From Chiua virens (taxonomy: Eukaryota; Basidiomycota; Agaricomycetes; Boletales; Boletaceae), in assembly GCA_019787685.1 (NCBI GenBank), contig JAHNUO010000004.1, positions 868,001 to 932,000 on the forward strand: a stretch of 64,000 bases of DNA, written 5' to 3'. A program made the position numbers and the translations under genes. Shown here piece after piece: positions 1-64,000 of the stretch (the first letter of the stretch is position 1; every line of letters starts with the position of its first letter). The notes below the pieces were generated by a model. It was not told where the DNA came from, ran no database searches, and saw only the letters and a program-made list of their open reading frames with translations.

Positions 1-1624
1 CGCTTACACTCAGATATTTCAACTTACGGGGAACAGAAAGGTAAGATAATTGTCTGAATGGTTGTCGAGCTAAGAACAGGAACGAGCTGTTCCATCGCAC
101 TCAAGGCGAAGGCTTTCTTTGCCCGCTGCACCGGGTGTGTTGGTGTAAACCCGCTGGTCCATATCTCATCAAAAAGTCCCTTGACAAACTGTTCGCTTTC
201 GTCTGGATTGTTTGCAAGGACATCGAGGGCAAGATAGAAGCCACGCTTAAGCTCTGTGAAGGCACCGTGGCCAGCGCCACCGAATTTATCGATCACGAAA
301 GCTAAATGAGAGAATGTGCGTAGCGTGATAAGCGCAAGCGCTGAGGACGAGTGGCAAAATGCTGGCGGAATGTAGACAGACGTTGAGAGGCCTGCTTCCG
401 TCATCATAATCGTACAAAAAAGCAGGGTCTTGAGGATCGTCCAAATGGATACGGTGAGTGGTAGGGTGTCAGGGGCTACCGAGAGGTGAGACAACATGTA
501 GCTGACCAAAAGAAATACATGCCTATCAATTCCTCTGTCGCCTCGGCTAGACCGCTGTCCAACCAGCCAGCTTCAACGTTCCTCGCTATGGTTTCGAGGG
601 CGCGAAACGTTTCGTGGACTGGTGGAAGGGCAAGTTTGGGACGATAGTCCACATACAGCGAGATGTTTCTGGAGCACAATTTGGAGAGAGAACCCATATG
701 AATCATCGCAGGAGAGGATGCCATTGCATCAATTTCCTGACGGACAGATGCCTGCGACTGACACATGATGATGATCAACATACTGGGAACTCTTCTTATA
801 TTGAACGCACCTTAATGGATACCTTGAATTCGGGATTATACTCTAGAGACGAAGAAAACGTGGATATAAAAGATCCGTTCAAGAACGCTTGGGTTATGGT
901 GCGAACAACTAAATTCAACATTTGCTAACGTATGTTAGCACGGGGTAGGTTTGACACAATAAAGCTCACTTGTAACGGCAGTGCAACGATCTTTTCTGGT
1001 GGAACTGCAAGCAAAGCTTGGGACGAGATAATCAGGGGAAGAGTAAGAGCGTCTTCTGTGTGCAAGTTTAGCTTGAATGGCCATTCGAGGGAGAATTACC
1101 GGCGTACCTCCGCCCTCGGCGATGGGCAGGAATTGTTTGCCCCAGGAATCGGACGAGGTAAAGAGATCGATGACGTCTGCGAACGCGAGAACCAGCTCAT
1201 CCTCTACGCTGAACTTTACGTCTGGCTGTTTCGCGGGCAACCTTGGGAGTATGTCCTCCAGCCCCATGAGAAGGCCGCTGCAGCAAGCGAGACGGGTGAC
1301 TGCGTGACCTCCTTCGAACCCCTTAAGCAAGGACGTTGACCAGTTCGCCAACCGTGTATTCAGGCTGGGCGAGAACAAACCGCTCGACTCCTGCTTCAAG
1401 AGGGTAAGTTTTGCGTGGGCGGCATGCCGGAAGGAGGTGCTGAGTGCGTCGAGCTTGGCAAACGAGAACGGGCGAAAGAGAGGGCTGCTGACGATGGCTG
1501 CTGCGAGTGGTGTTGGCGACGGTGCGAGATGGGCAAGATGGTGTACAATGAGGCCCTGTAAAGTTGGTGGGGCCGTTGTCGAGGACGGTCTGTGTAGATG
1601 GCTCAACAAGGTGGTATAAGACAT
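1..1624 (-). CDS. Unrecognised protein, multi-exon, 3' end outside window
   Basis: The gene reads leftward from an ATG at 1624 and runs off the window start. The first long exon (about 1624 to 950) encodes a mostly helical, Leu/Ala-rich segment beginning MSYTTLLSHLHRP. Further exons follow at about 780-500 and 480-24, separated by short introns. The visible protein is about 450 residues and has no catalytic motif I can identify; alternating hydrophobic helices suggest a HEAT/ARM-like solenoid, which is only an impression. The start lies 63 bp from the divergent RPA1 start, so the two genes probably share a promoter. I do not recognise the family and the C-terminus is missing. Confidence 0.6.
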
Positions 1625-1687
1625 CGATTAGAATAAATAAAGTGTAAACAACGCGGTCACGTCTCTTGTCGTCTTACCACCATCACC
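1625..1687. promoter_or_regulatory. Compact divergent promoter between the 1624 gene and RPA1
   Basis: Only 63 bp separate two opposed start codons, so any promoter must be shared or overlap the genes. The stretch is partly AT-rich (GAATAAATAAAG) and contains AACGCGGTCACG. Its ACGCG core resembles the start of the MluI cell-cycle box (ACGCGT) known upstream of fungal replication genes, but the last base differs, so the site is speculative. Confidence 0.4.
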
Positions 1688-3901
1688 ATGTCCACCCCAC
1701 AGCTCTCAGCAGGCATCTGCACTCGCCTCAACGATGCCTCTCCAGACGAGATTGACTCGCTCGGCTCGGGCTTCACGGTCCAATTGCTTTCCATAAAAAA
1801 AGTCAGCCAACAGACGAGCACTGCAAACATCGACAGGTACCGCATCATCATCTCGGACGGCGTCCACTTTGTCCAGGCCATGCTCGCGACGCAGCTCAAC
1901 GACCTCGTCGCTAGTGGACGAATAATCAAGAACTCCATCATCGTCATTGACAAACTCACGTGCAATTTTGTACAAGACAAGAGGTCTGCACTTCCACATC
2001 TAACTCTTGATCACGCTCATGTTTCTCAAGACTCCTCATCATCCTCGATCTTGGCGTTGTCTCCAGAGAAGAAGAGAAAATAGGCAATCCAACCGCAGTT
2101 CCGGGCTCATCTGCTGCCGCCGCCAACGCCGTCGCTGAAACCCCTGACTCATCCACGAGCACAGCCCCACAACCCTCTGTTTCTTCCAGCAGACCAGCCG
2201 CGGCTCGGGCTACTGCCAGTTCTCGGCAGGGCAGATCGATATATCCCATCGAAGGTCTCAGTCCCTATCAAAATAATTGGACCATCAAAGCTCGTGTAAC
2301 TCAGAAGTCCGATATCAGGACTTGGTCCAACCAACGCGGGGAGGGAAAGCTCTTCAATGTAACTTTGATGGACGAAACAGGCGAGATACGTGCAACCGGA
2401 TTTAATGCAGTCGTCGACGAGCTTTACGACAAATTCGAGGAAGGCAAGGTCTACTACATTTCGAAAGGACGAGTGAACCTTGCCAAGAAAAAGTTTTCCA
2501 ATGTCCAAAACGACTACGAGATGAGTCTCGAGAAGAACACAGTCGTTGAAGAGGTTGGTTTCATCTTCAATGGCGCAGTACTAGTTGATGAATTGCCGTC
2601 GTAGTGTGTTGACGTAGTCAATTTACCGATGATCAAGTACAACTTTATTCCTTTGGCATCTCTGGAACAGCTACAGAAGGATGCTACCTGTGGTATGTAG
2701 GTCTTGTCAAGAAGTTCGTTCAAGTGATCAAACGAAAACAGATGTTATTGCTATCATCAAAGAGGTCTTCCCTCTTGGGGAAATTATCTCAAAGGCAACG
2801 AATAAATCCGTAGGTGTCCCTCCTCGACCACCTTCTTGTCTAAACAATATCAATAGGTAGCTAAACGTGACCTTACTATTGTCGACAAGTCACTCTATTC
2901 CGTCAGGATGACGATATGGGGGAGACAAGCGGAAACTTTCACCACCGATGATTTCCCTGTTGCCGCATTCAAAGGTGTTAAGGTCGGGGACTTCGGAGGT
3001 ATACCCGCAACTTCATTAACTATACTTGCTAACTTCAATCTTAGGACGGAGCCTTTCATTGTTATCTTCAAGTTACATGACACTCAACCCTGATATCGAG
3101 GAAGCCCATTTGTTGCGCGGATGGTATGACGGCATTGGAACTGATAAAACCTTCCAATCCTACTCCAGCGCGCCATCTGGTGGATCGTCATTTGGTGGCT
3201 TCAACCGCAATGACATGCGTTATTTGCGAGACGTCAAGGAATTGCAACTTGGCATGTCTGACAAAGCAGAATACTTCTCCGCCCGTGCTACGGTAATGCA
3301 TATCAGGCAAGAAAGTATTGCCTACCCTGGGTGTCCAACCTGCGGGAAGAAAGTCACTGATTTGGGTGATGGTTGGCGATGCGAAAAGTGTGAAAAGACG
3401 TTAGAACGTCCGGAACACCGGTACGCCATGCACGTTCGTATATGTGCAATCGAGATGTTGATCCATTTGGCCAGGTACACCATGTCGATGGCGGTATCAG
3501 ATTGGTCCGCCCAATTATGGTTACAAGGGTTCAACGACGTTGGTCTTGCAGTGTTCGGGAAAACTGCAGATGAGCTCATGGAGATCAAGGTAGGCACTGC
3601 ACGTTCGTGCGCGTCGTCATTCGTTGAATTCGTGCGAAGGACCGTGACGAGTCCGAGTATGCCGCAGTCTTGGCACAGGCGGCCGGAAAAACGTACAATT
3701 TCAGCTGCCGTGCCAGGCAAGATACTTACAACGTGAGTTGTTTTGTGTGTTGCGTTGAGGGTAACCCTCATCCATTTGCTTTCCTAGGATCAAACACGCG
3801 TGAGATATGGGATCTCGAAGATAACCCCGGTGGAGTATTACGAAGAAGCCAAGTACCTTCGTGACTTGTTGAAGGACTCGGATTGGGCTATGAGCGCTTG
3901 A
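1688..3901 (+). CDS. rfa1: Replication protein A large subunit (RPA1/RFA1)
   Basis: Encodes the single-stranded-DNA-binding subunit of replication protein A, used in replication, repair and recombination. The N-terminal protein-interaction OB fold comes first ([15 protein letters not shown]...). A Ser/Ala-rich linker follows, then DBD-A ([20 protein letters not shown]), DBD-B (WGRQAETF..., DFGG) and DBD-C with a zinc ribbon (CPTCGKKV then CEKCEK). The protein ends [19 protein letters not shown] and stops with TGA at 3899-3901. At least six short introns are needed. The first is clear: donor at 1984, acceptor at 2030, joining ...QDKR to [10 protein letters not shown] in frame. Domain order and length match the family. 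I see no breaks. Confidence 0.93.
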
Positions 3902-4143
3902 GTATGGAACTGTATTCCGATTCATCTGTGATCCTGTACATACTTGTATGCTACCTGAAGCTTGAAGGCCTGAAAGCTAGACTGGTTGTACTGTACTACT
4001 GTCTTGACACAAAATGCATCTTTCCAGGAGAAACATGTGCAGCACGACATGGCAACGTTGGCTGGGCACATCACGGCTACGACTACATGAGCACCTATTG
4101 ACAAAGCAGCTCGTCCGACTTGACCGAAGGAAGCCAACAGCCA

Positions 4144-8022
<3,879 letters not shown>

Positions 8023-8278
8023 GAGTGTCGTCTCGCGCGTAGTATCACCTTCAAGTTAATGATGAGCTAATCTAACATTAAACTAGCCTAGCAATTTCTC
8101 AACTACTTACTGCAGTATGTACTTACATAACTGCTTGGTTTGGTTTGGTGGCATCGGGTCGAAACCGGACCGGCAATGGGATAAGACCGCTGCATGACCC
8201 GCCTTATTCTGCGAAAGTTCCTCGCAGCAGAGAATCAAATTAGATTACACCCAATGTATTGGGATACAGTGTATTGAA

Positions 8279-9380
8279 TTACTCTTCGTCTTCAGAACCC
8301 TCTTCGTCTTCACTTTGTGCTCCTTCGTTCCCTTGGTCAGCAAGGCCCTCAATTTCGACAGTTCCATTATCATCGCCGGTCTCTTTATCCTCGCTTTGGT
8401 TCGACTGCGTCTTGTTTAATTTGGTGATGACTTTATTAGCTGTGTTGAATATACCACCAGTGGGGGCGCCGCATGCCAAACACTTTGGGTTCTTTGCGTA
8501 GCGCTTGATCGCACAAGATGAGCAATAATAGTGGCCACATCGAGTGACCACCGGATCTGTGTATGGTTTTCGGCAAATGAGGCAAGCAAAGGGGATGTCC
8601 TCGTCCGAATCTGAATCGGATACATCCTCCACTTGTCTTTTGGGGTTCTCGGCTAATTTATCTAGTTGCCATCCCGCAAGGTCTAAGCACGCCGAGTTCA
8701 GTCACCTTCAAAGAGTTCCACAACTATAAATTATACCCACATGTTCCGCGGTCATGCAGGAATTTGCATGTATCACCAAACCCGCAGTAACCGGTCTCTA
8801 AGTGTAGGCGATGTTGTCAGCTTCGTGATCCGCAAGTAAGGTAAGAAAACGCACCTTTGTAATCTTTGCATACATCTGGCTGATAATCGACGATGGTGAC
8901 CGTCCGAATCGTGTTCGTACTTCGCTGGGGACCAAGTCGCATCGCCTTGGGTATCTCTTTGTCTTTCTTCAGATGACTACGGTAAGCTTTTTGACCCTTG
9001 TACACCCCGTCTGGGGCTTCCTCCTCAGTCTCTCCGCGTTCTTCATGCTCTTCCCGGCGTCGCTTAGCAAGAACCTCTTCAATCTCGTCTCCAGCGATGA
9101 TATCGAGGGCTGCGTTTATATGTGAGCCTGCGGTAGTCCATTTGACGTCCGGTCCTTCTCGAGCGGTCTCATCGTCGTTGGCATCGTTATCTGCGCGCTG
9201 GGTAGCCGTCCGTTTTGTACCCGCGCTCAACAAGTTCACAACTGCTTTGCGGGTCGGGAGAACAATTTCAGAAGTACTGACGGAATCCATTCCAGGTGAT
9301 CCAGACCGACGTCTGGACGTCATCGGGCGTGATTTTCCCTTCTTGAAAAAGGGTACCTTCACATCGTCCGTGGTCGACAT
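8279..9380 (-). CDS. cwc24: Spliceosome factor Cwc24/RNF113 (CCCH + RING)
   Basis: Cwc24 binds near the 5' splice site in the activated spliceosome and is released by Prp2 action. The protein begins [18 protein letters not shown] (an upstream in-frame ATG at 9392 would add four residues). It has an acidic/charged linker, then [20 protein letters not shown]...[11 protein letters not shown], a CX8CX5CX3H zinc finger assembled across an intron. A second intron joins ...DRGTY to LAGWQLDK. The RING domain reads CLICRKPY...CGHYYCSSC...CLAC. An acidic tail ends [10 protein letters not shown] with TAA at 8279. Order, motifs and length match RNF113/Cwc24. The gene is tandem with Prp2, 257 bp upstream of it. 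Confidence 0.93.
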
Positions 9381-10525
9381 CGTGATGAGCAAACAAATGG
9401 TTAGCTTAGTCAGCCGCCAGGTTTGTAATCATAATACTGATTAGTCACATATTATGCACGATGTGACATGGATGCTTCGCCAGGTTTTGGCAATATAGGA
9501 CGCTCCGCCAGTACAACATCGCCTCGAGTTCCATTCCCACTTGGTGATCGGTTCATCATTTAAATGTCACCGTGACTTTGGCCGGGAGCGGGATGATAAT
9601 TTCCAGGGGAAAATCAGTGCAGATCCGAATCCTACACCTTGAAAGCTATGGATTTTACAAAAAGACCGATCAGGGAAGGAGCGATTTCGTCAAAGTTGGT
9701 CATCTAACGAGTTTCACGTTACTAATTTCGTCACCTCCAGTAGGGATAGTCATCAGGAAAACGGGCTTGTAACGTTACCGTTTGACAGGCTCTTGCACAG
9801 GCTTCCCTCCAATCACGACTCTCAAAATCAAGCCAACCGAGCCTTAGCGAGGCCATTACGGGAATATTCCTCGCTTAAGCGCTATTCGAGCACTCGAATA
9901 GCGCTTAGAAAACGCTGATGAGTAGTATACGATACTACTGGCTGAATTCGCTAGGCTCAAAGTTGCTAGTAGCAACATCTTTCGCACTATCGTTAGCAGC
10001 GGTCTCAACATGATCGCATCACGCCGACAGAAAGTAAGCTGTAACGTAGACCTTTATTATTTTTATTGGAGACACAGGCTAAAATTTATTTTCTGGTCAG
10101 CTCTCCGAGTCATTCTCATTCGCTCAGGCTAAGTAACACCGTCGGTCCCTCCTGTCGAATCTATTAAAACATTGGATGGTGCAGATCTCAATGTTCGTCT
10201 CTCCAGGATGCTATCTGACAAGCGAATCATTTTACCAGTTACGGCCTTGGACAACGAGATAGTTCCTGTCATCCCGAATGAAAACCGGCATTTCCAGAGA
10301 ACCCGGTCCAGGTAGCCCCGTTCAAGTGCATAGTCATGATGATCATGATGTCTCGTGGGATCGGAACGACTCCTCGGATCTCCGTCTATTGCGCCTGATT
10401 TTGCCAATGCGACACCGTCCATTCTCCGTCCTACGACCGATTCCCCATGATGGCCTCATCATATAAACCATGAATGGATGGGTTAGTTATTTCAGACCCC
10501 ACCCCACATCGATCTATGAGCGAGT
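9381..10525. other. Intergenic region without a recognisable gene
   Basis: No reading frame here looks coding beyond short chance stretches. The notable content is the palindrome cluster at 9839-9958. The right part is the upstream region of the permease. Confidence 0.6.
9839..9958. repeat. Cluster of perfect palindromes and hairpins
   Basis: TAAGCGCTATTCGAG (9876-9890) and its exact reverse complement (9893-9907) are separated by CA. AGTAGTAT (9921-9928) and ATACTACT (9932-9939) form a second perfect hairpin with an ACG loop. GGAATATTCC (9861-9870) is a 10-bp palindrome. CTTAGCGAGG near 9843 pairs imperfectly with CCTCGCTTAAG near 9869, and GAGCCTTAGCGA (9839) pairs imperfectly with TTCGCTAGGCTC (9947-9958), enclosing the whole. 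It could be a small foldback element or a protein-binding cluster. Confidence 0.8.
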
Positions 10526-12200
10526 ATGGTTCGCATTGATGACAGACAAGACGACGACGCAATACGCGCCTTGGGATACGTCCCTTCCTTTCAGCGTGAC
10601 TTCTCCGTCCTTGCTACGATCGGTTTCGCGTTCGGCGGCTTCGGGGTATGTGCGAGCATCGCCATCACTCTCAATACTCCCATGCTTCTCGGAGGACCTG
10701 CATCCGTGACGTGGTGCTGGCTTCTCGGCGGGGTCAACTCAATCGCTTTGGCAAGCTCTGTTGCTGAGATCATCAGCGCGTATCCAACCTGCGGAGGGCT
10801 TTATGGTGCTTCAGCTTTCTTGTGCCCCAGAAAGTATCGTGCAATGGTTAGTCCATTCTCCCTTGAGTCATCACCGATCACACGCTAACCAATCTATCTA
10901 TAGGTGGGCTGGATCGTGGGCTGGCTCAACCTCTTGGGTTGGATTGTTGGCCTTACAGCTGCCGAATCTGGTCTCGCCAACATGATACTTTCTGCAGTAT
11001 CACTGTTCACCAACGGAGCGTATACGATCACCTCTACAAAAGTTGTGGGACTAACCATCGGGCTGTTCTTCATCCACGGCATACTAAACTCCCTCAGGAC
11101 CCGACATCTTGCCTTTCTCGCCAGCATGTCCCTATTTATCAACTCAGCTGCAGTCCTACTCATTATCGTTTTGCTTTTGGTGATGACTCCACGATCCGAC
11201 ATGCACACTGCATCTTATGTCTTTGGGGCAGACGGCCTTATCAACGGAACGGGAGGATGGAACAACGGGATCAGTTTTCTTCTTGGGTTGCTCAGTGTCC
11301 AGTGGAGCGTGACTGGATTTGACACCACAGGTCATATTTCCGAGGAACTTCGTCGTGCTTCGTGGATCGCACCCACGGCCACCATGACTGCAACGGCTGC
11401 TGTCGTCATCTTGGGTTGGCTCATCAACATCATACTGGTTCTCTGCTCGGGTCCGTTCGCTGACCTTCCTGGCCCAACGGGTTCTGCATTCCTCGCGATA
11501 TTGCTCTCGCGACTGGGCAAACCCCTGTCCCTCTTTATCTGGGTTATTATTTGTATGATCAATTTTTACATGGGGGTGTCGGGTGTACAAGCATCGTCTC
11601 GTGCCCTCTACGCATTCAGCCGCGACGGCGGCCTTCCAGACGGTAGATTCTTCGGACACGTCAGTGACACTACGAAAACCCCACTGCGAGCCATCTGGCT
11701 CACGGTCCTTGTTGGTACTCTTCCAGTCCTACTTAATCTCGCCAGCCCCGTCGCTGCCAACGCCATCTTCGCCATGTCAGCCATGTCTATGGACCTCTCC
11801 TATGTCCTCCCTATTCTCTTCCGACGCATCTTCCATTCCCACCTGGAAGTCAAGTTCAAACCGGGACCGTTTTCTATGGGCGACGGCTGGTTTGGAACCT
11901 TTGTCAATATCTGGTGCATCCTGTGGGTCTTGTTCATCTCAGTGCTCTTTTCGCTCCCCACGTTGTTGCCTGTCACGGCAATCAACATGAACTACGCAGC
12001 ACCAGTCACTGTAGGCATGGCCACTGATCACTGGGTTGTGGTATGTGCTGAGCGCGCATCGATATTACCATGGTCCACCCACTCCGAATCGCGGGATTGG
12101 CAAGGCGAAAGAGGCTGTCGCCGGTGATAGTGATAATGATAGCAGAGTCGCAGAATGTATTATTGCACCCTCTCTGTCAGACACTATAGGTAATCCCTAA
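10526..12200 (+). CDS. Amino acid/GABA permease (APC superfamily), apparent frameshift near the 3' end
   Basis: A plasma-membrane or organelle transporter of the fungal GABA/choline/amino-acid permease group. Exon 1 begins MVRIDDRQDDDAIRALGY and runs through the first membrane helices to LCPRKYRAM. A roughly 57-nt intron then leads to VGWIVGWLNLLGWIVG. About ten further hydrophobic segments follow, with family motifs such as VQWSVTGFDTTGHISEELR and GVQASSRALYAFSRDGGLP. The frame carrying ...INMNYAAPVTVG ends poorly; the conserved continuation LWYVLSAHRYYHGPPTP lies in the +1 frame from about 12020. An indel near 12011-12020 is therefore implied. In that frame the protein would end at TAA 12198-12200. 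Confidence 0.82.
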
Positions 12201-12389
12201 AATTTCTCTGGGGCATTGTTCTTCATGTCCTAGGTACATGTTCGACTCAGATTTTTCTCAACCCACGTCATGGCAATAGATGTCCAGTACGACCGAAATG
12301 CTCGTAATACAGTGCATCTCAGTCCTCCAATATTTCACATTTGAACTGTGTTGTTATGACTCGCGACTCGGTTTGAATACAAAAAAGGC

Positions 12390-12880
12390 TGACAGAAAAC
12401 GGATTGTGAGCAACTCAACACAACGTGAATGTGTTAGACTTACTAACCAGTACTTGTGAGCCAAAAGAAATGGAAGAAGCCTGGGGGAAGGGGGGAAGCC
12501 TGGTGTTGATATCATCGTAAATGGAAGTTTTGGACCGTCAAAGCTCGTGACAGGTGGCTTTCGGACATCTGAATCTTCCCATCAACGACTGATTCAAGTT
12601 GTCGGCGACAACTTAATTACGCCGTCTGGAACCATGCGGTCACCAGGCCCTATAGCCTGCTTTTTCTCGTCGATACACATGAACCATCGAATAGAATGCA
12701 AACCTTGGCACTGATTTTCGCTATCTGCCGACGGCGCATCAGAACTTTGAGTGATGGTTTCTTCAGGAACTTGCTGCAGGTCGTTGAGCTGCCGCAGGAT
12801 CGCATGCCAGTGACATCGATCACGGATATCGACCATGGTTCATGACGAAGATCGATCCGACTCGGAGCCATCTTGCGACT
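12390..12880 (-). repeat. Diverged copy of the segment at 15.2-15.8 kb (secreted-protein family 5' region)
   Basis: Read on the minus strand, this stretch matches 15780-15200: first a short coding-like part (TIRWFMCI-like residues, here IRWFMCIDEKKQ against GRWFMCISESEKQ), then a shared upstream region containing CACGTTGTGTTGA and TCACAA...TGTCAGCCTTT. It is a decayed duplicate; no intact gene follows it. Confidence 0.65.
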
Positions 12881-13834
12881 CAACTGGAGCGACCTCTCGA
12901 CTCAGATCACATCGAGTCATCGACTGCTCGATCGGTTTCCGGTTTGTCCGGTTCAAATTAGATCGTGTCGTTGAGAAATTGGTCACGTGCCCTGCCAACT
13001 ACGTAGAAAGTTGATCCAAAACATGACCCGCAGCTCAACTAGGTGGAACCGTTCGAACTTGGAAGTTCGTCAGACATGACGGGAACACTGCCAGTGGTAG
13101 ACAACCACGTAAGCCATTTTGTCCTCCTAAAGCTTAAATTTCAGGGACCCAGAGAACTGGAAGGCTGTGCGAACACTAACTTACTAAGCGATCGACTTTG
13201 GACGAAGCTGGGTCCAAATTCACGGACCCACTTGGATTGAAGAATGAGAAAGAGAACTCGATCGAAAAAATTTGATCAATTGAGACGAGGCGAGACTTGA
13301 TCGGTAGCGCTAAAGTACTGCAGCATTGTCCTGGAATTCTTCAGAACGCTCACACGATCCCGGAGTACTAGTAGAGAGATCTTATTTCGAAAAATCGATC
13401 CCTTTGAATCTTTTGGTAACATCCAAGTTGATGTGTAGTCGCTTATGGCGATAACTTCCATGAATTCGTGTAAGGCATGTTGTGTTACTCAAACATTGAT
13501 ACTCCATTCCTGTATCAAAGCATCTCATCGTGGATGAAGGTTAATCAAAATCCACTACACGTCTCCACTAAAGACCTGTTACAGCAAGTTGGTCCATTTT
13601 CTGGACGAAGTCGTCCAACCAAGTTCTCCGCCTGAGGAAATTGTCAGTTGTCGCATCTTGGGATTGCACATCATGAAGTGGGATTCACATGATGTCAGAA
13701 TCTTCGACAGATAATGAGTCGAAGGCCGAGGCGGGACCGCTATACGAGGAACACCAATGTCACCCGGCAACCAGCAATGTTAAACCTCGACGGTATACGT
13801 GTAATATAGGACTTACGGAGCATAATCCGCTTCA
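12881..13834. other. No recognisable gene
   Basis: Short open stretches only. Nothing conserved is visible. The sequence between the two repeat blocks may contain decayed parts of the same gene family. Confidence 0.5.
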
Positions 13835-14920
13835 CGCTTATTTCCTTTGTTTTGATGGCTAGGGAAACCATTCATCGTCGCGTTCGAAGGTATATCCGAT
13901 GAGTGGACTCACAGATTAGAAATGATCACATTCGCTAAACCGGAGAGTGATCCGATGAGTGGACTCACAGATTAGAAATGATCACATTCGCTAAACCGGA
14001 GAGTGATCCGATACCGCCAAACACGGCACTCGCCACAGCTGTTTTGGAGCTACGCCTAAGGCAGTCGTCAACAGGCGGGTCAATCAAACAGGATTCAATG
14101 CTCACGCCAAATGATGGTTTTCTGTGCCATTGGTATGACCGGAGGCTTTCAGCAACGGCGCGATATCAGTCTCGAGTCCTTGAAGAAACTGTACACCTTC
14201 ATCAGATTGCAACAGTCTGTTCCCTTTCAGCATCATAGAAAGTTACTATGGATTGGCACGCACTGCATGATCTTGTTAACCTCGTCTTGAGTAAGATGAC
14301 CCTGCTGAACAGCATCATCAGTGGTTGTGGCTGCCCTCGATTCAAAGTCCCGTTCCCATGCGCTGTGCGCGAGAAGGTTAAAATCTCGAACCTAGAAGGG
14401 TAAAATCGGACTCACGGAGCATAGTCCACTTCACGCTTATTTCCTTTGTTTTGATGGCTAGGGAAACCATTCATCATTGCGTTTCAAGGTATATCCGATA
14501 AGTGAACTCACAGATTAGAAATGATCACATTTGCTAAAGTGGAGAGTGATCCGATACCGCCAAACACGGCACTCGCTACAGCTGTCTTAGAGCTACGCCT
14601 AAGGCAGTCGTCAACAGGAGGGTCAATCAAACAGGATTCAAGACTCACGCCAAATGATGGTTTTCTGTGCCATTGGTATGACCGGAGGCTTTCAGCAACG
14701 GCGCGATATCAGTTTCGAGTCCCTGAAGGAACTGTACACCTTCATTAGATTGCAACAATCTGTCCTCCTTCAGCATCATGGAAAATCGCTCTATTTTTAC
14801 ACTCACTGCATGATCTTGTTGGCCTCATCTTGAGTAAGATGACTCTGCTGAACAGTGTTGTTGATGGCAGTGGCTGCCCTTGACTGGAGGTCCCGTTCAC
14901 ATGCGCCGGTCGTCGAACAG
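13835..14920. repeat. Tandem duplication, period about 543 bp
   Basis: Blocks at 13835-14375 and 14378-14920 match along their length. For example TCCCGTTC recurs at 14348 and 14891, and GATCACATT..GCTAAA recurs near 13981 and 14523. Substitutions are scattered and splice signals are kept in both copies. Confidence 0.85.
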
Positions 14921-15127
14921 AATCCTGGAGTGAGAACAGGTCCAATGCCAAAGCTAGGTGGCGAGAAGCTGTTTTTCGAGGACCCATCAAACATCCGGGT
15001 CAGCAAATAATATCCTAATTGATTGATCGTCTACTCACCGGACAGGTGTCGGAACGGCGATGACCGACGGTGTGACCGTGACAGCAGCAGTCACGAAAGC
15101 CACAGAGAGCACAGCACTGGATCGCAT
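13835..15127 (-). CDS. Predicted small secreted protein with two tandem modules
   Basis: The ATG at 15127 starts MRSSAVLSVAFVTAAVTV, a clear signal peptide, followed by a GTGAGT donor. The next exon contains GPVLTPGFCSTTGACERDLQ and AINNTVQQSHLTQDEANKIM. Later short exons read EGVQFLQGLETDIAPLLKAS, RSSKTAVASAVFGGIGSLS and HQNKGNKREVDYAP. The whole exon set from ERDLQSRAAT on is repeated about 543 bp further along with the splice sites kept (ERDFESRAATTTDDAVQQ...). It could be one protein with two modules or a gene plus a headless duplicate, because the second module lacks a signal peptide. Several exon joins are uncertain. I do not recognise the family. Confidence 0.42.
13895..14006. repeat. 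56-bp direct tandem duplication
   Basis: TCCGATGAGTGGACTCACAG and the bases after it occur at 13895-13950 and again at 13951-14006 with no visible difference, indicating a very recent local duplication inside the older 543-bp repeat. Confidence 0.9.
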
Positions 15128-15780
15128 CTTGCAAAGTAATTATAAAAAGTCGATCAACGACAGAGTTAGTAGGATGTTTAACAAGTGATAACGATAGTCG
15201 AAGAATACAGAAAGGCTGACAAAAAGCACATTGTGAACAAGTCAACACAACGTGAATGCGTCAGACTTACTAGCCAGTACCTGTGAGCCGATAGAAATGG
15301 AAGAAGGCTGGTAAAACGGGAGAAGAGGCGTGGCATTTATACCCTTGAGAAGGGAGGCTTCGGACCGTCAAACGTGGAGCTTGTGATTTGTCGGCGGTTC
15401 TTTTCCGTTCAAACGACTAGTCGCGGCGACGACAAGAACATTAACACGGAGTCCAGATCCATGTGTCCACCACAGGGAGCTCCAGGCTGTGTAACGTTCC
15501 ACCACGGAGTAAGGACTCGCTTGATTATTGGTGGCGAAAATAAAATTACTCCAAAAGTAATTTTCGACCGGGATGGTTGCTTTTCCGACTCGCTGATACA
15601 CATGAACCATCGACCAAATGCAAGCCTTGACAGATATTGGCAAGCGCGGTCCGGCGTGTCAGCACCTTGAATGATGGTTCCTTCAGGAGTTTGATACAGG
15701 TTGTTGAGCTGCGAGTGCAGGATCGTGACTGTGACTCCGTAGCATACACTGAGCTTACATAAATTATATTTACTAGCATA
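15128..15780 (-). repeat. Conserved 5' region of the secreted-protein family, preceded by a coding remnant
   Basis: Minus strand, just upstream of the signal-peptide start at 15127. It contains CACGTTGTGTTGACTTGTTC, TGTCAGCCTTTCTGTATTCT and TTAACATCCT..AACTCTGTCG, which recur at 54.95-55.11 kb and, more diverged, at 12.4 kb. The 15780-15400 part carries a coding-like tail (RWFMCI...) shared with 12.6-12.85 kb. Confidence 0.65.
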
Positions 15781-16010
15781 TCATAGCGATGATGATCATT
15801 TCAACGTCATGATCGCCTATATGTATCCACTGACAGCTCCTCCGGTTCAACAGCAAGTCATATCGCGTCGTTCACCATGTATACCGCTGCCATTAGCTTC
15901 GTCCATTGATTCGAAACATGAGGACTCCCGGCTCAGCTACTATGCAATCGGATGGGATTTCTGTATACTAATGGGTGGAATCGTGGAGAATGACAAGGTA
16001 ACACTATACT

Positions 16011-17576
16011 ATGAGTCAACCATCAAGTCTTCCTGTCTTAATAAAGACTTCGAGAAGGTCGTGGAAACTTGAACACTGGGTGACCATTCGAACCAGCAAA
16101 ACCTTGCGACTTCTGTTGCTTGGAGTTCAACTTCACGGAGATACAAGTGAGCGACGAAGAAATCCGAGTCGAAGGAAGAAAAAGATCAATCTTGGATCAG
16201 CTGGGTGATGGAACGGTGGAGGTATTGAAGCGCGTCCAAGTCTTAGGCGCGATCATGATGGCGCAAGAAAGAGGCGGTCGTAAAAGAGCTGTCTATACGA
16301 GAAGTACAACGGGAAACTGAGGATGTGTGTCGAACGACAGGAGCCATGAAGCTCATCAGACAGCTGGACTACATACCCATCGTGGCTTCCCCTTCACCGA
16401 AGAGTCAAAAGATAACCCGACCAGGTAAACTCTACTCCTTTGTTCTGTCTACTGAAAACTCAGACCTTCAGCACCATCCCCCGTTACCTGCGACGAGTAG
16501 CACGTGCCCATCAAGCAGGACAAGTTGCAAATTACGCTTTGCAGAGGCCACCCCGGACGACGTGCACGTATACGAATCAACGCCCGTCTCGCTCACACGA
16601 ACTGTTCTCGCACTCGCACCCCCACCAGACACGAAGGACGACTCAATCGCATCTCTGGGCACATTTCATAACCACACTGTTCCATCCAAGCGACCTCACC
16701 CAATTGAGGGGCCCACTGAAGATCAGCTCCCGCCTGCTTCCAAAGACGACGATGAGCTGCAAGAAGGCACTCCCGAGTACACACATCGGCGATACTTTCC
16801 AAATGTGACTGAAAATAATCTGAGCCTCGCTTGGATGGAGATGTCTTTCCGAGAGACGAATCCATCTAGCCCTCGATTTGACCTTCACGGCGCCCCGATT
16901 CAAGCGTCTATTTCTTCCTCACTACCCTCCCATTTGGACTACATCATCACGCCGAAGGCAGTCATGCAGGGTACATCATAGACGACATATTTCTCTTGTC
17001 CCGAGCCACCGTTCCAGCACAACGCGCCTCAATACTCGGCATTCTAGCCAGGATTGCCCATCGTTTGGGGCGACAAGTACAAAAACCTGAAAACCCGATA
17101 AAATTGATGCGTTTGGTGGTCAAGAAGGTGAACATCGAAAGCGTACTATCCTGGTTGCAGGCTTGACTGCCATTGACCAGATCGGTAGCCTCGGCGCCCG
17201 TGCCGTCGAGGTAGTTTGGGCGTGTCTTGTCGAGTGGGATAAAACTGCGAAAGATTTGGGCGATATAGAGCTCTCTCTCGCTCCCGATATCGTCTCTTCG
17301 CTACAGTTCGATTATTTTCTGCCCCAAGTCACAGATCTCCTTTCACACACCGCCCTCCCTGCTGAATCACTCGAACAACTACTGGCCGTCGTCCATTGGC
17401 TTTCTCAACAATCCAACAAAGTTGCAGATATGACCACCGCTACACCTCGTCTTGTCGCTGCCATCCTCAACACGTTTCTACTGACACCCATTCCACCCGA
17501 GGAAGATTCGTTGCTGCTTAGTCCGCTAGCACAAGTACGATGTATTCCATTTCCGTCCTGTACGCACGCGTGCTGA
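16011..17576 (+). pseudogene. RPAP1-like (RNA polymerase II-associated protein 1), frameshifted and truncated
   Basis: RPAP1 helps assemble or import RNA polymerase II. Conserved pieces appear in order: a start MSQPSSLPVL, an RPAP1_N-like stretch EEIRVEGRKRSILDQLG..VEVLKRVQ near 16160, LRFAEATPDDVHVYES near 16540, SSPRFDLHGAPIQ near 16870, HHHAEGSHAGYIIDDIFLLS near 16945, and AGLTAIDQIGSLGARAVEVV near 17165. Joining them needs one base restored near 16936-16937 and one near 17129-17131. The frame then ends at about 17560 after LLLSPLAQ, far short of the family's usual length (over 1,000 residues). The rest is absent; kelch sequence follows at once. Probably a pseudogene. Confidence 0.65.
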
Positions 17577-17629
17577 TGACGCACAAGATTCCGCCCTTCC
17601 AGCCCCGCACACGCAGACTGCGCGTGCGG

Positions 17630-18955
17630 GTGTATGATGGCACTCTGGTTGGCGAAGAGCACCGGGGTCATGTTTGGAGGGGGTGACGGACGGGGAGGGG
17701 AAGAGTTAGAGAGCGTGTTTTGGAACGATTTGTGAGTTTGCGATTGACTGGTGACAGAGACGATGACGACCGGTGTGTATTTTTACGAATGGAAGGTATG
17801 GATACCAGTTGGGAGGTAACGGTTGATGGATTGTAATCCTTCTCAACAGATCGAAAGAGAAAGGTGGGGGGTAAAAAGAATCAGGCCAAGGGTGGGGGAG
17901 TGATGCAGTCGACGCTTGACCATGACGAGGAACTGGATGATGATGATGAAACGCAAGCAAGTCCGATATCACACTTGCATTCAGAACGCGCATCCAGCCT
18001 GCTTTCTAAATTACTTCTACGCTGGCGACACAACCCAATCTGAACCTAAACATGATAACGACGCTGATCTCGGCGACCCAAACTTGACGAAACCGATGCC
18101 ACGCTACAACGCCATGCTCGCAGTGCTCCGGAATACGTTGTACATGTCTGTCGATTCTCACCATGCAACTCATATGCAACCTCACTCTTTGGTGTTATAC
18201 ACCTATGGGGATCTTTGAGTTGGACACGCGCGAGTATACGCTGGACGGTTTTTATACCTCAAGTCCAGTGGGATCGTTATCCCGATCGGGGCAGAGGAGA
18301 GCAGTGATGACGAAAAGGAAGGTGAAGGTGAAGACAGCGAAGGAGAGAGAGCGAAAGGCAAGGAGAAAAAAGCAAGGAGAAGAGAGGTGGAGGACAACGA
18401 AGAAGAGCCAGAAGGGGTCACTGAAACCAATGCAAAACGGGGAGCGCCAAGTGAAGCATTGGAGGCTGAAAGCCCGTCGACAATGTATGTGATATAAATA
18501 CCGGTATACTGTTAGTTGATATCATCCGTGCTATACTAGGACGACCTACGGGCCCAAGCGACGGCGCTCATGGGGGTCGCTAAAAGAGACGTAACGCGTT
18601 CCGCAGAAGACGTGATCAGTACACCCGCGCCGGGGGAGATGTTGGCCGCGTTCTGTGCGCGTTCCTGTACGCATTCTCTACATGATCCATGTTCTTCATT
18701 GACTGTGGCCATAGGCGAGTACTGGGCACAGAAAGCCCATCAGGAACACGCCAGCGATAATCGGGGTAAGCAATTACGATCACGCTAGAATCCTGGTAAT
18801 TTCGCGCTTAATCCGAGATGATAGTAGAATATAAACAGATTTTGGAAGAAGTGGAAAAGATTTTGGCAGAGGCTGAGTTGGACGAGGACGAGATGCAGAT
18901 GCAGGCTACGAGAGATAGTGGCATAGGTACTGGGCAGAGTCGGAATCGCCGCTGA
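17630..18955 (+). pseudogene. Kel3/KLHDC4-like kelch protein, 3' remnant
   Basis: Recognisable family pieces: STGVMFGG..ELESVFWNDL near 17660-17730, GGVMQSTLDHDEELDDDDET near 17900, MPRYNAMLAVLRNTLYM near 18100, FELDTREYTLDGFY near 18215, an acidic IVIPIGAEESSDDE region near 18275-18480, STPAPGEMLAAF near 18625, EYWAQKAHQEHASDN near 18720, and a C-terminal EYKQILEEVEKILAEAELDE ending at TGA 18953-18955. Frame changes are needed near GGGG at 18207-18210 and around 18255, and stops interrupt the stretch at 18790-18820. The N-terminal kelch repeats are missing. The fragment abuts the RPAP1 remnant, suggesting a deletion that joined two neighbouring genes. Confidence 0.65.
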
Positions 18956-18994
18956 GCGCTGAAGCGCTGATGGGCCTCGACTTGAATTACCTTA

Positions 18995-19053
18995 GAGCCT
19001 GGACAGTAATGAATATTCACCATCATTTTTGCACTTCTGTGATTGTAAATGTT
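18995..19053 (+). repeat. Harbinger left terminal inverted repeat
   Basis: Begins GAGCCTGGACAGTAATGAAT directly after TTA. It is the reverse complement of 29015-29073 except at three positions. Confidence 0.93.
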
Positions 19054-19589
19054 GTTCTTGTGGCTGGTAGGGGGCTGACGATTGAGACGGAGATCTAAAT
19101 TTCCCAAACCTTCATCCGCCTCTTGTACATAGGATGATGCCTCCAATTCCAGTTTGTTATCACAATCACAATCAAAGTCGTATTCACATCCACTCCCTTC
19201 TTCTTCAAGCAATCAATTCACTCTCAGATCTTGCACAGATCATGGTCAATTATGTTGGTCAGAATGCACCTCAAGATGCCACTGAGGACGGTGTTGCAGA
19301 GAATCCCCAAGATGCCACAAAATGCCATTGGCGAGTGGTAGAGGTTGAAGCCCTTATCAGGTACTTCCACCAGCACAAGGCTGAGAAGGAGGGATCTTCC
19401 AGCTTCAAGGACGTATCGTTTACTGGAGCTGCCGAGCACCTCCAAGCCTTCCATATTGCAGGTTCAAAGAGAAAGAAGGGCAAGCACATCAAGACAAAGG
19501 TCGATTATTTATTCCATGTTGTACAGCTAGATCTGAGTCATTCAATCCTTGTCCAGCTCAAAGTGCAGTATACAGCTATTGCTAAGTAC

Positions 19590-20021
19590 TGTTACGATAC
19601 CAACTTTTCCTCACTTCTCAACTCCAACGTTCAATCTATTCTAAAGATACACGCCTCATGTCAAGGCTGTCCAAAGGATCATATCCGATTGGCTACCACA
19701 ATAACACAGCATCCATCAACACATGCCTCTTATCTCTTCATTTCCCTTATCACTGACTCATACTCGGCAGTGCAAGGCTATGCTCTTATCTATGACTCAT
19801 ATCTATTCACACCTTATCATCCAATAGGATACGTTATGCTTATCTACGTAGTTCATACTCAGATTAGAACTCCGACATCCATGTAGTATATAAACCCCAT
19901 GAATCACAGCCAGAGAGCTCTAACAAAGTTCTCTTGGAGTTTTTGCCTCTTCACTGGACTGAACCCCCTCTTCACTACACCACTACAACTTTAACAGTCT
20001 AGGTTGTTCTAGGTTGTTTCA
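19590..20021 (+). repeat. 5' LTR
   Basis: 432 bp, TG...CA ends. It contains a TATA box (TATATAAA, 19887-19894) and, 35 bp after its start, AACAAAGTTCT, the probable 5' end of the transcript. Confidence 0.95.
19887..19894 (+). promoter_or_regulatory. LTR TATA box
   Basis: TATATAAA in the 5' LTR. Expected transcription start is 25-35 bp downstream, near 19915-19922, which coincides with the sequence complementary to the primer-binding site. Confidence 0.65.
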
Positions 20022-20023
20022 TT

Positions 20024-20034
20024 AGAACTTTGTT
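20024..20034 (+). promoter_or_regulatory. Candidate self-primer binding site (Tf1-like)
   Basis: AGAACTTTGTT lies two bases after the 5' LTR and is the exact reverse complement of AACAAAGTTCT at 19922-19932, the predicted transcript 5' end. Eleven bases of self-complementarity is the arrangement known for the fission-yeast element Tf1, where the mRNA primes its own reverse transcription. Confidence 0.65.
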
Positions 20035-20255
20035 GTTTATCTTCGCCGTTGATCGACTACTGTCAAGTCACAACCTCGTCGTAGCCCCTACTACAAAATA
20101 ACACAACCGGGCCCAAGTAAGTCCCAAGTTTGAAAAGTAGTTGGAACATTTGCTACCAATAAGCCGAATTGCAAAAGACTCAAGGTCTAGCAATCGCAGA
20201 AGCAAATAGCGCACCCCTTGACCAGAAAGGAGATCTTAACTGACCTGCCCAATCA

Positions 20256-20819
20256 GTGTCGAACCTACCCCTCTCAGCCATCGCAGCAGCCGCTGAGGCT
20301 TACCCTGACCTCGTCGACGAACCCTACGTCTTCGATGCAGCCTATCTCGCAGAAGTTGTCGCTCTCGAGGACCTTGATCCCGAAGACCGCACCGACACCG
20401 AAATCTTCCACACCTTACTAGGCCACTTTCTAGGAGAAACTACTCCTTTATCAGACTACTCTAGTGAACGAGAGTCAACCCGGTCCGACAGCCCGGTACT
20501 TAGGTATCCAACTGAGGAAGTTGAGGTCAAGCGCGAATATTTTCCCGCTCCCATTCCCGAAAGAGAACCATCACCTTTCCCACCAGCTCCTTTGAGAGAA
20601 CCATCGGAGGAAAGTTTAGGAGACCCAAACGACTGGCTCCCACCCAGAGAGATTGAAAGAAGGAACGCCAGGACAGATCTCGAAAGAAAGAGAATCCTGA
20701 GACGATACAAGGCTAATAGAGTACCGACTCGTATACGCCCCTATTCCCAATACGACAACCTCGAATTCCCCTACTTTAGACCTAGGAATACTCTTAGGAT
20801 CCCCTCCAGATTTCTCTAA
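20256..20819 (+). CDS. Retrotransposon leader ORF, acidic and Pro-rich, unknown function
   Basis: 187 codons between the 5' LTR and gag. It begins MSNLPLSAIAAAAEAYP. The N-terminal part is acidic, the middle Pro/Glu-rich (FPAPIPEREPSPFPPAPL), and the end basic (NARTDLERKRILRRYKANR). It has no CCHC or protease motif. Most Ty3/gypsy elements begin with gag directly, so this ORF is extra. It could be an N-terminal part of gag in a related element or an independent protein. The function is unknown. Confidence 0.5.
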   Translation: MSNLPLSAIAAAAEAYPDLVDEPYVFDAAYLAEVVALEDLDPEDRTDTEIFHTLLGHFLGETTPLSDYSSERESTRSDSPVLRYPTEEVEVKREYFPAPIPEREPSPFPPAPLREPSEESLGDPNDWLPPREIERRNARTDLERKRILRRYKANRVPTRIRPYSQYDNLEFPYFRPRNTLRIPSRFL

Positions 20820-20833
20820 ATAGAAAATCTTTT

Positions 20834-21079
20834 ATGTCTTGGGAACTCGTTGCAATCGCACTCATCATCTCCTGCACCCTTACCACATACTTCTTCGGAT
20901 ATATCGCATTCTACCTTACAAACAAGGTACAAGAATCACAAAGACCAATTTACGTTTCTATCAAACGCCGAGACTACCCTTTCGCAGTCACATTCGGTCT
21001 CTTCTCACCCTACGAAGAATACGGTACAGCAACCGCTAACGCTTGGGGAGCACCAGAACCAGCAACTGACGCTTGGTAA
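20834..21079 (+). CDS. Retrotransposon small membrane-spanning ORF
   Basis: 81 codons starting 15 bp after the previous stop and ending 16 bp before gag. It begins MSWELVAIALIISCTLTTYF and continues with a strongly hydrophobic stretch of about 25 residues, then a charged segment (SIKRRDY) and an acidic end. One predicted membrane helix near the N-terminus is the only feature. I know of no standard counterpart in fungal Ty3/gypsy elements. Confidence 0.45.
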   Translation: MSWELVAIALIISCTLTTYFFGYIAFYLTNKVQESQRPIYVSIKRRDYPFAVTFGLFSPYEEYGTATANAWGAPEPATDAW

Positions 21080-21094
21080 ATTACCAAAAACAAT

Positions 21095-22283
21095 ATGGAT
21101 TACCACACCGCGCTCGGAGTTCTGAACGACACCTCTCGCACAAATGGAGATCGGCTACAAGCCGCATTCGTCCTCGTTGCAGAACAAGCTACACTAATCG
21201 GCGCCCTAGAAGGGCAACTCAATGCCTTACCAGTCATACCCCCTCAAGCAGCAGCCTCATCCTCAAAAGTCGAAATCTTCGCAGACCCAGGGTCATATGA
21301 CGGAGAAATGTCCAAATTTGAAGAATGGTGGGCCAAAATGAAAGGATGGCTCGAAGTAAACAATCTCGCCATTCCCAAGGGCTCATACAGGGCCGTACAA
21401 GCCGTACTCTCACGGTTGAAAGGAAAGAAAGCGGCGCAGTTCGCAGAAACTCGCTTAGCTAAAGGATCCGCTCTCACGTGGGCAACATTAGTACAGGACA
21501 TCGAAGGGATGTTCCGGCAAAACAACAAGGTCGATTGGGCTAGATCCCAATTGGAAAAATCTAAGACAAGGAACGATGAGAGTAGAAGACTATATCGTCC
21601 AATGGGAGGCCCTGTGGCTACAAGCACACATTGACCCTACCCATGCGATAAGACTCCTTGAGGCAAACACTGCCCACTCCATCATTTACCAAATCTTCCG
21701 TGACGGACACAGGGTAGACCCCTTCCACACCATGTACACGGACCCAAAACATGCAGAATACGAACCTGACCGCGACCACGCGGTCATCACATACCTCTCC
21801 TGGATCCGAACGGCGGGAAATGCCATGGAAGCACTCAACTACGTGCGACCAGACCGCTATAAAAAGTATAAGGATCCAAATGCTATGGACATTGGCCAAG
21901 CCACTTATGCCGAAAGAGACGAAGATGGTTGGTTCACAGGAAAAGAAGTCAGAGCATTTGGTCAAAAGAAGACCAACAACTCAAATAAATGCTACAACTG
22001 CGGCGGTGCAGGTCACAGAACCAACGATTGCACCAAACCTAAAAACCAATGCAGTGAGTGCAAGTGGTACGGCGGATCCCATAAGACGCAATGTTCGCGC
22101 AAAGTCCGCTCAACAAACAAGGAAGAGAAGAAAACAATATCTTCTACTTCCACCACTTCCCCATCTGTACCGGCTAAAGACCCCTTTGCCGCCATCCGAG
22201 GGATGTCCCCTGAAGAAGTCCAGGCATACTACTTCGACATGTATGAAAACAAAAACGGAAAGGGAAAAGGCAAGGCGAACTGA
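21095..22283 (+). pseudogene. gag: Retrotransposon gag with one internal +1 frameshift
   Basis: Gag forms the particle that packages element RNA. The first part (MDYHTALGVLNDTSR..., 21095) holds the retrotransposon-gag region (FEEWWAKMKGWLEVNN, WARSQLEKSK). The continuation DYIVQWEALWLQAHIDP is in the next frame, and removing one G at about 21565 joins them. The C-terminal part has a zinc knuckle CYNCGGAGHRTNDC (CX2CX4HX4C) near 21990 and a second, irregular one (CSECKWYGGSHKTQC). It ends in a basic Lys-rich tail at TGA 22281-22283. The tail overlaps the start of the pol frame and carries a slippery heptamer. Confidence 0.82.
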
Positions 22284-22306
22284 GTAAACTGGGATCTCAC
22301 GTTCGC
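22262..22306 (+). promoter_or_regulatory. Predicted -1 programmed frameshift signal between gag and pol
   Basis: The heptamer G GGA AAA (22262-22268) is in the correct phase of the gag frame. After a 6-nt spacer comes a stem: GCGAACTGAG (22275-22284) pairs with CTCA (22296-22299) plus GTTCGC (22301-22306), with one bulged C and an 11-nt loop. The pol frame is open from 22247 and lies -1 to gag. Confidence 0.75.
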
Positions 22307-22471
22307 GCCACCCTTCCTAAAGAATATGAAAACTCTGTATCATTAAAATTCGATTTCAAATACTCCGAAATACCTCCCTGGCAAGAGGATAAACTACCTA
22401 AATCACCAAAAACAACAGAAAACGAAAGCGTTGACAGCGTCTCTGCGGAGCGCGGCAGACACGATAGTTCC

Positions 22472-25400
22472 GTGCTTAATTCTGTCCCAAAACAAATCCC
22501 CGATGGGTCTTTCATTAGATCTACATCGGTAGAAAAAGAAATAGTATTACCAATTTTGGTATCCCCAGTAAACCAAATTGGCTATGTTGGAGCAAAAGCA
22601 CTTCTTGATAGTGGAGCTAATGCGATCTTCATACACGAAGATTATGTCGCTAAAAATAAACTCCCTACACATGCGCTTCCTCATCCAATCCAAGTATTCA
22701 ACGTGGACGGTACAAAAAACCAAGCAGGCTCAATAACTCACGCCACACAAATTTTGATCGATTACAAAGGTCACAGGGAAATAGTGGATGCTGAAATTAC
22801 CAACCTTGGAAAGAATGATCTTATCCTCGGATTCACATGGTTAAAGCACCACAACCCCCATATAGACTGGTCGACTGGAAACGTAACGATGAGAAGATGC
22901 CCAGAGTCATGCCATTCACAAGATGAAGACGACTTCTTGGATTCCATTATTGCAGAAGAACTTAAATATGCAAACTCTATCGCGGAATCTCGTATTTTTA
23001 CCGCAAACATGGAAACTCCACCTTCTCCTCCTAAGGAACGCACTCTTGAAGAGATGGTCCCACGAGAATATTTAAAATATGCTAAAGTATTTGGAAAGAC
23101 AGAGTCCGAAAGAATACCATTATGCAAACCATGGGATCACCACATTGACCTAAAAGAGTCTTTCGTTCCCAAGAAGGGTTGCTTAATACCCCTCTCTGTC
23201 ACAGAACAAGAGGAGGTCTCCGCATTTATTGATGACCAATTAAAGAAAGGTTACATCAGACCCTCTAAGTCCGAACAGACATCTCTGGTCTTCTTTGTCC
23301 CAAAGAAAGATGGAAAGAAGCGTATGGTCCAAGACTACCGATACCTAAACGAACATACAACTAAAAATAACTACCCCTTGCCGCTTATATCGCAGCTTGT
23401 GGATAAATTAAAAGACGCTAAGCTTTTTACAAAAATGGATCTCCGATGGGGATACAATAACGTACGCATCAAAGAAGGCGATGAATGGAAGGCAGCATTT
23501 GTCTGTCACCGCGGTTCTTTCGAACCCATTGTCATGTACTTTGGATTATGTAACTCACCAGCAACGTTTCAAACTATGATGAACGAAATCTTTGCCGATA
23601 TGAATGGCGTCGTTGTCGTTTACATCGATGACCTTATGATCTTTACAGATACTGATGATTATGAAACTCATGACAAAATCGTACTCGAAGTGCTTAAACG
23701 CCTCGAAGAAAACGATCTATACGTAAAACCAGAAAAATGCTTCTTCCGCGTAAAAGAAGTGGATTTCCTCGGAATGATCGTGGGAACTGATGGAATAAAA
23801 ATGGATAATGAGAAAACCAAGGCGGTCGCTGAATGGCCTACTCCCACCTCAGTCAAACACATCAGAAGTTTCCTCGGACTTGCCAACTTCTATCGAAGAT
23901 TCATTAAAGATTATGGAAAAATAGCACGACCTTTACATGACCTCACTAAAAAGGATCAAAAATTTGAATGGACATTCGCTTGTGACGAAGCATTCACTAT
24001 GCTTAAAAAGGCTTTTACGACAGCCCCTATCCTAGCTTATCCGGATCAGGATTCAAAATATCGCTTAGAATGCAATTCATCGGATTTCGCTACAGGAGCA
24101 GTTCTCTCTTTAGAAAAAGAAGGACTTTGGCACCCGGTCGCTTACAATAGCCACTCTATGACACCAGAAGAACGAAATTACCCAATAGCTGATAAAGAAA
24201 TGCTCTCGGTTATCCGTTCTCTCGAACTATGGCGCCACTACTTAGAGGGTGCAAAACACGAATTTGAAATATGGAATGACCACCAGAACCTTATGTGGTT
24301 TATGACACGCCAAGATCTTAACCGAAGACAAGCACGATGGGCTCAATATCTCTCACGCTTTAACTTCACTTGGCACCACAAGGCTGGAGTCACTATGGGA
24401 AAAGCAGATGCTTTAAGCAGACGAGAAGATCACATGATCGGAATCGAGGATGATAACAAAGGAATCCTTCTCATGGATCCATCCAAGATCAGATCAGCCG
24501 TCACTCTCCTATACAATGGTGATCAATTCTTATCTGACGTACAACATGAAACTATGAAACTATCACCTAATGCCATGAAACACTTACTTTCTATCGGATA
24601 CAAAGTCGAGGACGCCTTCCTTAGAAAGGGGGATAGGATCTTCATTCCGGATGCTTTACGCACCAAATCCATTACCATGTTTCATGACACACCGGAAGCA
24701 GGACACCCCGGTTATGACAAAACTTTAGAACTTTTATCTCGAACCTACATTTGGCCTCGAATGAATGAAGAAGTCAAAAATTATGTCTCACACTGTGAAA
24801 GATGCGCTCGTTTCAAGGGTTCTAATCAGAAAACAGCAGGACTCCTGCAACCCCTAGAAACACCGTCATTACCATGGGAAGATATCTCAGCAGATTTCAT
24901 TACAGATCTCCCACTTTCACACTCCTATGATTCCATTCTCACAGTTGTGGATCGATTCTCCAAAGAAGTCGAATTCATCCCCTGCCACAAAATGTGTACA
25001 TCTATGGATCTCGCTAAACTATATCTCTCACACATATGGAAACATCATGGCCTCCCTAAAACCATCATTTCGGATAGAGGACCACAATTCGCTTCCCAAC
25101 TTATGAAAGATATATGCTCAGGGTTAAAAATAACACCCAAATTAAGCACCGCACACCATCCACAAACAGACGGACAATCGGAACGAATGAACCGAGAAGT
25201 GCAACAGTACCTTCGCATGTTCTGTGCTGAGAAAGATAACACATGGGTCGATTGGCTCCCTCTCGCACAATTCTCGTACAACAGCAAGAAACACACTGCC
25301 ACTAAATTCTCACCATTCGAAATCACACGTTCCTACATCCCCAGGATGGGAATTATGCCACAATCCATGAAAAACCCGGCTGCTCAGAACTTCATCACGG

Positions 25401-26125
25401 ATTTCTCCGAAGTTCTAGAACAAACCAAATCTAACATAGATAAAGCCGCGGAAAATATGAAAAACATCGCAGATAGATCGAGAACAGAACCTCCCTCCTA
25501 TTCTATTGGAGATAAGATCTGGCTCTCTACAGCGAATCTAAAAATAAAACAACACCCAAAATTCATGGATAAATGGATTGGCCCATATGACATAATCTCT
25601 ATGCACGGCCCGAATGCTCTAAAGCTTAAACTCCCACGCACTATGCGAATACACCCAGTTGTAAACATTTCTCAGGTTAAACCTTATAAGGAACATCTAC
25701 CAAAACAGCCAGTATACAAACCGCGACCTGTCGTAATCGGAGATGACCAAGAAGAAGAATTCGAAGCAGACTATATTGTCGACTCCCGAATGAAAGGACG
25801 ATGCTTAGAATATCTCATACACTGGAAAGGTTATGACGATGACGAAAGAACTTGGGAACCCCTAAAGAATCTGAAAAATGCACCGGATCTCATATCAGAT
25901 TTCCACGAAGCACATCCAGATGCCCCAAGAAAACTAAAAGTCACACAAACCGAATTTAACTCCATGTTCCGAACCTATGACAATAAAACTTCACACGAAG
26001 ATGAGGATAGTCTCCATCGTCTCAATTATGAAATAGATCATCCGGAGTCTGATCAACAGAAGGGGGATAGTGTTACGATACCAACTTTTCCTCACTTCTC
26101 AACTCCAACGTTCAATCTATTCTAA
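22472..26125 (+). CDS. pol: Retrotransposon Pol polyprotein (PR-RT-RH-IN-chromodomain)
   Basis: The first ATG is at 22472, but the frame is open from 22247 and is probably entered by -1 frameshifting. Domains in order from 22472: aspartic protease DSGANAIFI (about residue 47); reverse transcriptase with YIDD (about 383); RNase H, where the first catalytic Asp of the usual TDAS motif is Asn (ECNSSDFATG, residue 535); integrase with an HHCC finger near 736-775 (HCERC) and the D,D(35)E triad (ADFITD, ISDRGPQF, QSE); chromodomain near 1097-1150 (YLIHWKGYDDDERTWEPL). The ORF runs 55 bp into the 3' LTR. There are no internal stops. Confidence 0.95.
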   Translation: MLNSVPKQIPDGSFIRSTSVEKEIVLPILVSPVNQIGYVGAKALLDSGANAIFIHEDYVAKNKLPTHALPHPIQVFNVDGTKNQAGSITHATQILIDYKGHREIVDAEITNLGKNDLILGFTWLKHHNPHIDWSTGNVTMRRCPESCHSQDEDDFLDSIIAEELKYANSIAESRIFTANMETPPSPPKERTLEEMVPREYLKYAKVFGKTESERIPLCKPWDHHIDLKESFVPKKGCLIPLSVTEQEEVSAFIDDQLKKGYIRPSKSEQTSLVFFVPKKDGKKRMVQDYRYLNEHTTKNNYPLPLISQLVDKLKDAKLFTKMDLRWGYNNVRIKEGDEWKAAFVCHRGSFEPIVMYFGLCNSPATFQTMMNEIFADMNGVVVVYIDDLMIFTDTDDYETHDKIVLEVLKRLEENDLYVKPEKCFFRVKEVDFLGMIVGTDGIKMDNEKTKAVAEWPTPTSVKHIRSFLGLANFYRRFIKDYGKIARPLHDLTKKDQKFEWTFACDEAFTMLKKAFTTAPILAYPDQDSKYRLECNSSDFATGAVLSLEKEGLWHPVAYNSHSMTPEERNYPIADKEMLSVIRSLELWRHYLEGAKHEFEIWNDHQNLMWFMTRQDLNRRQARWAQYLSRFNFTWHHKAGVTMGKADALSRREDHMIGIEDDNKGILLMDPSKIRSAVTLLYNGDQFLSDVQHETMKLSPNAMKHLLSIGYKVEDAFLRKGDRIFIPDALRTKSITMFHDTPEAGHPGYDKTLELLSRTYIWPRMNEEVKNYVSHCERCARFKGSNQKTAGLLQPLETPSLPWEDISADFITDLPLSHSYDSILTVVDRFSKEVEFIPCHKMCTSMDLAKLYLSHIWKHHGLPKTIISDRGPQFASQLMKDICSGLKITPKLSTAHHPQTDGQSERMNREVQQYLRMFCAEKDNTWVDWLPLAQFSYNSKKHTATKFSPFEITRSYIPRMGIMPQSMKNPAAQNFITDFSEVLEQTKSNIDKAAENMKNIADRSRTEPPSYSIGDKIWLSTANLKIKQHPKFMDKWIGPYDIISMHGPNALKLKLPRTMRIHPVVNISQVKPYKEHLPKQPVYKPRPVVIGDDQEEEFEADYIVDSRMKGRCLEYLIHWKGYDDDERTWEPLKNLKNAPDLISDFHEAHPDAPRKLKVTQTEFNSMFRTYDNKTSHEDEDSLHRLNYEIDHPESDQQKGDSVTIPTFPHFSTPTFNLF
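26058..26070 (+). promoter_or_regulatory. Polypurine tract
   Basis: AGAAGGGGGATAG lies directly before the 3' LTR, the expected position of the plus-strand primer. It also lies inside the pol reading frame. Confidence 0.75.
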
Positions 26126-26502
26126 AGATACACGCCTCATGTCAAGGCTGTCCAAAGGATCATATCCGATTGGCTACCACAATAACACAGCATCCATCAA
26201 CACATGCCTCTTATCTCTTCATTTCCCTTATCACTGACTCATACTCGGCAGTGCAAGGCTATGCTCTTATCTATGACTCATATCTATTCACACCTTATCA
26301 TCCAATAGGATACGTTATGCTTATCTACGTAGTTCATACTCAGATTAGAACTCCGACATCCATGTAGTATATAAACCCCATGAATCACAGCCAGAGAGCT
26401 CTAACAAAGTTCTCTTGGAGTTTTTGCCTCTTCACTGGACTGAACCCCCTCTTCACTACACCACTACAACTTTAACAGTCTAGGTTGTTCTAGGTTGTTT
26501 CA
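26071..26502 (+). repeat. 3' LTR
   Basis: 432 bp, visually identical to the 5' LTR, followed by AGTAC. Confidence 0.95.
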
Positions 26503-27510
26503 AGTACTGTCACAAATCCGGCTTCAGCTGGGACAACGTCTGTGGAGCAAATATTCAGGGGAAGGAAGCCGAAAAGGTTTGGAAGGAGTATATTTCACAG
26601 AACTGGGTATGGTATTCTTTCGCATCATGATTGTACACTGTGACACCAATTTAACTGATCTCTGTTTTACTGTAGTCCAATGCCGCAGTGAAGCCTTTCA
26701 AGAAGAAAAGTTTCCCCTTGCTCAACCTCATGGAAGAGATCTATCCCGAGGAGGTAATAGCTAGAGGGGAGAATGTATTCCACCCGGGCCAAGATAGTGC
26801 AGCACTGCAACTTCCTGGTGGCGTTACCGCCACAACTTGCGGTATGATGTCGTCCAACACTGGACTCGGAGGTCCGAGTCCCATCATGATGGATGTATCT
26901 GCTCCGGCATCGCCTGCCCCCCTCAGTTCTACTCATTCCACTTGCAACAAACGCCCTCTTTCCACGGTCTCCCCAGATTCTATCACCTCTCCCTCACTCC
27001 TGTTTTCCCCACCAGCACCGGCATCTGTTTCAACGTACTCCATCAACCCACCCTCCACAGTTTCAAGGAGCTCCAAGCGAAGCTGCCTCTCTGCTGGAGG
27101 CAGAGACAATAACCTGAACAGGATGCTAGACGTACCATCAATCACTATGGTGACAAGCTCAATCGCCAACCTCACCGACGCTGTCTGGTCCTCATTTTGT
27201 GACAAGCTAACCGTGATTGCTCAGGCCACGCAACAATTGTACTCCCTTGAGCCGGCACCTTCTCCTGAACAAATCCTCACCATTGGGGAATACTTTGCTG
27301 AGCCTGAGAATGAAGGGAAAGCACAGCTTTTTTTGAATTTCCAAGCAGCACAGCGTGTGGCTTATGCCAAGAAGCTTTCTGTCATGCTAGGTGTGTTGTC
27401 CAATTAGAGCTTGAGTGGGATTCAAGTTGGGTGGAAATCCATCTGTATCACAGTAGTCTGTCATGTTTTCCTAATCGAATTGATTGGTCACTACAATTTG
27501 AATAATTGTG

Positions 27511-28834
27511 CTACAACAGATCAAGCTCGTCTAAAAGATCGTTGGTAACGTCCAAGTCTGCATCTGAGTCCTCAGCCCGCCCGTGGTGCTCCCCACGTTG
27601 CATCAAAATCCTCTGGTAATCCTCCCACATTGCCTGGGCAATGTTGTCGCGCATCCATCGAGCCGTCACATCATCAGCGGCATCGCAGTCTTGATCAATG
27701 GCAGCATGTTCCTGCCTACCATTACCTTGACCATTATTATCATTGTCATCTGATTTGGAGTCCAAGTCCAAATCCTCAGTGGTGTGATCGTTGAGATCAT
27801 GGGAACGGATGAAGTTGTGCAGGGCACATAGCATGGCAGGGATTCTCACTTGAAATTTGATAGGAAACTCCATTGGGAGATGGAGGATTCGGAACTACCA
27901 CTTGAGGACTCCAAAGATACATTCAATCACGTTTCTGGCAAACGCATGCCGCAGGTTGAACAATTCTTCTTTGTTTGATGGGCTAGTTCAAGTAGTTAGT
28001 AAAAAAATTATTTCGGACATCCAATAATTGAACAAGGCAGACTTACCAGACACTTGCGCAACCCCACTCAGCAAGGTGGTAACACACCCCATGGTATGGC
28101 ATGAGGAGTTGCTTGCAGAGGGGATACCCTGTGTCTGCGAGAAGGTATTTCCCATGTGGGAGCTCAAGGTCGGAGGTGATCGCATCCTCGTACACCCGGG
28201 CATCAGTAGCTGAGCCCTCCCACCCCAATAACACATACATAAAATTCATGTTGAAGTCACAGATGAAAAGACCGTTTTGCGAGAGGAAACCCTTGCGATT
28301 CCAATAGTTTGAGCAAACAAGGGACGTTGGTCTGATGGGGAGATGACTACTGTCAATTGCACCGATTGTGTTGTGGAAGTACAGGAAAAACTTTGGGTTG
28401 CGAAGGATCTTCAAAGGGGTATTTGTGCCAGGTGGAAACGAGACGTATGTTGAATAAAATCGTCAGCTTGAGAGCGCTTCAATGATCCGCTTGAAGTACC
28501 TAGCATAATCGTATAATGAACTAGAAATAAACGCAGGAATGATCACTTACACAGTTATTGTGCTGTTTGAACATTGAAATCGCTCGCCAACGTGACGAAT
28601 GGAGAGGCCAGTAACACACATGTAGAGGGTGATGGCAACTTGCTCTTCTAGTTTGACAGATCTTGAATCAGGAAGGCCTTGAGCTCGGAGTTCAGAGACC
28701 AACTGGAGGAAGACTTCTTTATGAACCCCGAGTTCACACCGGATGCAATCAGGGTGACCAGTGATGAGTTCATTGACCCATGCGCGTCCAGTGAGAGCTG
28801 AGGTGTGATAAGGGATCGGGAGCCTGTGGGGCAA
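27511..28834 (-). pseudogene. Harbinger DDE transposase with one nonsense codon
   Basis: The transposase of the Harbinger element. The N-terminal exon (from 28834) contains LEEQVAITLYMCVTGLSIRH and VGERFQCSNSTI, the helix-turn-helix region. The catalytic exon has GAIDSSHLPI (first Asp) and LLADTGYPL (second Asp). After an intron NVIECIFGVLKW supplies the Glu. The next codon is TAG (27895-27897), then FRILHLPMEFP and a C-terminus rich in Asp ending DLLDELDLL. The order matches the DDE_4 family. The single stop just after the last catalytic residue would remove the C-terminal part, so the gene is probably inactive. Confidence 0.85.
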
Positions 28835-29014
28835 AGGGGCTGAGGAAATATCAACAAGTGAGATGAGAAGTGTCTCAACAACAACCAGAATATTCTGTCT
28901 TGGGCAATGGCCCTGCGGGCCTCAACACCATCAAGAGGCATATGTATGGGGTGATGATACACAAACTAATTCAAGCTCTGGTCAACCTAAGCCGTCAAGC
29001 CGAGGGATGGAACA

Positions 29015-29073
29015 AACATTTACAATCACAGAAGTGCAAAAATGACGGTGAATATTCATTACCATCCAGGCTC
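29015..29073 (-). repeat. Harbinger right terminal inverted repeat
   Basis: Ends ...CATCCAGGCTC directly before TTA (29074-29076) and pairs with 18995-19053. Confidence 0.93.
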
Positions 29074-29139
29074 TTACGTAACATTAGTGTCTTGTCTTGT
29101 TACAGTACCCTAATCAATCACTTATTTGGGCTTACCGAT

Positions 29140-29457
29140 GATCGTTCTGTGTTAAGCTTCGTGTTCGGGCGCACAACGCCTCCACGCCGTCCTCCAGGCT
29201 CACAGCATAGCATCGATCCAAGAGCGCTTTTTCCCGCACACGGGATGGTGCCATCTCGAAGGGCAACGGATGTTAGAAGACAGAATGGCGCCCCCTTTAC
29301 CGTATCCATACAACCTATTGATGACCCGAAACCAATCCCAGCCAATGCTGATGCCCTCCGTCGCCAGAGAACGCGCGCATTGGTGCAGTCGTCTGATTGC
29401 GACAAGATCACTGTGACCGACCTCTCCTTTTCGAGGCGAAAAGAAGCTTGTCGATAA
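29140..29457 (+). CDS. Possible gene fragment next to the transposon
   Basis: An open frame beyond the Harbinger end reads FVFGRTTPPRRPPGSQHS, then PFTVSIQPIDDPKPIPAN, and stops at 29455-29457. Composition is protein-like but there is no recognised motif. The frame opens upstream inside the transposon, so its true start is unknown. It could be the 3' end of a gene cut by the insertion. Confidence 0.25.
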   Translation, partial: DRSVLSFVFGRTTPPRRPPGSQHSIDPRALFPAHGMVPSRRATDVRRQNGAPFTVSIQPIDDPKPIPANADALRRQRTRALVQSSDCDKITVTDLSFSRRKEACR

Positions 29458-31150
29458 AGAATAGAATATCTAGGTGAATTCTTTTACGCCATCCTCGACC
29501 TTGGGGTCTTTAATCATTGGGCCATCATGACATTCAAGTTCAAGTTCGCGATTCGTCCTAGATAAGTAATATATGACATTGTGTAGTCGCTGGAGGAACT
29601 CCACGTCATTGGACAGCGTTACGCTAGCATCGGACGCGAGAATGATGCAGCTTCTGCACTGCCCAAGTGAGATTCGGTACGGCGTCGCTCACGCTGATGG
29701 ATTTCCTCCTTCTCCGACTTTGACGGCGATATAGGCATGCAGTCCGCCAATACCTGAGGCGCTCTCGGAAGAGCGTGTTACGTACTTTTCGTCAGGTCTG
29801 TGACCGTCTGTCCAATACCCGACGTTTCATGCAATCAGACGACTATGGACTTACCGCTCTGACTCATCTGACATATTTTCGGGTGACAGGCAACTACCCG
29901 TGGCGTTTCATTCAGGGGCAACTCAACCAAGCATCTCAACATGTTGAACTTAGGTCCATTGGAACTTGCGAACGCGTTCGGACATGCCAGTCCCTGTGTA
30001 CATAGTAGTTGACTCACAGGTTCAATCTCCTCCATTTTCGCTTTCTGCCTATTTGTGCACCATGGATTCATCACAACGTGGCATCGGAAGCGAACTAACC
30101 AACTTGAAATTGTCTCCAGTACCGCGGAGACGCCGCCCGCGGAGTTCTCACTGGCAAGTGAGTTTCTAATAGATCTGTAATCGACTGCTGCCGCGGGCGC
30201 ACGATGATACTAGTACCCCACTTGTACCTTGGTTCGCCCAGGTCGCCTTCGCCATCGTATTGGGCCGTAAGTAAATTCCAGCATTGTTTACCAGCTGACA
30301 CAGGAACGATTGGCCGCGAATATCCGCTGCCATGAAAAGCTGCGTGGCTTCCTACAGCAAGATAATGCAAGATTCTGCCACGCTACAACGCACGATTGGC
30401 GAGGTCCTGCATTCTTGAGGGCGAAACCATCGATCCGATTCGTGGACTGCCAACTAGCAGGTTGGCGGTGGCGGGACTTGACAGCTCCCTGCCATCGCAG
30501 AAGCCCGGAGACACGTCCACGGATCTCGGAAAAGTGGACGGTGGCTAATCCATGCGATGGTCGGCACCGCGGCGCTGACAGGGACCGAAAGATGAAATAA
30601 GAAATGTAGATGTGGTCACGTTCCGAGGATTCGGAGTAGCCCGTCGGACGGACTAAATTATTTGGACGACAGTTGCAGCACAATTGGGCCCAACCACCGA
30701 CGGATCTTAATATGTACGCACCAGAACGCGTTTCCTACGGAAGGGGAAGGACGAGACACTGATTAATGCGCCGAATCACCGATTTTAAATCAGATGATGG
30801 TCCGCGACTCTATGACGCTTCGACTGGTAACAATAATTCATCCGTCTCTATAGCGAAGATTTGGTTAGTCTGAGTCCGCCAGTAAAAAATACGAACAACC
30901 ACGTTCATTAAGTAATTCTATCAAGGGATTAAATCGTTCACCGGGCCAAACGGTGTTGTTCGAGATGCGTGCCCAGCGCCGCCGATCATGCATATGGGCC
31001 AGATCACAAGACAAACACAGGAATGGCTATAAGCCTTGAGGCTCCTCATTCTTGCCAAGTCAAAATAGCTGACAATTATACATGAACTATCGCATACAAG
31101 TACATGTGGAAGCCAGGCTCCGCTGTCATTCATTCACCGTGGGCACGCGT
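29458..31150. other. No recognisable gene
   Basis: Only short unsupported reading frames on both strands, with no conserved motif and no clear repeat that I can see. Confidence 0.5.
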
Positions 31151-31658
31151 TCAGTCCTGGATAGTGACCTTGTTCTTTCGGCACGATGTTTAGCCAGTCT
31201 CGATCTGAGTATCAAGCTTACACACTTACTTTGTAGAAGGCAACATGATTCTTGATCTGGGCAGCCTTCTCTTTGGGGTCGGGATAGTACCTGGACGGTA
31301 ACTGTAAGGATCAGGCACACTGCATGCAGCGTGGCGACTCGCCATGCGATATCCTTTACGGACTTTCCGTCGACATCGGCAGAATAATACGAGGCGGTAC
31401 TGTGATTACGGGATGATGAGGAAAATCTATCTTTGATATGATCCGATATGTACCCTTTCCAAGGACACACGGTTCTACACGATCAATTGCGACGGTTGAG
31501 CAGGCGATAAGCGATGGACAGTGATGAGCTTACGATGTATTTGAGGTTACGAGGTTGACATTGCGCACGGAATCAGGTGGGAAGTAATAATTACCCTCGA
31601 GTACGATAGCGTTATCGGACTCTGCGAGTACGGTGGTGTTGAGGAGAACTTTGACCAT
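31151..31658 (-). CDS. DUF427 family protein
   Basis: A small protein of about 95 residues from five exons. The ATG at 31658 gives MVKVLLNTTVLAESDNAIVL, EGNYYFPPDSVRNVNL, then after introns TVCPWKG, TASYYSADVDGKSVKDIAW, and YYPDPKEKAAQIKNHVAFYK, ending VTIQD at TGA 31151-31153. This is the full conserved core of DUF427 (CPWKG, ASYY, AWYYPDP, VAFY), a family whose biochemical role I do not know. One intron (31291-31342) uses a GC donor. The mitochondrial carrier gene starts 180 bp away in the opposite direction. Confidence 0.88.
31291..31342 (-). other. GC-AG intron in the DUF427 gene
   Basis: The exon ends ...GATATCGCATG, the intron begins GCGAGT and ends CCGTCCAG, and the next exon starts GTACTATCCC. 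The result, IAWYYPDP, is the conserved family motif, so the non-canonical donor is well supported. Confidence 0.85.
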
Positions 31659-31837
31659 GGTGTGATACGACTGACCGTCGGGTCGGCAAGAGCCGGAACG
31701 AGATTGACAAACCTCGCCGAAGTTCGGTTGGCGCCCGGTTATTGACTAGACAGACTACTCTACTCTCGACCGTGACAGCGGATCTTGCGTAGCTAGCATT
31801 TCACTACGCAGCCAACCCCGCTTGGCGGGGACGAGCG

Positions 31838-33157
31838 ATGCCGCAAGACGAGAAAAGATGGACCGCAAACAGCATGCTCGGTGTGTCGCCCTCTTTACCT
31901 TCTTTGCTTTCCTCCTCACTCACACGACACGACCCTTGTACTCCCAGCTGGCGCTGGAGGTGGTCTCGTTGCCAGCATTGCTACATGCCCACTCGATGTC
32001 GTCAAAACAAAGCTACAGGCACAGCGAGCAGTCCATGGCCAACCAGGCTACGAAGGCGTTCTTGGTCCGTATCCACCCGGCAATGATTTCGGATATTCCA
32101 TGTTCCTCTTATCACACGCTTTCTCTTTCGGTCAGACATCGTCAAGACTACCCTGAGACATGATGGTATTCGAGGCATGTATCGCGGCCTCGGTCCAACC
32201 ATCCTCGGATACCTTCCCACTGGGCAATCTACTTTCGCGGTCTATGATGGCATCAAGCGCCGCTTCGGCGAACCTCCCCTCGGAGAACCCGTTCAGCCCG
32301 GGAGAATCTATCCTGCAGCACAACCCAAGGGCTACCAACCAGTTATGCGAGACCATCCGTGGACACTTCACATCCTCTCCGCCATGATCGCTGGTGCGAC
32401 CAGCACAACATTTACGAATCCACTATGGGTCATCAAGACGCGCTTCATGGTATGCCCCATCCCTCTCTCGTTCCGTTCTCTGCGCAAACATTTACCTCGG
32501 TCCCTCCGCATGTCAGACGCAGTCCCGACGAGAAGTGAGGTATAGACATACATTCGATGCTGCCCTGACCATCTACCGTACCGAGGGCATCCGCGCATTC
32601 TACCGTGGACTTCTTCCGAGCCTATTCGGCATCACTCACGTTGCTGTCCAGTTCCCATTGTATGAAGAACTCAAAAAATGGGCACGTGCGTTGCGTTCGA
32701 TTTGATAAGACCAGTCGGTGACTAAACGAAAACGTGTTCACCCAGAGGGCGACTCAACAGCTCCCTTGCGTAGCAGTACTATTCTTCTCTGCTCCGCCAT
32801 AGCCAAGATGACGGCCTCCGTCGCCACTTACCCACATGAAGTTGTACGTACACGACTGCAGACACTCCGACTACCCATTGCGGAGGATCTGTCGTCAGAT
32901 GGTATGATCAAGACACATACAAAACGGAGTATTCTGTACATCACCCGCAAGATCATACAAAAGGAAGGCTGGAGTGGCCTAGTACAAGGGGTTATCTGTT
33001 AATCTATTTCGAACGGTGCCCAACAGTGCAGTTACGCTATTAACGTGCGTCATTTTTGATTGCAAAATTCAGGGGAGGCGATTGTATGTTGACGCTCATG
33101 TCGTTTTGTCGGCATAGGTACGAATTACTGATGCGCCATTTATCCTCGCCGAGATGA
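31838..33157 (+). CDS. Mitochondrial solute carrier (SLC25; NAD/FAD/folate group), apparent frameshift
   Basis: An inner-membrane carrier. Exon 1 MPQDEKRWTANSML joins AGAGGGLVASIATCPLDVVK after an intron. The three carrier repeats show PLDVVKTKLQ, NPLWVIKTRF and YPHEVVRTRLQ. GMYRGLGPTILGYLPTG and FYRGLLPSLFGITHVAVQFP are typical second-half motifs. The third repeat resembles yeast NAD carriers (SAIAKMTASVATYPHE), so NAD+ transport is my best guess; FAD or folate is possible. The last exon LSVNLFRTVPNSAVTLLT...YELLMRHLSSPR (TGA at 33155-33157) is in frame only if one G of the GGGG run at 32988-32991 is removed. Confidence 0.85.
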
Positions 33158-34768
33158 TATATGGACCTGATCGTAGCAAGTCAAGTACCTTGTGTGCTTG
33201 GCCCACGCTTGGCCTTCATTGAATACTGCCCTACCAAGAACTCTCTTATTACACGGCAGTATTCGCCCTGACTAGACGAAGCCAATATAATCCACCCGTT
33301 GTGCACTACATGTACATATCCAAGGAAAGGACGACGCATAACGTCGGACGTCTTACACGATTTCTCTTCATAATTTATATCTTGCAATCGCATTCTGGCA
33401 TTGGTTTCTATTTTTATATATCTCACCACCGGGTGACGTTTTCACTGCCTCTGATGCGTTCATACAACGACGGGTTCCTCGAGATGCTGACATCATACGC
33501 ACACACGGGTCTTGGATCTCCCTCCTTGGGCCTTGACAAGCGAGTCGTGGCGAATGACTCCGGTCCACGTCTCAAGGGGATTGGTGACCGTTTTCGGGAG
33601 ATAATTGTCCGCTCGCAAAGGAACCGCGATTCACCATGTGGGAGGACGCGGCCCGGATCTGTCCATGCGCGCACTCTCGCCGTCGCCAACTGGGGATGTG
33701 CATGTGATGTGTACCGGCTATGGAGAAGCCCGCGTCGAGTGTTTGGACTCACCGCGCATCAGGAAACGTCATCAAACAGCGATATCAATAAGTTTGATCA
33801 TGATGCGGGCATGTGCGCATCTAGAGAGGTGAGACGCATCATGGGGCGTGTCTGTCCGGAAGGTGTTTCGCAGCCCACGCGGCCGTCGGGAAAAACACCG
33901 CTCAGCGGGCTTGTCCTGTTGCAGGCACCCGCTCTTCAAAACCTTCAAGATCGGTGCCAATAATACGTGACCAACTCACATATCCCGACCCCAGACAGTC
34001 TTGTTTGCAATTATTTTTGGATATTCTTGGGCGTCATTGTCATTAGAGAAACAAACATTGAAACAAAAAAGAATCGCTGCGTTCTGTCGTATTGTAATCC
34101 CTGCGGCGCTCACTTGGTATGCGAAACAAAAGAACCAAAAAAAAAAAAAGAGAGAGAAGAAAGTGTCGGTTATAAAGAAGACAAACATCGTTCATCGGTG
34201 TCCATTCCTCCGATTCAGAGAATCTGCCGTCCAGCGTACGTTTCCACACGAAATACATAGTAAAGCTTGAGGTAGCTAGTTAAAAAGCGAGCGTGATAGC
34301 TCCCGATATGGGAGTGGAGGAAGTGTGGATGTAAAAAACGGATTGCACGGCACGGGAGTAAAAGCGTCCATAAAAGTTGGTGCTTGGCTGATGCAATGAA
34401 TGGATGAGCCTAGAGCTTCGCGCATGAACTTTGGGCTACATCAAGTTTGAATGTGGTGGTTTGGATAAAACTCTCGGAGGGCATGGTCCACACAGGAGAG
34501 CACAAGGTAATTACCGAATAGCGGACGAATGGAAAGAGGACGGCCTGCGAACAAAAGACTGTCCAGGAAGCGTGAAAAGTGGCAGCTGTGTAGCATATGG
34601 GTCAGAAAGCGAGAAGCAGAGGGGACACGCGACACCATTACACGCCGGGGGAAGTGCGACAACAGGAGGGCTGCAAGGCAGACAAAAGGTATCCGAACAA
34701 TGTTTCAATCACAATGAGAACCGAGGAGCAAATAAAATAAAAAGTAAACGCGTACAAGAACGCCAGAG
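33158..34768. other. No recognisable gene
   Basis: Open stretches exist on both strands around 33300-33960, but composition and overlap argue against any one being real. An A-rich run followed by GAGAGAGAAG lies near 34137-34160. Confidence 0.5.
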
Positions 34769-36051
34769 CTAGTGATGTTGCACTGTATCACCAGCATCGC
34801 TCGTGGTTTCCACTCTAACTCCTCTTGACGAGCTAACACTCCGGATATCTCTGCCTTCTTCAGCCAACTCGCGATTAATCAGTGCGTCTTCTTTCCTTTC
34901 TTCAGGTTCTTCCACGGTTGCCCCAGCAAAATCAGGCTTTCGTAATGCCTTCCTAAAGGCATCCGCCATGATCGCTGCATCAGCAACTGAGAAGGGTCCT
35001 TGGTCTCCGGCGGAATGCGCTCTCGAAATCTCCGAAACTCCGTCGGGAGATACAATCGAAGAGGGCCTGTGATGCTCCGAGGACGTGCGTCCGACGCCTC
35101 CGGCTGCCGCACTTGCGAGCAGTGGTAGCTGTGGTGAGTTCGAGTGTTGCGCATTTGCCATCATGGGAGTGGATGAGCCCATGGACCCACGGTGCGCAAG
35201 TCGTTCCCGCCGTCGTAGACGTCGCATAATCAACCAAACAAGAACCCCTCCTGCAACGATGGCAAGGAAGCCGAGAACCACAATAACCGCGATGGCCCAA
35301 TGTGGAAATGCAGAACCATTACTCGGTGTTTGGATGTTACCCGACGGGGTCGATGACGACGATTGTAACGATTTTGTCGCCACCGAGGCCACGGATGCAG
35401 TTGAGATGGAGGAAGCAGCGGAAAGGGTCGATTCTACAGAGAGAGTAGAAAGAGAGGAAACTGACATGGAAGATGCTACCGAGTCTGCGTACGTTGTTTC
35501 TGGGGAAATGCGGAATCGTCAGGAAGTAAGATGTCGCGGATATTGAGGATACATACGGACTGCGTAGAAGGTAGGGTTCGTAGTTTGCGCGCCATCGAGA
35601 CCAGCAGTATAGGGTGTTATAACCCAATAAAACGGATAGGATATGTTTCCCGAACTAGGCTCCCATGTTGGACCAGTAGTACCGAACCAGGTATCATTGA
35701 CTGGTAAAAGATATTCCCCGGCAGTACCGGTCGGATTGGTGATGTTCAAGCTGCTCAAGAGTGGAGTCTGGGCATTGGTAGCACTAAAAAGGTATATGTT
35801 GATCAAATTGTCCTGATCGATTTGCGGCCGTCGACTGTTCCCTGTGAAGAAGTGGGTAGACCGACGGAATGGAAAGTAGGAGTCTTACAGACGACTGCAG
35901 CCCATTGATGCTGAAACACCTGATCACCAGCGGCAGGGAAGCACGTCACATTGTCATTGTTGGCGTAGATCTGACAATTTCCTTGGGCTTGTTCTGACAA
36001 TAGGTCGCGTGTTGAGATGGGAGCGAACAAGGAAGTTAAGCAGAGAAAGAC
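34769..36051 (-). CDS. Single-pass membrane glycoprotein, conserved fungal type, function unknown
   Basis: Minus-strand exons read: a hydrophobic leader remnant (PCVVFLCLTSLFAPIS), then NCQIYANNDNVTCFPAAGDQ, a second exon with NITNPTGTAGEYLLPVNDTW and WVITPYTAGLDGAQTTN, then a Ser-rich stalk. One strong membrane segment follows (WAIAVIVVLGFLAIVAGGVL) and a basic stop-transfer RRLRRRERL. The cytosolic tail includes SVADAAIMADAFRKALRKPDF and ELAEEGRDIRSVSSSRGV and ends at TAG 34769-34771. Several NXS/T sites lie outside. Type I topology is inferred. The first exon with the ATG is not clear, so the 5' end is partial. A role in cell-wall sensing would be speculation. Confidence 0.7.
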
Positions 36052-37634
36052 GACGCACGGACTTCGGTGCTATCCGAGATACTCTGCCTCTTAGCATGGT
36101 TTGGGGTGGGAAGAGGGGACGAGATTGGCATTCCCACCGGCGGTTTTGATGGAGTTGCTACAGGCCAAGGCGAGTCGAGGAACGGACGGTAAGGCATTAC
36201 GAAGGAGCAAAGGCAGAGATAAAATAGAGGGAACCAGGAACGAGTCTAGGGAGGAGCGAAGAAGATGACGAGGAAGGCGGGGAGACTTGGAGATATTACG
36301 GACGCGAAATTGGGAATCTTGGGACGGATGGGCTCGGGAGGGGGAAAGGAAGGTCGTTGAGGACGTCGAGCACGACGATGACGAGGCAGTCGGGGAACGA
36401 CGACGACGACGAGCGACGACGGCGACGACAAGGGTAGTGTGCGGCGACGAGGAGGGAGTCGAAGGACACTGGCAGCGTTGCAAAACCGAAACCCAGAACT
36501 CTCTCAAAGACCCCGAACAGTCTTATGTAATAAACCGTGTCGCTCAATCAAGCCCGATCTGAGAAACGAAAAAAACATGAACAGAAAATGACCCGGTCCT
36601 CATCCAACTTGATCACGTATGTATCAATCCTGGGTCCGCAGTTCGTCCTTGGTTGATGTTGGTTGACATATTAAACACGTCCCTGCATGCTTGGCATGAT
36701 AACTGACCTCTTCCTCCTCATGATGCACTCTGTTTACCAGCCAAGTTCGGCCCAAACGTCAGTCCGATACGCAGCCCAGCTTGACTCGTTGAACTTCACG
36801 CCCTACTTATATTAATTTTTAAATTAGCCCACAGCCCGCTTACACTCTGCCACCTCTCCCCCGCGGGTACCCCGTCCGTCTGATGTTCCGCCGAAGACCT
36901 ACCGAATCTGAGCTCCCTCGCCATACCAGGTTACTCTTTGTAGTATTTCTAGCTCAAGATCAGATCGCTTGGGAGAATCTCTACATACTCATGTAACTCT
37001 GTCACCTGTCCCAGTGTCACCGGGAATCCCTCCCAGTACAACTCGGTTCAAGACAGGATCACTCTTTGTATTGACGTAAATAGTCTAATGTCTCTCCCTA
37101 ACGTCCATGTACATCGTACTTGGACAGTCGAACATGATGTTCAAGTCGTTCATGACAAGCTTGCCATTCCTAGCGAACAGTATATCTCGCCTATCTCGCC
37201 ACCACGCTTGCTAGCGGTCTGCAATGCCGAGGCATTACCTCCACGCTCAAGTCCCGCAAAAGCACACGTCTGCAGACCACGGTGCTCACGGTCCCGGCTA
37301 CGACCATTACGACGACGACGACGATCCCATCTATACCACGCGACGCACAAGAAGCGCCCTCGAACTTCGAGCACAAACCGCCGTCCCCACGCGTTTTGCC
37401 GCCCACCTCCTCGTGCTGCCGCGTTCCTCGGAGAAGGTCTCGGTTTGCGAAAACCCAAGGTCATCCAGATAACTACTTCCCCCGGCCAGTTGGGTGCCGG
37501 CGAGACCGAGACCGAGGCGGACGAACCAGTGAGCAGTCGTGTTACTCTCATGCCTTTCCCAACCATCCTCTGTCGCGTTCTGAACACCCTTTGTCCACCC
37601 TACCCAGCCCACTCACCTTCCGACGTCCCGCATC
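36052..37634. other. Divergent intergenic region, partly low-complexity
   Basis: Holds the unresolved first exons of the membrane-protein gene (-) and of eos1 (+). A GAC/GACGAC-rich stretch lies at about 36370-36440 and another near 37310-37325. No separate gene is recognisable. Confidence 0.4.
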
Positions 37635-38473
37635 ATGCCTGTTTCAGAGCCACTCGTCCCACCCAGTGTCCTGACCATGTTGCTCTTCGAGTCCTGCCGC
37701 CTCTTGTCCGTTGTTCCCGCGGCCTTCGGCGTAATGATTAATGTCTGGTGCTTATGGTCTCCACCCGACTACTCATCCATTCCTCCACCGGATCATTATT
37801 ACCAGGCTACCCACCGCACCCAAGCCTGGGGTCGAAAGTGTCCACCAAACAGGGGAGATTATTTCATCGCCGTCCTGTGGGTACGTACTCCTCGTCCTTC
37901 ACGCGTACAGAAGCCTCACCCAATGCATCGTACTAGGCACTCCTCACTGCACACCAGTGCCTCAAACTCACCACGGGACTCTTGCATCGCTGGCGTGCAT
38001 ACTACTCCCCCCTCTCCACCCTTATCCGTCTTCTCGCGCTGCAGGCCATTTGCTGGCCAGCCACCCATTTCACACTCGATATCGTCGGGAGCCTCGGAAC
38101 GAACGCGACATTTGCAGACGACCAACTCACCCTCCTCGAAAGTGCCCTCCTCCGGTGGGCGACTGCGCGTCCCGATATCTGCTGGGCGGTCATCGGCACG
38201 ACGACGTGCGTGTCACGTAGCATTCAGATATGGGTCACAAGCAACTTATTATTATCGAGGACCGGCTCGAGCTCGGGATCAAGAATGAACATGCCTTCGG
38301 CTGTCCCAGACCGACTGAGACCGAGAGTGGTCGCGGGGGAAGAGAAATGGAAGCTGATCGGGAGGAAGTGGGATTGGAGCATCGTGGTAAGAGTGTGCAT
38401 CCTGCCTGCAGGGTGCTTGTATGTCGTGATGGCGTGGATTGGCGCTTGGAGGAGAGAGACAGGCGGGTGTTGA
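37635..38473 (+). CDS. eos1: N-glycosylation protein Eos1
   Basis: Eos1 is an ER membrane protein needed for normal N-glycosylation in yeast. The visible protein starts near MPVSEPLVPPSVLTM and LLFESCRLLSVVPAAFGVMI. After an intron come ALLTAHQCLKLTTGLLHRW and the family signature STLIRLLALQAICWPATHF, then CWAVIGTTTCVSRSIQIWV and a final hydrophobic segment ILPAGCLYVVMAWIGAW. The stop is at 38471-38473. About four membrane helices agree with the family. An upstream exon (37282-37630, Pro/Arg-rich, DNYFPRPVG) probably belongs to the gene; I chose 37635 as the first ATG in the conserved frame. Confidence 0.82.
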
Positions 38474-39168
38474 GGTCGTTGGACTACGGGTGGATCGTCT
38501 TATGGTATTCGACCTGCGGATGCTCGCTTATTGATATGATATCCTTTATACCTATTCTGTTCGAACTTGGGTCAGTCTGAGACTACTTATGCGGGAATGG
38601 CCACTACTCCGTGCTCGCTTGTCGTTTGCATCATCCTTGGAAAGCGGCCACTCCGATCTAAACTAGCATTTGACGATACCACTCCTGTGGGGTCGCTTCA
38701 GGCCGGAGGCAATCATCACCTTAGGACCTCGTAATGCGTATACTTTGTGCTGGTCCCATCGTAGGGCCAGCGAAAATGATAAAAAATTGCATATTGGATG
38801 AATATGCATTGTGACGGACTCCAGTACAATAGGTTTGATCATGTATGTAACCTCTGCGTGCCAGTGTATACGCTCAGCGCTTGTGTCCGGAGTCAAGAGG
38901 GAGATGGGAGAGAGAGAATGAGGAACGAGTGGCGATTACAGTAGAACTACTAATGCGAGGGATTGTGGTGGCGAACTATAGGCCCAGTCAATTCGAGTTC
39001 GAGGGTAGATCACACGCTTAAGATAGGATCACGTGCACGTTGGCAAGTGCTCGGCATAGGTTCGGCATGATTCGATATCCGAATCTCCGATGAGAGTATG
39101 GATCCGTCGTATTCGTTTAAGTATCCTGCCTCATCACAGTCCCCAGCACCCTGCTACGGCCCTACACA
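38474..39168. other. Intergenic, no recognisable gene
   Basis: Nothing coding-like is seen. A left terminal repeat for the Harbinger-type pair to the right was looked for here and not found. Confidence 0.5.
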
Positions 39169-41234
39169 ATGAGCTCCACCAGCGGAAAACCAAGTCTGAA
39201 GATCTACTGGACAGGATCCTTCTCTTTTCGTACTGATCGGCTTGTCGACTGGTGCAAGGAAAACCCAGAGCTACGCGCAAAACTGTTCTCGGACTCGACA
39301 CAAGACGCTCGTCAAGAAAATCGTGCAAAGACTCAGCTGTCATCTTCGAAAAAGGATCTTCATCTCCATGCTGCTCGGTGGATTTTCGAGAATGAGGAAG
39401 GTATCGGGCCTGAGAGGTTTAAGGAGAATCAGAAGGTGTACGCAGAGGCTACAGGGCGCCGGTTCTCAACGTATGTGTTCTCATGATTTAATTCATATAC
39501 TTCACTTAACACACTGGCACTCTCAGCCTCCGGTCAAAGTATGCTGAACTGGTCAAGCGCCTGGGTCAGACAGGTGCAGGTCTCGACATCGGGGACCTAG
39601 AAAAGGCTGCATATAAGAATATTTATGGTGCGTGTTTCTTTACTTGTTTGTATTAGTGTCACTAAGCCTTCACAGACAAGATTAAAGAAGAGTTGCCATG
39701 GTTCTCCTCACTTCATGGATGGTGGAGGACAAACCCGGCGTACAACACTGTTTTCAGCACCGCGCATCCGCATCAAAGGTTTGCAGATGATGCTGCATTA
39801 CTCTTTGGCTTGCAGCCGAGGATTCCAATGGTCGAAGACCCTGTTGATGATGCAGGCCCCCTCGACGTTCCATCCACAGAAACACCATCTGACGTCCGGA
39901 TGGCTGAACCCAACAACACCATTCCCGACACCACAGTCGACGATCTTTTTCAACAGCTCTTCAACTTCAACGACACCGACTTCACCTTTAACCAGGACCC
40001 CCCACTGGCACAACCATCTAACTTCACTCCATCGTATTCCATCGGCCCAGTCCCTAGCACCACTAGTACTCCGCCGTTCACTGTCGATCCCACTGTCCTG
40101 GCCCCCCTGACTACCGGCACAGCTCCATTACCAGACCCGTCATTTGTCTCTGCGTTTGCCGCCGTCGCCGCCACCACCACCACCAGTTCTGCGAATACAG
40201 CCACAGCGGTCCCTAGCACCACTATTTCACGCTTTCCCTTCTTTGCTGATCCTGCTGTCCCAACCCCCTTGACTCCTAGCACAGTTCTGTCTCCAGGACC
40301 CTCGGGGTCATTTGTTTCCACACCTGCTACCGCTGCTGCTGTTGCCGCTGCCGCCAGTCCTTTTTCCACTACCGCCGCCAGTCCTCTTACCTCTGCTGCC
40401 ACGTCCACCCGCTTCCCTGAGGCCATTTCTTTGAATGACGACTACCCCCCCCCGCCACGTCCACGGCCTCGCCTTAAACAGCGTGACAGAGAGGCTGATC
40501 AACTCTTCCTCACCACTGGTGTCTTTGCCACGGAACCAACGCACCATGATACCCCCCATGTCTCCGCACCACATACCCCCGACACCCCCAGTGCCAACTC
40601 GATATTCACACAATTAACTGACGAGTCCGACTCGGATCAAGCCGCCGCCAGCCTCCTCTCGCACTTATCGTTGAAAAGGAAAACCCCGACCCCTGATATC
40701 AGCTCCGAGGACTCGGGAAATCACAAATGGTTCTCCGGCACGTCCCAAACCTCATCGTCGGGACCAGCTCAAAAGCGTGCGCGGTCGTCAACACGTGGCA
40801 GCCGTGGCCGTCAGGCCAATAACAGTACTCGGGCCACTACCACCCCTGGACCCAAAGAAACTCGCTTGGAAAAATTGGGCGAGATGGTTAATTCTGTACA
40901 GTCGCTCATGATGATTCGCAGTCAAGATGTGAATGATCGCATGCTCGATCGCGAAGCCAAAAAGCAATTCCGTGAGGAAAAGCTTATCAATGCTCGTGAG
41001 CAACGCGACCATGAGCTGCGCCGCCTCAAGCTCGAGGAAGAGCTGAAACTTCGTGTGCTTGAGCAAGAGGAAAGGGTGCGGCGACTCGAGGAGGAGGCAA
41101 AGGCCCGTCAGCTAGAACACGAGCGTGCGCTCTCGAAAGATGAGCTTCAAAAGCTGCAACTCCAAGTCGAGTTGCAGCGTCTGAAATTACAGGAGGAAGC
41201 TCTCAGGAGGGGTCAGAGTTCTGAGCACGAATAG
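39169..41234 (+). CDS. Harbinger-associated accessory protein with C-terminal coiled coil
   Basis: Begins MSSTSGKPSLKIYWTGSFSF and DRLVDWCKENPELRAKLFSD. Two short introns join ...RRFST to LRSKYAELVKRLGQTG and ...KNIY to DKIKEELPWFSSLHGWWRTN. The N-terminal 200 residues look like the Myb/SANT-type domain that accompanies basidiomycete Harbinger transposases (W-rich, helical). A long Pro/Thr/Ser/Ala-rich middle follows (about 39850-40860), then a highly charged coiled coil (LKLEEELKLRVLEQEERVRR) to the stop at 41232-41234. It is probably the partner of the adjacent transposase; a host gene is less likely. Confidence 0.7.
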
Positions 41235-41285
41235 CTAGCTGTCCTCGTAACTACCATAGCATGCTGTATGACAGTTTTTTTCTGC

Positions 41286-42913
41286 TCAGTTGAGTTGTTG
41301 AAGTAAGTGCTGCATAAGTCCGTGACGGTATTGTTGTCCTTCACTTCGGGGTTCTTGCTGCTGTCCCTCTGCAGCAGGCTCTGCTTCCTCTTCCCCTCCC
41401 CCCTCTTCTCCTTCTCCTTCTCCTTCTCCCCCTTCCTGTTCTTCTACTCCTTCTTCAAAAAGATGAGCTGAGGATGATATCCCAAGCCTCTCTTCAATAT
41501 CCACAATCATGTTGTGCAAGATAAGACAAGATCGGATCCAGGCATTGGCATAAGATAGATCTTTTTGAGTCTGAATTTGAATACGGAGATCACGTAATGA
41601 TTGAAATCGACCCTTGAGAGACCCAAAGAAGTGTTCTGAAGCAATTCTAACCTGAGATTTGAGTTAATTAAAGCAATATGATATTTTGTTTGGAAAATAC
41701 CTTGGATAGATGATAGTTAAAGGTCTTTTGAGCCCTTGTCAAGCTTCCTGTAGTTGGCCTCTTGAATGGGACAATACACCAAGGTTGGCAGCTATATGCA
41801 CTATCAGCCCAAACCCACTCATTTGGACCAAAAAAATCCTGAGGTGACTGGGCAATTCTAGACTGCTGGAAAACATGAGAGTCATGGAGGCTCCCAGGAA
41901 CTCCAATGACATAGTCCACAATGCGTAGATTGTGTGGGAAAACAACAACCTGCAGGTACTGCTCAATCACTTAATAAATAATTCAATTGAAAGTTACTTA
42001 CTTGGTTTGAGAGTGAGTAGTTTGATTTTCTATCATAGAAACCCTCTCCATGCCAACCAGGCTTTTGGAATAGCTTGAATGCTGTCCCATCAACACATAA
42101 AAATCCTCCCCTCCATTGAGGACATGTCTTTCCCCCCACATAAGCCTGGGCCTTCTGCTTGTCCTCCTGGTCTTTCTCATTTGTCAAGTTGAAATGCATG
42201 AAGGTATCATGTAGACTCAGAATGGCAACCATGACCCGTTTATAGCAGTTGTAAACAGTTCCCTTTGATACACCTGCCCATTCTGCCATATCTTGTGGGG
42301 TAGCAGAATTGCCATAGTGACCAGCAGCATTGAGAAATATTGCCAGCTGGACTTGCACTGGCAATTGTGGTCTTGAAGAGGCTGATTGAAAGACTGGATG
42401 ATCCTGGATCAACTTGACAATTTCAGAGAAAACATTGGGGGAAACCCTCAGTTTCCTCCGAAAAAGTCCCTCATTGTGTTGCCTCCACTCATCAAGAAGT
42501 GGAAGCTGTGGGATGCGGCCTGAGCTCTGATAGTGACTTTGAAGAATGTGCACCTTTTTGACCTCATCCTCCAATGCTGTAAACAACCCATAAGATGACA
42601 TCCAAAGGGGCAAGTCCAAGCCAGATGACATGCTAGAACTTGATTCCACAGGGCTGCCAGCATCCAAGTCTGAGTCACTAGTGTCTGCTAGTAGATCACC
42701 AGCCTGAGCCTGAGAGAAGTTTGCCTGATCAGACTCATCAGAGCTAGAGTCAGACTGAGAATCTGAAGCAGAGAGGTTGATGGGTGGTGGAGGGGATTGC
42801 AAGAGGGTCTGTAATTGTCTTTGGAGAATGTCCACATAGATATCATGTTCAAGTTGTTCTTGTGCAATGGAGAGAATTGCAAGTAGCTGCTGATGCACTG
42901 TGGAGAGGGACAT
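41286..42913 (-). CDS. PIF/Harbinger DDE transposase, apparently intact
   Basis: The start MSLSTVHQQLLAILSIAQEQ at 42913 leads to a Ser/Asp-rich acidic stretch, then a core with KLRVSPNVFSEIVKLIQDHP, a helix-turn-helix-like MAEWAGVSKGTVYNCYKRVM, and the triad: FLCVDGTAFKL (Asp), VWADSAYSC (Asp), ASEHFFGSLKGRFQSL (Glu). Introns fall near 42000-41960 and 41700-41650. The C-terminus is acidic (GEGEGEGEEGGGEEEAE) and ends QHLLQQLN at 41286. All three catalytic residues and both ends are present, so an active enzyme is possible. Confidence 0.88.
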
Positions 42914-44433
42914 GGTGATCTGAGAGGCTGCCAGTGGCCAAGCTTGCCCTTGTATATATATATTCTAAACTCCTGGGCTCTATCTTCAGCTGTTTCACTC
43001 GAAGTGCTATCACACAGGATCATCTGATTATCTTTGAATTATCATGATATCTCGCGCTGTCCAAATCGGGCAGGTTAGTGATGTGGCTGTGTGACTTGCA
43101 GGTTCAGACGGAGTTCAAACAAACAGTAGCTACATAGCCGAGAAAAATGTTTTCAGCTTGCTCGGGTGTTTCTAAAATGTAGTACAAATCCCCAATTGAC
43201 AGCACCTTATGGATGGGCAAGAGATTGAGCTGCAGCCTAGCGGAGCACTTGAACGGAGGAGAAAGGTGACGTATACGGCTACCAAGCATCGTTCTAACCG
43301 GACTTGGTAGGCTCTAAAATGCAGCTGCGAACAAATGAAGATTTTTGCTTGCCACACCACACGGGACGACTCGGAGTCGCACATTGATCAATTGAGTACA
43401 GTATGTAAAGGCACGCTGAATGAGAGCAACGACAATTTACAGGCAAAATCCCATTACGACAAGAATCTCACAGAATCTTTGATCCACCCACCCTTCAAGA
43501 CCTTGTGGACCTTCCCGAAGAAAAGGAAGCTACAGTAAGCAAGGCCCGATGATGGAACTCACCGGCAGAGTGATGATTCTGATGAAGCGATCGTGGTCGG
43601 AGTGCAAGGCTACAGAGAGGTTATTGACGTCGATACCGACAAGGAGGATGTGTTTGTGCTATAGGCTCGTCTTTTTCGTTGTTTTCATCCAATGCTTCGA
43701 CGCCAAGTGTTTTTCAAGACTGAACAGACCACGTAGATAGATAGTGTTCAAATGTTCACCTACAAGTCGGACAAGTTTCCAAATTCCGTGGTGTCATTCA
43801 TCGTAATGGCATAAAGTTCTACTCGTCCCGATGGTATGTATTATGAGGATGTTGACTGTAGTTGTCCCTTGATGATTTAGTACACCGTGATCTTCTTTAG
43901 CAACACCCTCTTGCAGGCTGCAGCACTGCTCACACTTCCACGAGTGGGCTAGAAAAATGTAAGTTGGCATGGCACACAACTTGTTGACGCCGCCTCCGAC
44001 GGGCTCCTCTGTATAGATTCCATCTTTTACTCTCAGCTGACAAGCGTTTGAAATTTCATTCGACGTTCTCGCTTCTTGCCACCCAAACGTGCCTGGATTC
44101 GGGGCCTCTTTCGTCGATTCAGATTGGAGAGAACTCAGGATCATGCCACGTCGCAGTACCTCCAGATCGATTTTCGCCATAGGCCAGTCTTGTGTTTTTT
44201 TCCTCCTTTCCACTGTAACTCTCAAACAACCGTCAATTCACAGACGAGTTACAAGTTTGCCCGACATCTCGCGCTTTGGAGAATCGTTTTGGCTGCTACA
44301 CATGGGTTCAAAAGATCGTCTTCGGCTTCGAATACGATCCTATTAATAGGATGCAGGGTACAAAGATCTCCGTGAGTTCTGCCACTTTTCTTTCAGTCCA
44401 AACTGCCTACACCCAGAATACCATTACAACAGG
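42914..44433. other. No recognised gene; small fragments
   Basis: A coding-like piece SDDSDEAIVVGVQGYREVI near 43570-43670 is bounded by a stop and has no identifiable family. The region 43800-44430 has only unsupported frames and the upstream region of the thiolase gene. Confidence 0.4.
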
Positions 44434-46472
44434 ATGCCCAAGTTCAGAAGGACCTTCATCGTCGGATGCGGATGCACCGCCTTCATCAAGGTATTTGCCT
44501 GGTTTCTGTTTACACTCCCAGTGCACCGTGACTGTGCCAACTATTCCATGTACTAGCCAAGAGGTCAGAGAACCACGGAAGACGTGAGTTTCACAAAACG
44601 ATCTTCATTGTTTCATACGTTTGAAACCTGTTTCAACCAGATGGGTCTCGAGGCTGCAGCAAAGGCACTACTCGATGCAGGTGAGGCTCTTTACATGTAC
44701 CAGTTCGAACAAACATGAATGTGTCTGTTTAAAAGGTATTACCTATGACGATGTTCAGACCGCCTATGTCGGATACTGCTACGGTGATTCGACGACGGGA
44801 CAGGTCAGTACCAGCCTTTATTCTGTTCCGTGTTGACGTCTGAACGCTCGTAGCGTGCCCTCTACAACCTCGGCATGACTGGGATTCCGATCACGAATGT
44901 CAACAATAACTGTTCCACCGGCAGCACCGCACTATACGAAGCCAACAATGCTGCCAAGACTGGTCTTTCCGAGTGTGCACTCGCGCTAGGTTTCGAACGA
45001 ATGGCTCCCGGCAGCTTGGGAACAAACTTTCCCGATCGCCCGTCACCAATGGATTTATTTTACGCTAAATATCAAGAGCTGGAGTTAAACTTGAAGACTG
45101 GAAAAAACTTTGGACCACACCCACCAAGAATGGCAGGGAATGCAGGACAGGAATATCGCGAGAAATATGGTGCCGATATCACTCACTTTGCCAAAATAGG
45201 TGTGTTCTATTTGTGTCTGGGGATCTACTCCACGTCGACCGATGACACGCGATAGCTAACGCATGAGATCACCAGCCGCGAAGAACCACAGACATTCGGT
45301 TCACAATCCCTACTCACAGTTCCGAAAAGGGTGGACGGAAGAACAAGTCTTGAATGCGCCCAAGGTCAACAATCAGCTGACCATGTACATGTGCTCCCCA
45401 AACGCGGTCGGTTCCACTCCGACTTGACTTGGCTGCTACTAAGTGATGAATGGCCGCAGGACGGCGCAGCTTGTTGCATCGTTGCATCCGAAGATTTCGT
45501 GCGCACCCACAACCTGGAGAACCAAGCAATCGAGATCGTTGCACAAGCGCTCGAGACAGACAAACCCGCCACATTCGAGTCAAGGCGTCCAATGGAGATC
45601 GTCGGGTACGGCATGGCAAAATCATGTACCGACAAGGTGTTTACGCAAGCTGGATTCGCGCCTGGGAAAGGGCGCGAAGAAGTTGGCGTGGTGGAACTTC
45701 ACGATTGTTTTGCTAGCAATGAGGTCTGTCAGGGTCATGTGCAATCGTCGACCTCGTCTCTGATCAGGTTGTCCCATATGTAGCTCATCACGTACGCCGC
45801 ACTTGGACTTTGCGCCCCTGACGCAGCACACAAGTTGGTAGAACGAGGTGACAACACGGTCAGTGTTGTGATCTTTCTGAGCTTTCTGCCCGTCTGACAT
45901 TGTTGGCCAGTACGGTGGAAAATACGTGGTGAATCCAAGCGGTGGCCTCGAAGCGAGAGGGCACCCACTTGGCGCCACGGGTTTGGCCATGCATTTCTTC
46001 ACCACCAGTATGTTTTCCCAAACTCCCCTCTTGTCCCATGGTCTGATCCAAGTCACGCTAGTGCAACTTCGTGACTGTGAGTCGATGACCGCACAGTCTA
46101 CAATATATTTTCTGAGAGCTGATCTCTTTCGCCATTTGTCAGGGGCTGGTCCGATGCAAGCACCAGGACTCTTCAGCACCGCAGACAGACGTGGTAAGTT
46201 CGGTCTCGTGCACAACCTCGGTGTTGGCGGTGCGGTGGTCATCAGTCTTCTGCGTCGTCCGGAGTTTTTCAAACCTGGTGGTGCCGATGGACGAACAAGG
46301 TACGCGGCGCCTGTTTTATTAGCATGTCCACTCACCGCGTCGTTCCTGCCAATATTGATGTAGACTTGGATACAATCATGGCTGTCAATGCAAGCCTATC
46401 ACGCGTGCGGACCTGGACAAGGTGAAGTCGAAGAAAACGTCGCCATACGTGCTCCAGGCTGCGAAACTGTAA
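44434..46472 (+). CDS. SCP2/SCPx-type peroxisomal thiolase
   Basis: A thiolase of the sterol-carrier-protein-X class, expected to cleave 3-oxoacyl-CoA (branched or sterol side chains) in peroxisomes. The start MPKFRRTFIVGCGCTAFIK at 44434 leads after introns to MGLEAAAKALLDAG and ITYDDVQTAYVGYCYG. The active-site region is NVNNNCSTGSTALYEANNAA. Further motifs are VVELHDCFASNEV and NPSGGLEARGHPLGATGLA. The last exon ends SPYVLQAAKL at TAA 46470-46472. The C-terminal AKL is a canonical peroxisomal targeting signal (PTS1). About nine introns are required, all short. There is no SCP2 lipid-binding domain after the thiolase, so it is the thiolase-only form. Confidence 0.9.
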
Positions 46473-46748
46473 AGAATTGGTCGGAGAGAACCTCATTGGA
46501 GTCACACTATCCCTGTACAATATATAACTTCGGGCCGATCTACAAGCCTTGTTGAATTGCATCCATGCTACTTTAGAACTCGCAACGAATAAGGTCACAC
46601 AAGACTGTAGTCTACAAATAATGGTGAATATCAGACGAAATGCATAGGTACTTGACATTAATCCAGAAGAGTAAGGTGAACATATGCAGAAAGATTCCTC
46701 GAGCATAAAATCAAGCACAAGTCCCAGCCCTCAATCAGCGAGAGTCAA

Positions 46749-49700
46749 TCAGATGTAAAACATGGACCCAGCCAAGTTTGCATGCACGCCATTCCCCCAC
46801 GCCTTGACAGCCGCTTCATACACCTTCTGCTTTTCCTCTTCCTTGTCCAGCTTTCCTTTTCCCCTGGATGTCGTGGTCTTGTTATCCTCAGACACCAAAA
46901 ACTCGTTCAAGTAACACCGCCCGCGCTCGCACGCGAGATCAGCGTAATACGCCGGGGGAATGAGGCTGACCGCTCGCGTGGCGCGCGCGTACATGTAACT
47001 CGCCGTGTTGATACCCTGCTGCACTTCGTCCGCACCGAGTTTGCTTTCATCATACACGACCGTGTAATGCGTCGGCTTGACGTGACCTTGCAAACCCGCA
47101 TGTGCTTGGAGATAAAAGTCAAAGTCAAAGCTGTAAAAAAGTGCCGCGGTCAGTACGTCGAGAACGAAATAAGTCAGTCTGCGACGTACACAGCGGTGAT
47201 GCCTTGGTCGACAATGGTTCCCGGTCGGGTATTGCCAGTTCTGTCCACTTGAGAATCGGCAGCCCAGTTTCTGGCGTGGTGGCGCTTGCCACAAATAACG
47301 ATCGTCAACGTGGGCCGGTAGGGTTTTCCTTGAGGGCCACCTTTGGGGTTTACGCGTCCAAACGCGTCGATTATCTGGGGAAGTTCTTGCTCGAGAACGG
47401 TGTCAAACTGACCCTGTAGTGCACTCGGATAAGTAGAATAGACTCAGTAAGGTTCAATATCACACACCTCGGATACACCATCTCGGAAGACGAGGACGCG
47501 GTCCGGGAGGGTCCTGCTGACTGCTTCGTATCGTTTCAATCGCTCAACCATCATCTCGCTGAGGTTTGTAATCATCTGCTCATCATAAACAAGTCAGCCG
47601 TACCGTCTGAAATCATCAAAAGCGGTCGTTTACGTGCCTCTTTTCTGGTTTCCTGACATCTCAGGCTAGCTGGGAATTGGGCAAAATGGCCATCCACGTT
47701 AGCCACCACAGCCGCGATAGATGGCGTCCCTTCTGTACTTCCAGGTCCGGGATGCGTGACGTCCATGCCGACCATCATCGTCTTCTTCTTGGTCAGCCAC
47801 TCCAAGCTCCTTTCGTCGACTTTGTGATTAATGCCACCGAGCTTGATATTGACTTTCAACGCGACGTTCGAAAAGTATTGATCTTGCTTCTTGGATTCCG
47901 TAAGAACTTTGTTGGACAGCATGTGGACCGTATGAATTCCCAACTCGACGTCACACATACGCTTGATACCGGGATAGATAAAGTTGTCACGTCTGGATAA
48001 AATGACGAGCACAAACGAGGGATCTCCACGTTTCCGGTTGGTCTTGATAGTGTTGTTGATCAGAGCGAGAGATTGTAGTCTACCAGGATCGGCTGCGGGT
48101 GGTTGAAGTGTAACATTTAGCAGGACCGGTTGCCCTTCGGGACTGATACCCGTCATTCCGCTCCTTTGACATTTCCCGGCGAATCCCTTCCAGAGACCAA
48201 CCAGCTGAGGATCATCTCGTCCGTTGAAGACGGGACGGCCGTCCGTAACCACCAAGACCCACCACGACTTGACAGCACCGCCAAGATGGAATCTGACGTC
48301 AAGGATATTCCAGCTCCCGTCCCTGACGTTGGGCGGTTGGCCACCCCTGTAGCTGACACGTGGGGGAGGGAGCTCTCGGTAGGGGACACAAGCCATCGCG
48401 TTGTTGATGGACATCCCAAAATTGGATAGCTTCTGGTTGTTCGGGGTCAACCCCAGGACTGGGAGACCTTGGTTCAGAATGGTGTGGGCGTTCTCGGGAG
48501 GGCGCTTGCACGCGTAGCGCAGCATGAGCGTGGTCTGCTGATCATCTAGCTTGCCACGGAATGGCTGTCCGGGTAGAATCTCGCACAGCTCGGGCGGTAC
48601 ATAGATAGGGTGTCTGGCGTTTGGACCGGAAATGTCGACGACGGGCAAGTCGGGATGTTTCAAAGTGATTTTGTATTCTACGCGAGGGAGGCAAGTGAGT
48701 CAGTGATCGCTCCAACGCATGCTATCATACATACTTCTCTTGAAATATTGTTCAACGGTCACCCTGCCATTGAATTCATCGCACTGGAAAGACGTGGTCT
48801 GCGATGTCGTGTCCATGATCTTCTTCAGCGGCTTCGTCTGCCGGTAGCCGAGATGGCTGGTGGTCACTTTGAGCTTCTGGGCGAAACGCTGAGGCATCGC
48901 CCCTCTGGACTGTTGCTGGAACTCCACCAAGGCGCTCGCGAGATTGCCCGGTTTGTAAAAGGCCGTCATGCAGAGGCCGACGTTGACCATGAGTTCTTTG
49001 TACATTGGACGTGCTGACATGAAGAAACCTCTCCATGCCTCGACCCCGGTGGAGAGCTGCATACGGTCTCCGCCGGAAGGAAAGAAATAACGATTCTTTC
49101 CGACGCGAACGCCGTGGTGAGATGCATGGTGCTGCAGTACTAGATTGTAAGCCCCTGCAATGGGGGAGAAATTGTACTCCCGAGACTTGGGGTCGGCGTT
49201 GATGAAGCTAGAACATAGATGTCAATGAGCGACTGGGATCCGGATGGTTAGCCTTACGAATTAAGTTCACTGGACTTGAGCTCCTGAGTAATGACGATGG
49301 AAATGGTATAAGTCTTGTCTTGTTTGCCAGGCTGCGCTTGGCCCTCCTTGAGGAAGAGGACAGGAATGTCTAGCGGTTGAGGCAGTTTCTTGGACGAGAC
49401 CAGCCTAGCACTACCGTCGTGCGCGATAAATGGCACGTATTCCTGCCAGCCCGAATGGTTGCTCTGCTCGAGCAGCGCGAACAAACGGGCCTTGATGCTC
49501 TTCAGGTCCGTTGTTGGTGTAATGTCGACGTGGTAGTCGTAAATGACCGCGGTCTTTGTAAACTTGACCGCAAAGAAGTTGGCGCGGAGAACGCCAGGTT
49601 TCCCGAGTGTCCCGAACCCAGGGCGAGTAGGCCGTTTGGCGTCGTGTGGGATCTTTTTGAGAACGTCGACGAGCGCATTGGAGTTGGTAAGACGGGAGTC

Positions 49701-49910
49701 AACAGACGCGGGACCTCCGAACACAGCATCTCCAGAGGGGCCCGCACCTGGTGGCCCACCGCCTCTACCTCTGTTGCTTTGAAATGCACCTCGACCACCA
49801 CCAGGTGGGGGGCCACCTGAGCCACCCCCCCTGCCAGTGGGTGGGCCACCAGGGGGACCACCACCACCACCGCGACCACGGCCGCGGTTGCCACCTCGAT
49901 TTGAACTCAT
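46749..49910 (-). CDS. Argonaute protein
   Basis: The small-RNA-guided effector of RNA silencing. The start at 49910 (MSSNRGGNRGRGRGGGG) gives a Gly/Arg/Pro-rich tail, then the Argonaute N domain (LRANFFAVKFTKTAVIYDYH), linker, PAZ (near 49000-48700), MID (SRRDNFIYPGIKRMCDVELG, with the guide-binding Tyr/Lys region) and PIWI. PIWI residues seen: VGMDVTHPGPGS (first Asp), FRDGVSEGQF (Asp and Glu region) and AHAGLQGHVKPTHYTVVYDE (His region). The end GVHANLAGSMFYI is the typical C-terminus. The four catalytic positions appear present, so slicer activity is plausible. About five introns. The protein probably acts against transposons such as those in this window. Confidence 0.94.
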
Positions 49911-50198
49911 GAAGAACTACGTGCTAAAAGTATGTTGTCGAAAGGGAGGTCGTTGTCGTGGCGCCTAAGGCTCGGATTTATAGGCCGCACAATTCCCATG
50001 CTTTACGTACCCGGTTGCGATACTTGCTGTGCCCTGACTCATAAAGAATCACTCAGCCAATGAGAAGGAAACGCGTTTTCTGTGCGTGTAGGTAGCCTAG
50101 AAACGTTGAAGCCTACTGAAACAAGTCGCGAGGCCTTGACCCTGAGGGTGCGTCGAGACTTCGTCGGCGTGTGCAAATCAAATTTCAGATATCGACGA

Positions 50199-51834
50199 TC
50201 ACTCCATATGAGGTATATCGCAACCAGCAGCTCGTGCAAGCCGTATAACGTTTTCAGCCTACAACACATTTACCATCATATCATCAGCTTCGATCACGCT
50301 CCCCAGCCATCAAGGGGGCACACCTGTTTGAGCATTGGTGCATCGATCATTTCTTTACTTCCACCTTCCATTTCAAGTCCAAATGCACCCTTTTCATTCG
50401 AATGTGCGATGGTCATACGGTGGAGGATCTTGGCAGCACGGAGAATTTCTGCATTCCCGGTCCAACAGAGATCAAATACTGGTGTAACCGGTATAAAGTG
50501 AACCTCACCGTGGAAAGTCGGCACAAAGGAGGAATTTACAGCGGCTACCTGGTTTGGATGTATGACTTGCTGCAAGGCAAACATGAGTATACCAGGAGAT
50601 CACCGGAAATGATAAATGCAATCATATTTGCCTTTCCAGTAAAGCCAAGTCGTCTCCCATCTTGGCATTCTTCCCGCAGGTATTCAGGGTCCTTGTAATT
50701 CACGCAGACCTGAAATGTCAGGTGAGACACCGAGGATGGAAAGGGGAGAGGCACAGCCACACCATATCTATAGCCTCAAGTCCGAAAGCTTTGGCCGTAA
50801 TCACGACCTGAGAACGCACATAAAGCAATTCCTGCTTTGATGTCGTCCGTATCACAGACGTATCAGCACAATCTGTAAACAAGAGTCACATTGGTTATTA
50901 TTCCGAAAGCAGAAAGGCAAAGGGCATGACTTACAATCCTCTGCAGCAAACTACAGTCATTTGAAGTTAGCACTCCGTGACCGAGACAACGTCATGACGT
51001 GAGCTTACTAAAAGCGCTGTCAATTTTCCACCTTTCTCAGCCCCGAATTCAGACTTCCAGCTCGCGATACCCCCTAAACCTATCACGGATCGCGCACTCT
51101 CGACGCTCGCTACGATGCGTAACGAGGTGGAAGGCGAGTTCACATTACGTATCGTGCGAGAAACATAGTGCAAATCGCGCTCGGAGTGAACCTTGGGGAG
51201 AACGAGGGTACCCACCGCCGGGTGTCTGAGCTTTTCCGAGGAGCTTCATGTCAGCGTCAGGTCACAACAGAAAGCAGACAAGAGACATACAATCTCAGCA
51301 ACGTCCTCCTCAAAAAAGGGTGTACTTATATCATTCAGTCGGACCGCAACACGTCCAGAAGCAGGCCGATTCTCCTTGGGTGTCCGCTGTCAGCGTCATG
51401 CCTAGTCAGCACCACCGCAATGTCACGTCAAAGAGCGAGACCACAAACGTGCAGGAATTGGCTAAGCCGTTCTCTGGCCGCTTTCTTGTCGAGCAAATTG
51501 GGAGACACGCTGTCCTCGAGATCATAAATTACAACATCCGGTGGAACTCCGAGGTTCAATGACTTCTCGAGCATGCGGTCTGACGAGGCGGGGACTACCC
51601 TCGGAGGTCGGATTAGTCAATTGTATGCACAATACTGGGTCTGAAGAACGGACCGTAGAGGTACGAGCGACGTAAGGTGGATTCGCTGGACGTGGAGGTG
51701 CTGAGCAACCTCCGAGGGGCTTCGGTAGTGGGGAACCTGTTGTATGCAGCAGAACACTGAAAAATCGACGGTCGTGCTTGCGAGTTCGATATCAATCTTG
51801 AGCCTGTGCGCAACGTCGCTGTCAAGACTGTCAT
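50199..51834 (-). CDS. CitE/CLYBL-like HpcH/HpaI lyase, predicted mitochondrial
   Basis: Member of the citrate-lyase beta / citramalyl-CoA lyase group. MTVLTATLRTGSRLISNSQA followed by RRLLSTSTSSES is a likely mitochondrial presequence. Then come LRRSYLYVPASSDRMLEKSL, PPDVVIYDLEDSVSP (metal-site Glu/Asp), TLVLPKVHSERDLHYV, LRIVASVESARSVIGLGGIA, a core with YLREECQDGRRLGFTGKQVI and HPNQVAAVNSSFVPT, and the end MLKQAENVIRLARAAG...HME at TGA 50199-50201. One intron (50570-50631) has a GC donor. The substrate is uncertain: CLYBL acts on citramalyl-CoA in mammals. The gene lies about 150 bp downstream of Cwf19 on the same strand. Confidence 0.88.
50570..50631 (-). other. GC-AG intron in the CitE-like gene
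   Basis: The exon ends TTTACTGGAAAG, the intron begins GCAAAT and ends TTGCCTTGCAG, and the next exon begins CAAGTCATACATCC. The product GFTGKQVIHPNQ is the conserved family motif, and no GT donor is available nearby. Confidence 0.85.
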
Positions 51835-51985
51835 GGCGTCGTGGTCGTGGAAGTTGCCTTGAAGGATCGGCAAGGCCACACTGCGCCGGTTCACACCTAA
51901 GGGAAACTAATGTACCCGATCAAATACTACAGAAATGTAGGACAATACATCTACGTGGAGCTAGACACGCGCGGCGGTTCAAACG

Positions 51986-54815
51986 TCACTTGCCAATCAA
52001 TCCAGTCCAGTCATACTTGTCATACTTCTTCCTGAAGTTGTCTATTCGATCTTTGTGATGCCGGTGATCCATTCTCCTCGGGCGTCTCCAACGCCTTGGT
52101 TCGACGTCCATCACATTCCCGATGATCTCTCCCGCGAAGTATCTGCGACCAGTCAATCAATGTGGGGACCACTACATCACAGACATTGAACCTACCTCGG
52201 GAATTCACCACCTCCTTTCTCTCCTTCGTCAAGAGCACCATCTTCCTCTCCCAATGCGGCAGACTCCCCAGTGCCTTCGATGACATGGCCATAACCACGT
52301 TCACCTTTGTAGTCGAATTGGACCATGAAGTAGGGCAAGTTGGGAACCATCGCTCGACGGAATCCTCCAGGGCGAGCGGAGAAGTCAATCAGTTTTTTGT
52401 GCTGAGACCATTCAGCCTCAGATGCCAGTATGGATTCCTATGCAGCATTTCATTTTTCATCCTATCGATATGGAAAAGTGATGGGGATACTATACCTTGA
52501 AGTACTGTGGAATGTTATCAAACTGCGCCCAAGGAAGTGGCACGCATTCGATACATGTGTGCTTTTGCCATTTGAGGCTGATTACCGTCTCATAGAATAC
52601 GACACCCTTGTCTTCTTCCGCGAACATCTTCATGAGGCTCTTCATAAAGTTCTGCAGATGCCATGGTCAACCTGTTCAGGAATACAGAAGAGAGCATACA
52701 TACCCGAACTTCATCCCAAACGTCGTCATCAGCCTCGAGCATTGTCAAATGATGTTGAATGGGCACAATGAGACAATGTCCGTCCAGGAGCTCTTCAGTG
52801 AGAGCACAGGAGAGGTATACTCGCGTTCCCATCGCAACGACGGGTGCTTTGGGTGGTGAATCATCTTCCCCATAACAGAATTGACACGATGCCAAGGCTT
52901 TCTGAGTGCGTTTGTAGTCTGATGGTATACAATCAGGGCGGTGAGAAACGCACAGAACTCAGAAGTTGAGATAGATACCATTAATGGCGAATTGCCTCTT
53001 CATTGCATCGGATCGCATTTTTTGCCTTGCGAGACGTTCAGCATTGTCATCGATATAATCGAGGTCATTCTAAGGAACGATGAGCGCAGGCAGGAATCGA
53101 ACATGGGGAAGTAGAACCTCGAATTTACCATCACCCATTAGAGCCTTGGCATATTGGGCATCCAAACTTTTCTGGTCAGCAATACCTGCACCAAACCGCT
53201 CTTGGCGTAACATCTCTCCAAGGGTAATTTCGTCGTCGTCGGCATTGTAGCGCACAATCTCGCCCGTCTTTGGGTCCCGAGTTTCGAACTGAGAAATATC
53301 GGGTTAGGGTGACCGACTAATGTAGTGAGCGAAAAAGCAACCTTTTCCTTTTTGTTCTTACGATTACCCGGGAGCGGTTCTGCGTCATCCTTGCCGTGAC
53401 CCGTGTCATATAAGCGTCCCCGTGCATCCAGAGTAGGCAACACTTCAACCTTGGTCCTTACAATTGGTTGTCCAGGTTCGCCATGGGCCTTTCGCAACTG
53501 TTCTTCGTATTCCTCCTCAAGTTCAGTTGCATTCGGGGCATTCATAAGTTTTGCACGCAACACCTGGGCTTGCAGTTTGTTCAATGACGAGGGAGACATG
53601 CCGCGTGTCGTCGAAACAGTGGCAATAGAAGGGGTCATGACGCTGGGAACAGGCGTATGTGATTGCGCAAGCAGGGAGGCTCCCTGAGAAGGTAAATGCA
53701 GCGAGTTAAACCGACGGTCTGCGACAGGCTTTGCTGGTCCAGCAGCGGGAGAAGGGGTCGCAGGTGCGCTGTCATCGGTGACTGGTCGACGGAACGTCGA
53801 GCTGCGACTCGATGCACCACTCGCGCCTATGTCTGTAAACACAAACCGTTTCTCGCCCGCTGTCTCGCGATCTTTGCCTTTGTGGTTGGCTTTCTGTGAG
53901 CTACGTCTACCTTGTCGCTCGTCCAGGATACGTCGCTCTTCTTTGGCCTCTTCGAAAGCTTGGATCGTGCCAAAGCGTTCAAGCGCGACTTCCTCTACTG
54001 ACCGGCTTTCCTCTTCAGCAGTTTCGTAAACTCGACGAAGACGCATCATACGCCAGCTTGACCCTGGTCCACCAGGGGTTATGGATTTCGGTGGAGGCGG
54101 AGCATTAACAACGACGCTGGAGCCTTCCCGAAGGTCTGTATTGAGCTCCCGGTCGCTCACTTTCGGCTATATCAGAAGGTTGGTAAACTGTGACGATAAA
54201 CAAAGGGTGTTGGAATACCTTGTCTGGGTCTGCTTTATCGGGCCGTGGCTTGCGCTTCTTCTCTGTGCCGAGGGAAGAGAAGAAGTCGACAGCTTCACCA
54301 GGGATCCGTCCAGAAACGAAGGACTCTCCGTAGCTGTCAGTGTAGGAATCATCGCCGGTAGGGAACTGTTGCACGAGCGGATGGGATGAACTAGAAGAAA
54401 GCTGGACATCGGAATCTGGGAGAAGCATCCATTCGTCACGCTGCAGTTTCGTTTCCGTGGCTGTGGAGAGTGGAAGGGGAGGAGCTTCTCCGGAGGCCTG
54501 AGCATGGGAGGTTAACTTGAGGCCCTCTGCAGTTGGTATGTCCTTTGCGAGCAGCTGCAGACATACTGTGAGCATGTACTAGACAAGTAACTGGCTGGTA
54601 CGAACCCGCTCGCCGTCGATGTCGATGTTCTTTTCGACCCACATATCGTCGTCATTGGGGTCATCGTCGGTGATGTGCACCGAGTCGTGCGTGCTGCGTT
54701 TGCGCTTTTTCTTCGAGCCTGAATCGCGGTGGGACGACTTGTGTTTATTTTTCGTGTTATGTTCAATGTCCTTGTCTCTGCTGCGTTTGCTTTTCGATGA
54801 TGGTTGCTCGCCCAT
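51986..54815 (-). CDS. cwf19: Cwf19-type spliceosome protein (CwfJ domains)
   Basis: Cwf19/CWF19L2 associates with late spliceosomes and lariat debranching. The start MGEQPSSKSKRSRDKDIEHN at 54815 opens a basic, disordered N-terminus (GSKKKRKRSTHDSVH, DDDPNDDDMWVEK). A charged middle follows with RRVYETAEEESRSVEEVALE and EITLGEMLRQERFGAG. The conserved C-terminus has CwfJ_C_1 (CQFCYGEDDSPPKAPVVAMG, a HIT-like DGHCLIVPIQHH) and CwfJ_C_2 (HTCIECVPLPW, PYFMVQFDYKGERGYGHVIE). It ends KKYDKYDWTGLIGK at TGA 51986-51988. About seven introns. The third late-spliceosome gene in this window. Confidence 0.92.
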
Positions 54816-54949
54816 GGTCAGAGCCAACGTGGTTTCGCCCAAACGGGAAATCTCCCCTAAGATGAGCTGACTTGTTTCTAGTACTTTTTCCTACAGCTCG
54901 TGCCAGTGTCCTGTGACGGAAGCTGTAGGGTAACCACAGGTATTGGCTA

Positions 54950-55110
54950 GTGAGTCCTTGAACGCACTTCATGTCATGTTGACTTGTTCACAATGCACTT
55001 GTCAGCCTTTTCCTGTATTCTTCGACCATCAGTATCACTCGTTAAACATCCTAACAACTCTGTCGTTGATCAATTTCTTCTACTTGTCATTATCATTGCA
55101 GCCACCGATG
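54950..55110 (+). repeat. Third copy of the secreted-protein family 5' region
   Basis: GCTAGTGAGTCC..., TGTTGACTTGTTCACAATG, TGTCAGCCTTTTCCTGTATT and AACATCCTAACAACTCTGTC match the minus-strand region at 15290-15130 nearly base for base over about 150 bp. Here it lies on the plus strand and is not followed by the MRSSAVL signal-peptide gene; the duplication partner at 55.1-55.6 kb begins instead. Confidence 0.75.
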
Positions 55111-55146
55111 ACTCGAGGTTGCTCAAACGGGGACTGTCAAAGGACG

Positions 55147-55570
55147 ATGAACATCTTGTTTCGTGAGCACCGCTGGAGTGATATTCAAGTTTGGGATCAC
55201 AATCGATATTTGCCGTAGGCGCAGCACTTGGAAGAACGCCGTACTCAGCGGCCCCGCCTAGGCCAAATTGACTGGCTGCAGGGTGGTCAGTGAAGCATGG
55301 AATGCCACTGGAAGAGGACTGCGAGCTTAGTTGATTCCCCCTTCATGATGTACCTTTGTACATGGCAATTGATGGCGACTTCAGGGATGTCAGTGGTAAT
55401 TGGTCTGGCGACGTAGATTACGATCTTAGAACAGCCATCAGTTCATTGGAGAGTTCCGCCATGGACCTCCAGATTAGAGGATTCCGAACATCTTGTTTCG
55501 TGAGCACCAATTGAGTGATATTTGGGGCCCAGGCAACAATTGTTATTAACATTTGCCGTGACAGACGTAG
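55147..55570. repeat. Direct duplication of an unidentified fragment
   Basis: AACATCTTGTTTCGTGAGCA occurs near 55149 and 55488, followed by about 80 bp of recognisable similarity. Read on the minus strand, both copies give GAHETRCS or, in another frame, VLTKQDV. These may be decayed pieces of one repeated gene. No intact ORF covers them. Confidence 0.55.
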
Positions 55571-56279
55571 CAATTGGCTCCAATCCATATTCAGCGGCCT
55601 TTTCCAAGCCATCAAATCAGTTGCCGCAGAATGTTTGAAACGTGGACTGCCAGAGGTCTCCAGAGGTCTTGTTTTGTGTGTCGCACGTCCCCGATATATG
55701 TACCTTGAGATGGTAATTGATGGGTTCCTTAGGCGTAGAGATTGGCTCGGCAACTATCTTCACGCGATCTCTGAACTTGTCAAACCAGGGCAAACGTTGG
55801 GTCGCAAACGTGAGGGTCCCGGACGAATCATTCCAAAGTCTGACCATGCCTTTTGCACGCTTGTTGACGCTATTCTCACGAACTTGAAATCGTCTGAATA
55901 TGTACTCAAGTTACTTTGTTCTAATACACCACCATCGCACCACTGCCAACCCAATGCATTCATCTCCAGTCTTGATCTAGACTCGGAGTCTGCTAGTTTG
56001 TCATGTCGGATCCTGCCTTTCGTTTTTTAACCACAGGACCGTGAGGCTTGACACAGAGACCACTCGGGTACTCTGAATCACAATGGATCTATCCCCTATC
56101 GAAACTTTGGGTGCTATTGATTCAAAATTACCCCCGCTGATCGCAGTCACGGTCACTGTAGTTGCCTTTCGTGAATTATACGGAGTTATACATTCCAGCT
56201 TTGTCTTGTTATGTATGTAGCAGTTCCGCCAATTCCGCAGTGAGTCCGCTGGGCCTTGCCAGTGTTCAGGTTATCACTT
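55571..56279. other. Possible decayed gene, frame unclear
   Basis: Fairly long open stretches exist on both strands (plus 55515-56030; minus 55847-55617 with FDKFRDRVKIVAEPISTPKE). I cannot decide which, if any, is real, and see no known domain. Confidence 0.25.
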
Positions 56280-56640
56280 AACACATCCAGATTTACAACA
56301 TTTTGAGCCACTCATAATATATTTCAAAATGTATTTTAATATAAAATGTGTGAAATATGATTATGAGAACAACAGCATATTTTGTGTTGATGATAATCCA
56401 CATAATTTTCCCAAAATTAACTTTGCAGTGACATTTTGACGAGCAGAAAAGTAAATTTGTAATATTACCTTTAGTGGTCGTCGACAGGCTCCTGATAATT
56501 TTTTTTGTACCACCACGTGTTCCATTTTTTATTTTCACGGTTCCATAAAAGTTTATATTGTGGGCAAACTGCAATTGTTACTAAAATAATATATTTAATA
56601 AGTCACATAAGCCATCTTCAAAGTAAATATTTTACAACCG
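56280..56640. other. AT-rich block
   Basis: Much richer in A and T than anything around it (for example AATATATTTCAAAATGTATT, AATAATATATTTAATAAG). No convincing gene. It is followed at 56650-56700 by G-rich repeats of GGGCGATG / GGGCAATGAG. Probably a non-coding mobile-element remnant or inserted foreign DNA. Confidence 0.6.
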
Positions 56641-56983
56641 GTCAGAAGTAAATGGGCGATGTAAGGGCGATGGGGGGGCAATGAGTGGGCAATGAGCAGG
56701 CTGCTGTATCGGGGTGATCATAGCCCAATCTTCATTACTGGTCACTTACAATCCTCACTTTACGGACAGTTGGGTTACGAGCAAAACCATGGTTAGCTTC
56801 AGATGTACATGAGCGGATAGCAATCACTGTATGCTCCACTAATCCCATTCCCAGTCTTCTGTTCGTTCCTCGTTCCCTCGTTCCCTCTCCCACTTTGTTT
56901 TTAATCTTCGTGCAAAATCACCAGCCCCAGCCTCAATCCTTGGAGCAAGTCAGCATATGATACGATATGGTAGTTAATAAAAA

Positions 56984-59900
56984 TCAGCTTACCATTGTTA
57001 ATGCCAAGATAACCACCAGTTCTTCAGAGAACTGCCAACGAGCAACATGGGATAACACTCGGGACGGAGGGATGAGCTCGATGGTAGACAAAGAAGTCGA
57101 GTAAAGTCGAGCTGGAAAATAGGGATAATGCCGATAGGGGTCGACAGTACCCTTCGGCGCTGGAAGGTGACGTTGGACAGCGAACCAAATACTTCCATTA
57201 TCTTCATATATATACTTGATGCAACCGGGAGTAGCGTCTCGGCAATCCTGAGGATAGAACAGGATGAGACTGTTTCCAATGTGAGTCGAGTGACGGCTGA
57301 AAACTACTCCTCCTGTCTGAAAGCGGGCACGGAACTTCAAGCGGCTACTTGATATTAGGGGCCGCAGGTCATCTGGAACAGGTAGCAGTATTGGAAATGG
57401 CTGATCATCGGATAGCAGCATAGAGTCGTCTGCTCGATTTTCCAAAAAATGCTTGTTAAATAATACCTGTAGTTCCTTGATGGCGGGCAGGGAGTCAGAT
57501 CTAAAAAGCCAGCGTCGGAGCCTCGAGCGTTGGATAAAGGACTCCAGGCATGTTTCTTCCAATTGGCCTGAAAGAAGCGATCAGTGACGAGATTGTGAGG
57601 AAGGATATACTAACCAAAATGATGGTTGTTGGGCAGCCGCTGAAGATGACCAATCAGTCGTTCGAAAGGGAAGCACCACCACGACCGCACAGGTCCAAAA
57701 AGATGGAGATAATCCTGGACATGGCATGCCATGTGACCATTGGGACGCAGAGAAGCATCGGGGAGGACTTTCTGTAATGAACCCAACCAGTTCAGTATGC
57801 AGACCCGATAAGCATTGACCCGGGATTTTGTCATGACACGCAAGCAGGCGATGCGGATTGCTTGTACGAGTTCCATTGTGTTATCAAGAACACTGCGCAG
57901 CTGGGTTGCGACTTCCTGAGACGGGTGTTGTGATGTTTCTCCCCATATGCTCACGAGGGCTAAAGGGATATGGACAGTGGCCATGGTACGCCATTCATCT
58001 GCCTTCAAGGTACCAGCCTTGGCTTCACCGAAGTTGGATGGCACCGACCTGAATCATGAGTTGCATGGGTATTCATACGACAAGTTTGCACCAACCTGAT
58101 CCATGATGGGGTGTTAGTATTTTCTACAACCTTCTGAATGTGTCGCACAACCTCAAGGCTTGAAATTTGAGCTTTCAGCGGTGCCTTCATCGGCTTTGCC
58201 CGGCGCTGTACACGTTGAGATACAGTTCCCCCCAAATGTATATACGCACCCATTCAATTAATGCTTTTGCCCAGTGTGCTTTGAGCACCTTACCGCGGGC
58301 TCCAATAGGAGCCAAACCAAGGCAACTGGCTACATGTCGGAGAGCGCCAGAGTTCTTTGCACAAAGCTTGCGTTCTAGGTTAATAAGATGCTGTGCGATG
58401 CAAGAAATATCATCTTCGGCAACCGCATCGTCAACTGCAGCGAGCAGGAGGATCTGAATACTTGCAACTTGTTTGCGCTCCCTGTCCGTAAGGGTTATTG
58501 CTTCGGCATGGTCTGGGGTTTGGAAATCCTGGGTAAATGCTGGCTGCGAGTCTGCCTCCACCTGAGCTTTAGTGGCGGTTACTGTGGTCAACCCCAGGTT
58601 TTCCCGAAACTGAGCTTGAGCAAGCCCCTCCAAAAGGCAGTGCATGACATCGACTACAAGTTGCCGCGCTGGGTCCCAGTATGGGAGTCGCCAAAGAGAT
58701 GTCCATCGCACGCCATACTTGACGAACAGTCGGTGACGCTCAGTCGGGGAACGAGCATCTCTGTATACTTCGGCATATCCCCGTAAGGTGTCCTTATCAC
58801 GGAAGGACCAGTCTGAGTGATGGGCATCCGTTCGCCCGAGGGTCTTCAGGTGGTAACAATGGCAAGCACTGCAATAAAAATGACTTGTGGCAGCGGCTAC
58901 CTGGGCAGTCTTCCGCGCAGCTGGGAGATCGCATACGACACATGCAATAGCTGACCGTGTAACTCGTTCGGTATGAAGGGCGGTGCGCGAGAACTGAATG
59001 CCCCGTGTCCAACTGTCCACCATATCGTCGATGAGTGGGTCAAGGAAGAAGTTGAGCTGTTCACCCGAAGGCTCGTTAGGACCAGGAATAATCCCTGCTA
59101 AATACATGTTCTCTGTCTTGTAACGCATATCGAGGGGAAGATTCAGGCATGCGCACGAAATGATCCCCAAGGAAGTCTTTGCATTGCGCTGCGAGTTCCC
59201 TTCGACGTTGAAGAAGTCGACATTCAGGGAAAACAGGAAGCGCCCTTCGCCCCTGCGATCAACAAACAACGTCGACCCACAAGGTCCCTTTAGCGTCCGG
59301 ATGAACTCAGCATCCCATATATCCTTCGCAACAGGTGGCGGGGTCATGCTCTGCATGATATCGTCGCATGGTTGATCCATTAGACTTTCGAGCTCTGGCC
59401 TGGCTAGAAGGCCAGAAAGGTAATCATGGAAGTGGTGGTAGACGAAGGACTTGATGGGGCGCTTGCAACCGTCGTTGGGATCTTGGACAAGTGGAGCGTT
59501 GCAAGGCCTATCCTCTGGATGAGGGGGGTTTGTGCAGTGGGAGGGGTATAAAGGGCCGGGTCTCAAGGTATTTGCAGGTTGGTAGGTACAGCTGCATTTT
59601 GGGCAAACTGCAAACACAGTGGTGCGGCCCCCGAGATCGAAACGTGACAACGCTGTTTTGATGGACTTGGGAACTTGCCCAAGAATGCGATCACGTAAAG
59701 CAACAGCGTTGGAACTGCCCATCCGAAATGCGAGGCTCAGGATGAGGGTTACGATCCCTAAGAATATATCGGCAGCCGCGCGGCTCATACCGAAAAAGAC
59801 AACGCCAGCCACGCCTAGAAAAAGAGAAACTTGTGAAAGTTCTTCGCAGCGGTCGATCGTACTCTCAATGTGGTGGGCTAGAGCCTATTTAGTATCGAAA

Positions 59901-60805
59901 GATGGAAAAGCATATGACTTACAGGAATCATATTTTATGGAGCCCTCGGGAGTACGAGGTGTGTTGGTCGAATCCAGGCGTGCCTCTACTTCAATGCACG
60001 AGTGAAGGATGGAATTCTTGCGCGTCATGACTGAAGGGACTTTACGATTGACACAAGAAAGACGATCCTTGACTAGCTGCACCTCGGATACCAAACGACG
60101 TTGCGTCTCCACTGACGACAAACACAATGATTGCCTGCTGATGAACTGGACCCGAGCCTCAATCGAATCGAGGACCTTATGCGAGTTTAGCGTGCGACGG
60201 TTGCGTTCTTGCTTTGACAAGAATGATGATTCTCTGAGCGAATACAAGGGATGTTAAAGATGAGTGCCATACATAGGAAAAAAGGCATACTGCAAGCTTG
60301 GACTACCATCCTTAGGCGGAGAGCGCTTCTCGACCACAGAAGGCTTCGAGAGTGGACTGGAAATGAGTGAGCAATCCATCTGGTACAGTAGGACGAATTA
60401 CTCACGATGTCGCCGTAGCTTCGCCAATCACTTCAGCACCGCCTGGTAAGTGTTGCGAAGGTCCCTCCCTAAATATAAGTGAGCGACAGCGGACACAACC
60501 AGACAAATGACTCACGACGGTGTAAGTGTCATTTGGCCAATTGCTGCAGTCAGATCATCAACCACAGTATCTCCCGATCGTCGCGGAGGTATCCCAACAA
60601 GTTCATCTCGAAGCAGGGACTCAACAGCAATCCGACGAGCATTGGAGGAGACGTCATCTTGCTGCAAGAGTTGGACATTGCCAAGGTGGATGCTTCGGAA
60701 CCTCTGGGGGATCAGTTTGCCCTCGGGCCTCCTGGCCACACCCTCAATGTCTACCTCAGAGCAAAGAGAGCAAAAGCATCGATATTTTTGGTCACGAGCA
60801 GGCAT
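56984..60805 (-). CDS. Tnp2-type (CACTA-like) transposase gene
   Basis: Multi-exon transposase of the kind common in Agaricomycetes. The start MPARDQKYRCFCSLCSEVD at 60805 gives a Cys motif. Charged exons follow (60400-59890), then a long exon 59812-58187 with membrane-like MAGVVFFGMSRAAADIFLGI, a zinc-type CPKCSCTY, GRFLFSLNVDFFNVEGNSQR, CLNLPLDMRYKTENMYLAGI, IIPGPNEPSGEQL, ACVVCDLPAARKTA, and YWDPARQLVVDVMHCLLEGL. Downstream exons carry FGPVRSWWCFPFERLIGHLQ and RLPNNHHFG. These blocks match the tnp2 family seen in CACTA/En-Spm elements. I see no stop inside exons, but several joins are unverified. Terminal repeats were not found. Confidence 0.78.
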
Positions 60806-61341
60806 GAGCAATGAGGGAGGATCAGTTCGTGGAATCTATGGACGGAGATCATCAGTTGGAGACGTATTTCAGTATTTCAATGGCACAGTGCACTGACGGC
60901 ATACAATGTCTTGGACGTTGCGAACAGGACCACGGTTACTGTCTCCAAGAAGAAGACAACATCTTACCTGCAACCCTCGCTTGTGGGAACAACAACTCTG
61001 TCTGTAAAAGTACAACGACTTCCTTTTTTGCGAGATTGCGACTAACGTGTCCAGATTAGCATCTACTACTCAATCGACGAGGAGGATACTCACTCTGGGC
61101 TCGCCGGTGAACAAATTTCTGAGGTTCTAATTACTGTAGTTCGCCTGGGATATTTATTAGAAACAATTGCATGTTCGGTTATAAATAGTACTTAGAGCTA
61201 CTGTAATACACTGCCGATACTGCTGCTATGGGTTGCTACTAGAACGAGAAAGAGTTGCATCAGTGTCGCACGAAGGAATTTAAACTGGAACGAACTCAAT
61301 TGGATAATCGGTTCCCACGCCACAGTGGCAATGAACACAAC

Positions 61342-61444
61342 AATGGCGATAAACGAATACAACGGTGATAAACGAGTACAATGGCAATAAACAAATACAA
61401 TGGTGATAAACAAATACAATGGCGATAAACGAATAATGGCGATG
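61342..61444. repeat. 19-bp minisatellite, about five copies
   Basis: Units begin at 61342, 61361, 61380, 61399 and 61418 with consensus AATGGCGATAAACGAATAC and a few substitutions; a partial sixth unit ends near 61444. Confidence 0.92.
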
Positions 61445-61538
61445 CCGGCCCCATACAAGAATGCCCAGGGTCGTTAGAGACGGCGGTGTCGCATAGGCTA
61501 GCATTGACGGGCACGACAGACTACTACAGATCACAGGA

Positions 61539-63991
61539 CTATCTCTGAATAACAATATGCATCCAAGGGAACATCTTGTCAGATGCAGAATCTGGGTTTT
61601 CAGCGAGCCAGAGAGGATCGTAAAAAGATTGTGGCAAACCCATGACAGGCCTACGCGAGGACGGCAAGGCATTACCGCTTCGAATGCGCTTCGTTAACTT
61701 CGCACCCTTCTGACAGAATGTTTCCTTGTCTTGGGTGCGTTGGATGTCAATGATGTTTAACTCCCTTTTGATGTCCCTCCTCCAGGGCATCCCGTGATTG
61801 TGAAACGCGATTTCCATGTCCTCGTCGCCACTCTCGTCAGAGCTTGTCCCATCGCTGCCCAATGTCGACACAACATCCAACAAAAAAGCCCAAACGGCTG
61901 CATCGTCATCTCGCTCGGCCTTCACTTCTGCCAGGGTTTGAGTGATCCTTAGACGACGACGATATTTCTTCCCTACATCAGCACTAAAATTGATGAGATG
62001 AGTAAACGACTTACACTGAGCCTTCGTTCATCCTTCCTGGCCTTCTGCAACCTTTCATCCTTTTCCCTCAGCAACCGCTTTGCAATCTCCTGCTCGGTTT
62101 CGATTGAGCTATCGTCACGCACACGAGGTTTGGCACTTGAAAGCCTAGCTTTGATGCGAGCGAACTTCTGAGCTATAGCATCCTCCCAATATTCATCAGA
62201 TCGAGGTTGCGTCGACCACTTTTCTTCCCGCCTCTTCATCTTTAGTTGCTGCACAAGTTCGGAAATCACCACTTGGTTCCAAACGGAAGTCGCTGGACGG
62301 CTGAAATCCCACTGCAAGTCGTCAGGATCGGGGCCGCTTCCACCATCTAGAAATGCCTGAACTCGTTCACGGGAAACCCCACCAACAAGTAAGAATTCGT
62401 CATCCGTGCTGATCCCAAACGCTTCCTTGAAAAGGTCGCGAACATGTTCCTAAAGCGGATTAGGTACGACTCCATGCAGATAACCTTAATGTGCTTACAA
62501 GATTTACAACCCGCTCTTTATCGCAAGCAATCTCATGCTTCAACTTGACCACTTTGCGTGACTGTCTCTTCGCAGGAGTTGGAGACGTCGGATTATTCTG
62601 CATGACCCGGTAGACCTCGTGCGCAACCCTTTCTATTGTACTTTGGTCCAATAACAAGGAATTGGCAGGTGCGCTTGTAGTCACAGGAGGATTTTTCTCC
62701 TGGAGGAACAATCAGTAAGCGATCAGCGATATGATTAATAACTACAAACACAAGTGCCGGTCAACCTGACCCTTGGGGGGGAAGCCAACTTCTGGCTGAA
62801 GAAAGGCTGTGGCAAGGGAGACGAATTCAGATCGGGTGAAGGTGAGCGAGACATTGGGTGCTGGGTTGGCATGGGTGGAGAAAATGCCTCAGTGAGAGAC
62901 GATCGAGCAGGAGCATTCTTCTCCTGGAGGATCGATCAATAAGCGACCGGTGACATGATTAATAGCTACAAACATAAGTGCCGGTCAACTTAACTCTCCG
63001 GGAAGTCGACTTCTGACTGAAGAAAGGCTGAAGCAGGAGAGATGAATTCAGATCAGGTGAGGGAGAGCGGGATATTGGGCGCTGGGTTGGCACGAATGGA
63101 GAAAATGGCACAGTGAGAGACGATCCAGGCTGATGTGAGATAATTGCAGTGTCTCCAGAATTCTTCTCCAGTTCCTATTGCGTCGTGCATGAGTACATTC
63201 CAGGTATTATGTGGAGATAAACGTACATAAATTTTCCGGAGAGCCATCTCATATTTCTGCGAAAGAAGAGCTACCTCCGACTCCTTGTCGACCTGGCGTG
63301 TTTTGAGATCATGACTTTAAGTCAACAAAAAAGAGCTTACTTTCATCCTCTGAATCATTGTCTGAACATCAGCTTCCGCACGATGCATTGCCTGACCTGC
63401 CTGACGCTCAGCCTCGACTTCCCTCTCGAATTTCTCAATTGCTAATTGCTGGTTCCGAAGAACCAACTCCTGATCAATAATCGCCCGTCTCATCCTATCG
63501 GACTCCTCGGTAAGTATTGTATTACGCTGCCGGTACTCCTCTTCGAGTGTTTTGAGTTTTGCGTTTTCTTCTTGAAGAGTATTATATTGGACAAGAGCTG
63601 ATTGGTAAAAGTGCTTCTTGGACGTTTTCGTACTCTATGGCCGGTCTGCGTCAAAGTTCCACACGAATGCAAAGCATCATACCTCGAGCTCTCTGGAGGT
63701 CCTCTGAAAGCGTGATTTCAACGAATACATGCTTGTTCGTAGTGATGTTGATCGATCAATCTCGACCAACTTTACCTTTGCGCCCGGCTGTGCCCCATCG
63801 TTAAGTCAACAATTACGGCGCTCAAGAGAAGCACGTACCGGTTGCATATTTGGCTCACTATTCGGATCCGCAGGACGAGTACCGCTCGTGGCATTCCAGG
63901 GATTGTAAGCGACGACTTCGGTTGACGCATTGGAAGGAGTAACATGATCCGACGTGGTATCCGACAGAGAGGGGAGCGCATCGAGGACCAT
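61539..63991 (-). CDS. Unrecognised coiled-coil protein with duplicated exon
   Basis: Start MVLDALPSLSDTTSDHVTPS at 63991. The exons in order are a Ser/Asn-rich N-terminus; a coiled coil (LQEENAKLKTLEEEYRQRN, IEKFEREVEAERQAGQAMHR) near 63600-63350; two similar Pro/Ser-rich exons (PISRSPSPDLNSSLLLQPFF and PMSRSPSPDLNSSPLPQPFF); IERVAHEVYRVMQNNPTSPT; a helical section with QWDFSRPATSVWNQVVISEL and EIAKRLLREKDERLQKAR; and a C-terminus with ESGDEDMEIAFHNHGMPWRR and SSRRPVMGLPQSFYDPLWLA. It ends at TAA 61539. I do not recognise the family; its C-terminal motifs feel like a conserved basidiomycete protein. The upstream end may extend beyond the window. Confidence 0.6.
62695..63130 (-). repeat. Tandem exon-plus-intron duplication, period about 224 bp
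   Basis: TTCTCCTGGAGGA...AAGCGA recurs at 62695 and 62919, and similarity continues through GTGCCGGTCAAC, GAATTCAGATC and CAGTGAGAGACGATC. Each unit holds one Pro/Ser-rich exon and its intron (GTTGACCGGCACTT... to CCTCCAG). Confidence 0.85.
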
Positions 63992-64000
63992 GGAATCGAG

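Follow-up and report, generated by a model that had tools for sequence, protein, structure and literature searches.

The gag-pol junction of an LTR retrotransposon in Chiua virens is read here as a programmed −1 ribosomal frameshift site, an interpretation of its sequence to which a probability of about 0.88 is given. The canonical components of such a site occur together: a phased X XXY YYZ heptamer is followed by a short spacer and a structure, and the −1 reading frame is open across the heptamer. This cassette, including its phase, is conserved among copies of the element, and its stem covaries across three families. The copy under study lies in a window of 64,000 nucleotides, the whole stretch of DNA analysed, to which all coordinates refer.

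The Retrotransposon and Its Surroundings

The element spans positions 19590-26502 (Table 1), and many copies of it are present in the 48.3 Mb genome. The order of the domains in pol, with the chromodomain after the integrase, is as in a Tf1/sushi chromovirus, and an 11-nt segment of the LTR complements the putative primer-binding site, a match whose chance level is 2 in 2000 shuffled 40-mers. This domain order and the predicted self-priming match suggest a Tf1/sushi chromovirus. Among the 120 protein relatives listed of 1216, those with named organisms come from Pisolithus, Lyophyllum, Agaricus, Phellinidium, and Pleurotus, genera of Agaricomycetes, and one is filed under Neobacillus.

Table 1. 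Features of the retrotransposon and of its gag-pol junction in the window.
Feature	Position	Strand	Remark
Target-site duplication AGTAC	19585..19589	.	Other copy 26503-26507
5′ LTR	19590..20021	+	432 bp, identical to 3′ LTR
Putative self-primer AACAAAGTTCT	19922..19932	+	Complement of primer-binding site
Putative primer-binding site	20024..20034	+	11-nt complement of LTR self-primer (Tf1/sushi type)
gag, N-terminal part	21095..21634	+	ATG frame ends at 21634 in window copy
gag, C-terminal part	21492..22283	+	CCHC zinc knuckle; frame differs from that of the ATG in window copy
pol ORF	22247..26125	+	−1 to gag; protease, reverse transcriptase, RNase H, integrase, chromodomain
Putative slippery heptamer G GGA AAA	22262..22268	+	In gag phase
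Spacer GGCAAG	22269..22274	+	6 nt
5′ arm GCGAACTGAG of putative stimulatory hairpin	22275..22284	+	
gag stop codon TGA	22281..22283	+	Within 5′ arm
Loop TAAACTGGGAT	22285..22295	+	11 nt; core CTGGG common to three families
3′ arm CTCACGTTCGC of hairpin	22296..22306	+	Bulged C at 22300
Polypurine tract AGAAGGGGGATAG	26058..26070	+	Before 3′ LTR; read by eye
3′ LTR	26071..26502	+	432 bp

Open reading frames adjoin both edges of the insertion (19086-19589 and 26503-27407), and the insertion may therefore have split a gene-like stretch; the pieces tested have no Pfam match. Two further reading frames without a Pfam match, 20244-20819 (191 aa) and 20798-21079 (93 aa), lie between the 5′ LTR and gag. 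The shorter was considered as a conserved gene and set aside: over the part that the copies cover, it is open in 16 of 40 and variable at all codon positions, and is thus probably no conserved gene. Beyond the element, a DDE_Tnp_4 transposase fragment (Pfam E 2.8e-11), perhaps from a HARBI-like DNA transposon, is found on the minus strand at 28046-28462.

Anatomy of the Junction

In the window copy the gag codons run into the stop as GAA AAC AAA AAC GGA AAG GGA AAA GGC AAG GCG AAC TGA. A sequence-only reading had proposed that G GGA AAA stands in the phase required for slippage, that a hairpin with one bulge and an 11-nt loop begins six bases later and holds the gag stop, and that pol lies −1 to gag and is open from 22247. 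Direct reading of the codons confirms all of this. The stem consists of 10 bp and the single bulged C, and the pol frame follows a −1-frame TGA at 22244-22246. The first ATG of the pol frame had been placed at 22472, where the codon is in fact GTG; it lies at 22889, 3′ of the protease motif DSGA (22607), a position that makes initiation of a complete Pol at an internal ATG unlikely.

The predicted stability of the 39-nt hairpin is modest (−12.8 kcal/mol, z −2.5), and 5 of 200 shuffled sequences fold equally well. Pairing of the heptamer with a downstream UUCC, suggested by a fold of the window, was rejected because UUCC is by eye missing after the stem of the third family described below. The slippery heptamer is overlapped by another one in phase, A AAG GGA (22259-22265), which is present in 39 of 40 copies; as a shared slippery site it was discarded, being absent by eye from the other subfamily and from both other families. 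In the 14,920 gag codons of these 40 copies there are 125 phased XXXYYYZ heptamers, of which 79 are the two at the junction. This frequency shows that the site exceeds chance, and the real test is conservation and covariation.

The window copy had also been described as carrying a complete cassette, which holds for the cassette itself and fails for the gene leading into it. Its gag shifts frame upstream: the frame of the ATG stops at 21634, zinc knuckle and heptamer belong to another that is open from 21492, and the heptamer is not in frame with the ATG. Gag-Pol from its own ATG should therefore not be made by this copy. The frame change (21492-21634) is present despite identical LTRs. The gag gene is open from ATG to heptamer in 27 of 40 copies and not in the other 13, which include the window copy and 12 of the 39 others.

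Conservation Among Copies of the Element

Related copies, here called family 1, were collected in two ways. A DNA search with a 401-base query yielded 157 candidates, of which the best 40 were scored. As this query contained the junction, a second set was drawn by the reverse transcriptase alone (the 30 best loci, from 89 scored of 727 candidates). The merged set comprises 59 distinct copies, which are the best-scoring ones and not a random sample. Rows left out include L080, whose stretch begins just past a listed cassette, and L085, in which a cassette is not recognisable.

In all of the best 40 of the 157 DNA-selected candidates GGGAAAA stands in phase with a TGA 19 nt on. Among the loci selected by reverse transcriptase, the block beginning with the heptamer and the TGA are found in 30 of 30, and the exact heptamer in 29, one heptamer base being lost in L072. 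The sequence-only reading had asked whether heptamer, spacer, and stem are conserved among related copies, and this is borne out in the merged set, with the heptamer in 56 of 59 (the exceptions being L072, L081, and L083), the spacer GGCAAG in 57, and all ten stem pairs possible in 52 when wobble pairs are allowed. The TGA is kept in 58, and the loop is TAAACTGGGAT in 55 and AAAACTGGGAT in 4. Five copies (L018, L022, L030, L069, and L071) fall one stem pair short, L081 two, and L084 three, while in L045 and L082 a C-G pair has become U-A through alteration of both sides.

The −1 frame contains no stop within the block in any of the 59 copies. In 44 of 59 the closest stop of this frame on the 5′ side is 6-24 nt away from the heptamer, so that a shift would have to take place at the junction; in L072 the upstream frame count is out of register owing to the lost heptamer base. 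An in-frame fusion of gag and pol, which had been named as evidence against frameshifting, was looked for and found in 0 of 59 copies. L081 is the sole copy whose gag continues beyond the heptamer for over 60 nt; it meets a TAA 82 nt on and has stops in its reverse transcriptase region.

Diversity averages 0.022 in the block, compared with 0.22 over the 600 nt upstream of it and 0.146 over the following 105 nt. The lowest value among 1215 windows of 45 nt, 0.020, belongs to the one starting 2 nt ahead of the heptamer. Another, separate window, at +211, is nearly as low (0.029), so that low diversity alone is no proof. Two frames are coding over 22262-22283, the initial 22 nt of the block. Between the gag stop and the end of the stem, third positions of pol have a diversity of 0.028 (n = 8), vs. 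0.212 downstream (n = 151; p = 0.002). A genome-wide pattern search gave 128 matches, at least 5 of them belonging to a second family, vs. 0 in a reversed control; the pattern was built after the families had been seen and the count is thus not blind.

Two Further Families and Covariation of the Stem

Family 2 (L078/L079) shares 77 and 76% identity with the query across the reverse transcriptase region. Its gag ends in AAG GGA AAA GCC AGA GCA GTT TGA, and its pol is again −1. In family 3 (L088/L089) gag ends in AAG GGA AAA GGC CGT GCT GCA TGA. The contigs of family 3 are labelled Neobacillus and Shewanella; their record coverage of 0.52 and 0.34 and their eukaryotic content indicate that they are likely fungal contamination of bacterial assemblies. 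Heptamer, phase, 6-nt spacer, a stop in the 5′ arm, and a −1 pol are common to all three families.

The stems themselves have diverged. Between family 1 and family 2, as well as between family 1 and family 3 (represented by L089), five of the ten pairs carry substitutions on both sides, and single-sided changes are absent. The compensatory changes that the sequence-only reading had asked for are therefore present, the stems of families 2 and 3 being rebuilt by paired substitutions. Families 2 and 3 differ from each other by two stem pairs changed on both sides and one changed on one side, and within family 3 a change between U.G and U-A at one pair separates L088 from L089. If the arms are swapped between families, 6-8 of the 10 pairs form. 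When three sequences only are used, a weaker shuffle control, the covariation score is reached by 17 of 500 shuffles.

A larger alignment (17 model-aligned rows, 15 of them distinct) was fitted to the structure, and its pair counts are accordingly flattered; L083 and three antisense matches fell below the cut and were excluded. In this alignment 92.4% of cells are paired, vs. 13-46% for slid partners, and double changes occur in 7 of 11 pairs, the eleventh pair being absent in 9 of the 15 rows. Of 500 shuffles, none reaches the real covariation score, 6 reach the number of double-changed pairs, and 15 the number of pair types. A cleaner test than these counts is a covariance model built from families 2 and 3 with family 1 held out, although its score includes sequence likeness. 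The sole significant match of this model in the 64-kb window is 22262-22306 (32.7 bits, E 1.5e-6), the next match having an E of 0.78.

No relatives were found in viral contigs in two scans or in genome contigs in a first scan, and Rfam returned a chance-level match only, far below its threshold. Three more distant Ty3 contigs (L090-L092) all have pol in −1. One has a phased CCCAAAA, another a GGAAAAC, and the third no such site; the two candidate heptamers, different from that of the three families, lie near 1476 in L091 and near 1444 in L092, both filed as cyanobacterial.

At the protein level, the gag C-terminus reads G-K-x-x-A-x in 10 of 10 aligned rows. Among the 120 gag relatives listed, out of 141, G-K is followed by four final residues in 54; discounting six with a tail such as KGKAPPP elsewhere in the protein, plus P0224, leaves 47. 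One of the two G-K residues is changed in P0139, P0141, and P0145 of the same 120, and P0149 and P0169 read on past the place of the stop. In nine of the 120 the last G-K is one residue from the end, so this C-terminal layout is not universal; the rest are cut, different, or distant. These relatives were compared as proteins only, from which the heptamer is not readable.

Constancy of the Loop

The loop core CUGGG is invariant across the three families while the stem below it differs. In Pol these letters code for Leu-Gly in all three, with CTG as the Leu codon in each. This coding may explain part of the constancy; it hardly accounts for the shared CTG codon and for the frozen silent positions in family 1. 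The loop could itself be a working part, making a kissing contact or one with ribosomal RNA or a protein that tunes the shift. We regard this as unlikely, given that the same letters encode a Leu-Gly kept in Pol and that matching and duplex energy revealed no consistent partner. Perhaps, alongside this reading of the loop, the GGGAAA core has a common ancestry throughout the Tf1/sushi group, extending to PEG10.

Partners for the loop were sought within 300 nt. Duplexes as good as the best one arise in 26 of 300 shuffles for family 1, in 4 of 300 for family 2, and in 104-145 of 300 for family 3, and the best partners sit at differing places between families. Family 1 has a 6-bp partner, CCCAGT, once in each of 59 copies and near +257 in 57 of them; the partner in family 2 comprises 8 bp and lies 113 nt beyond the stem; for family 3, matching and duplex energy gave no convincing partner. 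Since the candidates are inconsistent across the three families, a pseudoknot or kissing interaction is not claimed.

Proposed Mechanism and Alternatives

From this arrangement we infer slippage at the heptamer, an efficiency that would leave Gag as the main product, and a stimulatory role for the hairpin. The ribosome would encounter the hairpin, 6 nt downstream, when GGA occupies its P site and AAA its A site. Both tRNAs would then move back by one base, from GGA to GGG and from AAA to AAA, and the genetic code suggests that pairing after the shift would be good at both codons. A minority of ribosomes would thereby pass the gag TGA and produce Gag-Pol, with the predicted junction ...NGKGK-RQGELSKLGSH..., while the majority would produce Gag.

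A different route to Pol would be coupled termination and re-initiation, in which ribosomes stop at the gag TGA and restart at an overlapping NUG in the −1 frame. Such stop-restart is reported for victoriviruses. Family 3 offers a suitable AUGA, where an ATG in the pol frame overlaps the gag stop. However, this start is not shared, the corresponding letters being CUGA in family 1 and UUGA in family 2, and any TGA yields an NTG in the −1 frame. Stop-restart also leaves unexplained why the heptamer is fixed and in phase, why the spacer is always 6 nt, and why the −1 frame is free of stops from heptamer to TGA; it is judged improbable.

Splicing out of the junction as an intron, with gag and pol thereby brought into one frame, is still less probable. 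A donor-like GTRNGN site is present at −21 in 43 of 59 family 1 copies, YAG sites are common downstream, and by arithmetic some of these pairs would preserve the frame. The same site is missing in the other 16 copies and is not at the same place in families 2 and 3, and splicing would delete the heptamer and stem rather than conserve them. In passages of PMC10085805, an annotated intron in Tcn1 is called wrong, presumably arising from programmed frameshifting; gene models across such junctions may thus carry a wrong intron, a point of relevance to annotation.

An equally slight chance is given to the view that conservation reflects overlapping coding and recent shared descent, with an incidental hairpin. 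The dual reading of 22262-22283 and the similarity of the copies (92-100% over the 401-base query) are what this view would predict, but it does not extend to the pol third positions that follow the gag stop, which are nearly frozen, or to the differing stems that still pair across families through double changes in 5 of 10 pairs. Lastly, transcriptional slippage at the run of four A, giving mixed mRNAs, has a negligible probability, as the run is short and such slippage requires neither phase, spacer, nor stem. Programmed −1 frameshifting is therefore retained as the preferred reading.

Comparison with Known Systems

The sequence-only reading held that this heptamer, in a fungal chromodomain element with a stop-containing hairpin, might not have been described before. 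Among the titles and abstracts listed, no description of a GGGAAAA cassette with its stop in the stem was found. The claim of novelty is weak all the same, since −1 frameshifting is already reported as predominant for Tf1/sushi elements outside fission yeasts: passages of PMC10085805, citing Gao et al. (2003), state that most of these use programmed −1 frameshifting. The same passages name grasshopper as a −1 element, place MAGGY, marY1, Tcn1, and sushi-ichi in the same tree, and describe self-priming by an LTR complement as common to Tf1/sushi chromoviruses. The kind of mechanism is thus known, and the cassette is a well-supported further example rather than a new mechanism. What is added here is a stem that covaries among three families and a CUGGG loop core that does not vary. 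Together with its two related families, the cassette forms a natural test set for the control of the Gag to Gag-Pol ratio by stem, spacer, and loop.

Like Tf1/sushi chromoviruses, the element is a chromodomain-bearing Ty3 element with a CCHC gag, a −1 pol, and an LTR complement of the primer-binding site. Its 5-bp target-site duplication is as reported for grasshopper and Tcry1 (PMC10085805, in part). This likeness to named elements concerns general organisation, by description. Alongside mention of frameshifting and slippery sites, GGGAAAA occurs in two of the papers searched, a polerovirus prediction and a phage note.

PEG10, a domesticated gene related to sushi-ichi, shifts by −1 at GGGAAAC (excerpt of PMC10570562), and its stimulator is described as a pseudoknot (excerpt of PMC5009743). 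It shares the GGGAAA-type heptamer with the element described here, but differs in its last base, C, and in having a pseudoknot where a simple bulged hairpin follows GGGAAAA. Sireviruses are copia-type elements. Their gag-pol junction has a conserved motif and a possible 11-bp stem with covariant nucleotides, according to the portion of PMC5009743 that treats them; the covarying stem is thus similar, but pol is in +1 and the loop has 4 nt. The same source, a 2016 review, gives a −1 pol for 28 of 51 animal elements in a 2003 survey and a more mixed use of +1 and −1 in fungi. Ty3 of Saccharomyces cerevisiae also makes its Gag-Pol by ribosomal frameshifting, but in the +1 direction (PMC5009743, in part).
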